Positions 1-42,935 of a stretch of 42,935 nucleotides of DNA are shown piece after piece. Below the pieces are notes generated by a model. That model was not told where the DNA came from and did not search any database. It saw only the letters and a program-made list of their open reading frames with translations. Position 1 is the stretch's first letter, and each line of letters begins with the position of its first letter. Origin of the DNA: Mesorhizobium sp. (GTDB lineage Bacteria > Pseudomonadota > Alphaproteobacteria > Rhizobiales > Rhizobiaceae); contig SAQE01000054.1 of assembly GCA_004020545.1 (NCBI GenBank), positions 1 to 42,935 of the forward strand, written 5' to 3'. The translations under genes were made by a program, and so were the position numbers.

Positions 1-165
1 CACCCCTAACCCCTCCCCACAGGGGGGAGGGGGACGCTCATAGCCGCTCAACGCGGCAAACTCCCGAAGTCGACGCCCAATAGCATCAGTAAAGGCGCGC
101 GGCAGCATTCCCTCCCCTTGTGGGGAGGGAATGGGTGGGGTCTCTCTTCGCAAGAATCTCATATG
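1..165. repeat. GC-rich inverted-repeat element at left edge
   Basis: Two G/C-tract hairpin units face each other. One lies near positions 8-32 (C-run, ACA, G-run) and the other near 108-138 (ctcccc, ttgt, ggggag). The outer sequences, cccctaacccctcccc at the left and ggggagggaatgggtgggg at the right, are roughly reverse complements. No gene is visible here. It resembles the other palindromic intergenic elements in this window but is a separate family. It may continue to the left of the window. Confidence 0.5.
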
Positions 166-208
166 CGATTTCCCCTGCCGTTCACGGGGAGAAGGAAGAA
201 ATCTGCCG

Positions 209-976
209 TCAATTCCGATAAACCGGCTCTTCCTCGTCGAGGATCGCCTTCAACTCAGCGAGGTGGCGCTCGGCCTGGCCGGGATAGTCGTCCATCTCGC
301 TTGCCGTCTTCTCGGCGATGGCATCGGACAGCGTGCGCAGCGGCCGGCCGGTCCACAGCGCCTTGATATAGGTCTCGGCGGCGCGCTCGAAATAGAACAT
401 GCGGTTGAAGGTGTCGGCGACGGTGTCGCCAATGACCATCACGCCGTGGTTGCCCATCACCATGACCTTGACCTTGGGGTCGGTCAGAAGCTGCGAGCAG
501 CGCTCGCCCTCTTCCTCGAAGGCCAATCCGCCATAATTGGCGTCGACGACATGGCGGTTGAAGAACATGGCCGAGTTCTGGTCGATCGGCGGCAGCGTCG
601 AGTCGGCCAGCGAGGCGAGCACCGTGGCATGGATCGAATGCACGTGCATGGCGCAGCGGGCATGCGGCACGTTGCGGTGGATGGCACCGTGCAGGCCCCA
701 AGCGGTCGGGTCGGGCGCGTTGGGGCCGGACAGCGTGCCGGGATCGTTGGCGTCGATCAAAAGCAGGTCGCTCGCCTTGATGCGCGAGAAATGCACCTGG
801 TTGGGGTTCATCAGGAATTTTGTGCCGTCCTCGTTGACCGACAGCGAGAAATGATTGGCCACCGCCTCATGCATGTTGAGCCTTGCCGTCCAGCGGAAGG
901 CGGCGGCGAGATCGACCCGTTCCTCGTAATAAGGCAGGTTGGTCAGCGGTTCCTTCTGCAGGCGCGCAACGCTCAT
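209..976 (-). CDS. Class II aldolase/adducin family protein
   Basis: The protein has 255 residues, the usual size for a single class II aldolase/adducin domain. These proteins are metal-dependent sugar-phosphate aldolases or epimerases such as fuculose-phosphate aldolase. The sequence shows the paired metal-ligand region HVHSIHATVLASL, and further on a GNHGVMVIGDTVADTF segment containing the third His. The start at 976 was chosen over a longer frame because a GGAGG ribosome site lies just upstream. The substrate cannot be told from sequence. It is the last gene on the minus strand downstream of ureG, separated by a 176-base gap holding a repeat, so it is probably not part of the urease transcription unit. 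Confidence 0.85.
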   Translation of the reverse strand: MSVARLQKEPLTNLPYYEERVDLAAAFRWTARLNMHEAVANHFSLSVNEDGTKFLMNPNQVHFSRIKASDLLLIDANDPGTLSGPNAPDPTAWGLHGAIHRNVPHARCAMHVHSIHATVLASLADSTLPPIDQNSAMFFNRHVVDANYGGLAFEEEGERCSQLLTDPKVKVMVMGNHGVMVIGDTVADTFNRMFYFERAAETYIKALWTGRPLRTLSDAIAEKTASEMDDYPGQAERHLAELKAILDEEEPVYRN

Positions 977-1100
977 CGATAATCCTCCGGGTTTTCCGAA
1001 GAATGACGCGCGAAGCCACGGCCAGCAACCGCAAACTGGTGGGTCAGACGGGGCGCAGTCAGCGTTGGTGAAAACGCGGACTGCTTCCATTGTTTGTTTT

Positions 1101-1147
1101 ACGCAATTGCGGACGGAAAACCGCTGCGTACTTTTCCTGGAATCGCT
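1101..1147. repeat. Short palindromic repeat, GCAATTCCGGACGG family, copy 1
   Basis: This carries the core gcggacggaaaaccgctgcg followed by cttttcctggaat. A close copy lies at 13652-13699. The ends form an imperfect stem (acgcaatt/ggaatcgc). It occupies the gap between ureG and the aldolase gene, which otherwise holds nothing recognisable. It may act as a transcript 3' hairpin, which is inference. Confidence 0.6.
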
Positions 1148-1152
1148 CTGCG

Positions 1153-1781
<629 letters not shown>

Positions 1782-1785
<4 letters not shown>

Positions 1786-2222
1786 GCCGGAAACTCCGAG
1801 ATTGCAAGGACTGCGAAGCCCAGCGCGATCGACAGGCAGAGCGGCGAATAGAGACGCTGGTCGAGCCGCGCGAAGGGCTGTTCCGGGGTGAGCCGGCGCC
1901 ACCAGGGCGTGAAACCGGCAATGCCGCGGCCGAGGAAGACGAGGCTGATGAGCAACGCGGTGGCTGCAAGCCCTTCCTTTGGAAAGGGCGTGGCGAAGAC
2001 GCCTTCGAGCGCCAGCGGCCACAGGGTGGCGAGCGCCAGACATGCTGCGACGGCAAAGCTCGCGACAGGCGACGGCATTTCGTCGACGCCGCGGAAACCG
2101 ACAACCGCATGGGCGCAGGATTTTGCGTCCGTTCCCGGCCAGATGCCGCCTATGCCCCAATAGACATGCAGCGTTGTGATCAGAAGCAAGACAAGGGAGA
2201 GGACCAATGCAAGGACGGTCAT
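1782..2222 (-). CDS. DUF3995-type small integral membrane protein within the ure cluster
   Basis: The protein has 146 residues with about four hydrophobic segments (near 3-20, 50-70, 85-105 and 125-143). The first helix runs into the conserved [12 protein letters not shown] stretch typical of DUF3995 proteins. No function is established for the family. Its ATG overlaps the ureF stop by 4 bases and its stop overlaps the ureG ATG by 4 bases, so it lies in one coupled unit with ureE, ureF and ureG. That placement suggests a role linked to urease maturation or to nickel or urea movement, but this is inference. There is no His-rich loop that would mark it as a metal transporter. Confidence 0.85.
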
Positions 2223-2884
2223 GAGCGGAACAGCCGCGAATACTGGGTTTCGTGCCTCATCGCCACGATGTCGGACATGAAGGCGGAGCCGCCGAGATCA
2301 TCGAGCGAGGAATTGGCCGCTCGCGCCGCCGTGGCAAGAGCCAGGGATTCGAAGCTGGCTAACAATGCGACGGCGTCGACCTGACCGACGACGCCGAGCC
2401 GGATCCCCGCCTGGACGAGGTTGGAGAAGAAGGCCTGCAGGAAGGCGGACAGCGCCTCGGCAAGACCGATGCCGTGACTGCCGGCAATCGCGCCGACGGC
2501 GACGCAATAGGCGCAGTCGCTCGGCAGGCGCTCCAGCGCGGAGCACGGCCAGGCGGACGCCGCCCTGAGAAAGGCCGCGCCCTGCAGCATGGTTTCGAGG
2601 TGACGCTCCTGCGACCCGGCAAGCGCCTCGGCCAATGCGGCGACTTCCGCCAGATCGCCGCCGTCACGCGCGCGCCGCCAGCTTTCGGCAAACAGCACCG
2701 CATCGTTCCACCCCGAGCCCATCTCGACCAGCGTCTCCAGCCAGCCGGCAAGATCTTCGCGGTTGGCGACCAGCCCATCATGCACCGCGCTTTCGAGACC
2801 ATGGCTGTAGGAGAAGCCGCCGACCGGGAAGGACGGCGACAGCCAGGCCATCAGGCGCAGCAGCGCTATGCCGGGCTCAGTCAT
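2219..2884 (-). CDS. ureF: Urease accessory protein UreF
   Basis: UreF joins UreD on the urease apoprotein and acts as the docking platform and GTPase modulator for UreG. The all-helical protein has 221 residues, the usual length. The N-terminal family signature is clear in [21 protein letters not shown]. The start at 2884 gives MTEPGIALL and overlaps the end of ureE by 8 bases. A longer in-frame extension to 2995 reads as a low-complexity Met/Ile/Thr string. That string is the His-tail coding DNA of ureE in another frame, so the extension was rejected. Confidence 0.97.
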
Positions 2885-3461
2885 GGTGATGGTGGTCGTG
2901 ATGATGGTCATGCGAGTGATCATGATCGTGATGGTCATGATGGTCGCGACCATGATGATCATGCGCATGATGATCATGGCCGTGGTCGTGGCCATGTCCG
3001 GAATAGGCGCCGCGCACCGGACTGAATGGCTGCGAAACCTCGCTCACCGTGGCGCCGAGCCCTTCCAGCATCGCCTTGATGACATGGTCGCGCAGGATCA
3101 GGATGCGGCCCGCCTCGATCGCCGCCGGGAGATGGCGGTTGCCGATATGCCAGGCAAGCTCGGTGAGATGCACGGCATCGCGGGCGCGGATGTCATAGAC
3201 CTCTTCCGGCGCCGCGACAATTTCGAGCTGACGGCCGTCCTCCAGCACCAACCGGTCGCCATTGTTCAACGCCACCGGTTCGGGCAGATCGACCAGGATC
3301 TTGTCGCCGCCCGCCGTTTCGATGGCACGGCGGCGCAGATGGCGCTCGTCATGCGGCAACACGGCCCTGTCGTAGGCCGCCGCTGCTCCCGCATCAGCGG
3401 CGGAAAGCACCGAGATGGCGCGCGGGAATTTGGTGAAATCGGTGTTGATGTTGAGCTTCAT
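2877..3461 (-). CDS. ureE: Urease accessory protein UreE with long His-rich tail
   Basis: UreE is the nickel metallochaperone that hands nickel to UreG. The 194 residues comprise an N-terminal peptide-binding domain, a ferredoxin-like metal-binding domain (including [17 protein letters not shown] with its conserved His), and a C-terminal tail. The last 39 residues contain 23 histidines interleaved with Asp and Gly and could hold several nickel ions. The start at 3461 has a GGAG site just upstream. It heads the coupled run ureE-ureF-DUF3995-ureG. Upstream lies a palindromic repeat, so these four genes may have a separate promoter from ureC. Confidence 0.98.
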
Positions 3462-3476
3462 TTCATGGCTCCGCCA

Positions 3477-3590
3477 TTAGAGCGCCGCGCGTCCTCTTGG
3501 ACGCGCAAAAGGACGCTCTAACACTTTTGAATCTATGCATCGTGCTTTCCGAAAATCGATTCCGATTTTCAGGCCGATGCATTGGCTTGC
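3477..3590. repeat. Rhizobial mosaic-type palindromic element between ureE and a GST gene
   Basis: A nested hairpin comes first. Arms TTAGAGCG (3477-3484) and CGCTCTAA (3514-3521) enclose GCGCGTCC (3487-3494) and GGACGCGC (3499-3506). A module follows with tgcatcgtgctttccg, aaaatcgattccgatttt and ccgatgcat, itself palindromic. This arrangement matches the widespread intergenic mosaic repeats I know from rhizobial genomes. The right end runs into the coding end of the GST gene and supplies its stop codon. Confidence 0.75.
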
Positions 3591-4168
3591 GCCCGCGCCC
3601 GGGCGGGTCGCGACAGCACGCGATCGAAATAGGCGTTGACCCGCTCGGAGTCGATCGGGAATCGGCCGGCGCGCGCCCAGCCGCCCATGTCGCCGAGCAG
3701 CACGTCGACGGCCGAGAAGCGGTCGCCCAGCGCGAAGGGCTTGTCGCCGAGCCGGCGGTCCAGCGCCTTCACTTCGGAAGCGAAATCGTGGGCCGTGGCC
3801 GGCCCGACATCGACGCGCACGTCCTTGGGCAAGAGGAAGCGGTGGCGCAGCTTGTTCCACAGCGGCGCTTCCAGCTCGCTCTGGGCGAAATGCATCCAGG
3901 AATCCATCTCGGCGCGGCCTGCAAGGCCGGGATTGGCGCCCATGCCCATCTCGCCATGCTTGTCCGCCAGGTAGACGCAGATCGCGGCCGAATCCGTGAT
4001 CTCGAGATCACCGTCGATCAGGATCGGCACCTTGCCGGAGGGGTTCAGCGCATAGGCTTCCGGCGAGCGCAGCTTGATCTCGACGAACTCATAGGGCTGC
4101 CCGAGTTCCTCGAGCATCCAGAGCACGCGGCTGACGCGGGAACCTCGCGATCCGACGGCCTTGTACAT
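3569..4168 (-). CDS. Glutathione S-transferase family protein
   Basis: The protein has 199 residues with the two-domain GST layout. The N-terminal thioredoxin-like domain shows GSRGSRVSRVLWMLEE, the cis-Pro segment NPSGKVPILIDGD and the glutathione-binding ITDSAAICVYLADKH. The helical domain contains the GDRFSAVDVLLGDM capping motif. A Ser near the N-terminus (SRGSRVSR) could be the catalytic residue. The last codons and the TGA at 3569-3571 lie inside the adjacent palindromic repeat, so the native C-terminus may have been replaced. The gene lies between ureC and ureE but has no evident link to urease. Confidence 0.9.
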   Translation of the reverse strand: MYKAVGSRGSRVSRVLWMLEELGQPYEFVEIKLRSPEAYALNPSGKVPILIDGDLEITDSAAICVYLADKHGEMGMGANPGLAGRAEMDSWMHFAQSELEAPLWNKLRHRFLLPKDVRVDVGPATAHDFASEVKALDRRLGDKPFALGDRFSAVDVLLGDMGGWARAGRFPIDSERVNAYFDRVLSRPARARAQANASA

Positions 4169-4225
4169 GGTTGAACCTGCCTTTTCCTGGACCCTAAACC
4201 ATCACCACCGTCAGCCCAATGCCGC

Positions 4226-4819
4226 TCAGACGATGGTGTCGAAGAGCCGCAAGATGAAGGATATCTGGTATATGAGGGCGGCGGCGACGAAAGCGATGTG
4301 GAAACGGCGGTCGCGCACCAGGATCGCGACCAGGCAGAGCGCCACGAAGACCGGCGTGCGGATCAGGTACTCGTTGCCGAAGCGGGCGAAATGCTCCGGG
4401 CCCTTGAGCAGCGTGTCGATGATGTCGAGCAGGTAGGTCGCGCCGAGCAGGCCGAAGAACCAGGCGCGCCGCGAATAGAAATAATCTTCGTAGCTAGTGT
4501 AATCGAGCATCGAATCCGGAAACAGCAGCGCACACATCAAAAAGAGCGTGATGGCGTAGAAGATGATGAAGAGGTATTTGCCGAAGGTCCACGACTGGAT
4601 GGCGTAGAGCCCGAACTCCCACCACCAGAAATGCACCAGCATCAGAAGCACCGAGCCGACCCAGGCGAGATGCACGGGATAGAGCTTGTACTGGCCGGGA
4701 TGCTGGACGATGCGGGCGACCCCGGAGAGCAGCCGGGTAACGCCAAGGCCGACCACCATGCCCATGACGATGCGGATATGCGGGAAGATTTCGTGGGGAG
4801 AGGCGATTTCGGTGGGCAT
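4226..4819 (-). CDS. Hypothetical multi-pass membrane protein
   Basis: I do not recognise the family with confidence. The 197 residues carry roughly five hydrophobic helices: IRIVMGMVVGLGVTRLL near 16-32, VHLAWVGSVLLMLVHF near 49-64, YLFIIFYAITLFLMCALLF near 82-100, a segment near 120-135, and a pair toward the end. Charged and aromatic residues sit in the loops, as in TSYEDYFYSRRAW. It lies between the GST gene and the DUF29-like gene on the same strand. It has no obvious ligand-binding motif, and its position inside the urease locus does not by itself imply a role in urea use. Confidence 0.75.
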   Translation of the reverse strand: MPTEIASPHEIFPHIRIVMGMVVGLGVTRLLSGVARIVQHPGQYKLYPVHLAWVGSVLLMLVHFWWWEFGLYAIQSWTFGKYLFIIFYAITLFLMCALLFPDSMLDYTSYEDYFYSRRAWFFGLLGATYLLDIIDTLLKGPEHFARFGNEYLIRTPVFVALCLVAILVRDRRFHIAFVAAALIYQISFILRLFDTIV

Positions 4820-4858
4820 CGACCTTAAACAAGGAATGCGGAAAAGAAGGCGGGTGGT

Positions 4859-5347
4859 TCAGTCTCGCAGAAAATCGTCCATCGAAAGCGGCCCGCCCGG
4901 CCAGAATCGACCGTCGAGCGCCTGCTTGGATGTAAAGGGAGGTTCGCTGGGGAAATATGCCTTCTTGAACCCTGTTTCCCTACTAGCAACGGGCAAAGCG
5001 TTTTTATACGCCTCCTCGAAGATTTGGGCGGGATACCGGCGAAGGCTCGGGCTGTCCTTGATGATGCCGTCGATCCAAGTGCGCTGCTCGGAGATCGACG
5101 CCTGCCAGCTATGGCACCTGTGGCCGGGTTGGAATTCCCACTTCAGCAGGTGTGCGATCAGCACCTCCATCCGGCTACGGATTTCCCGCTTGTCCCTCCT
5201 CCCCAAGCTCTCGATCTCCTCGGCCAAATTCTCGCGGTCAAGCTCGGAAAGACGCCCCTCGCGCAGCAGCGCGCCTTGCTCGGCACACCACTGAACAAAA
5301 TCCGCTTCGTAGGGCGTCAGCGCTCGGAGACGATCAATCCTGTTCAT
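4859..5347 (-). CDS. DUF29-like family protein
   Basis: The protein has 162 residues from the ATG at 5347; a TTG further upstream was not used. The pattern YEADFVQWCAEQGALLREGR, then LDRENLAEEIESLGRRDKRE, a HLLKW segment, and a C-terminal region with Tyr-Pro and Pro-rich turns matches DUF29 proteins. These are common in cyanobacteria and alphaproteobacteria and have no established function. The helical N-terminus is highly charged. The gene starts 72 bases after the end of ureC on the same strand and may be cotranscribed with it. The link to urease is unsupported beyond position. Confidence 0.75.
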   Translation of the reverse strand: MNRIDRLRALTPYEADFVQWCAEQGALLREGRLSELDRENLAEEIESLGRRDKREIRSRMEVLIAHLLKWEFQPGHRCHSWQASISEQRTWIDGIIKDSPSLRRYPAQIFEEAYKNALPVASRETGFKKAYFPSEPPFTSKQALDGRFWPGGPLSMDDFLRD

Positions 5348-5419
5348 GGGTGCATCATGCCCCAATTTGCGGGAATCGCAAAGAACGCCTCGGTGCAGGT
5401 CTATGCGTTCCGATGACGA

Positions 5420-7132
<1,713 letters not shown>

Positions 7133-7314
7133 CAGCGATTGCTCCCGAAAGTGAGGTTGCCGAAAATAAAGTTGCTCGAGTGCGGCGCGCACATTGTCGC
7201 CATCCAATGGTCACTGAATGACCCGCTCGGCGACACCTTCCGATCCCATTTGGCGGTTGAGGTGGCCGAGTCAGCCCAAAACGACCGTTTGCCAAACCGA
7301 TGGAAGGAATATCC

Positions 7315-7686
7315 ATGCGCAAGACGATACTTTTCGCGGCCGCTGCCAGCTTGGCGCTGGCGGGCGCCGCCAGCGCCCAGCAGCAGCCCACGCCTCAGCC
7401 CAGCCCAGCGCCGGCGACGCCGGCTCCCGCCACGCCTAAGGCCCCGACGATCGAGAGCGTCAACATCGTCGACATCACCGAACTGCCCAAGGACACACAA
7501 ACGCAGGTCAACCAGATCGTGGCGCAACGCGGCGACGCCGGCCTGCAGACATTGCGCAAATCGATCGACGCGACGCCCAAGGTGAAGTCCGCGCTCGAAG
7601 CCAAGGGAATAAGCTCGGCGCAGGTGATCGCGGCCAGCCTGCAGCCCAATGGCGCGCTGACCCTGATCACCAAGAAGGCAAGCTGA
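7315..7686 (+). CDS. Small exported Pro/Ala-rich hypothetical protein
   Basis: The protein has 123 residues. A clear signal peptide (MRKTILFAAAASLALAGAASA) ends in an ASA cleavage site near residue 21. A Gln/Pro/Ala/Thr-rich linker of about 25 residues follows, then a compact domain of about 75 residues without cysteines. No family was recognised. The start at 7315 follows a GGAAGGAA ribosome site; an in-frame ATG at 7300 is less likely. It is transcribed divergently from ureC and lies inside the urease locus. It and the next gene both encode exported proteins. Confidence 0.75.
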   Translation: MRKTILFAAAASLALAGAASAQQQPTPQPSPAPATPAPATPKAPTIESVNIVDITELPKDTQTQVNQIVAQRGDAGLQTLRKSIDATPKVKSALEAKGISSAQVIAASLQPNGALTLITKKAS

Positions 7687-7695
7687 TCGGGACAG

Positions 7696-7735
7696 GCCGT
7701 CCGGGAGGCGCTGGCGAGCCGACTCCCGGCCTGCC
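7696..7735. terminator. Possible hairpin after small exported-protein gene
   Basis: CCGGGAG and CTCCCGG form a 7-base stem shortly after the stop of the upstream gene, with partial extension on both sides. There is no T-run, so this could only be a weak terminator or a transcript-end structure. Confidence 0.3.
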
Positions 7736-7818
7736 GGCGCCAAGCGTGAGGGAACCTCCGCCCAACAAGAGTCGTTTCGCCTTTTTCGCCCCGCCGGAAG
7801 TTCAGTCAGGAGCGAGCG

Positions 7819-8328
7819 ATGGCGGACACTGTGCGCACTAAAATCGCGATCCCTGCCAAGGCCGTAGCCGCGCTTCTGGTGGCCGCCGCCCCGCACGCGG
7901 CGTTCCCGGCGCAGCCTGTGGACGGCAAGCCGCCACTGGACAGCAACAAGCCGGGTGCGGCGATCGTCGATTCCGACATCCGGCAGGAAGAGGCGCTGTC
8001 GAAGACGGAGGCAGGCAAGGTCATCACCGCTATCGACCGCACGCGTGACAATATCGGCACGGTGCGCAAGACGACCAAGCTCGACACGGTCGACATCGTA
8101 TTTCTGACGGACGCCGCGCGCAGCGAGGGCGGACCACCGCCGGTGATCGAAGACAAGGTTGAGCAGCATAAGGACGACGTCGCGGAGTTGCGGCAGGAGA
8201 TTGAGGCGAACGCGCTGCTGTTCAACGCCATCGATTCGCGACGCCTGCTCGCGGAGGACGTGCTTGCCGTCGAATTCGACAACCCGGGCAAGATCGTCAT
8301 CTATGCGGCCGCCAAGCCTCCGAAGTGA
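7819..8328 (+). CDS. Exported hypothetical protein
   Basis: The protein has 169 residues. The N-terminus has basic residues followed by a hydrophobic stretch, AKAVAALLVAAAPHAAFPA, consistent with a signal peptide cut near residue 30. The mature part is rich in Asp, Glu, Lys and Val and has no cysteines or recognisable catalytic motif. It ends with a strand-like VLAVEFDNPGKIVIYAA. A GGAG ribosome site precedes the ATG. It follows the first small exported-protein gene after about 130 bases on the same strand, and both sit between ureB and ureC on the opposite strand. No function can be assigned. Confidence 0.7.
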   Translation: MADTVRTKIAIPAKAVAALLVAAAPHAAFPAQPVDGKPPLDSNKPGAAIVDSDIRQEEALSKTEAGKVITAIDRTRDNIGTVRKTTKLDTVDIVFLTDAARSEGGPPPVIEDKVEQHKDDVAELRQEIEANALLFNAIDSRRLLAEDVLAVEFDNPGKIVIYAAAKPPK

Positions 8329-8348
8329 TTTGAGCGCGCCGCCGGACC

Positions 8349-8654
8349 TCACAGCCTGCCCATCACCTTCTGCTGGAATCCATAGACCTCGCGCTTGCCG
8401 CCGAGCGGCACCAGCGTGACGTCGCGTTCCTGACCCGGCTCGAAGCGCATGGCAGTGCCGGCGGCAATGTCCAGACGCATGCCGCGAGCGCGTTCGCGGT
8501 CGAATTTCAGCGCTTCGTTGGTCTCGAAGAAATGGTAGTGGCTGCCGACCTGGATAGGTCGGTCGCCGCTGTTGGCGACCTTGAGCGTCACCGCCTGCAG
8601 GCCCTTGTTCAGCTCGATCTCGCCTTGTGCCGTAATGATTTCGCCCGGGATCAT
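8349..8654 (-). CDS. ureB: Urease beta subunit UreB
   Basis: UreB is the small structural beta subunit that packs against UreC and UreA in the urease trimer. The 101 residues start [16 protein letters not shown], the family's characteristic opening, and include the [11 protein letters not shown] and [16 protein letters not shown] segments. The longer frame to 8687 runs into the preceding permease gene and was rejected. The ATG lies 7 bases after the permease stop, which indicates cotranscription. Its 3' end faces the convergent plus-strand exported-protein gene, 20 bases away. Confidence 0.97.
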
Positions 8655-8661
8655 CGCGCCC

Positions 8662-9255
8662 TCACAACACGCCGAAAGCCAGGCCAACGCCGACCGCCGC
8701 GCAGGCAGCGCCGGCGGCGCGTATCAGACCGCGGAAGCGGAGCCCAAACCTGAGAGCGGCCGCGATACCGACGGCATGAAGAAGTGTCGTCGTAACGGCA
8801 AAGCCCGCCATATATTCGAGGCCTCCGGCATTTTCCGGCACTTCGGTGCCATGCGCATGGCCGTGGAACAGGGCGAACAGGCCGATGACGGCGACCCCCG
8901 CCGAAACCGGCAGGTCGACCGCCATTGCGACCAGCAGGCCGAGCGCGACGACGGAGGCGAGTATGCCCGGCTCGACGAAGGGTACCGGCACATGCAGCAT
9001 GCCAAGCGCTGCGCCTGCCAGCATCACCGCGACGAAAGCGAGCGGCCAGACCCACGCAGCCTTGCCGCCCTTCAGCGCCGCCCATAGCCCGACGGCGATC
9101 ATCACCGCCATATGGTCGAGGCCGGACAGCGGATGCGCAAAGCCGGCGGCAAAGGAAGAGGCCGTGCCGATGCCGACATGGGCGTAGGCCGGCATCGCGG
9201 CTGCCAGGAACAGGATGGCGGCAAGGGTGGTGCGTTTCGTCGAAGCGGAAATCAT
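8662..9255 (-). CDS. ureJ: HupE/UreJ family nickel permease
   Basis: HupE/UreJ proteins are small membrane permeases thought to bring nickel into the cell for hydrogenase or urease. The 197 residues begin with a signal-like hydrophobic segment ending AYAHVGIG. The conserved [18 protein letters not shown] follows with its HxxxxxDH ligand-like motif, then a second His cluster ([13 protein letters not shown]) and about six hydrophobic segments in total. A GGAGG site supports the start at 9255; a longer frame through the DUF1272 gene was rejected. Its place immediately upstream of ureB supports the urease assignment (UreJ rather than HupE). Confidence 0.92.
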
Positions 9256-9284
9256 GTGTCTGCCCTCCATTCTTACAGAAACAA

Positions 9285-9539
9285 TCAAGCGGCCTTGCGG
9301 GGACCGCAGCCCTCGGCCTTGAGCACGCGCCTGGTCGATGCCGGGTATGTCTCCAGCTTGGCCGCCGGCCGGATCGGCCGCGGCGAAAAATTGCCGCCGC
9401 AGTTCGGGCAGACGCCGCCAAGCACGTTTTCCGCACAGTCGGCGCAGAAGGTGCATTCGAAGGTGCAGATCAGCGCATTCGTCGCCTCCGGCGGCAGATC
9501 CTTGTCGCAGCATTCGCAATTGGGCCTCAGTTCCAGCAT
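9285..9539 (-). CDS. DUF1272 Cys-rich small protein within the ure cluster
   Basis: The 84 residues open MLELRPNCECCDKDLPP, then TFECTFCADCAENVLGGVCPNCGG. This gives about nine cysteines in paired CxxC-type spacings, which match the DUF1272 family. They should bind one or two zinc ions (or other soft metal) in a zinc-ribbon-like fold. The basic C-terminal tail lacks cysteines. The family has no defined function. Here it sits 25 bases after ureA and 29 bases before the permease gene on the same strand. A metal-related role in urease assembly is possible but unproven. Confidence 0.9.
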   Translation of the reverse strand: MLELRPNCECCDKDLPPEATNALICTFECTFCADCAENVLGGVCPNCGGNFSPRPIRPAAKLETYPASTRRVLKAEGCGPRKAA

Positions 9540-9564
9540 CGGTCCCTCCTTACCGGGTCGGCCC

Positions 9565-9867
9565 TCACCTGATCGGCTCGTGCACGGTCACCAGCTTGGT
9601 GCCGTCGGGAAACGTCGCCTCGACCTGGACGTCGTGGATCATCTCGGCAATGCCGTCCATGACCTGGGCGCGGGTGACGACATGGGCGCCGGCCTCCATC
9701 AACTCGGCCACCGGGCGGCCGTCGCGGGCGCCCTCGACGACGAAGTCGGTGATCAGCGCGATCGCCTCGGGATGGTTGAGCTTGACGCCGCGCTCCAGCC
9801 GCTTGCGCGCCACCATCGCCGCCATGGCGATCAGCAGCTTGTCCTTTTCACGCGGCGTCAGATTCAT
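9565..9867 (-). CDS. ureA: Urease gamma subunit UreA
   Basis: UreA is the gamma subunit of three-chain bacterial urease. The 100 residues match the family's length and begin [20 protein letters not shown]. They include [21 protein letters not shown] and end [19 protein letters not shown], all strongly conserved. The gene starts 36 bases after the ureD stop on the same strand and is followed by the DUF1272 and permease genes before ureB. Separate ureA and ureB genes, rather than a fused form, fit the alphaproteobacterial arrangement. Confidence 0.98.
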
Positions 9868-9903
9868 GCGACTTCCCAGTATTCAAGATCAAGCCATTCG
9901 AGG

Positions 9904-10755
9904 TCAGAGTGACCATAATTTGGGCAGGCCCGCCCGTCCGTTGAGCAGTTCGACGAGCGGCACCAACCGTTTGCGGAGCTGGTAGCCGTCGCCGGCGGCG
10001 AGCCTCGCAAGAAGCTTGCCAGATTGCCCGACGCTCCAGAAGCTGGCGCCGCCCCAGCCACCGATGGTTGGGTCGTCGATAATGGCGCGCGCCGGCTCCA
10101 GCAGGGTTTCCGCACACGGTGATACGAGAAGCAGCGTTGCGATTGCGCGCGCGCCGCCGGCGACCGCCGGGCGCCGGAGCCTGGCTGCGATGTCCGGTCC
10201 GATACGGAAATCCTCGGCATGGATCAGCCTGCTGTCCTGGTGGACCCGCCAGCGGTCGTGGAAATTGCCGAGGACTGTCCGTTCGCCCATCGCCACTCGA
10301 CCGAACAATGTCGCCTCCAAAAGCAACGCCTCGGCATCCACGGCAAGCTTCACATCGAGCGTCCTGACAAAGGTCGCCCGATCGAAAACGATGGTTTCCT
10401 GCGGCAACCATGCGATCCGGCCGCCGGCGCCGACATCCAGGCTGACTGTCGTCTCGGCGCGATCGGATGCGGCGCGATAGATTTTCTCGCAGGCCTGGGT
10501 GGTGATGGAGGCCGAGGCGCCCTGACCGACCTCGATCTCCCAGCCAAGCCGGTCGCCGCCGGTCAAGCCGCCGGCCGTGTTGATCAGCACGGCCTCGAGC
10601 GGATCGCCTTGCACCGCCGGCATGCGAATCTTGGCCGATCCGTCCTGATAAAGACGCCGGAGCCGGGTCCGGCCGCCTGTTCTGCCGCAGAAAAGCCTGC
10701 CTCGCCCTGCAACACGTTGGGCGGCAGGCTGGGAGGCCAAGGTAGGGTCGATCAT
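9904..10755 (-). CDS. ureD: Urease accessory protein UreD
   Basis: UreD (UreH in some species) binds the urease apoprotein with UreF and UreG and is thought to carry nickel through an internal tunnel. From the ATG at 10755 it has 283 residues, near the family norm. The frame continues upstream to another ATG at 10818, giving 304 residues; neither start has a strong ribosome site. The family core is visible in GRGRLFCGRTGGRTRLRRLY, NTAGGLTGGDRL and LPQETIVFDRA. It is the first gene of the ureDA-DUF1272-ureJ-ureB run and is divergent from the NodF-like gene. Confidence 0.95.
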   Translation of the reverse strand: MIDPTLASQPAAQRVAGRGRLFCGRTGGRTRLRRLYQDGSAKIRMPAVQGDPLEAVLINTAGGLTGGDRLGWEIEVGQGASASITTQACEKIYRAASDRAETTVSLDVGAGGRIAWLPQETIVFDRATFVRTLDVKLAVDAEALLLEATLFGRVAMGERTVLGNFHDRWRVHQDSRLIHAEDFRIGPDIAARLRRPAVAGGARAIATLLLVSPCAETLLEPARAIIDDPTIGGWGGASFWSVGQSGKLLARLAAGDGYQLRKRLVPLVELLNGRAGLPKLWSL

Positions 10756-10805
10756 GTCCACGGCGCCAACGTTAAGCACTCCGGTGGCTTTGTCGATATA
10801 TAGCT

Positions 10806-10836
10806 TGTTGCTTGACATCGTTTCGGTTTCTATAGA
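10806..10836 (+). promoter_or_regulatory. Candidate promoter for the NodF/NodE-like pair
   Basis: A -10-like TATAGA (10831-10836) is preceded by TTGCTT (10809-10814) at 16 bases, in the divergent ureD/acp gap. This is a weak match read by eye. A nod-box-like sequence was looked for in 10756-10956 and not found. Confidence 0.25.
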
Positions 10837-10956
10837 GGGAGCCACCTTGGAGCGGTCACGCGATGCCTGGAGAGGCAAGGGCCACGGCGTTCGCGAATCC
10901 GGGAATGAAGGGGCGCTGATCAGTTGGCGTCGGAAAACGACAGGGGAAGGAACCGA

Positions 10957-11211
10957 ATGGCTGACCAGCTGACGACCGAAATCATCGAGAAGATCAAGGC
11001 TCATGCCGAGACTGGCGGCGAGGAAATCACCACCAGCACGGATCTCAACACGCTTGGCATTCATTCGCTGGAGCTCACCGAGATCATCTTCGACCTCGAG
11101 GAGAAGTACGGCATCGAGATCGAGATGAACACGGTCGACGCCTGGAGCAACCTCAAGAACGTCGGCGACATGGTCGAGGCGGTTCGCGAACTGATCGCGA
11201 AAAAAGCCTGA
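10957..11211 (+). CDS. NodF-like acyl carrier protein
   Basis: This 84-residue acyl carrier protein would carry the acyl chain on a 4'-phosphopantetheine arm attached to Ser37 ([10 protein letters not shown]). In most ACPs the residue before that Ser is Asp; here it is His36. The second half, [19 protein letters not shown], closely resembles the NodF proteins of rhizobia as I remember them. NodF is about 92 residues, so this one is slightly shorter in the first helix region. The start follows a good GGGGAAGGA site. The partner ketosynthase starts 4 bases after the stop. No nod box is visible, so NodD control is unlikely. The acyl product is unknown. Confidence 0.88.
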
Positions 11212-11215
11212 TTGC

Positions 11216-12424
11216 ATGCTGAAACGCGTCGTCATCACCGGCATTGGCGGGATATGCGGGCTCGGCAACGATGTGGCCGCGATCTGGGACGCAATGCGCG
11301 CCGGCCGCTCGGCAATCGGCCCGATCGACAATCCGTCGCTGCATGACCTGAAGGTCAAGGTCGGCTGCGAGATCAAGGAGTTGCCCGATCACGGCATCGA
11401 CCGCAAGCAGGTGGTGTCGATGGACCGTTTCAGCCTCCTGGCGGTGATTGCCGCACGGGAAGCGATGCGGCAGTCCGGACTGGTCGCCCATGCCGACAAC
11501 ACCTACAGGATGGGCGCCGTCGTCGGCATCGGCGTCGCCGGCTTCGAAACGATCGAGGAAAACTACCGCGCGATCCTGATCGAGGGGCGCAACCGCGCCG
11601 CCATCTTCACCGTGCCGAAGGTGATGCCGGGTGCGGCCGCCGGCCAGGTGAGCATGAATCTAGGCCTGCGCGGGCCGGTATTCGGGGTCACCTCCGCCTG
11701 CTCCTCGGCCAATCATGCCATTGCCAGCGCCGTCGACCAGATCCGGCTCGGCCGCGCCGACGTCATGGTCGCCGGCGGCACCGAAGCGCCGCTGGTATGG
11801 GGCGTGCTCAAGGGCTGGGAAGCGCTGAGGGTGCTTTCGCCCGATACCTGCAGGCCGTTCTCGGCCGATCGCCAGGGCCTGTCGCTCGGCGAAGGCGCCG
11901 GCATGGCGGTGCTGGAGAGCTACGATCACGCCGTGGCGCGCGGCGCCACCATCCTTGCCGAGATCGCCGGCGTGGGCCTCTCGGCCGACGCCTCCGACAT
12001 CGTCGCGCCGACGATCGAGGGCCCGGAAGCGGCGATGCGCTTCTGCCTGGTGGATGCCGGGCTCAATCCCGAGGATGTCGACTATCTCAACGCGCATGGC
12101 ACCGGCACCAAGGCCAACGACCAGATCGAGACGGCGGCGATCAAGCGCGTCTTCGGCGAGCATGCGCGTGCACTCTCGGTGTCCTCGACCAAGTCGATGC
12201 ACGCGCATTGCCTCGGCGCGTCGGGCGGGCTGGAGCTGATCGCCTGCGTCATGGCGATCCGCAATGGCATCGTGCCGCCGACGGCGAATTTCCGTGAGCC
12301 CGACCCCGAATGCGATCTCGACGTGACGCCTAATGTGGCGCGCGAACGCAAGGTGCGCGTAGCCCTCAGCAACAGTTTTGCCTTCGGCGGCACCAATGCG
12401 GTGCTGGGCTTCAAGGCGATCTGA
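11216..12424 (+). CDS. NodE-like beta-ketoacyl-ACP synthase
   Basis: This condensing enzyme elongates an acyl chain on an ACP with malonyl-ACP as donor. The 402 residues equal the length of NodE as I remember it. The catalytic Cys162 lies in [18 protein letters not shown], His294 in [15 protein letters not shown], and Lys326 and His331 in [13 protein letters not shown]. The C-terminus has the [10 protein letters not shown] signature. Segments such as [18 protein letters not shown] and [19 protein letters not shown] resemble NodE more than housekeeping FabF (inference from memory). It is paired with the NodF-like ACP 4 bases upstream, as nodF and nodE are in symbiosis regions. No other nod genes are in the window. 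A housekeeping or envelope-lipid role is equally possible. Confidence 0.9.
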
Positions 12425-12597
12425 TACAACCGCCAGCCATCCGCCGAACGCGTTTCCATCCTCGGGGAATTGGCTGGTTGACTGTCCGTGCACGGTAAGC
12501 CGCTCACCGGCATATTGATCCCGAGGGGTCAGGGTCCTAATTCTTGCCCACCCGCCACGCACGCCATTCGGCGCCAATCCGCACCCGGAGCCTCCCG

Positions 12598-13302
12598 ATG
12601 ACCGACCTGTCCGCCTTTCCCATCACCAAGCGCTGGCCGGCCAAAAAACCAGACCTCCTGCAGCTCTACTCCTCCACGACGCCCAACGGGGTGAAGATCT
12701 CGATCGCACTGGAGGAGATCGGCCTGCCCTACGAGCCGCACTATGTCGACATCGGCAAGAATGAGAGCTGGACCCCGGAATTCCTGTCGCTCAACCCGAA
12801 CGGCAAGATACCGGCGATCATCGACCCGAACGGGCCCGACGGAAAGCCGATCGGGCTGTTCGAATCCGGCGCTATCCTGCTCTATCTCAGCGACAAGACC
12901 GGCAAGCTCATCCCGGCCGATCCCATCCGCCGCTACGAGACGATCCAGTGGGTGTTCTTCCAGATGGCCGCGATCGGCCCGATCTTCGGGCAGGTCGGCT
13001 TCTTCAACAAGTTCGCCGGGCGCGAGATCGCCGACAAGCGGCCGCTGGAACGCTATCGCGACGAGTCGCGGCGGCTGATCGGCGTTTTGGAAACGCGGCT
13101 CAAGGGCCGGCAATGGATCATGGATGACGAATACACCATCGCCGATGTCTCGATGCTTGGCTGGGTGCGCAACCTGATCGGCTTCTACGAAGCGCGCGAC
13201 CTCGTCGGCTTCGACGATTTTCCGACCGTCGCGGCATGGCTGGAGCGAGGCCTTGCACGGCCGGCCGTGCAGAGGGGCTTGACCATCCCGGCAAGGGGTT
13301 GA
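12598..13302 (+). CDS. Glutathione S-transferase, YghU/YfcG type
   Basis: The 234 residues start MTDLSAFPITKRWP; a longer frame from 12544 has no support. The N-terminal domain shows LYSSTTPNGVKISIALEE, where Thr and Asn take the place of a catalytic Tyr/Ser/Cys. That is typical of Nu-class enzymes such as E. coli YfcG and YghU, which reduce disulfides with glutathione. It also has NPNGKIPAIIDP and LFESGAILLYLSDKTG. The C-terminal helical domain contains EYTIADVSMLGWV. It is likely cytosolic and involved in thiol redox balance. It stands alone after the ketosynthase gene, with 173 bases between that hold nothing recognisable. Confidence 0.92.
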   Translation: MTDLSAFPITKRWPAKKPDLLQLYSSTTPNGVKISIALEEIGLPYEPHYVDIGKNESWTPEFLSLNPNGKIPAIIDPNGPDGKPIGLFESGAILLYLSDKTGKLIPADPIRRYETIQWVFFQMAAIGPIFGQVGFFNKFAGREIADKRPLERYRDESRRLIGVLETRLKGRQWIMDDEYTIADVSMLGWVRNLIGFYEARDLVGFDDFPTVAAWLERGLARPAVQRGLTIPARG

Positions 13303-13314
13303 GGCGCAGGCCCC

Positions 13315-13632
13315 CTACTTCGTTTTGGCTTTTGCGCCGCCTCGGCCGAGTACCGATGCGGCAAGCCGGGCGGTGGCTACCACCGCGCCGGTCGCAACGC
13401 TTGCGACGGTGCGGATGGGACCTGGCTTCTTCGCCGCGGGCTTATGCGGTTTCGCGGCGGTCTTGTGCGCCGCGCCGGGCACCACTTTCTTGGGCGCGGC
13501 CTTGCCGAATGCCGGCTTGGCGTCCTTGGTGCGCTCGGCCATCGCTTCGGCGGCGCCGGCCTTCGATTGCGCTGTCCTGGATTGATTGGCCCTGCTTCTC
13601 GCGGGCGCGGGTTTTCTGGTCTTGGTTGCCAT
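13315..13632 (-). CDS. Histone H1-like Lys/Ala/Pro-rich basic protein
   Basis: The 105 residues are dominated by Lys, Arg, Ala and Pro, with KKP, KPHKPAAKK and GAAHKTAAK repeats resembling eukaryotic H1 tails and bacterial H1-like proteins. A short hydrophobic helix, TVASVATGAVVATARLAASVL, lies near the C-terminus and is followed by another basic tail. Such proteins bind DNA non-specifically or attach to the envelope; the hydrophobic helix leaves both open. The ATG at 13632 is upstream of the repeat at 13652-13699. The gene converges on the GST gene with 12 bases between stops. Composition bias lowers confidence that it is a true gene. Confidence 0.6.
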   Translation of the reverse strand: MATKTRKPAPARSRANQSRTAQSKAGAAEAMAERTKDAKPAFGKAAPKKVVPGAAHKTAAKPHKPAAKKPGPIRTVASVATGAVVATARLAASVLGRGGAKAKTK

Positions 13633-13651
13633 CAGACGGCTCCGTTTTTTT

Positions 13652-13699
13652 GCGCAATTCCGGACGGAAAACCGCTGCGCACTTTTCCTGGAATTGCTT
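13652..13699. repeat. Short palindromic repeat, GCAATTCCGGACGG family, copy 2
   Basis: The sequence gcaattccggacggaaaa, then ccgctgcgcacttttcc and tggaattgc, has arms GCAATTCC and GGAATTGC that pair. It is almost identical in the core to 1101-1147. It lies between the basic-protein gene and the kinase gene; the rest of that gap (13700-13781) shows nothing else. Confidence 0.7.
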
Positions 13700-13781
13700 C
13701 AGCGCCGGACAATCGGGATATCGGCCATAACGACCTGTAAGTCTTAAGGTTCCCGTCCAAAAATAGTGAAAATTGAGCGGG

Positions 13782-14393
13782 TTAACCAATCACCAGATCG
13801 GCCTGCCGGCGATGCGCCAGCACGCGCTCGATGTTCGGCATGTCATTGGAGGCGATCCAGGCGCGCGCGTCCTCGTCGGACTTGCCATGGCCGCGCCAGC
13901 GCTCCATCAAGCGGCGCTCGAGCTCGCCCCGCGGCACGTCGACGAAGATGGTGAAATCGAACAACGGCGCAAGCCGCGACCACGGCTCCTCGTCGAGCAG
14001 AAGATAATTGCCCTCGACCAGGATGAACTTGGTGTCCGCGGAAACGATCTCGGCCGCCGCGCGCGACAATTCCAAGCTGCGGTCGAAGACCGGAATGGCA
14101 ATGTCCGGCTCGCCGGAGCGGATGCGCTTCAAAAGCGTCTCGAAACCGGCAAAGTCGAAGGTTTCCGGCGCGCCTTTTCGCGCGCGCAGGCCGCGCCGGT
14201 TAAGCACGATGTCGTCATAATGGAAGCCGTCCATCGGCACGACTTCCGACGTGCCCTCCGGCAGCAGTTCATGCAGCCTGCCCGATATGGTTGATTTGCC
14301 GGCTCCCGGCGGGCCGGCAATGGCGACGACGAAACGCTTGGCCTTGCCGGCGCGCTTGAAGATGGCGGCAGTGATATGGGCCAGGTCAGACAT
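13782..14393 (-). CDS. P-loop kinase, uridine kinase/phosphoribulokinase-like (FrcK/CoaA-like fold)
   Basis: The 203 residues from the ATG at 14393 open with the Walker A motif in VVAIAGPPGAGKSTISGRL. The family-specific PMDGFHYDD and a lid-like segment, RRGLRARKGAPETFDF, follow. A Walker B-like strand FILVEGNYLLLDEEPW and an Arg-rich lid ERRLMERWRGHGKSDEDA come after that. This layout is that of small sugar or nucleoside kinases, including FrcK encoded beside rhizobial fructose transporters. The phosphate acceptor is unknown. It is not beside a transporter here. The longer frame to 14588 passes through repeat DNA and was rejected. Confidence 0.85.
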   Translation of the reverse strand: MSDLAHITAAIFKRAGKAKRFVVAIAGPPGAGKSTISGRLHELLPEGTSEVVPMDGFHYDDIVLNRRGLRARKGAPETFDFAGFETLLKRIRSGEPDIAIPVFDRSLELSRAAAEIVSADTKFILVEGNYLLLDEEPWSRLAPLFDFTIFVDVPRGELERRLMERWRGHGKSDEDARAWIASNDMPNIERVLAHRRQADLVIG

Positions 14394-14534
14394 CAGCGCC
14401 TCTCCGCTAGCGATTCCGGCCGCATCTTGGCGGCTGTTGGCGGAAATTTCAAACGTGGTTCCTTGATGCCGAAGTTTCGACTGATCGTTTGGCAGTCTCC
14501 CGCCCCCGAGATTAGCCGAGACGCCTAGCCCTTC

Positions 14535-14712
14535 GTCATCCACGGGCGGAGCAAAGCGTAGCGACGCAGCGCAGACCCGAGGATCCATTCCGTGACGCCC
14601 GAGCGCTGCCGCGGTTCAGAATTCTGCGCCGTTGCGTTCTTTGGGGAATGTCACGGCATGGATTCCAGGGTCTTCGCGACGGAGCTTCGCTCCTGCTTCG
14701 CCCTGGAATGAC
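14535..14712. repeat. Long imperfect inverted repeat, cgtcatccacgggcggagc family
   Basis: The left arm contains cgtcatccacgggcggagca and gacccgaggatccat; the right arm contains tcacggcatggattccaggg, then cctggaatgacg. The arms pair imperfectly across most of 180 bases (gtcat/atgac; gacccgaggatccat/atggattccagggtc). This sort of element is frequent between genes in rhizobia as I know them. The rest of the gap between the kinase and mutarotase-like genes (14394-14534) shows no gene. Confidence 0.65.
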
Positions 14713-14724
14713 GAACTTACGGGC

Positions 14725-15831
14725 CTAGGCCGGAACGGAACGGCCGATGCGCAGGAACTCGCCGTCGAACGGTATCTCCCTCGCCGGGCCATTCGGGGCA
14801 AGGATGCACAGTCGATCGGTCGCCGATTCGAGGCTGGCTGGCGGCTCGGCATCGGCGAGCGGAACCGCGCCGATGACGTGGCGGAACGAGACGCTGCGCC
14901 CTTCCGTGAGGGCGAAGGCGGTCGCCACGCCTTCGTGCTTCAGCCAGTTGTCGCCGAGCGAGGCGGCATGGCCGACCGCCGCGCGCCCGTCCTCGATGCC
15001 GAGCACGCCGACATGGCGGCCGCTCCAGGGCGCGTAGTCGCGGCCGCCATTGCTGAACCAAAGCATCGTGACCGGCAGCTCGGCCGGGTTCTTCAGCACC
15101 AGCACCAGATCCTGCTCGGCGCGCCGCGCCAGCGCCGTCCAGCCCGGACCACCATGATCGGCCTCGACCAGGGTGATGAAATCCTCGCGGCGGTCCCCCA
15201 TGCGATAGTCCGTGAGGTCGGCGGTGCCGCCGGCCGCGACCGGGAATTTGGTCAGATCAGTGGCGCGGGCGGGATAGGCCAGGCGAAACCGGCCGCGCGC
15301 CGGATCGGGCTCGAGCGGAGTCGCTGGCGTCACCGCCAGGCGCTTCGGCGAGAAGGCGAGCCTGCCGCCGTCCCGCATCGCCGTCATCGGATGATGGGCG
15401 ACGGAAATCGCGCCGGAGCCGCCGGAAAAGACGTGCTCCTGATAGAGGAAGGGATGGCTGTCGCGCAGGATAAAAATCTTGTCGACGGCGGCGCCCATGA
15501 CCTTGCGGCGCAGCCGGAAGACGGCGCGCCAGCCGCCGGCAATGGCGCTGTTTTCGACGACATCCCATTCGCTGTTCGCCGTCCAGCCATGCAGGGGGGC
15601 GGCCTCGACATCGCTGGTGGAAAACGGCGCGCAGAGGAAATCGCCCGACAGACGCACCGTGCCCTCGGGGAGATTTTGCGGCAGCGTCTCGCGCGGCGAG
15701 CCGACCCAGGGCGCGCGGTGCAGCGGTTTCAACCGGCGGCCATCGGCCTCGACCTCCATCGCGGCGATGTGGCCGACGGCGAGGTCGAGCGAGACCGAGA
15801 TGCCCTTTGCGTTGATCGTGACCGTGTCCAT
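14725..15831 (-). CDS. Galactose-mutarotase-like (aldose-1-epimerase superfamily) protein
   Basis: The 368 residues start MDTVTINAKGISVSLDLA. The sequence is rich in beta-strand-forming stretches and contains MEVEADGRRLKPLHRAPWVG, FLCAPFSTSDVEAAPLHGW and VFRLRRKVMGAAVDKIF. These are suggestive of the beta-sandwich sugar-binding fold of mutarotases and related hydrolase domains. The late segment LGIEDGRAAVGHAASL also fits. No catalytic His/Glu pair could be fixed with certainty, so the enzyme activity is open. It reads toward the kinase gene, from which it is separated by a repeat. Together they could serve an unidentified sugar, which is inference only. Confidence 0.65.
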   Translation of the reverse strand: MDTVTINAKGISVSLDLAVGHIAAMEVEADGRRLKPLHRAPWVGSPRETLPQNLPEGTVRLSGDFLCAPFSTSDVEAAPLHGWTANSEWDVVENSAIAGGWRAVFRLRRKVMGAAVDKIFILRDSHPFLYQEHVFSGGSGAISVAHHPMTAMRDGGRLAFSPKRLAVTPATPLEPDPARGRFRLAYPARATDLTKFPVAAGGTADLTDYRMGDRREDFITLVEADHGGPGWTALARRAEQDLVLVLKNPAELPVTMLWFSNGGRDYAPWSGRHVGVLGIEDGRAAVGHAASLGDNWLKHEGVATAFALTEGRSVSFRHVIGAVPLADAEPPASLESATDRLCILAPNGPAREIPFDGEFLRIGRSVPA

Positions 15832-15954
15832 CGCTCTATCCCGAATCTTTTGCAGGGCAGGCAGCAAAGCCTGACCGATGGTGAGCGCGCAAGCGGGACG
15901 GCAGGCATTTTACGTCAGGACGTCGCGCCCTATGAAATCCCCTGTCTTGTCTTG

Positions 15955-16275
15955 GATTTTCTACGACTTAGCTTCGCTAAGATCGTGAAATCCTTTCTCC
16001 CCCACAAGGGACAGGGCAATCGCATATGGCGCTCCCCCTCTCCGTCTCGGCTTCGCCGAGCCACCTCTCCCCCACGTTGTGGGGGCGAGGAACCCAAGCT
16101 TTTCAAGGCCGCGGCGTCAGCGGTTAGCGTTTCCTCGCCCCCGCCAGAGGCGGGGGGGAGAGGTGGCCGCGTAGCGGTCGGAGAGGGGGCCAGCGCTGCC
16201 ATATGCGATTGCCCTGCCTCCCTTGAGGGGAGATAGCGATTTCAACATCTTAGCGAAGCTAAGTGTTAGAAATCG
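15955..16275. repeat. Nested inverted repeat, family A copy 1 (doublet)
   Basis: The outer arms are cttagcttcgctaag (near 15967-15981) and its reverse complement cttagcgaagctaag (near 16249-16263). Inside lie two facing family A half-units. One runs from ctccgtctcggcttcgccga through a C-run/G-run hairpin; the other is the reverse, cctcgcccccgcc through gagaggtgg. Conserved flanks aatcgcatatggc and gccatatgcgatt close the structure. It fills the gap between the mutarotase-like and the coiled-coil protein genes; no gene is seen in it. Confidence 0.8.
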
Positions 16276-16315
16276 CAAGAGAGGGGAACAGCGCCACGGC
16301 GGACCATTCGCCCCC

Positions 16316-18124
16316 CTACTGCCGTTTGTACTCCCGCACCGGCGACTTCGTCCCATCCGTGTAAGTCACCTGCACCGCCATCGATTTCACGTCGTCCTTG
16401 ACCTTGAAATAGGGCTGGTAGTCGGCGGGGATAGCATAGGGGTCCTTGGCGTCGCAGGGCGGCATCTTGATCTCCTTGTCGAGCGCGGTGCCGTTCAGGC
16501 TGTAGCGCACCTCCTTGATGGCGCAGCGGAAGGACAGCATCTGGGTGAAATAGACCAGGCCGTGGTTGCCGCTGGCGTCGAAGGCGATCCACGAAGTCCA
16601 GAACTGGTCGAGGATCTGTTTGTTGCCCTGCTGGAGCGCTGAATCCGGGTCGAAGCGGATGTCGAACGGGCCGGTCTCGCGGCCCCTGATGTCGAGATAT
16701 TTTATGGCGATCGTAGTAGCCGCGGTGCTGTCGGGCAGCTCGAAGCTTGGGTTGGGCATCGGCTTGCCCGTGCGCTGGTCGTTCAACGCCATCAAGCCGG
16801 TGTCGGTGAACGGGCCGCTGTCGCCGAGCCGCCATGAAATCGCGGTCGCCGGTTCGGGGAGCGAGATCGTTATCGACCAGCCGGCATTGGAGCGTGTCGG
16901 CGTCAGCGTCGGCACGAAGCGGGACGGGTCGAGCACGTCGCCGAGCGCGGTGAGCCGGCTATGGCCGCGGTCGAGCCAGTCGGCCAGTTGCGTCTGGTCG
17001 ACGAAATATTTGAGCAGGCCGCCATCCTTTTCGTAGGAAACGAACTTGGTCAGCGCCTGGGCTTCGCTGCGCTTGTCGGCCAGCGTCTGGCTGCCGAGAC
17101 GATCCTCGGAAAATTCCTGGGCGAGGAGAAAGTAAGCCGGCGCGTAATCGGGATTGGCCGATATGAAGGCGTTGAGCTTGTCGAGCCGTTGGGCATCGTC
17201 GAACTGCAAGAGATGGACGAGCTTGATCGCCGGCGCCTTGGCCTTTTCGGCAAGCTGGCCGAACACTTCGCGCGCGCCGGCCTTGCCGTCCTGGACTCTC
17301 AGCAGCGTGGCGAAGCGCGTGTAAGGATCGATGGCGTCGACATCGAAGCCGGCAAAGGCGAGATAGGAGCGGCGGGCGTTGAGCATATCGCCGGCCAGCT
17401 CGTAGACGCGGGCGTTGTGGTAGAACTCGTCCGGACGCTTGGGATCGGCGATCGCTCCGCCCTGCGCCGCCAATTGGGCAAAGCCCTTGGCGATCGTGTC
17501 GATCGAGGCGGCGATCTGCTCGGTCGTCGCCTGCAGCTTTTCGGCCTGGGCCTGCTGCTGTTTTTGGCCGGCGGCTAAAGTGTCGGTCGTCTGCTTCACC
17601 GCCTCGACCGTCTTCTGGGTCTCGGCGCCCTGCGCGGTCTGCTGCTTCTGCGTCTCGGCAATCTGGTCGGTCTTCTGCGCCACCGTGTCGGTGGATTTCT
17701 TGACCTCTTCGACGGTCTTCTGCGTCTGTGTGACCGTCTTTTCGATCTTCGCCACCTTTTCCGAGACGATGCCCAGCGACTGCTGCAGCTCGGCCACCGC
17801 CGGCACCAGGGCGGCGATCACGCCGTTCTGCGAATTGGTTTCCTGCTGGACGCCATAGACGCCGCCGGCGATCGCCGCCGCGCTGGTGGCGAAGATCAGC
17901 GCCGGCATGGCCCTGGCCGCCAGCACCAGGCGCAGCACCATGGCGACGGCGATGATCGCCGCAGCGATCGCCGCGACCAGCGCGATATAGGCGGCAAAAG
18001 GCCCGAGCGGGTTGAGCACGTCGGATACCGCGCCGCTGAGGAAAGCGACGCTGCCCGCCCATTTGCCGGTGCGGCTCAACGATGACCGCAGCAGCGAGGT
18101 CGTACCCGTGGCGATTTCCGACAT
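16316..18124 (-). CDS. Large membrane-anchored coiled-coil/TPR-like protein
   Basis: I do not recognise the family. The 602 residues show a short N-terminal region, two hydrophobic helices (about 43-69 and 72-91), and then a long heptad-like, Gln/Lys/Thr-rich coiled coil (about 110-220) with repeated KTV, KST and DTVAQKTDQ motifs. A helical TPR-like region (about 233-395) contains EFYHNARVYELAGDMLNARR and PDYAPAYFLLAQEFSED. The C-terminal part is strand-rich, with two cysteines (FRCAIKE and MPPCDAKD) and ends in a YTDGTKSPVREY segment. The long frame to 18343 has no start support. It is flanked on both sides by palindromic elements, so it is probably monocistronic. Confidence 0.8.
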   Translation of the reverse strand: MSEIATGTTSLLRSSLSRTGKWAGSVAFLSGAVSDVLNPLGPFAAYIALVAAIAAAIIAVAMVLRLVLAARAMPALIFATSAAAIAGGVYGVQQETNSQNGVIAALVPAVAELQQSLGIVSEKVAKIEKTVTQTQKTVEEVKKSTDTVAQKTDQIAETQKQQTAQGAETQKTVEAVKQTTDTLAAGQKQQQAQAEKLQATTEQIAASIDTIAKGFAQLAAQGGAIADPKRPDEFYHNARVYELAGDMLNARRSYLAFAGFDVDAIDPYTRFATLLRVQDGKAGAREVFGQLAEKAKAPAIKLVHLLQFDDAQRLDKLNAFISANPDYAPAYFLLAQEFSEDRLGSQTLADKRSEAQALTKFVSYEKDGGLLKYFVDQTQLADWLDRGHSRLTALGDVLDPSRFVPTLTPTRSNAGWSITISLPEPATAISWRLGDSGPFTDTGLMALNDQRTGKPMPNPSFELPDSTAATTIAIKYLDIRGRETGPFDIRFDPDSALQQGNKQILDQFWTSWIAFDASGNHGLVYFTQMLSFRCAIKEVRYSLNGTALDKEIKMPPCDAKDPYAIPADYQPYFKVKDDVKSMAVQVTYTDGTKSPVREYKRQ

Positions 18125-18184
18125 GCCATTCCCCCCAAATCCAAGCCGTAGCATCATAGCGGCAAGGGGGTGGGGAAGGCAAAG

Positions 18185-18425
18185 CGGGGTGAGGCTGCAA
18201 CGCTGGCGATTAGCGAAAGCCAGGCAGCATCCGATCTCCCCCTTGCGGGGGAGATGTCCGGCAGGACAGAGGGGGGTGTGAAGGATCGCAGCTCTGCAGA
18301 AGCGATGTTCAACCAAGGCTGCGACTAAGGACATGGCGGTCACCCCGGCGGGACAGCACCCCCCTCTGCTCTGCCGGGCATCTCCCCCGCAAGGGGGGAG
18401 ATTGGCAGCGTCGCCGGCAGCGCGA
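18185..18425. repeat. Inverted-repeat element, family B copy 1 (doublet)
   Basis: Two facing units are seen. The left one contains gatctcccccttgcggggga followed by gatgtccggcaggacaga; the right one contains cagcacccccctctgctctg, then gggcatctcccccgcaa. The unit gcaacgctggcgattagcga at the left end recurs in copy 2. The gap between the coiled-coil gene and the carboxypeptidase gene (18125-18532) holds this element and no gene. Confidence 0.8.
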
Positions 18426-18532
18426 ACCTCCGAAACCTGGGCAAATGCCTTGAAATCGCCGTCAACCAGTTGGACGCGGCCGGCGCGGTACGTTAGCTTC
18501 GCCGCATCTCAGCAACAGTTTTAGAACACGTC

Positions 18533-19507
18533 TTGTCCCGTCCCCTGCCTCTCCTCCAGAAACTGATCGTCGCGCTTTCCTTTTTGATGCTGCTCGCCGG
18601 CTGCACCACCGCCGCGCCGCCGGAAAGCGTGCTCGCCGTCCCGGCGGCGCCGCAGAAATACGCGGCGATCGTGGTCGATGCCTCGACCGGCAAGACTTTG
18701 TTCGAGGTCAACTCGACGGCGCAGCGCTATCCGGCCTCGCTCACCAAGATGATGACGCTCTACATGCTCTTCGAGGCGATGCAGAGCGGCCGGGTGAGCA
18801 AGGAAACGCAGATCCCGGTCTCCGACCACGCCGCCTCGCAGCCGCCGACGAAGCTGCGCTTCCGGCGCGGCGAGACGATCGACGTCGATTCCGCCATCCG
18901 CGCCATGGTGGTGAAATCGGCCAACGACGTGGCGGTGGCGGTGGGCGAATATCTGGGCGGCGGCAGCGAGGACCAGTTCGCGGCGATGATGACCGCCAAG
19001 GCCCGCCAGCTCGGCATGGCGAGCACCAGTTTCCGCAACGCCTGCGGCCTGCCCGACGACGGCCAGGTGACCACGGCGCGCGACATGGCGGTGCTGGGGA
19101 TCGCGCTCGAGCAGCGCTTCCCGCAGCATTTCCACTATTTCTCCGAAAGCGACTTCATGTTCCGCGGCAGGCTGGTGCGCGGCCACAACGACATGCTGGG
19201 GCGGGTGCGCGGCGTCGACGGCATCAAGACCGGCTATATCCGCGCCTCCGGCTACAACATCGTCACCTCCTACAACGCCGACGGCAGGCATCTGATCGCG
19301 GTGGTGATGGGCGCCCAAAGCGCGCGCCAGCGCAACGACCATGTCGAGGCGCTGATCCAGCGCAGCCTGGGGCCGATGACCGCCGCCGCGAGCCAGCCCA
19401 AGCTGATGTATGCCGGGCAGCAGCCGGCCGGTTCGGCGCTGCCCGGGTTGCCGCCATCGGACTCGGCGCTGCCTGGGTTGCCGGCGTCCGATTTGCCGGC
19501 GCAGTAG
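18533..19507 (+). CDS. D-alanyl-D-alanine carboxypeptidase, serine-type (peptidase S11), lipoprotein
   Basis: This penicillin-binding protein trims the terminal D-Ala from peptidoglycan stem peptides in the periplasm. The active-site triad of motifs is complete: Ser69-x-x-Lys72 (PASLTKMM), Ser129-Ala-Asn131 (VVKSANDVA) and Lys232-Thr-Gly (GIKTGYIRASG). The N-terminus ends in a lipobox with Cys24 (LMLLAGC), so it is probably a lipoprotein. A TTG at 18533 is the only start that gives a full signal peptide; an ATG at 18587 would cut it short. The 324-residue protein lacks the long C-terminal domain of DacA and ends with a tandem SALPGLP/SDSALPGLP/SDLP repeat. It is bracketed by family B repeats. 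Confidence 0.92.
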   Translation: MSRPLPLLQKLIVALSFLMLLAGCTTAAPPESVLAVPAAPQKYAAIVVDASTGKTLFEVNSTAQRYPASLTKMMTLYMLFEAMQSGRVSKETQIPVSDHAASQPPTKLRFRRGETIDVDSAIRAMVVKSANDVAVAVGEYLGGGSEDQFAAMMTAKARQLGMASTSFRNACGLPDDGQVTTARDMAVLGIALEQRFPQHFHYFSESDFMFRGRLVRGHNDMLGRVRGVDGIKTGYIRASGYNIVTSYNADGRHLIAVVMGAQSARQRNDHVEALIQRSLGPMTAAASQPKLMYAGQQPAGSALPGLPPSDSALPGLPASDLPAQ

Positions 19508-19554
19508 GTGGACTGACCTTGGGGCGTTGCGGCGGCGGAGAAGCCTTCACGCGT

Positions 19555-19737
19555 CGGCGGGACAGCACCCCCCTCTGTCCTGCCGGCCATCTCCCCCTCA
19601 AGGGGGGAGATTGGCAGCTTCGGCGCCGCGCTTCATCCTGCAACGTTGGCGATTGGCGAAAGCCAGCGTGACGGCCAATCTCCCCCCAAGAGGGGGAGAT
19701 GTCCGGCAGGACAGAGGGGGGCGCGAAGGATCGCTAC
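19555..19737. repeat. Inverted-repeat element, family B copy 2 (doublet)
   Basis: This carries cagcacccccctctgtcctg, a C-run/G-run hairpin, gattggcagc, then gcaacgttggcgattggcga and a second hairpin ending tgtccggcaggacagagggg. The two half-units are in the opposite order to copy 1. It fills the gap between the carboxypeptidase and universal stress protein genes. Confidence 0.8.
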
Positions 19738-19745
19738 CCGAATGG

Positions 19746-20195
19746 TTATCTAACCACCAGCACCGGGATCTCGGTCAGCGACACCACTTCCGCCGTCTGG
19801 CTGCCAAGCACCAGCCGGCCGAGGCCGCGTCGGCCGTGCGAAGCCATGACGATGAGGTCGCAGCTTTCCGCGCCGGCCGTATCGAGGATCGCCTCGGCGG
19901 GCGTCTTGTTCTCGATATGCAAAACCTTCGCGCTCACGCCGAGCGCGTCGGCATCGGTCTTGCACTTCTCCAGCACCTCGCGGGCATATTTGCGCGCGCT
20001 TTCCTCATAGTAGACCAACTCGTCTCCGACCACATATCCGGCCATGGCGCCGCCCCAGGCGAGCGCCGGGAACGGTTCCGTGACGTGGACGAAGGTGACC
20101 GTGGCGCCGAGGCCCTTGGCCAGCTCCAGGCCGTGGGTGACGCCCTTGCCGGCGAGCTCCGAGCCGTCGGTGGCAATCAGGATATGCTTATACAT
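19746..20195 (-). CDS. Universal stress protein family protein (UspA domain)
   Basis: The 149 residues form one UspA domain, starting MYKHILIATDGSELAGKGV with the conserved Asp10. The ATP-binding pattern G-2x-G-9x-G-S/T appears in HGRRGLGRLVLGSQTAEV, so it probably binds ATP. Such small cytosolic proteins are induced under stress or starvation. The stop abuts family B copy 2. On the other side is a long gap with a family A repeat, so it appears to be a single-gene unit. Confidence 0.93.
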   Translation of the reverse strand: MYKHILIATDGSELAGKGVTHGLELAKGLGATVTFVHVTEPFPALAWGGAMAGYVVGDELVYYEESARKYAREVLEKCKTDADALGVSAKVLHIENKTPAEAILDTAGAESCDLIVMASHGRRGLGRLVLGSQTAEVVSLTEIPVLVVR

Positions 20196-20352
20196 GGTGG
20201 GCTATTCCTCTTCTTGCGGGCGACGCGCGCGCCCTGGTGGCGGGGTCAAGCGCTTGTGCGCGACCGGGCCTGAATTGGATATAGTTTGCCGGCCGGGCCG
20301 GCCACAGAGCTCGGATAAGGCCACCCGGCAGCGACCATGGCGCCAGGGTAGA

Positions 20353-20552
20353 CAATCGCCCACGGCGCTCCCCCGCTCCGTCTCGGCTTCGCCGAGCCAC
20401 CTCTCCCCCATTTCATGGGGGCGAGGAAACGCCAATCGCGAAGGCCGCGACCTTCGCAAGCCTGGTTTCCTCGCCCCCGCGAGAGCGGGGGAGAGGTGGA
20501 TCGGCGCGCAGCGCCGAGACGGAGCGGGGGCTGCGCTGCCCTGTGCGATTGC
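20353..20552. repeat. Inverted-repeat element, family A copy 2 (doublet)
   Basis: It starts with aatcgcccacggcgctcccc and ctccgtctcggcttcgccga. After the hairpin ctcccccatttcatggggg comes gcgaggaaacg. It turns around at about 20450 and reads back as ggtttcctcgcccccgcgag, then gagaggtgg and gccgagacggagcggggg. The 483-base gap between the stress-protein and DUF1003 genes (20196-20678) holds this element and no gene. Confidence 0.85.
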
Positions 20553-20678
20553 ACGTGGCGGCTGGCGAAGAGGCATCACAAGAACTTGTTCGGTCACACC
20601 AGCTTCACAGTCACCATGGATATGCCGCGCCGGCTTGGCGTATCGTATCGGAAAGCCCCGCGAACAGGAGCACTGAGC

Positions 20679-21599
20679 ATGGCCGGCGATCCCAAGGCGC
20701 AGAAGATAACAGACGACGAGAACGACTCGGGCGGCGAATATCTCGAGGCGGCCACCGTGCCGGAGGACGCGCAGGACGCGGCCGACGAGATCCTCGAAGC
20801 GCCGGAAGTGCCGGATTCGGAGCCCGCCCCGCCCGGTGCGGCGCGGGCCAAGCCGAAGAAAAAACCGTCGGCGATCAGCGGCCGCAAGTTCCGCAAGCGC
20901 GACCTGGTGCGCATCGACGATCTGAGGCCGAGCCTCGCCGACCGCATCCGCGCCGACCATCCGGACCTGCCGCGCGGCGCCCGCGTCAGCCGCGCCGAGC
21001 TTGCCCGCTATCGCATGCGCTACATGGAGGAATTGCTGCAGCAGGAGCACGGCGAATTCTCCGAGCTCGACCGCCAGGTGGTGGAATCGATCGCCAGGCA
21101 GGACACGATCTCGGAAAACTCGGAAGAGGAGTTCGAGGAGCACCGCTCCTTCGCCGACCGCGTCTCCGACAATATGGCCGAGTTCGGCGGAAGCTGGTGG
21201 TTCCTGATCTCCTTCGCGGCCGTGCTTCTGATCTGGATCGGCCTCAACCTCGCCGAGGGCACGACAGGCGCCTTCGACCCCTACCCGTTCATCCTGCTCA
21301 ACCTGATGCTCTCCTGCATCGCCGCCATCCAGGCGCCGGTGATCATGATGAGCCAGAAGCGGCAGGAAGCGAAGGACCGGCTGCGCTCCTTCAACGATTA
21401 CCGGGTGAACCTGAAGGCCGAGCTGGAGGTGCGGCACCTGCACGAAAAGCTCGACTACCTCATCTCGCGCCAATGGCAGCGCCTGGCCGAAATGCAGCAG
21501 ATGCAGCTTGATGCCATGCACGAGCTGACCGCGAAGAAGCAGAAGCGGGCGGCAAGGGGGGTGAGACGGAGGGCGGCGAAGGTGCAGGCGGAGGGGTGA
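20679..21599 (+). CDS. DUF1003 domain membrane protein
   Basis: The 306 residues start at ATG 20679 after a CAGGAG site; the frame further upstream passes through repeat DNA. Residues 1-70 are acidic and then Lys/Pro-rich, probably disordered. The core has two transmembrane helices in the DUF1003 arrangement, WWFLISFAAVLLIWIGLNL and PYPFILLNLMLSCIAAIQAP, linked by an acidic/aromatic turn. The cytoplasmic QKRQEAKDRLRSFNDYRVN and LEVRHLHEKLDYL follow, as in the family. The C-terminus is basic. The family's role is not established. The gene ends within a few bases of a family A half-element. Confidence 0.9.
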   Translation: MAGDPKAQKITDDENDSGGEYLEAATVPEDAQDAADEILEAPEVPDSEPAPPGAARAKPKKKPSAISGRKFRKRDLVRIDDLRPSLADRIRADHPDLPRGARVSRAELARYRMRYMEELLQQEHGEFSELDRQVVESIARQDTISENSEEEFEEHRSFADRVSDNMAEFGGSWWFLISFAAVLLIWIGLNLAEGTTGAFDPYPFILLNLMLSCIAAIQAPVIMMSQKRQEAKDRLRSFNDYRVNLKAELEVRHLHEKLDYLISRQWQRLAEMQQMQLDAMHELTAKKQKRAARGVRRRAAKVQAEG

Positions 21600-21683
21600 G
21601 GGCCAGGAGCTTGGGTTCCTCGCCCCCACAAAGTGGGGGAGAGGTGGCTCGGCGAAGCCGAGACGGAGAGGGGGAGCGCCATG
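21598..21683. repeat. Family A element, single half-unit (copy 3)
   Basis: One half-unit only: cttgggttcctcgcccccac, a short hairpin, gagaggtggctcggcgaagc, then gagacggagagggggagcgc. It begins at the DUF1003 stop. The rest of the gap to the tRNA (21684-21822) shows small GC hairpins but no gene. Confidence 0.8.
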
Positions 21684-21822
21684 TCCGATAGCCTATCGGT
21701 CAGACAATCAACCATCACAGGCCGCCGTCAGCCCAATTGGCCGTTGAAGCCCGGAGCGGCTTCCGCTAAGAAGCCGTGGCTGGCCGGCTCACCGGCCGCT
21801 TCGTTTTCCGGTTTCCCGGGAA

Positions 21823-21899
<77 letters not shown>

Positions 21900-21923
21900 G
21901 ATTTGTCGCTTAGTCGCCCGGCA

Positions 21924-22838
21924 CTATGCCTCGACCTGTCCGTTATCGCGGTTAAATCCTCCGGGTTGGGTAGTCCAAAATTTCAACGTCACATGAGATA
22001 GGGTGTCGCGTGCGGCCACCATCCGCTGGTGCCAGTCGTTCTCCTTGTCGAGGAGGATTGCACATTCGGCTGCATCTTTCCCTAATAGAACCTGGTTGCT
22101 CAGCCGCGAGAAATACCAAGTAGTTGCCGCAGCGTAGAAAATAGTGCGATGCGAATGCGTTGTTGCGCGCCCAAATATGGCAGGCGCAAATATCTCTCTA
22201 TCCCCGAGCCCAGGGCTCAAGCTTGTCAGCGCGGCAGCTAGGTAGGACAGATGCGATGACTGTGAGAGTATCTCGTATTCTTGGCGACGCCAGCTTGTCA
22301 GTCTGTCAACCGTCTCGTTGTCTAGACCGATCTTCCTTTCAATAGAAATGACCTTTTCGTGCAGCCTCTTCGGTGAGACCACAGAGTGCCAGAAATCTTT
22401 GATCTGAGCATCTGTCTCAGCGGCGATGTAAGCTTGACCCAGTGGACGGTCGTGCAGCACTGCAACGCAGAGAAGCAGCGTTTCGACGTATGTCCGTAAA
22501 AGAGCCCTAGCCGACGTATCCAATCCCGAGATCACAATGGACCGGATCGACACGCCGAATGACACTGCCGAACCCAACAGCGCCCACGCAGCGCGCACAT
22601 TTTCATTTGATGGGCCGAACCCCTCCGCGGAGCTAAGCGCCACGTGTACATACGATAGAAATTCTAGACCAAATTCGAAAATCGCAAGGTGCGGCTGAAG
22701 AGCAGTGCTCGTTTCGGCTCGTGCCTCGGTCTCCGCTTCTAACAAAAGTTCCCTAAACCTATGTCGAGGGGGCGGATCACGGCGCATATCGCTGTAGACC
22801 GCGCGCCAGCGTTCTTCAATTTCATCATGGATGTTCAT
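21924..22838 (-). CDS. Orphan hypothetical protein, alpha-helical, atypical composition
   Basis: I do not recognise this gene with certainty. From the ATG at 22838 it has 304 residues, largely helical, with no signal peptide. Parts such as LDTSARALLRTYVETLLLC and LSQSSHLSYLAAAL distantly recall DUF5677-like helical proteins often found on mobile islands; this is a weak resemblance. The coding DNA is visibly richer in A/T and uses codons such as ATA, TTA and AGA that are rare in its neighbours, suggesting transfer. It lies 24 bases beyond tRNA-Arg and right next to a broken duplicate of a regulator gene, supporting a small acquired insert. Confidence 0.75.
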   Translation of the reverse strand: MNIHDEIEERWRAVYSDMRRDPPPRHRFRELLLEAETEARAETSTALQPHLAIFEFGLEFLSYVHVALSSAEGFGPSNENVRAAWALLGSAVSFGVSIRSIVISGLDTSARALLRTYVETLLLCVAVLHDRPLGQAYIAAETDAQIKDFWHSVVSPKRLHEKVISIERKIGLDNETVDRLTSWRRQEYEILSQSSHLSYLAAALTSLSPGLGDREIFAPAIFGRATTHSHRTIFYAAATTWYFSRLSNQVLLGKDAAECAILLDKENDWHQRMVAARDTLSHVTLKFWTTQPGGFNRDNGQVEA

Positions 22839-22855
22839 TTCTTGGATTGGTTTGC

Positions 22856-23149
22856 TCACACCAGCGTCTCCAGTATCGCCGCCGCCAGCCGCTCCACGCC
22901 GTCCCGCGTCTGCTCGGCATCGCACGCCGCGTAGCCCAGCACCAGCCCCTGGGTCGCTGCCGTGTTCTGGAAATATTTCGACAGTGGCGAGACGTTGATC
23001 GCCCTCTTCGCGGCGGCCTGGCTGACCTTGATGTCGTCTATGCCTTCCTTCAGATAGCCCACACCATGGACGCCAGCTTCGGTAGGGACTGCGTAATCTC
23101 ATCGCGCAGGCGCTCGAAGATAATCTCGCGGAAAAGCTGGTGGCACTGG
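22856..23149 (-). pseudogene. Broken duplicate of the 3' end of the MocR-type regulator gene
   Basis: About 290 bases are roughly 85-90% identical by eye to the intact gene at 24249-24541. They encode the same C-terminal residues (GIDDIKVSQAAAKRAINV, then SPLSKYFQNTAATQGLVLGY). A frame change occurs near 23065, and homology stops near 23149. Only the last tenth to fifth of the protein is represented, with no promoter or start. It is a dead fragment left by a duplication or by a mobile-DNA event. Confidence 0.85.
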
Positions 23150-23220
23150 CTTGGGCGCTTCGGGCACCGTCCTCGTCGCGTCCCCTTGACTCCATCATCA
23201 GTCCACACTAATCATAAGTC

Positions 23221-23532
23221 ATGACTGTTGATAGCGCCCAGCTCGCGGCCCTTGGCGACACCACCCGCAGGCGGATTTTCGAGCTGATCGCGGAGCGGCC
23301 GCGGTCGGTGGCGGAGATCACGCGGCAGGTCGCCGTGTCGCAGTCGGCGGTGTCGCAGCATCTGAAGGTGCTCAAAGATTCGCGGCTGGTGCGCGCGGAG
23401 CCGAAGGGCGCCAGCAACGTCTACCACATCGACCCGCACGGGCTTGGCCAGATGCGCGCTTGGCTCGACCGGTTCTGGAGCAAGACACTCGCGGCCTACA
23501 AGCTGGCCGTCGAGACCCCACCGGAGGATTGA
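23221..23532 (+). CDS. ArsR-family winged-helix transcriptional regulator
   Basis: The 103 residues carry the compact ArsR/SmtB winged helix. Helix 1 is AALGDTTRRRIFELIAE; the recognition helix is VSQSAVSQHLKVLKDSRLV, followed by the wing GASNVYHID. There are no Cys clusters, so it does not appear to sense metals by the classical sites. The next gene, an SRPBCC protein, starts 2 bases after the stop, with its ribosome site inside this gene. In this common two-gene pair the regulator probably controls itself and its partner. Confidence 0.93.
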   Translation: MTVDSAQLAALGDTTRRRIFELIAERPRSVAEITRQVAVSQSAVSQHLKVLKDSRLVRAEPKGASNVYHIDPHGLGQMRAWLDRFWSKTLAAYKLAVETPPED

Positions 23533-23534
23533 CC

Positions 23535-24020
23535 ATGAATACAAGTGTCCCAATCGCGTCCGTGAAACAGTCCGTCGTGGTCGAGGCGCCGATCGAGCGC
23601 GCCTTCAAGGTTTTCACCGAAGGCTTCGGCAGTTTCAAACCGGCCGAGCACAATCTGCTGCCGGTCAAGATCGCCGAGACGGTGTTCGAGCCCCGCGTCG
23701 GCGGCCATGTCTATGACCGCGGCGTCGACGGCAGCGAGTGCCGCTGGGCGCGGGTGCTGGCCTATGAGCCGCCAACCCATGTGCTGCTCAGTTGGGACAT
23801 CAGCCCGCAATGGCGCATCGAGACCGACCTGGCCAAGACCAGCGAATGGGAAGTGCGCTTCACCGCCGAGACGGCAGGACGCACCCGCGTCGAGATCGAG
23901 CACCGAAATCTCGAGCGCCATGGCGAAGGCTGGGAAGGCGTGCGCGACGGTGTCAGCGGGGATCAGGGCTGGCCGCTGTATCTGCAGCGGTATGCCGAGG
24001 TGGTGGCGCGGGGGGCTTGA
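23535..24020 (+). CDS. SRPBCC (AHSA1-like) domain protein
   Basis: The 161 residues have the START/SRPBCC fold pattern: an opening strand VKQSVVVEAPIERAFKVFTE, then VFEPRVGGHVYDRGVDGSEC, and a closing helix containing GWPLYLQRYAEVV. These proteins form a hydrophobic cavity for lipids or other small ligands; the AHSA1 subgroup is often encoded right after ArsR regulators, as here. The ligand is unknown. A GGAGG site precedes the start. The gene ends just before a family A repeat. Confidence 0.9.
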   Translation: MNTSVPIASVKQSVVVEAPIERAFKVFTEGFGSFKPAEHNLLPVKIAETVFEPRVGGHVYDRGVDGSECRWARVLAYEPPTHVLLSWDISPQWRIETDLAKTSEWEVRFTAETAGRTRVEIEHRNLERHGEGWEGVRDGVSGDQGWPLYLQRYAEVVARGA

Positions 24021-24034
24021 GGGGCGGACAGCGC

Positions 24035-24229
24035 GCAATCGCATAGGGGCGCTCCCCCGCTCCGTCTCGGCTTCGCCGAGCCACCTCTCCCCCGCATTCG
24101 TGGGGGCGAGGAACCCACGCTTTCCGAGGGCGTGACCTTGGCGGTTAGCGTTTCCTCGCCCCCATGAAATGGGGAAGAGGTGGCCGCGCAGCGGCCGGAG
24201 CGGGGGCTGGCGCTGCCCCAGGCGATTGG
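24035..24229. repeat. Inverted-repeat element, family A copy 4 (doublet)
   Basis: It starts with caatcgcataggggcgctcc, runs through ctccgtctcggcttcgccga and a hairpin, turns near 24130, and returns as gtttcctcgcccccatgaaa and gagaggtggccgcgcagcgg, ending ggcgattgg. It is the same architecture as copies 1 and 2. Confidence 0.85.
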
Positions 24230-24248
24230 CCGCCAACGTGGCCGTCGC

Positions 24249-25841
24249 TCACCCCAGCGTCTCGCGTATCGCCGCCGCCAGCCGCTCCACCCCGTCCCGC
24301 GTCCGCGCCGCATCGCACGCCGCGTAGCCCAGCACCAGCCCTTGCGTGGCCGCCGTGTTCTGGAAATATTTCGACAGCGGCGAGACGTTGATCGCCCTCC
24401 TCGCGGCGGCCTGGCTGACCTTGATGTCGTCGATGCCTTCCCTCAGATAGCCCACCACCTGGATGCCGGCTTCGGTGGGGGAGAGCGTGATCTCGTCGCG
24501 CAGGCGCTCGGTCACGATCTCGCGGAAAAGCTGGCGGCGCTGGGCGTAGATGCGGCGCATGCGCTTCAGGTGCCGGCTCATATGGCCTTCGGTGATGAAG
24601 TCGGCCAAGGCGGCCTGCAGCAGGAGGGGCGCGAACTGGCCGGTGGTGGAGAGCGCGTTGGCGATGCGGCCCGCCATGTCGGGCGGCAGCACCATGAAGC
24701 CGATGCGCAGCGCCGGGAACAAAAGCTTGGCGAAGGTGCCGACATAGATGACGCGGCCGGAGCGGTCCATGCTCTGGATCGCCGGCACTGGCCTCCCTTG
24801 AAAGCGGTATTCGCCGTCGAAATCGTCCTCGATCACCCAAGCGTTGGCGGTCTCGGCGATGTCGAGCAGGCGCAGCCGCTCCTCCATGCGCATGGTGATG
24901 CCGAGCGGATGCTGGCAGGCCGGCGTCACATAGATGAGGCGCGGCGAAGGGTCCGGCGCGTCCAGACCGTGATGGCGTTTCGTTGAATCGCCATCACGGT
25001 CCAGCTCTTTGTTGGAGCATGATCTTTCTCCGAAAACCGGTTCCCACTTTTTGCCTTCGCTGACCTTCGGTTCGGGATCATGCCCTAGGCGCCAGCCGCG
25101 CTCCTGGTCGACCGGGATGGGCAGGATTTTTGCGCCGGCCACGGTGAAGGCGGCCTTGGCGCCGTAATAGCCGGGCTCCTCCATCCATACCGTGTCGCCG
25201 GGGTCGAGCAGCAGGCGGGCGAGAAGATCAAAGGCGGCCTGCGCGCCGGTGGTGATGACGATCTGCTCCGGCCGGCAGCGCACGCCGCGCGCGGAGAACA
25301 GATAGCCGGCGATCGCCTCTTTCAGCGCCGGATGGCCGGTCACCTCATAGGTGCCGAACAGGGTTTCGCCATGGCTGGCGCGGCGCGCCACCAGCCGGCC
25401 CCAGACGCCGAAGGGGAAGCTCGCATGATCCGGCATGCCGGGATGGAAGGCAAAGCGCCCCGGCGTGCCGTGGTGGCAGGGCTGGCTGAGTAATTCCTCG
25501 CCGCGCCGCGAGGGCGAACGCAGCGGCACCGGCGGCGCTTCGGCGAGCGCCTCGCGCGGGCCGTCCGGCAGGTCGACGATCACCGGGCGCGCGCCTCGGC
25601 GGTTGGCGAGGTAGCCTTCGGTGACGAGCTGGTCATAGGCCGAGATGATGGTGTTGCGGCCAAGGCCGAGCTCGGTGGCCAAAGCGCGCGTCGAGGGCAG
25701 TTCAGAGCCCGGCGCCAGCGTGCGGTTGCGGATGATGGCGACGAGGCCGTGATAGAGCTGGCGGGAGAGGTGCTCGGGGCTCGAGCGGTTGACGGCCAGC
25801 ATGTCGAGGGGGAAGGCCTGGGGTTTGGGGTGGAGTCGCAT
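24249..25841 (-). CDS. MocR/PdxR-type regulator (GntR HTH fused to aminotransferase domain)
   Basis: The protein has 530 residues. The N-terminal GntR winged helix is visible in LSRQLYHGLVAIIRNRTL, and LPSTRALATELGLGRNTIIS. It is joined to a type I aminotransferase-like domain that would hold PLP on the Lys in GTFAKLLFPALR. Such proteins regulate pyridoxal or amino-acid genes in response to PLP or its adducts. The start at 25841 follows an excellent AGGAGGT site; a GTG 9 bases upstream is less likely. Around residues 255-290 there is an extra, charged segment absent from the family layout. It is encoded by an in-frame palindromic repeat (24961-25085). Confidence 0.92.
   Translation of the reverse strand: MRLHPKPQAFPLDMLAVNRSSPEHLSRQLYHGLVAIIRNRTLAPGSELPSTRALATELGLGRNTIISAYDQLVTEGYLANRRGARPVIVDLPDGPREALAEAPPVPLRSPSRRGEELLSQPCHHGTPGRFAFHPGMPDHASFPFGVWGRLVARRASHGETLFGTYEVTGHPALKEAIAGYLFSARGVRCRPEQIVITTGAQAAFDLLARLLLDPGDTVWMEEPGYYGAKAAFTVAGAKILPIPVDQERGWRLGHDPEPKVSEGKKWEPVFGERSCSNKELDRDGDSTKRHHGLDAPDPSPRLIYVTPACQHPLGITMRMEERLRLLDIAETANAWVIEDDFDGEYRFQGRPVPAIQSMDRSGRVIYVGTFAKLLFPALRIGFMVLPPDMAGRIANALSTTGQFAPLLLQAALADFITEGHMSRHLKRMRRIYAQRRQLFREIVTERLRDEITLSPTEAGIQVVGYLREGIDDIKVSQAAARRAINVSPLSKYFQNTAATQGLVLGYAACDAARTRDGVERLAAAIRETLG
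24961..25085. repeat. Palindromic repeat inserted in frame within the MocR gene
   Basis: The first part is a 13-base perfect stem, GACCGTGATGGCG (24965-24977) with CGCCATCACGGTC (24989-25001). The second part is gagcatgatctttctccga, aaaccggttcccacttttt and gggatcatgcc. Its ends, GCATGATC and GATCATGC, pair. The latter closely resembles a very common rhizobial intergenic element. It encodes the charged, non-conserved insert of the protein without breaking the frame. Confidence 0.8.
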
Positions 25842-25910
25842 GGCTGTCACCTCCTATGACTGGACGGCAGTTGCCGATGAAGCAGCCGCGCCCTTGACCG
25901 TTCGGGAGAG

Positions 25911-25991
25911 CGAAATCGCAGAGGGCGCTCCCCCGCTCCGTCTCGGCTTCGCCGAGCCACCTCTCCCCCACATTCGTGGGGGCGAGGAAAC
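25911..25991. repeat. Family A element, single half-unit (copy 5)
   Basis: A single half-unit: aaatcgcagagggcgctccc, ctccgtctcggcttcgccga, ctcccccacattcgtggggg, gcgaggaaacttgg. The 514-base gap between the MocR gene and the iolE-like gene (25842-26355) holds this unit and no other gene. Promoters for both divergent genes must lie here. Confidence 0.8.
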
Positions 25992-26355
25992 TTGGCTTTG
26001 CGGGCCGAGTTCCCGCCCACCCCCGCGCCGACGATGGACGCTTAGGTCGGGCAACGAACCTCATCTCTTCCATATGCCACGCCCCTCCATGGCTTTTCCC
26101 CCATCCTGCCACAGCCGCCAGCGTTCTCAAACTGGTTCCTTCATTTTCCGCAAAACTGGCCCTCGCGAGGGAGACAGATCGGCGTAGACTTCTGCTCACA
26201 GACGTTGGGGCAAGACGTCGAGGCCGACACTGGGAGGACGTCTGGCCAGGCAAAAACGGCAGGGGCCATGCAATCGCCCCGCCGCAGCGCACGCAGCCAT
26301 TTTCCTCCCGAAACAATCACCCCGCAGCCTACCGGCCGCGGGCGGAAAGCGAGCA

Positions 26356-27300
26356 ATGACGACAGTTCGACTTGGCATCAACCCGATCACCTGGACCAAT
26401 GACGACGTGCCGGAACTGGGCGGCGACACGCCGCTGGAGACCTGCCTCAGCGAAACCGCACAGGCGGGCTATGCGGGAACCGAGCTCGGCGGCAAGTTCC
26501 CGCGCGACAGCCGCACGCTGGGTGCCATCCTCGACCGCTACGGGCTGGCGCTGGTCTCCGGCTGGTATGACGGCCGCATCTGCGAGAAGGAGGTGGAGGA
26601 AGAGTTCGAAGCGATCCGCCCGCATCTGACGCTGCTCAAGGAGCTCGGCGCGAGCCATGTCGTCTATGCCGACACCTCGCGCGGCCGCCACGGCGCGATC
26701 CATGATCCGATCTCGCAGCGGCCGAAGCTTTCGGCCGAGGAGTGGAAGCCCTACGGCGAAAAGATCACACGGCTGGCCGAACGTTTTGCTGATTTCGGCG
26801 TCGGCATGGCCTTTCATCATCACATGGGCACGATCGTCGAGACCGACGAAGAGATCGACATGCTGATGAAGGTGACGGGCAAGGCGGTCGGGCTGCTCTA
26901 CGACACCGGCCACTGCGCCTTCTCCGGCGGCGACCCGGAGCAGCTCTTGCGCCGGCATGTCGGCCGCGTCGTCCATGTCCACTGCAAGGACGTGCGCCCG
27001 GCGGTGCTGAAGAAGGCGCGCGAGGCCGACATGAGCTTCATGGGCGCGGTGATGGAAGGCATCTTCACGGTGCCGGGCGACGGCGCGATCGACTATGCGA
27101 GCCTGCTGAAAATCCTCGCCGACAACGGCTATTCCGGCTGGCTGGTGGTGGAGGCCGAGCAGGACCCGGCCAAGGCGCATCCGCTGACCTATGCTACAAT
27201 GGGTTATCGCAATCTGCGCGACCTCGCCCGCGAGGCCGGCTTCACGGTCGACGAGCGGAAGGGCTTGGCGTCAAGCGGGGAGCGGCGGGGAGGGCGATGA
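26356..27300 (+). CDS. iolE: Myo-inosose-2 dehydratase-like protein (IolE family)
   Basis: IolE removes water from 2-keto-myo-inositol (inosose) to give a diketone in the inositol pathway. The 314-residue TIM-barrel protein begins MTTVRLGINPITWTNDDVPE, an opening characteristic of the family. It shows metal-ligand-type segments MAFHHHMGTIVETDEE, LLYDTGHCAFSGGD and VVHVHCKDVRP, and then GWLVVEAEQDPAKAHP. It is the first gene of the operon and its stop overlaps the ATG of the ABC ATPase gene by 4 bases. A related sugar-acid or polyol dehydratase cannot be excluded. Confidence 0.88.
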   Translation: MTTVRLGINPITWTNDDVPELGGDTPLETCLSETAQAGYAGTELGGKFPRDSRTLGAILDRYGLALVSGWYDGRICEKEVEEEFEAIRPHLTLLKELGASHVVYADTSRGRHGAIHDPISQRPKLSAEEWKPYGEKITRLAERFADFGVGMAFHHHMGTIVETDEEIDMLMKVTGKAVGLLYDTGHCAFSGGDPEQLLRRHVGRVVHVHCKDVRPAVLKKAREADMSFMGAVMEGIFTVPGDGAIDYASLLKILADNGYSGWLVVEAEQDPAKAHPLTYATMGYRNLRDLAREAGFTVDERKGLASSGERRGGR

Positions 27301-28394
27301 GCTCGGTCCTGTTCAAAAGCGTGGTCAAGAATTTCGGCGCGCTCAACGTGCTGCGATCGCTCGACCTCGCCGTGCCGGACCACAAGTTCCTCGCCCTGCT
27401 CGGCCCGTCGGGCTGCGGCAAGACGACGGCGCTGCGCATCCTGGCGGGGCTGGACATGCCGACCGCCGGCAAGGTCTTCATCGGCGAGCGCGACGTCACC
27501 CGGCTGCAGCCGCGCGACCGCGACATCGCCATGGTCTTCCAGAGCTACGCGCTCTATCCGCAGATGACGGTCGCCGAAAACATCGGCTATCCGCTCTGGA
27601 TCCGCGACACGCCGGAAGCCGAGCGAAAGGCCAAGATCGGCGAGGTCGCCGCCATCCTCGAAATCGGCCATCTGCTCGACCGTCGGCCGCGCCAGCTCTC
27701 CGGCGGGCAGCGCCAGCGTGTGGCGCTGGCGCGGGCGATCGTCAGGGATCCGGCGGCCTTCCTGATGGACGAGCCGCTGTCCAATCTCGACGCGCGGCTG
27801 CGCCTCACCATGCGCGGCGAGATCAAGCGGCTCTGCCAGCGCCTCAGCGCCACCACAATCTACGTCACCCACGACCAGGTCGAGGCCTTGACGATGGCCG
27901 ACCTCGTCGCCGTCATGCATGGCGGCGAGCTGCAGCAGATGGCGCCGCCCATCGACATCTACGACCGTCCGGCCAACCGCTTCGTGGCCACCTTCGTCGG
28001 CAACCCGCCGATGAACATCCTGCCGGCAGCGCTCAGCGAACAAGGCGTGAGGGTCGGCGCCAAGATCGTGCCGTTGGAGCGAACGCGGCTCACCGCATGC
28101 CGCCTGGCCGAGATCGTCGAGATCGGACTGCGCCCGGAAGACTGCAGCGTCGCCCAACTAGGCGAACCGGGCGCGCTGCCCGGCGAAATCTATGTCGTCG
28201 AGCCGATGGGCAACGAGACGCTGGTCAACGTCCGCCTCGAAGGCGGCAACGTCTCAGTACGGGCCGGCCGCGATTTCAGGGGCGCGGTCGGCGAAAGCAT
28301 CGGCTTCGCCTTCGACCCGGCGAACGCCTGTTTCTTCAATGCGGCCGGCCTCACCGCCGTCCATAGGGTCAACAGCAATGGGAGAGAGAAATGA
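27297..28394 (+). CDS. CUT1 sugar ABC transporter ATP-binding protein (UgpC/MalK type)
   Basis: The 365-residue ATPase energises the importer encoded by the next three genes. Walker [10 protein letters not shown] is at residues 36-44, the Q-loop in VFQSYALYP, the signature LSGGQ at 134-138, Walker B FLMDEP at 155-160, and the switch His192 in [16 protein letters not shown]-terminal OB-like regulatory domain follows the nucleotide-binding domain, as in the MalK group. It overlaps its upstream gene (ATGA) and its own stop overlaps the binding-protein ATG (ATGA). Confidence 0.96.
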
Positions 28395-29704
28395 TGCATT
28401 CCAGCAGACTTACTCGCCGCTCCGTCATCAAGGGAGGGCTCGGGCTGGCTTTGGCCACCACGGCCCTCACCACGCTCGGCTTGCCTATGCCCGCCAGGGC
28501 AGCCGGCAAGAAGGTCATCATCGGCGCCTTCGCCGATGGCGGACTGACGCCGTTCAAGCAGAAGATCATCCCGCTCGCTAAGGAGCAGGGCTTCGACATC
28601 GAGTTCCTCGAGGATGAATATGGCGTGACGCTGGAGAAGTGGTTCGCCGACGCCCAGAGCGGCGCCGGCCAGTACGATCTCTATCTGCTCGATGATCCAT
28701 GGGTGCCGCAGTTCGGCGCCGCCAACGTGCTCGAGGATCTCGGCGCCGGCGGCATTGACGGCACCGACAAGGACTGGATCGGCTCGATGATCGACATGGG
28801 CTACTGGCCGCCGCAGAAGGGGCCGCGCGTCAAGGGCTTCGAGGATGCCAAGCCGACGCTGATCTGCGTGCCCTTCGTCGGCGACCTGCAGACGCTCACC
28901 TACCGCAACGACGTCTTCACCGACGGCGCGCCCAAGACCTGGGACGATGTCATCGCCAAGGGCAAGGAAGGGGTGGCGGCCGGCAAGATCAAGTACCCGG
29001 TCGTCTTCCGCGGCGTCTCCGGCAACCCCATCGTCACAAGCTGGTATCCGGTCTTCCTGTCGTTCGGCGGCTCCTTCTTCGACGACAAGTGGAACCCAAT
29101 CTTCAATTCGGCCGAAGGCAAGGCCTCCGCCGATTTCTTCGTCGGCACGATGAAGCAGAACGCGCCGAGCGGCGTGGTCGAGTTCGACTCCGACCAGGAG
29201 GGCGCGGCGATCCTCGGCGGCGATGCCGGCGCCATCATCCAGTATTCGGGCAACGCGCTGAAGGCCGACGATCCCGCCCAGACCAAGGTGGCGGGCAAGC
29301 TCGATTTCGGCGTCGTGCCGAAGCAGCAGTCGGCCATCGCCCAGATGGGCATCTTCATCGCCGGAGTGCCGAAATCGGCGCCCAACAAGGCGAACTCGAT
29401 CGAGTTCCTGAAGTGGTACGTCAGCGCCGAAACCCAGGCCAAGCTTTCGGAAGCGGGCTCGATCCCGGTCAAGCGCAGCGCCTTCGGCATCGCCAAGCCG
29501 GGCAATCGGCTGATCCCGGTCGCCCTGCAGCAACTCGACGCGGGCGCGCTGCCGAGGCCGCGCACGCCGGACTGGGCCAAGGTCGAGGAGCTGCTCGGCA
29601 TCGAGCTCAACAAGGCGCTCCAGGCCGGCTCCGGCGGCGGCGCCGCGCTCGACACGGCCGCCAAGCAGGTCAAGGACTATCTGACCACGGCCGGTTACTA
29701 CTGA
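28391..29704 (+). CDS. Extracellular solute-binding protein of CUT1 ABC transporter
   Basis: This periplasmic receptor captures the substrate. The 437 residues begin with a twin-arginine signal (LTRRSVIKGGLGLALATT) ending near PARAAGKK, so it is probably exported folded by Tat. The mature protein follows the family 1 layout, with FLEDEYGVTLEKWFADAQ, DLYLLDDPWVPQFG and VPFVGDLQTLTYRND. The last is a typical hinge region. The start and stop both overlap the neighbouring genes. The ligand is unknown but is presumably a polyol or inositol, given the flanking enzymes. Confidence 0.95.
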   Translation: MMHSSRLTRRSVIKGGLGLALATTALTTLGLPMPARAAGKKVIIGAFADGGLTPFKQKIIPLAKEQGFDIEFLEDEYGVTLEKWFADAQSGAGQYDLYLLDDPWVPQFGAANVLEDLGAGGIDGTDKDWIGSMIDMGYWPPQKGPRVKGFEDAKPTLICVPFVGDLQTLTYRNDVFTDGAPKTWDDVIAKGKEGVAAGKIKYPVVFRGVSGNPIVTSWYPVFLSFGGSFFDDKWNPIFNSAEGKASADFFVGTMKQNAPSGVVEFDSDQEGAAILGGDAGAIIQYSGNALKADDPAQTKVAGKLDFGVVPKQQSAIAQMGIFIAGVPKSAPNKANSIEFLKWYVSAETQAKLSEAGSIPVKRSAFGIAKPGNRLIPVALQQLDAGALPRPRTPDWAKVEELLGIELNKALQAGSGGGAALDTAAKQVKDYLTTAGYY

Positions 29705-30609
29705 TGCAACGCGCAGCGCGGGCGCGCAAATATCGCCTGCAGGGGGCGGGGCTCGACCTCGCCCTCCCCTATCTCATGCTGGCGCCGGGCCTGACGATCG
29801 TGCTCGGCGTGCTGGTCTATCCGCTCTGGGACGGCCTCAGGGCCAGCACCAGGGCCTATCGCTATGGCTCGCCGGTCGCTGACGTCGGATTCCAGAACTA
29901 TGTGCATCTGTGGAGCGACGGACAATTCCTGAATTCGCTCTGGGTCACGGTGAAGTTCGTCGCGCTGTCGGTATCCTTCGAGGCGGTGCTCGGCTTCGCG
30001 CTCGCGCTGTTTTGCCTGCGCGAGTTTCAGGGCATCCGTCTGCTGCGGACCGTACTCATCATCCCGATGGTGATCACGCCGGTCGTGGTCGCCATCGTCT
30101 TCCGCCTGATCTACGCCAGCGACGCCGGCATGCTGACGGCGCTCTCGGAAGCCATGGGCGGCGGCGAGGCGCAGATCCTCGGCAACCCGCTCAACGCCTT
30201 CATCGGGCTTGTCGTGCTCGACGTCTGGGAATGGACGCCGCTGATGTTCCTGATCCTGCTCGCCGGGCTGCAATCGCTGCCGCACGAGCCGTTCGAGGCG
30301 GCGCGCGTCGATGGGGCGGGGGCCTGGCGGGTTTTTGCCGATCTCACCTTTCCGATGATGCGGCCGGTGCTGGCGGTGGCGATCGTGCTCAGAACCATCG
30401 ATGCCTTCGGCACGTTCGACCAGGTCTTCGTGCTGACGCGCGGCGGGCCGGGCGAGGCGACCAGGCTGGTTTCGATCTACGGTTACGACACCGCGTTCAA
30501 GTTCCAACAGACCGGCTATGCGGCTGCGCTGTTCGTGACCATCGGCCTCGTGGTGCTCGCGCTCGCTTTCAGCGCCATCAGGCTTCTGCGCAGGGTGGAT
30601 GCGTCATGA
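29704..30609 (+). CDS. CUT1 ABC transporter permease (MalF-like)
   Basis: The 301 residues begin MQRAARARKY and carry six transmembrane helices, the first at LPYLMLAPGLTIVLGVLVY. The cytoplasmic EAA loop that contacts the ATPase is EAARVDGAGAWRVFADLTFP. The ATG overlaps the binding-protein stop by one base (TGATG), and its stop overlaps the second permease gene by 4 bases. The longer frame starting at 29089 is a shadow of the binding-protein gene. Confidence 0.95.
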   Translation: MQRAARARKYRLQGAGLDLALPYLMLAPGLTIVLGVLVYPLWDGLRASTRAYRYGSPVADVGFQNYVHLWSDGQFLNSLWVTVKFVALSVSFEAVLGFALALFCLREFQGIRLLRTVLIIPMVITPVVVAIVFRLIYASDAGMLTALSEAMGGGEAQILGNPLNAFIGLVVLDVWEWTPLMFLILLAGLQSLPHEPFEAARVDGAGAWRVFADLTFPMMRPVLAVAIVLRTIDAFGTFDQVFVLTRGGPGEATRLVSIYGYDTAFKFQQTGYAAALFVTIGLVVLALAFSAIRLLRRVDAS

Positions 30610-31424
30610 GTACCCGTCTGGCGCGCATCCTGACGACGATCTTCGTGCTGGCCGTGGTGCTTTTGCCGATCTACTGGCTGGTCTCGACTTCGCTGAAGTC
30701 CAACCGGGAGATAACCCAGGAGGGCACGCTCTACCCGCATGTGCCGACGTTCGACAACTACGTCAGGCTGTTCACCGAAAAGCAGTTCGGCTCCTACCTG
30801 ACCAACTCACTGGTGGTGACCTTCTTCTCCGTCGCCATCGCCCTGGTGGCAGGAGCCATGGGCGCCTATGCGATCGCCCGCTTTCGCCTGCCGCTTGCGA
30901 TGGAAGGCAAGGTCGGCCTGTTCCTGCTGACGCTGCGCATCATCCCGCCGGTCGTCATCCTGATCCCGGTTTATCTCTTGATGCTCCATCTCGGCCTGCT
31001 CGACAGCTGGCTGGGGCTGATCGCCACCTACACTGCCTTCAACGTCACCTTCTGCGTCTGGATGATGGAGAGCTTCTTCCGCGAAATCCCCGTCGATCTC
31101 GAGGAAGCCGCGATGGTGGACGGCGATTCGCGCTTCGGCGCCTTCCGCCGCATCACGCTGCCGCTGGCCGCCCCCGGGCTCGCGGCGACCGCCATTTTTG
31201 CGGTGCTGGTCACCTTCAACGAATTTCTCTTCGCGCTGGCGCTGACTGCGACGCCGCGCGCCATGACCATGCCGCGCGGCACCGCGACGCTGATCGGCCG
31301 CATCGATACGGACTGGGCCTCGATGTCGGCGGCCGGCGTCATCGGCGCGCTGCCGATCGTCTTCTTCGCGCTTTTGGTGCAGCGGCATCTGGTTCGCGGC
31401 CTCACCATGGGCGCAGTGAAATGA
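30606..31424 (+). CDS. CUT1 ABC transporter permease (MalG-like)
   Basis: The 272 residues begin MSTRLARILTTIFVLAVVLL and have six transmembrane helices and the family's extracellular loop. The EAA loop is LEEAAMVDGDSRFGAFRRI. The protein ends with HLVRGLTMGAVK, the usual MalG-type tail. It forms the heterodimeric channel with the upstream permease. Its stop overlaps an ATG (31421) in frame with the dehydrogenase gene. Confidence 0.95.
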   Translation: MSTRLARILTTIFVLAVVLLPIYWLVSTSLKSNREITQEGTLYPHVPTFDNYVRLFTEKQFGSYLTNSLVVTFFSVAIALVAGAMGAYAIARFRLPLAMEGKVGLFLLTLRIIPPVVILIPVYLLMLHLGLLDSWLGLIATYTAFNVTFCVWMMESFFREIPVDLEEAAMVDGDSRFGAFRRITLPLAAPGLAATAIFAVLVTFNEFLFALALTATPRAMTMPRGTATLIGRIDTDWASMSAAGVIGALPIVFFALLVQRHLVRGLTMGAVK

Positions 31425-31489
31425 ATGCCGCTCAGGCAACACGAACCGGCCGTTCCGAAAAGGCGCGACCTGAGAGGAAAGTCGAACGC

Positions 31490-32482
31490 ATGATGGATGT
31501 TTGTCTGTTCGGGGTGGGACTGATCGGCCGTGTGCACGCGGGCAATCTCGCGCGTCATCCAAGGGTGCGGCTGCGCTACATCGTCGATCCCAATCAGGAG
31601 GCTGCGGCCAAGGTCGCGGCCGCGACCGGCGCCGAGATCGCCGACACCGAGGCGGCGATGAACGATCCATCGGTGAAAATGGTGTTCATTGCCTCGGCGA
31701 CGCGCACGCATGCCGAGCTTGCCATGGCCGCGGCGGCGAAAGGCAAGGCGATCTTCTGCGAGAAGCCGATCGATCTCGACCTCAAGCGCACGGACGAGTG
31801 CCTGGCCGCGGTCGAGAAAGCGGGCGTGCCGTTCCAGATCGGCTTCAACCGCCGCTTCGATCCGAGCTTCCGGGCGCTGAAGGAGCGCCTTGCCGGCGGC
31901 GAGATCGGTGCCGTCGAGCAGGTCATCATCACAAGCCGCGACCCCGAACCCGAAACCGAGGAAGCGCTGGCAGGCGGCGGGGGCGTCTTTCGCGAAATGA
32001 CCATCCACGACTTCGACATGGCTCGGAACCTGCTCGGCGAAGAGCCGGTCGAACTCTTCGCCACCGGCTCCTCGCTGGTGGCGCCGCAATACAGGAAGCT
32101 CGGCGATTACGACACCGCGATGTTCATCCTGCGAACCGCGTCCGGCCGGCAGTGCCACATCAACAACAGCGTCAGGGCCGCCTATGGCTATGACCAGCGC
32201 ATCGAGGTACATGGCGCCGACGGCATGCTGCAGGCCGGCAACCGGATGCCGACCTCGGTAGAGATGTACGGCGACAGGGGCATATCGCGCGACAGGCCCT
32301 TCTACTTCTTCGTCGAACGCTACGCCGAGTCCTACGCATCGGAGATCGATCACTTCATCACTTGCGTCGAAACCGGCAGCAAGCCCGCCGTCACGGCCAG
32401 CGACGGCCGCAAGGCCATGATCCTTTGCGAAGCGGCCCTTGCCTCCGCCAGGTCCGGCAGGTTCGAGCCTGTGAAGCCCTGA
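31490..32482 (+). CDS. iolG: Inositol 2-dehydrogenase-like oxidoreductase (Gfo/Idh/MocA family)
   Basis: It oxidises an inositol or related polyol/sugar with NAD. The 330 residues begin with a Rossmann motif G8-V-G-L-I-G13 (FGVGLIGRVHAGN). The catalytic EKP is at 91-93 (FCEKPIDLDL), and the later GGGVFREMTIHDFDMARNLL carries the conserved Asp and His of this family. The ATG at 31490 follows an AGAGGAAA site. An earlier in-frame ATG at 31421 would overlap the permease stop but adds a non-conserved tail. Name IolG is a family-level call; substrate is inferred from the adjacent iolE-like gene. Confidence 0.85.
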   Translation: MMDVCLFGVGLIGRVHAGNLARHPRVRLRYIVDPNQEAAAKVAAATGAEIADTEAAMNDPSVKMVFIASATRTHAELAMAAAAKGKAIFCEKPIDLDLKRTDECLAAVEKAGVPFQIGFNRRFDPSFRALKERLAGGEIGAVEQVIITSRDPEPETEEALAGGGGVFREMTIHDFDMARNLLGEEPVELFATGSSLVAPQYRKLGDYDTAMFILRTASGRQCHINNSVRAAYGYDQRIEVHGADGMLQAGNRMPTSVEMYGDRGISRDRPFYFFVERYAESYASEIDHFITCVETGSKPAVTASDGRKAMILCEAALASARSGRFEPVKP

Positions 32483-32515
32483 GCGGATGGTCTCAAGTCA
32501 ACCGGGAGTCCCGAG

Positions 32516-33454
32516 ATGAAGATTGGCATGATCACCGACAGCCTGGGCAATCTTTCCTTTGACGAGATGCTTCGCGCCTCGGCCGAACTCGGGCTCGAGA
32601 CACTGGAGTTCGCCTGCGGCAACTGGTCGTCCGCGCCGCATATCGATCTCCCAGCCATGCTGGACAGTGCCGCGACGCGCGCCGAATTCGTCGCAAGGGT
32701 CCGCGACCACGGGCTGACGATCGCGGCGTTCAACTGCTCGGGCAACCCGCTGCATCCGGGACCGCAAGGCAAGAAGCACCATCAGGTGACCGAGGACACG
32801 ATCCGGCTGGCGAGCCTGATGGGGATCGATCGCGTGGTGATGATGTCCGGCTTGCCCGGCGGCCCGGGCGATGCCAACCCCAACTGGATCATTACCGACT
32901 GGCCGCCCGAATGCGCCGACATCCAGCGCTACCAGTGGGATGACTGCATCATTCCCTACTGGCGCGATCTGGTGAAGTTTTCGAACAATCTCGGCGTCGG
33001 CAAACTCTGCCTGGAACTGCACGGCCATCAGGCCGTCTACAACGTCCAGACACTGTTCCGGCTGCGCGATGCAGTCGGCGAAACGGTGGGCGCGAACTAT
33101 GACCCCAGCCACCCGATGTGGATGGGCGCCGATCCCATCGCTGCCGTCCGCAAGCTGGGCTCTGCGATCTACTATGTACATGCGAAGGACACACGCATCG
33201 AACCGATACCGGCGGCCATCGACGGCGTGCTCGATGCGCGCCCGCCGAACCACTATGCCGATCGGGCCTGGAACTACATCACGCTGGGCTACGGTCACGG
33301 TGAGACCTGGTGGCGGCAGTTCTGTGCCGCGCTGAAGCAGGTCGGCTACGACGACGTGCTCTCCATCGAGCACGAGGACATGATGCTGTCGCCGATGGAA
33401 GGCATGCGTAAATCCGTGGCGTTGCTGCGCAACGTCGCCATCAATCTGGCATAG
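32516..33454 (+). CDS. Sugar phosphate isomerase/epimerase-like TIM-barrel protein
   Basis: The 312-residue protein belongs to the xylose-isomerase-like TIM-barrel superfamily that includes IolI, IolE and hydroxypyruvate isomerases. Barrel-strand segments visible are MKIGMITDSLGNL, LETLEFACGNW, LCLELHGHQAVYN, GANYDPSHPMWMG, IYYVHAKDTRIE and VLSIEHEDMM. The Glu, Asp, His and Glu at the strand ends are the expected metal ligands. A role as an inosose isomerase/epimerase in the same pathway is plausible, but a direct family name is not certain. It begins 33 bases after iolG. Confidence 0.85.
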   Translation: MKIGMITDSLGNLSFDEMLRASAELGLETLEFACGNWSSAPHIDLPAMLDSAATRAEFVARVRDHGLTIAAFNCSGNPLHPGPQGKKHHQVTEDTIRLASLMGIDRVVMMSGLPGGPGDANPNWIITDWPPECADIQRYQWDDCIIPYWRDLVKFSNNLGVGKLCLELHGHQAVYNVQTLFRLRDAVGETVGANYDPSHPMWMGADPIAAVRKLGSAIYYVHAKDTRIEPIPAAIDGVLDARPPNHYADRAWNYITLGYGHGETWWRQFCAALKQVGYDDVLSIEHEDMMLSPMEGMRKSVALLRNVAINLA

Positions 33455-33474
33455 CGCGGGCAGAGGCGGCGCCT

Positions 33475-33783
33475 ATGGCGAATGTCGAGCTGCTCGCGCC
33501 CAAACCGGTTTCCCGTCGGCCGATGCCAGTGCGGTCGGGACGGCCTGCGCCGCCGACGCTGGTGGCAGCGCTGGCTTGCGAACCAAGACTCGTCGCCAAG
33601 CATCCGGCGCTCGGCGATTTCCTGCGCGGCCGATGGGCCGATGCCGCCTTCATGACGGCCGCCGGCATGGCCGAAGCCACCGGCCTGCCCACGACCACGC
33701 TGCTCAGGCTGCTGGCAGCTCTCGGCTATCCGAACTTCCGCAGCTTCCGCGATACGGTGCGGGCACAGTTGCGGTCGACGTGA
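33475..33783 (+). CDS. Stand-alone RpiR-type HTH domain protein (no SIS domain)
   Basis: The 102 residues consist of a Pro/Arg-rich N-terminus and a helix-turn-helix region resembling the RpiR N-terminal domain (KHPALGDFLRGRWADAAFM, then AAGMAEATGLPTTTLLRLLAALGYPNFRSFRD). The usual sugar-phosphate-sensing SIS domain of about 150 residues is missing, and downstream DNA holds the convergent LysR gene. It may be a DNA-binding stub that acts as a dimer or a decayed regulator. It starts 20 bases after the isomerase and is the last gene of the operon. Confidence 0.65.
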   Translation: MANVELLAPKPVSRRPMPVRSGRPAPPTLVAALACEPRLVAKHPALGDFLRGRWADAAFMTAAGMAEATGLPTTTLLRLLAALGYPNFRSFRDTVRAQLRST

Positions 33784-33792
33784 TGCCAGCCA

Positions 33793-34647
33793 TCACGGGC
33801 GCGACAGCGCGCTGACCAGATGATCGGCCAGCAGCGACGCCGCGCGCGACAGATTTGGCGCCCGATGCAGGCGGATATCGGCGGCGGGCAGCCGCGGCAT
33901 GCCGTCCCGCTCATCAAGCGGACGCAATCTCGAGGGAAACGTCCCGGCCTTGACGACCGTCACCGCGAGCCCCTCCGCCGCGATCGCTTCGACGGCGGCA
34001 AGGCTGTGACTGACGAAGGCGAGCCGCCAGGGCCTGCGGGCCGTATCGAGCGCCTCCATGGCCCATTTGCGGAACAGGCAGCCTTGCGGATAGAGCGCGA
34101 CCGGCAACGGGCCCTGTTGTTCGACGGTGTGCGAGGACCCCGCCGCCCAGACCGCCTGCTCGCGACGCAACAACTCGCCGCCGCCGTGACCTTGTGGGTG
34201 CATGGCGATGACGAGGTCGAAGGCCTCGCCCAGGCGATCCGTCATCGTCGCGGTCAGGCCGGTTTCCATTTCGACGTTGACGCGGGGATAGCCCAGCACG
34301 AAGCCGGCCAACAAAGGCGGCACGACGAGCGCGCCGTAATCCTCCATGACGCCCAGGCGTACGACGCCTTCGAGCTTGTGCTCGCGCAAGCTGCCGACGG
34401 CCTCGTCGTTCAGCACGAGCAGGCGGCGGGCATATCCCAACAGGCCTTCGCCGGCGGGGCTGAGATCGACATTGACGTTGCTGCGATGGAACAGCTCGAC
34501 GCCCAGCCTGTCCTCCAGCCGTTTGATCTGCATGCTGACCGCCGATTGCGTGCGATTGAGCGACGCGGCGGCGCGGGTAAAGGAACGGTGGTCCGCCACG
34601 GCGACGAAGGCCTTGACCACATCCAGATCGAGAACAGGCAGGTTCAT
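33793..34647 (-). CDS. LysR-family transcriptional regulator
   Basis: The 284 residues have the N-terminal HTH (VKAFVAVADHRSFTRAAASL, then NRTQSAVSMQIKRLEDRLGV) and a C-terminal effector-binding domain of the periplasmic-binding type (GVVRLGVMEDYG, LPVALYPQGCLFR). It is divergent from the EamA transporter gene, an arrangement usual for a LysR regulator and its target. The target, however, is frameshifted. The intergenic stretch of 94 bases has A/T-rich bases near 34670-34700 but no clear operator that I can assign. Confidence 0.93.
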   Translation of the reverse strand: MNLPVLDLDVVKAFVAVADHRSFTRAAASLNRTQSAVSMQIKRLEDRLGVELFHRSNVNVDLSPAGEGLLGYARRLLVLNDEAVGSLREHKLEGVVRLGVMEDYGALVVPPLLAGFVLGYPRVNVEMETGLTATMTDRLGEAFDLVIAMHPQGHGGGELLRREQAVWAAGSSHTVEQQGPLPVALYPQGCLFRKWAMEALDTARRPWRLAFVSHSLAAVEAIAAEGLAVTVVKAGTFPSRLRPLDERDGMPRLPAADIRLHRAPNLSRAASLLADHLVSALSRP

Positions 34648-34741
34648 AACGATCTCTTATGAGAGCTATCAGGTTAATTCCATTTGTTGATTATCGGTGG
34701 AGAGATAGCTTCGTGCAACAGGTGGCTGCGTGACGGTAACC

Positions 34742-35660
34742 ATGGGCGAGATTCTCGGCGTTTTTGCAGCGCTGCTTTCAAGCGCCCTTGGCGGCACGTC
34801 GATCGGCGCCACGCGCTATCTGGTCGCCACGCTTGATCCGCTGGCGATCGGTGCGTTCCGCTTCAGCCTTGGCTTCCTGTTCCTGCTGCCGATCGCCATC
34901 GGCAAGCGCGGCGGATGGCCGCCACGCCGGGATTGGCCGGGTATCACCGGTCTTGGGCTGCTGTTCTTCGCGCTGTTTCCGATGCTGTTCAACGCCTCGC
35001 TGATCTTCACCACCGCCGCGCGCGGCGCCTTGGCGCTTTCGACGCTGCCGCTGCTGACGCTCCTCGTCGGCGCGCTGCTTCGCGTCGAGCAGCTGACGAA
35101 ACGCAAGACGGCGGGCGTGCTCATCGCGATGCTGGGGGTAGGCATAGCCCTCTTGGCGGGGCTCGCCGGCGCGCCTCCGGGGGCCTGGCGCGGCGACCTC
35201 ATCATGGTCGCGGCAGCGTTCTGCATGGCGCTCTACAGCATCTGGTCGAAGCCCTTCATCCGCCGCTGCGGCCCGATCCCTTTCACGACCATGGCCATGG
35301 CCGTCGGCGCGGCGGCGCTGCTGACGATCTCATGGACCAGGGGCAGCTTCCAGCCGGTGGCGACGTTCGGCACGGCGCAATGGCTGGCAGTCGTCTATCT
35401 CGGCCTGTTCGTTCTTCCTCTGGGCCTTTGCGCTGGAGCGAACGGCGCCGACACGGGTCGCGATCTCAGTCACGGTCAATCCGATCACGGCTGCCCTGGT
35501 CGGAGCTGTGCTGCTCGGCGAGCCGCTCGGGTCGAACCTCGCCATCGGCATAGCGGCGGTGTTCACCGGCATCTGGATGGCGACGACCGGCAACAATCGG
35601 TCGACGGAAGCCATAGTCTCAGGAGCAGCCGACGAGCTGCGCCCAGGATCAGGGTCTTAA
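34742..35660 (+). pseudogene. EamA-family transporter gene, frameshifted
   Basis: The first frame encodes an EamA-type (drug/metabolite) exporter with about eight membrane segments up to VVYLGLF, then loses the family pattern at about 35411. The next frame (codons from 35412) continues FFLWAFALERTAPTRVAI and VNPITAALVGAVLLGEPLG, and ends at TAA 35658-35660. The two parts together give about 300 residues with one domain pair interrupted near the seventh helix. A few residues appear missing at the junction, so a short deletion is likely. Unless it is a sequencing error, the transporter is not made in full length. The stop overlaps that of the convergent methyltransferase gene. Confidence 0.85.
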
Positions 35661-36457
35661 GGCACGATGCCCCGGCAAGCCCACGCGAAATTGGCGAAGG
35701 ATCTCGGGCCGTCGGGCCGGCCGGCCTGGTAGGCGTCGCGCACAGCCGCCTCCACACGTTCCCGCTCGGCTCCGTCGAGCGAGGTCATGTATTTGCCGAG
35801 CGGCCCCTCGCCGGCGGCGATGGGCGCCCAGTAGTCGTCGAAATTCTCGTAATCCATCCGGATGATCAGTTCGGCTTCCGCTACATCGGCAAGACCTTGC
35901 TCGACAAAGGTGCGCTTCATCTCGCCGGGCTGCATCATCGGCTGGAAGCAGTAGCGGCTGCGCAACTGGCGGCCGCTTTCGCCGAGCGCGGCAACGGTGT
36001 CGATCATCATGCGCATGCCGGGCATGCCGCCATAATGGTCCCAGACCACGGCCGCGACCACGCCGCCCGGCCGCACGACGCGGCGCATCTCGGCCACCGC
36101 CTTGCCGGCATCCGGCACGAAGTGAAGCACGAGCAGGGCCAGCGCACGGTCGAACGCGCCGTCCGCGAAAGGCAGGGCGGTGGCGTCGGCCTGGCTGATG
36201 GTGATGCGCGGATCGGTGTTGCGCTCCTTGGCCGCCGCGACGAAGACGGCTGAGAAGTCGATGGCCTGGATCTCGGCGAGACCGGTGGATTTCGCCAGCT
36301 CGAAGGTCAGGCTGCCGGTGCCGCAGCCGACGTCGAGAATCTTTTCGCCGCCGGCCAGACCGGCGAAGTCGATGAACAGCGGCGCGAGCCTGCGGCTCCA
36401 TCGGCCCATGAGTTGCTCGTAGCCGGATGCGGCATGAACGGTGAAGCTCGATGTCAT
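35657..36457 (-). CDS. Class I SAM-dependent methyltransferase
   Basis: The 266 residues start MTSSFTVHAASGYEQLMGRW after a GGGAGG site. Motif I, LDVGCGTGSLTFELAK, binds S-adenosylmethionine. ISQADATALPFADGAFDRAL follows (motif II region), then RRVVRPGGVVAAVVWDHYG. This is the Methyltransf_11 group, acting on unknown small molecules. The minus-strand stop (TTA read as TAA) overlaps the EamA stop on the other strand, so the two genes converge without any terminator between them. Confidence 0.93.
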   Translation of the reverse strand: MTSSFTVHAASGYEQLMGRWSRRLAPLFIDFAGLAGGEKILDVGCGTGSLTFELAKSTGLAEIQAIDFSAVFVAAAKERNTDPRITISQADATALPFADGAFDRALALLVLHFVPDAGKAVAEMRRVVRPGGVVAAVVWDHYGGMPGMRMMIDTVAALGESGRQLRSRYCFQPMMQPGEMKRTFVEQGLADVAEAELIIRMDYENFDDYWAPIAAGEGPLGKYMTSLDGAERERVEAAVRDAYQAGRPDGPRSFANFAWACRGIVP

Positions 36458-36604
36458 CGGAGGCCCTCCCACTTTATGAGCCCAAGCTAAACCTCGACGC
36501 AATTGCTGCCAAGGCGCAAAGCAATCGCCACGTCAACGATAGCGGCGCAGGCGGGGGCGCTTATGTGGGCGACTTCACGATCGCCACGCTCTGCGGACCG
36601 GCCT

Positions 36605-37126
36605 TCAAACTTTCGAGAAAAGCGCTTGCAGCGTCTCGACCGGCATGATCCGCTCACCCAGCGGAGACGGAATGAAGCCGTGCCGCCGATAAAAACCCAT
36701 CGCTCCATCGTCGATTGCATGCGCCACCACGGCGCGTACCCCGGCAATCCCGGAGACCGCCAGACAGCGCCGCAGCGCATCGGAAAGTAGGTCGCTGCCG
36801 AGCCCCATTCCCTGGAACGCCTGATCGATCGCCAGGCGGCCTATCAGCAGCAGGGGAACCTGCTCGGGCATGCCCCGCCGCAGCTTGGCGCTTGGCAGCG
36901 CGATCCGCTCCTCCATCGCCGTCGAGATCGAATAATAACCGACGACACGATCCTTTCTGTCCGCGTCGCAGACGACATAGGTTCGGGCAGAAAGCCCTTC
37001 GTCAGCGAGAGCGCGGTTGCGCAACCAGTCATCGAGGGACGAATGCTTGCCGTTGCGAAATTCGGAAACGTCGTGACCAACGGTCAGCCGTGCCGGAGGC
37101 CGAACCTGCAATTGCCCAGCGGGCAT
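36605..37126 (-). CDS. GNAT acetyltransferase, TacT/AtaT-type toxin
   Basis: The 173-residue GNAT protein is paired with a DUF1778 antitoxin. Toxins of this type acetylate the amino group of aminoacyl-tRNA and so block translation. Motif A, LLIGRLAIDQAFQGMGLGSD, has the acetyl-CoA-binding QGMGLG pattern. FYRRHGFIPSP contains the conserved Tyr of the family. The ATG overlaps the antitoxin stop by one base (TGATG). The toxin activity is inferred from family and context; ordinary acetyltransferase function is not excluded. Confidence 0.9.
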   Translation of the reverse strand: MPAGQLQVRPPARLTVGHDVSEFRNGKHSSLDDWLRNRALADEGLSARTYVVCDADRKDRVVGYYSISTAMEERIALPSAKLRRGMPEQVPLLLIGRLAIDQAFQGMGLGSDLLSDALRRCLAVSGIAGVRAVVAHAIDDGAMGFYRRHGFIPSPLGERIMPVETLQALFSKV

Positions 37127-37431
37127 CAGCGCTCCCAAGCAGACTTGGGCGTCATGCGCGCGCGAAGCTCCTCGGACGGTTTGTTCGGAGCATCGAGCAG
37201 ATCGAGAAACTTCTCATGTGCGTCGGCATCGAGAAAGAAAGCACGCTGGTCGAGAATTGTCTCCTCGGCCTGCCTGCGGGCGCTGTCCAGCATGAATTCC
37301 GACAATTTCTGCCCGCGCAAGCTCGCGGCGCGGCTAAGAATGGCCTTCGTCCCCGCCGAAGCGCGGATCTGAATCACATCATCCTTGCGCGCCGTGTCGT
37401 GATTACGGTCCGTATGACGGAACTGCGTCAT
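37126..37431 (-). CDS. DUF1778 (ribbon-helix-helix) antitoxin
   Basis: The 101-residue protein contains the DUF1778 region, DDVIQIRASAGTKAILSRAA followed by LRGQKLSEFMLDSARRQAEE, which forms a ribbon-helix-helix DNA-binding dimer. The C-terminal tail, FLDLLDAPNKPSEELRARM, would bind and neutralise the GNAT toxin. A strong GGAGG site precedes the ATG at 37431. As in other such modules, the antitoxin gene comes first and the complex probably represses its own promoter. Confidence 0.92.
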   Translation of the reverse strand: MTQFRHTDRNHDTARKDDVIQIRASAGTKAILSRAASLRGQKLSEFMLDSARRQAEETILDQRAFFLDADAHEKFLDLLDAPNKPSEELRARMTPKSAWER

Positions 37432-37439
37432 CGAAATCC

Positions 37440-37500
37440 TCCTGTACTAGGACGAGATACCTAGCAACTGTCACGACAATATCAATACAATAGCGGGGCT
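37440..37500 (-). promoter_or_regulatory. Candidate toxin-antitoxin promoter and operator
   Basis: On the minus strand, TTGATA is followed after 16 bases by TAGGTAT, a possible -35/-10 pair. The inverted repeat CTAGG (37447-37451) and CCTAG (37460-37464) overlaps it, suitable for ribbon-helix-helix binding. This is by-eye evidence only. Confidence 0.35.
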
Positions 37501-37511
37501 TCAGCTGTCTC

Positions 37512-38621
37512 TCATCCTGCCGCTCCCTTCACGCTCGCCACGCTCTCCCTCTCCACCAGCGGGCATTCCAACTTGGTTATGGGGTAGCGTCCCCGGCCGG
37601 GCGTGGGCGGCGTCTCGAGCTGCTCGATCGCCCATTGGCCCATGGCCAGATGCGGCAGGATCGATGTGGTCAGCGGCGGGAAGAGGTGGCGGGCGATCTC
37701 CTCGTCGTCATAGCCGACCACGGAAATATCCTGCGGGATATGCAGGCCGGCTTCCTTCAGCGCCTCGTAACAGCCGATCGCCGTGCGATCGTTCTGGCAG
37801 AAGATGGCGGTCGGACGATCCTTCAGGGCAAGCAACTTGACGGTCGCTGCATAGCCGGCGCTGGCCGACCAGTCGCCCTCGACCACCAGTTCCGGATCGA
37901 AGGGGATGTCGGCGGTGGCTAACGCGCGGCGATAGCCTTTCAGCCGGTCCTGCGCCGCCTGCATCCAAGGCTCGCCGGTGATGGTGGCGATGCGGCGGTG
38001 GCCGTGGCCGATAAGATGCCTTGTCGCGCTCTGCCCGCCGGCGATCTCGGAAGGCACCACGGCCGGGAAGGCATAATCGGCGGTGTAGCAGTTGAGCAGG
38101 ATGACCGGGATGTCGAGGCTGTAGAGGAAATCGGGCGCGGCGATCTCGCGGGTGAAGATGGTCATGTAGATCAGCGCCGAGATGCCGCGCCGCGTCAGCG
38201 CCTGGATAGCCCTCGGCTCCATGACGGCGTCGCCCATGGTCTGCGCGACCAGGAGCACGTTGCCGGCGTTCCACGAAGCCTGGCGCGCGCCCTCGATAGC
38301 GACCACCGCTTCGGGGCTGGTGGCAAGCTGGTCGACGGCAAAACCGATGACGCCGTCCAACCCTTCGAACGGCGTCACCGCCGGGCGGAGCGCCGAAAAG
38401 ACCGGCGGCGAATAGCCCAGCGCTCTCGCTGCCTCGATCACCCGGTCGCGCGTCTGCTGCGACAGCCGGATGCCCGGCGAATTGTTGAGCACGAAGGAGA
38501 CGGTGGCCTGCGAGCAGCCGGCGGCTCGCGCAATGTCGGTCATGGTGACGCGGCCCTTGGGCTTGGCGGTGCGTCGCCTGGACGTTTCCGGAGGATCGCG
38601 CAGTTCCGTCGTTTCGCTCAT
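37512..38621 (-). CDS. LacI-family transcriptional regulator
   Basis: The 369 residues start MSETTELRDPPETSRRRTAK, a short leader before the HTH (VTMTDIARAAGCSQATVSFV, then LNNSPGIRLSQQTRDRVIEA). The C-terminal part is a periplasmic-binding-like sugar-sensing domain, including ILLNCYTADYAFPAVVPSE and FCQNDRTAIGCYEALKEAGL. The gene is divergent from a CUT2 sugar transporter operon, so it very likely represses that operon until its sugar binds. The sugar is unknown. Confidence 0.94.
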   Translation of the reverse strand: MSETTELRDPPETSRRRTAKPKGRVTMTDIARAAGCSQATVSFVLNNSPGIRLSQQTRDRVIEAARALGYSPPVFSALRPAVTPFEGLDGVIGFAVDQLATSPEAVVAIEGARQASWNAGNVLLVAQTMGDAVMEPRAIQALTRRGISALIYMTIFTREIAAPDFLYSLDIPVILLNCYTADYAFPAVVPSEIAGGQSATRHLIGHGHRRIATITGEPWMQAAQDRLKGYRRALATADIPFDPELVVEGDWSASAGYAATVKLLALKDRPTAIFCQNDRTAIGCYEALKEAGLHIPQDISVVGYDDEEIARHLFPPLTTSILPHLAMGQWAIEQLETPPTPGRGRYPITKLECPLVERESVASVKGAAG

Positions 38622-39207
38622 GGTCGTTTCCCAAACCCCCGCCGGCAACGGCAAGATGGTCAAGTGCGGCGCGGAAGCGCCAAATTTATAACTATTATCA
38701 AGGATGCCATCTTCCTCGCCAGCCGCTCCGTCTGTCAACGAAAAACAGATGACCGATCCCGGGAAACCAGAGGATTGCCGGTGATTCCCGCCTCAGCGGG
38801 GTGCCTGCCACCGCCACCATCCTCACCCCGCTTGCGTGGCCGGATACCGGCCGCCGCCGCCGCAGATACGCCACGCCGACTTCATAACTAATACTCTTTA
38901 CTAATAGCCGTAAGCGTTTTACTGTCAACTCGCCGCGACCGAACCGGGGCTTCCGGCCGGGTGGCGGCAACGGGAGGAACGCATGTCGACTGGCCGGCAA
39001 GCCGCCGGAGGAGGGCTGCTTCACTCTCACGAAAATGTCAGACAAATCGGACTATTTACGAACGCCAAATGAGTGTCTAGTGTCTTGGTCGCGGCTGGAT
39101 TGGCGCCGTTCTTAAGTTGCCAGACCTTGGGCAAGCCCCTTGAGGAGGAGGGCGTCCAGGCCGCAGCCGACACATCAGGGATGAGTTTCAAAAAGGGAGG
39201 TTGAACC
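38622..39207. promoter_or_regulatory. Divergent control region of LacI regulator and CUT2 transporter
   Basis: This 586-base gap shows no coding frame that looks real. Part of it (38750-38880) is GC-rich with Pro/Arg-like composition. An A/T-rich part surrounds 38880-38930, where a LacI-type operator candidate lies, and another short A/T-rich run lies near 38683-38700 close to the regulator's start. Promoters for both directions are expected here but their -10/-35 boxes were not assigned. Confidence 0.4.
38910..38922. promoter_or_regulatory. Candidate LacI-family operator
   Basis: GTAAGCGTTTTAC has the central CG and A/T-rich arms typical of LacI/GalR-family operators (GTAA and TTAC arms are complementary; the inner bases are not fully so). 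It lies about 290 bases before the binding-protein gene and about 290 from the regulator start. Confidence 0.4.
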
Positions 39208-40170
39208 ATGAAATCCATGATCCGTAACGCATCCGTCGCCGCGGCGGCCTTGGCTCTCGGACTGTCTGCGAGCGCAACCGCGCGCGCCGACGACAAGCCG
39301 ACGCTGGCCTTCGTCGTCAACGGCGCGTCAGACTTCTGGAAGGCGGCGGAAGCCGGCGTGAAGAAGGCGCAGGGCGAATTGCCCGGCTACACTCTCGAGC
39401 TCAAATATCCGGAGCAGTCTTCGGTCGCCATCCAGCAACGCCTGATGGACGACCTGGTGACGGCCGGCGTGAAGGGCATCATGGTCTCCGCCGTCGATCC
39501 CAAGACCTCGACCGACGGGCTGAACAAGATCGCGTCCGAGACGGCGCTGTTCACCACCGACTCGGACGCCCCGCAGACCAAGCGCGTCGCCTATATCGGC
39601 TCGTCCAACGTCGATGCCGGCAAGCAGGCGGCCGAGATCGCCAAGAAGGCGATGCCGGACGGCGGCAAGTGCCTGGGCTTCGTCGGCCTGCTCGGCGCCG
39701 ACAACGCCAAAGAGCGCATCCAGGGCATGAAGGACGGGCTCGCCGGCAGCAAGATCGAGCTGGTCGACGTACGCGGCGACGACATCGATCAGGCGCGCGC
39801 CAAGAAGAATGTCGAGGACGCGCTGGTCGCCAGCCCCGACATCACCTGCATGGTCGGCTTCTACTCCTACAACACGCCGCGCATCTATGAAGCGCTGCGC
39901 GACGCCGGCAAGCTCGGCCAGATCACCGTCGTCGGCTTCGACGACGATCCGATCACGCTGGGCGGCGTCAAGGAAGGCACGGTTGCAGCGACCGTCGTGC
40001 AGCAGCCCTTCGAATGGGCCTATCAGGGCATGAAGCTGATGGCTTCCTACCTCAAGGGCGACAAGTCGGGCATTCCGGAGAACGGCCTGATCATCGTGCC
40101 GACCAAGATCATCGGCAAGGACGATGTCGACGCCTACGCCGCCAATTTGAAGGCGATGGCCGGCAATTGA
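39208..40170 (+). CDS. CUT2 sugar ABC transporter substrate-binding protein (RbsB-like)
   Basis: The 320 residues begin with a signal peptide (MKSMIRNASVAAAALALGLS) cut near ATARA-DDKP. The mature protein has the two-lobe periplasmic-binding fold: TLAFVVNGASDFWKAAEAGV, GIMVSAVDPKTSTDGLNKI and ITVVGFDDDPITLGGVKEG. It binds an unidentified sugar. A GGGAGG site precedes the start. Between this gene and the ATPase gene, two strong hairpins occur in 40186-40246, which may stabilise the upstream message. Confidence 0.95.
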   Translation: MKSMIRNASVAAAALALGLSASATARADDKPTLAFVVNGASDFWKAAEAGVKKAQGELPGYTLELKYPEQSSVAIQQRLMDDLVTAGVKGIMVSAVDPKTSTDGLNKIASETALFTTDSDAPQTKRVAYIGSSNVDAGKQAAEIAKKAMPDGGKCLGFVGLLGADNAKERIQGMKDGLAGSKIELVDVRGDDIDQARAKKNVEDALVASPDITCMVGFYSYNTPRIYEALRDAGKLGQITVVGFDDDPITLGGVKEGTVAATVVQQPFEWAYQGMKLMASYLKGDKSGIPENGLIIVPTKIIGKDDVDAYAANLKAMAGN

Positions 40171-40185
40171 CCGGACCAGCAGAAG

Positions 40186-40246
40186 CGCCGGCTCACGGGT
40201 TACCTTGAGCCGGCGTCCATATTGACGGGCCTGCCAAGGCCCGTCA
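40186..40246 (+). terminator. Two tandem hairpins between binding-protein and ATPase genes
   Basis: CGCCGGCTCA (40186-40195) pairs with TGAGCCGGCG (40206-40215). TGACGGGCCT (40223-40232) pairs with AGGCCCGTCA (40237-40246) around a 4-base loop. Both are perfect 10-base stems. There is no T-run, so partial attenuation or 3' protection of the binding-protein message is more likely than full termination. Confidence 0.6.
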
Positions 40247-40277
40247 GTCTGTTGCCCACCGGCCGCTGCCAAGTGCC

Positions 40278-41864
40278 ATGAATTGTGGCGTGATGAATTA
40301 TTCCGAGACATCCTTCGCTCAATCGACGACCGCTCCGTTCCTGAGCCTCGAGGCCGTGCGCAAGACCTATCCCGGCGTCGTGGCACTGGACGGGTTCTCC
40401 ATGGAGGTCAGGCCGGGCGAGGTGATCGGCCTGGTCGGCGAGAATGGCGCCGGCAAATCGACCCTGATGAAGATTCTCGGCGGCGTGACGCGGCCGGACA
40501 GCGGCTCTGTCACGGTCGACGGCGTCGCGAATGACGGGCTGACCGTGGAAGCCAGCATCGGCTCCGGCATCGCCTTCGTGCACCAGGAGCTCAACCTCTT
40601 CGAAAACCTTGACGTCGCCGCCAACGTCTTCTTCGGCCGCGAGCCGTTGAAGGCCGGGCCGCTGAGGCTGGTCGATCGCGCCAGGTTGCGCGAGATGGTG
40701 GCGCCGCTGTTGAAGCGCGTCGGCGCCAATTTCTCGGCCGATGCGCCGGTCGCCTCGCTGTCGCTGGCGCAGCAGCAGATGGTCGAGATCGCCAAGGCGC
40801 TGTCGATCAAGGCGCGGCTGGTGATCCTCGACGAGCCGACCTCCAGCCTGCCGATCGCCGAGACCGAAAAGCTGCTCGACGTGATCAAGGGGCTGCGGGC
40901 GGAAGGCATCAGCGTCATCTTCATCTCGCATCGCCTGCACGAGGTCGAGCGTGTCGCCGACCGCGTCGTGGTGCTGCGCGACGGCATGCTTGCCGGCACG
41001 CTGCCCAAGAGCGAGATCAACCACGACCAGATGGTCAAGCTGATGATCGGCCGCATGCTGAAGGAGCGCGAGAAGGCCGCCGAGGCGGGACGCGCCCCGG
41101 GCGGCGTGGCGCTCTCGGCCAGCGCGGTGCGCACCCCAGCCTATCCGGATCACCCGGTCGATCTCGAAATCAGGCGCGGCGAAATCCTCGGCCTCGCCGG
41201 GCTGGTGGGCTCCGGCCGCACCGAGCTTGCGCGCGTCCTGTTCGGCGTCGATGAGCGGCTCGGCGGCAGCGTCGCGCTGGACGGCAAGGCGCTCGATGTC
41301 GGATCGGCCGCCGATGCGGTGGCGAACGGCATCTTCCTGGTGCCGGAAGACCGCAAGCTCACAGGCATCCTGCTCGACCTCTCGATCGCGCAGAACATTT
41401 CGCTGCCCAACCTGCCTGCCCATGCGAGGCGCTCGCTGGTCTCGACCAGCGCCGAGCTCGCAACCGCGGAGAAGCAGAAGAAGGACCTCGGCATCAAGGC
41501 GCCGTCGGTCCTGACCCGCACCGGCACGCTGTCGGGCGGCAACCAGCAGAAGGTGGTTCTGGCCAAATGGCTGGCGATGAACCCCAAGGTGATGATCCTC
41601 GACGAGCCGACACGCGGCATCGATATCGGCGCCAAGGCCGAGATCTACGGGCTGATGCGTTCGCTCGCCGATGCCGGCGTCGCGGTGCTGATGATCTCCA
41701 GCGACATGGAAGAGGTGATCGGCGTCTCGGACCGTATCGCGGTCATGCATGAGGGGCAGATCTCCGGCATTCTCGACCGGGACGATTTCAGCCAGGAAAA
41801 CGTGCTTCTGCTGGCGGTGGGCAAGAAGCCCAAGCTGGTGCAGGCTGCGGGAGGAGCGCAATGA
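40278..41864 (+). CDS. CUT2 sugar ABC transporter ATP-binding protein (RbsA/MglA-like, double domain)
   Basis: The 528 residues hold two fused ATPase domains. The first has Walker A GENGAGKSTLMKIL and the signature variant SLSLAQQQMVEIAKALS. The second has a degenerate Walker A (GLVGSGRTELARVLFG) and the signature LSGGNQQKVVLAKWL with DEPTRGIDIGAKAEIYGL. That asymmetry is normal in CUT2 transporters. ATG 40278 gives a slightly longer product than ATG 40293; neither has a strong ribosome site, so the start is uncertain. The stop overlaps the permease ATG by 4 bases. Confidence 0.95.
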   Translation: MNCGVMNYSETSFAQSTTAPFLSLEAVRKTYPGVVALDGFSMEVRPGEVIGLVGENGAGKSTLMKILGGVTRPDSGSVTVDGVANDGLTVEASIGSGIAFVHQELNLFENLDVAANVFFGREPLKAGPLRLVDRARLREMVAPLLKRVGANFSADAPVASLSLAQQQMVEIAKALSIKARLVILDEPTSSLPIAETEKLLDVIKGLRAEGISVIFISHRLHEVERVADRVVVLRDGMLAGTLPKSEINHDQMVKLMIGRMLKEREKAAEAGRAPGGVALSASAVRTPAYPDHPVDLEIRRGEILGLAGLVGSGRTELARVLFGVDERLGGSVALDGKALDVGSAADAVANGIFLVPEDRKLTGILLDLSIAQNISLPNLPAHARRSLVSTSAELATAEKQKKDLGIKAPSVLTRTGTLSGGNQQKVVLAKWLAMNPKVMILDEPTRGIDIGAKAEIYGLMRSLADAGVAVLMISSDMEEVIGVSDRIAVMHEGQISGILDRDDFSQENVLLLAVGKKPKLVQAAGGAQ

Positions 41865-42856
41865 GCAAGAAAGATCTCGGCCTGCTGGTCCTGATCCTGG
41901 TGGTCGGCGCAGTGGTGACGGCCATCAATCCGCGTTTCCTCCTGCCGATCAACCTCGCCAACACCTCCAACCTGATCGGCCTGTTCGGCATCCTCTCCAT
42001 CGGCCAGGCCTTCGTCATCATCACCGGCGGCATCGAGCTCTCGGTCGGTTCGCTGGTCGCGCTGCTCGGCACGCTGTTCATCGACTTCATCGCCGTGCGC
42101 GAGATGGATTGGCCGCTGGCCTTCGCGCTGATCATCGCGCTCGGCGCCATCATCGGCTTCGTGCATGGCTGGCTGATAACGCGGCTCAAGATGCAGCCCT
42201 TCGTGGTGACGCTTTGCGGCCTGCTGATCTATCGCGGCGTCGCCCGCTTCTACACCGCCGACGGCACGGCGGGCTTCGCCTTCGGCCAGAATTTTCCGGA
42301 CCTCGAATTCTTGACCGCCGGCCGCTCCTACGGCGTGCCGAACAGCTTCACGGCGCTGATCGTCATCGCCATCGTCATGTGGGTGGTGCTGCACCGCTCG
42401 GTGTTCGGGCGCTACCTCTACGCCATCGGCAAGAATGAGGAAGCGGCGAAATATTCGGGTATCCGCACCGGGCGCATCGTGATCGCGGCCTATGTCATCT
42501 GCGGCGTGCTGACGGCGCTGTCGGCGATCTATTTCGCCATGTACACGCGCTCGATCTCGCCGGCCAGCCACGGCCAGTTCTACGAGCTCTACGCCATCGC
42601 CGCGGCGGTGCTCGGCGGCTTCTCGCTGCGCGGCGGCGAAGGATCGCTGGTCGGCGTGATCCTCGGCACCGTGCTGCTGCAGGAATTGCAGAATCTGGTC
42701 AACCTGCTCGGCATCCCCTCCTCGCTCAACTTCGCGGTGATGGGCGGCGTCATCCTGATCGGCGTGCTCGTCGACCAGCAATGGGGCGTGTTCCGCGCCC
42801 GGCGCCGGATGCTGGAGGCGACGCGCAGGAACGTCGCCGGCGCGCCGGCGGAGTAG
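41861..42856 (+). CDS. CUT2 sugar ABC transporter permease (RbsC-like)
   Basis: The 331 residues start MSKKDLGLLVLILVVGAVVT and have about ten hydrophobic helices. The RbsC-type FGILSIGQAFVIITGGIELSVG and the cytoplasmic FGRYLYAIGKNEEAAKYSGI follow. AAAVLGGFSLRGGEGSLVGV is the late conserved segment. The gene overlaps the ATPase gene by 4 bases. Only 79 bases of the window follow it (42857-42935); no gene is seen there, and catabolic genes that would name the sugar are outside the window. Confidence 0.95.
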   Translation: MSKKDLGLLVLILVVGAVVTAINPRFLLPINLANTSNLIGLFGILSIGQAFVIITGGIELSVGSLVALLGTLFIDFIAVREMDWPLAFALIIALGAIIGFVHGWLITRLKMQPFVVTLCGLLIYRGVARFYTADGTAGFAFGQNFPDLEFLTAGRSYGVPNSFTALIVIAIVMWVVLHRSVFGRYLYAIGKNEEAAKYSGIRTGRIVIAAYVICGVLTALSAIYFAMYTRSISPASHGQFYELYAIAAAVLGGFSLRGGEGSLVGVILGTVLLQELQNLVNLLGIPSSLNFAVMGGVILIGVLVDQQWGVFRARRRMLEATRRNVAGAPAE

Positions 42857-42935
42857 CAGCGCCTCCCCTTCTCCCCTTGTGAGGGCTTTGCATGGGAGCC
42901 GATATTTGGCGCACATGGCACATGGGCGTTTTTTG

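Follow-up and report, generated by a model that had tools for sequence, protein, structure and literature searches.

NodF and NodE shape the acyl chain of the Nod factor and are determinants of host range. In biochemical terms the ketosynthase extends chains on its own acyl carrier protein (ACP), the other enzymes of fatty acid synthesis are shared, and an unusual acyl chain is made. For nodE, the accessible part of PMC5702008 is in agreement with the role in host range. Chromosomal homologues of nodFE are present in M. loti MAFF303099 and in island-free Mesorhizobium (see the available portions of PMC4070662 and PMC6331556), and in the latter paper those of the island-free strains are described as apparent duplicates of NodE, NodF and NodG on the chromosome. 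These portions report the presence of the homologues and do not trace their ancestry. The printed homologues, those of MAFF303099 as well as those of the island-free strains, very probably represent the same type of locus as the pair described here. Among the matches listed in a literature search we recognised no account of nodFE ancestry or of repeated capture. The existence of the chromosomal locus is already known, whereas its ancestry, the polarity from HSL to DSL and a second recruitment were not found in the literature matches listed.

The window, i.e. the whole stretch of 42,935 nucleotides that was analysed, corresponds to contig C138 in a genome of 7.0 Mb. It contains a gene for a specialised ACP of 84 aa (10957..11211, forward strand, ATG at 10957; ORF, Pfam, solved-structure match and alignment) that is followed after 4 bp, on the same strand, by a gene for a NodE-like beta-ketoacyl-ACP synthase (KS) of 402 aa (11216..12424, forward strand, ATG at 11216; ORF, Pfam, profile models, tree and alignment). 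The Pfam matches are PP-binding (1.2e-9) for the ACP and ketoacyl-synt (6.6e-52) for the KS, and the top solved-structure match of the ACP is 1fh1, a chain that was deposited under the name nodulation protein F (2e-23). The ACP is NodF-like, with an HSL motif that contains Ser37 and without the loop insert of NodF, and in the alignment Cys162, His294 and His331 of the KS occupy the usual motifs. Both ORFs beside ureD, HSL with Ser37, the 402 residues and the three catalytic residues had been proposed in the sequence-only reading of this DNA and were found again. Upstream lies ureD, which encodes a urease accessory protein of 304 aa (9904..10818, reverse strand, start at 10818); it is divergent from the pair, adjoins the other urease genes and was not judged a functional part. 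The region between ureD and the ACP gene (10819..10956) has no nod box and a Shine-Dalgarno-like AGGGGAAGG before the ACP start. A glutathione S-transferase (GST)-like gene (12598..13302, forward strand) is the downstream neighbour that is kept most often. Compared with other Mesorhizobium loci, dN/dS is 0.075-0.24 for the KS (10 pairs) and 0-0.107 for the ACP (9 pairs, one having been dropped for length), which points to purifying selection on both genes.

NodF and NodE resemble the window pair in gene order, in sequence (47-61% identity for the ACP, about 71-80% for the KS) and in their catalytic residues, which are alike in the aligned rows. Canonical NodF has an Asp before the serine, measures 88-94 aa and usually lies behind a nod box, whereas the window ACP has 84 aa, HSL, no nod box and no longer first loop, and has orthologues in genomes that lack nodA. 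As the residue before the serine, His was found in all 80 titled loci (80 of 121 relatives), in 21 of 21 further Mesorhizobium loci and in 11 of 11 loci of neighbouring genera; these 112 chromosomal ACPs come from Mesorhizobium and two neighbouring genera, with a few of the genomes sampled twice. Asp was found in all 22 canonical NodF sequences (three of them identical). Elsewhere the residue varies: among 32 other chromosomal loci it is His in 24 and otherwise Asn, Gln, Thr, Ser or, in L164 and L186, Asp, and in symbiotic loci other than the canonical ones it is His (both loci of the third group described below) or His or Gln (all eight of the Sinorhizobium type). The ACP has a length of 88-94 aa in canonical NodF, 84-85 in the chromosomal loci of Mesorhizobium and the neighbouring genera and 82-83 in the other symbiotic groups. 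By eye, the extra residues of canonical NodF are situated in the first loop, and those of some other-genus ACPs, which reach 95 aa, at the ends. As judged from the residues, HSL is the older state within the Mesorhizobium clade, and the DSL and the loop insert of NodF are derived. The change of DSL to HSL assumed in the sequence-only reading therefore has to be reversed in this clade, and a mutation in that direction was rejected on the counts (His in 112 of 112 chromosomal ACPs, Asp in 22 of 22 canonical NodF).

The window pair belongs to the core of Mesorhizobium and is independent of nodA, where near-universality applies to the ACP. With the window ACP as query, an orthologue-grade match (every best E at or below 1.9e-36; the best NodF-grade E among the matches listed was 1.3e-25) was obtained in 145 of 146 Mesorhizobium genomes, the sole exception being a genome that is 79% complete. 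As nodA is present in 101 of the 146, the ACP is carried by 44 of the 45 genomes without it. The genus count concerns the ACP only; adjacency of the KS was followed in the titled loci (80 of 121 relatives kept, 77 of the 80 titled Mesorhizobium; L045, L101 and L113 are named chromosomes), where it succeeds the ACP in 80 of 80, and in the further Mesorhizobium loci, where it is present in 17 of 18 and the contig of the remaining one (L258) ends at the ACP. In the family sample, with NodF counted in, an ACP match occurs in 118 of 394 genomes and 39 of 109 genera; nodA is matched in only 15 of these 118 genomes (in one case partially) and in 103 not at all.

The relation to canonical NodE was addressed with four trees. 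In a tree of 94 KS sequences (LG+C20), in which the symbiotic row L189 was entered among the ordinary rows of other genera, the 20 rows that bore the label NodE all fell together with the 16 chromosomal Mesorhizobium rows (98/97). The same union of chromosomal Mesorhizobium and canonical NodE was recovered in a second tree of 94 KS sequences with more chromosomal rows (LG+G4; 99/99), in a DNA tree of codon positions 1 and 2 (99/97) and in a tree of concatenated ACP and KS from a short search (SH-aLRT 98); L289, where no KS is annotated beside the ACP, was omitted. The adjacent outer branches are formed by chromosomal copies from neighbouring genera. Canonical NodE is thus inside or beside the Mesorhizobium chromosomal clade in all four trees, and this clade groups with it to the exclusion of other genera, although the AU tests, whose groups were chosen after inspection of a first tree, are mixed. 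Placing NodE outside Mesorhizobium and the neighbouring genera gave p=0.019 for the KS and 0.225 for the concatenated data, and placing it outside the whole chromosomal family gave 0.027 and 0.134, respectively. Mesorhizobium alone as a clade was not rejected (p=0.2), and NodE may therefore be sister to the genus and not inside it.

These values bear directly on the strongest alternative, namely that a third, unsampled source gave rise to both canonical NodFE and the chromosomal pair, which would then be sister lineages with neither ancestral to the other. The two concatenated AU results are compatible with such a history; the KS results, together with several nested nodes at 98-100 in protein and DNA trees, speak against it, and we consider it unlikely, if still deserving of some weight. 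The direction from chromosome to symbiosis is suggested by the synteny of the chromosomal copies across genera, which would not be expected from a late insertion out of a symbiosis island. The chromosomal ancestor that had been put forward from the sequence alone is accordingly favoured by synteny, genus-core status, independence of nodA and the position of NodE in or beside the clade, even though not every AU test demands nesting.

Promoters were compared with a nod-box consensus of 47 bases, 39 of which are informative. In the 700 bp upstream of the window pair the best score was 20 of 39; for comparison, 300 shuffles gave a mean of 19.9 and a maximum of 24. Over the whole window, both strands, the best score was 24; five other chromosomal loci scored 18-22 within 700 bp. 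The earlier impression that no nod box is visible at the pair is thus confirmed by a score within the range of the shuffles. A nod box scoring at least 30 was found within 1500 bp upstream of the ACP neither in the window nor in two chromosomal loci, whereas one of 30-38 was present over the same distance in 28 of 30 symbiotic loci, covering all three symbiotic groups (L195 has two ACP/KS pairs and a nod box for each; in L226 and L228 none of 30 or more occurs within 1500 bp). Moreover, the window has no NodA match, and the pair lies in a urease neighbourhood and not in a nod region. These results weigh on the proposal that the chromosomal pair still supplies unusual acyl chains to the Nod factors of strains that bear nod genes. 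Its close homology to NodFE, the repeated recruitment of such pairs and the lack of nodFE in some Mesorhizobium islands (according to the available part of PMC7643969) would fit that role. However, the pair has no nod box, a homologue that lacks a nod box might escape induction (as suggested in the accessible text of PMC4070662), and it is kept in genomes that lack nodA, so that we regard a continuing supply to Nod factors as improbable.

The strain itself is symbiotic, as contig C166 of the same genome carries nodA, nodF and nodE. The statement that the pair lies outside any nod cluster consequently holds for the window contig, but not for the genome. It had also been stated in advance that nod genes elsewhere in the strain could reduce the pair to a copy of the symbiotic one; such genes do exist, yet the window pair is not their duplicate. 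A stray duplicate of the symbiotic nodFE integrated beside ureD would agree with the occurrence of nodF and nodE on C166 and with the wording 'apparent duplicates' in the available part of PMC6331556, but it is very hard to reconcile with an identity to the strain's own symbiotic copy of just 61% for the ACP (55% with the insert counted) and 73% for the KS, with the synteny in 79 of 80 titled loci (80 of 121 relatives), with the ACP in 44 of 45 nodA-less Mesorhizobium genomes, and with the KS tree, where the C166 NodE groups with plasmid and island NodE and the window KS with chromosomal Mesorhizobium.

FabF and AcpP of the type II fatty acid synthase have the family, the mechanism class and the catalytic Cys-His-His in common with the window pair. 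Other KS of the genome are encoded on C66, C119, C166, C188 and C122, and other ACP matches occur on C166 and, weakly, on C66 and C122; the one on C66 (E 0.0026) is located just ahead of the separate KS of that contig. That the window pair is itself the housekeeping AcpP/FabF is just as hard to maintain: the KS does exceed the cut-off of the broad NF005589 model (441.6 versus 387), but it stays below that of the fabF equivalog model (456.3 versus 493.75), the ACP stays far below that of the acyl_carrier model (28.4 versus 70.45), the window KS is only 42% identical to the C66 KS with its own weak ACP match, and four other KS of the genome fall outside the family in the LG+C20 tree.

A different set of ACP/KS pairs adjoins nodABC on plasmids of S. 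fredii GR64, S. americanum, S. mexicanum and S. terangae; the nodABC-linked S. americanum-type pair with its nod box is represented by L282-L285, around 6001-7473. Relatives of this type are found on plasmids of Rhizobium sp. CC1099, R. etli bv. mimosae IE4771 and Rhizobium sp. NXC14, where nodABC is not adjacent within 12 kb. The S. americanum-type pair is like the chromosomal type in its ACP, which measures 83 aa and has an HSL or QSL motif, and differs from the window pair in its nod box, its location on nod-gene plasmids and its descent from a different chromosomal lineage. The eight Sinorhizobium-type rows (L189 included) form one KS clade (100/100) that is nested in another chromosomal clade (99/98 for KS protein, 100/96 for DNA). 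Uniting them with canonical NodE was rejected by the AU test (p=6e-9 for the KS, 0.007 for the concatenated data), and recruitment therefore apparently took place at least twice; uniting all symbiotic rows was rejected with the concatenated data (p=0.025). A third group consists of L194 and L197, from two Mesorhizobium genomes, with HSL, an ACP of 82 aa and a nod box. With p=0.256 in the KS AU test and a position in the concatenated tree that adjoins canonical NodFE (SH-aLRT 94), this group may either belong with canonical NodFE or stand apart from it.

The nod boxes themselves offer a clue to how capture may have proceeded. A broken piece of nodA lies between the nod box and nodF in L191 (the strain's own locus, G000:C166, about 150-340 bp upstream of nodF), L192, both pairs of L195 and L276-L278; a whole nodA occupies this place in L193, L196 and L230, and in others there is none. 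The broken nodA behind a nod box suggests promoter capture, nodFE apparently having been inserted behind a duplicated nodA promoter. We think it quite likely that nodF and nodE originated more than once: a widespread chromosomal pair, of hosts without nodA, would have been put under nod boxes at least twice, a Mesorhizobium lineage leading to canonical NodFE and another to the S. americanum type, in some cases apparently via a broken nodA copy that provided the nod box.

The genomic context of the pair is conserved to a varying degree. The neighbours that recur are ureD, the GST-like gene and a PRK-type kinase-like gene. Among the titled loci (80 of 121 relatives), the pair is enclosed between ureD and GST in 79 of 80. 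The same arrangement occurs in 11 of the 34 loci from other genera, in 7 of 9 additional neighbouring-genus loci and in 4 of 18 additional Mesorhizobium loci; several of these 18 span only 3-7.5 kb, and for one of them the contig stops at the ACP. The 34 loci from other genera are what remains of 40 without L153, where no KS was found, and the symbiotic L163, L175, L184, L189 and L190. Taken singly, ureD adjoins the pair in 79 of 80 titled, 15 of 34 other-genus and 4 of 18 further Mesorhizobium loci, and the GST-like gene follows it in 80 of 80, 17 of 34 and 17 of 18, respectively, as well as in 9 of 9 further neighbouring-genus loci. Eight of the 34 other-genus loci have none of the four neighbours sought, and in five, from five genera (L151, L154, L164, L167 and L180), the pair is situated between leuD and leuB; an asd-like gene lies downstream in these five. 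Deeper relatives of the pair, with a KS about 44-52% identical, are found in 17 loci from other families of the order (L234-L250), where, with names assigned by reading the sequences, a ligase-like gene is divergent in 13 and FadB- and FadA-like genes are near in 8; a MerR-like gene is likewise near in 8 of the 17. Because no neighbour is constant across loci, none was accepted as a functional partner and no pathway was drawn from them. Urease was rejected as a functional link, ureD being non-adjacent in 14 of 18 further Mesorhizobium loci; given its uneven presence across the locus sets, the association is one of synteny and not a functional clue, and the urease neighbourhood looks incidental.

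Two further observations concern single genes. A secreted-looking protein of 169 aa without a Pfam match is encoded at 7819-8328 of the window; its cluster occurs near the ACP-KS pair in 24 of 52 compared loci, and in several loci where urease is not adjacent a member of the cluster immediately precedes the ACP. In an 8.8 Mb genome of another family (L231, G697:C123), a NodF-like ORF has QSP in place of the serine motif and the surrounding 19.9 kb contain no KS match; this ORF is probably a decayed copy.

For the window pair, the homology, the catalytic residues, the purifying selection, the nearly genus-wide ACP, the presence without nodA, the lack of a nod box and the position of NodE in the trees can be set beside a proposed function. 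It is likely, in our judgement, that the pair is a vertically inherited, non-symbiotic, dedicated ACP and FabF-class KS that makes a lipid acyl chain and that was the source of the symbiotic nodFE. AcpS would load phosphopantetheine onto Ser37, the KS would condense malonyl units onto acyl chains held by its own ACP, and the common FabG, FabZ and FabI enzymes would complete, or partly complete, each cycle. The resulting unusual acyl chain would be destined for a cell-envelope lipid. Since NodFE-dependent fatty acids in phospholipids are mentioned, from cited work, in the available part of PMC4070662, an envelope lipid is a reasonable native destination. The second, unstudied lipid pathway that had been raised as an option from the sequence is plausible. 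Copies of the pair moved behind nod boxes would then have provided an acyl chain that NodA could use, and this would be the origin of the symbiotic nodFE. In a first recruitment, a Mesorhizobium-like chromosome would have given rise to canonical NodFE, which subsequently acquired DSL and an insertion of about 8 residues in a loop; in a second, another lineage would have given rise to the pair linked to nodABC in Sinorhizobium americanum and its relatives.

For the interpretation of genomes this calls for caution, as annotations of nodE and nodF in island-free Mesorhizobium strains may simply refer to the chromosomal ACP-KS locus. Moreover, with living non-symbiotic relatives of nodFE in genomes that lack nodA, the origin of a determinant of host range becomes testable.
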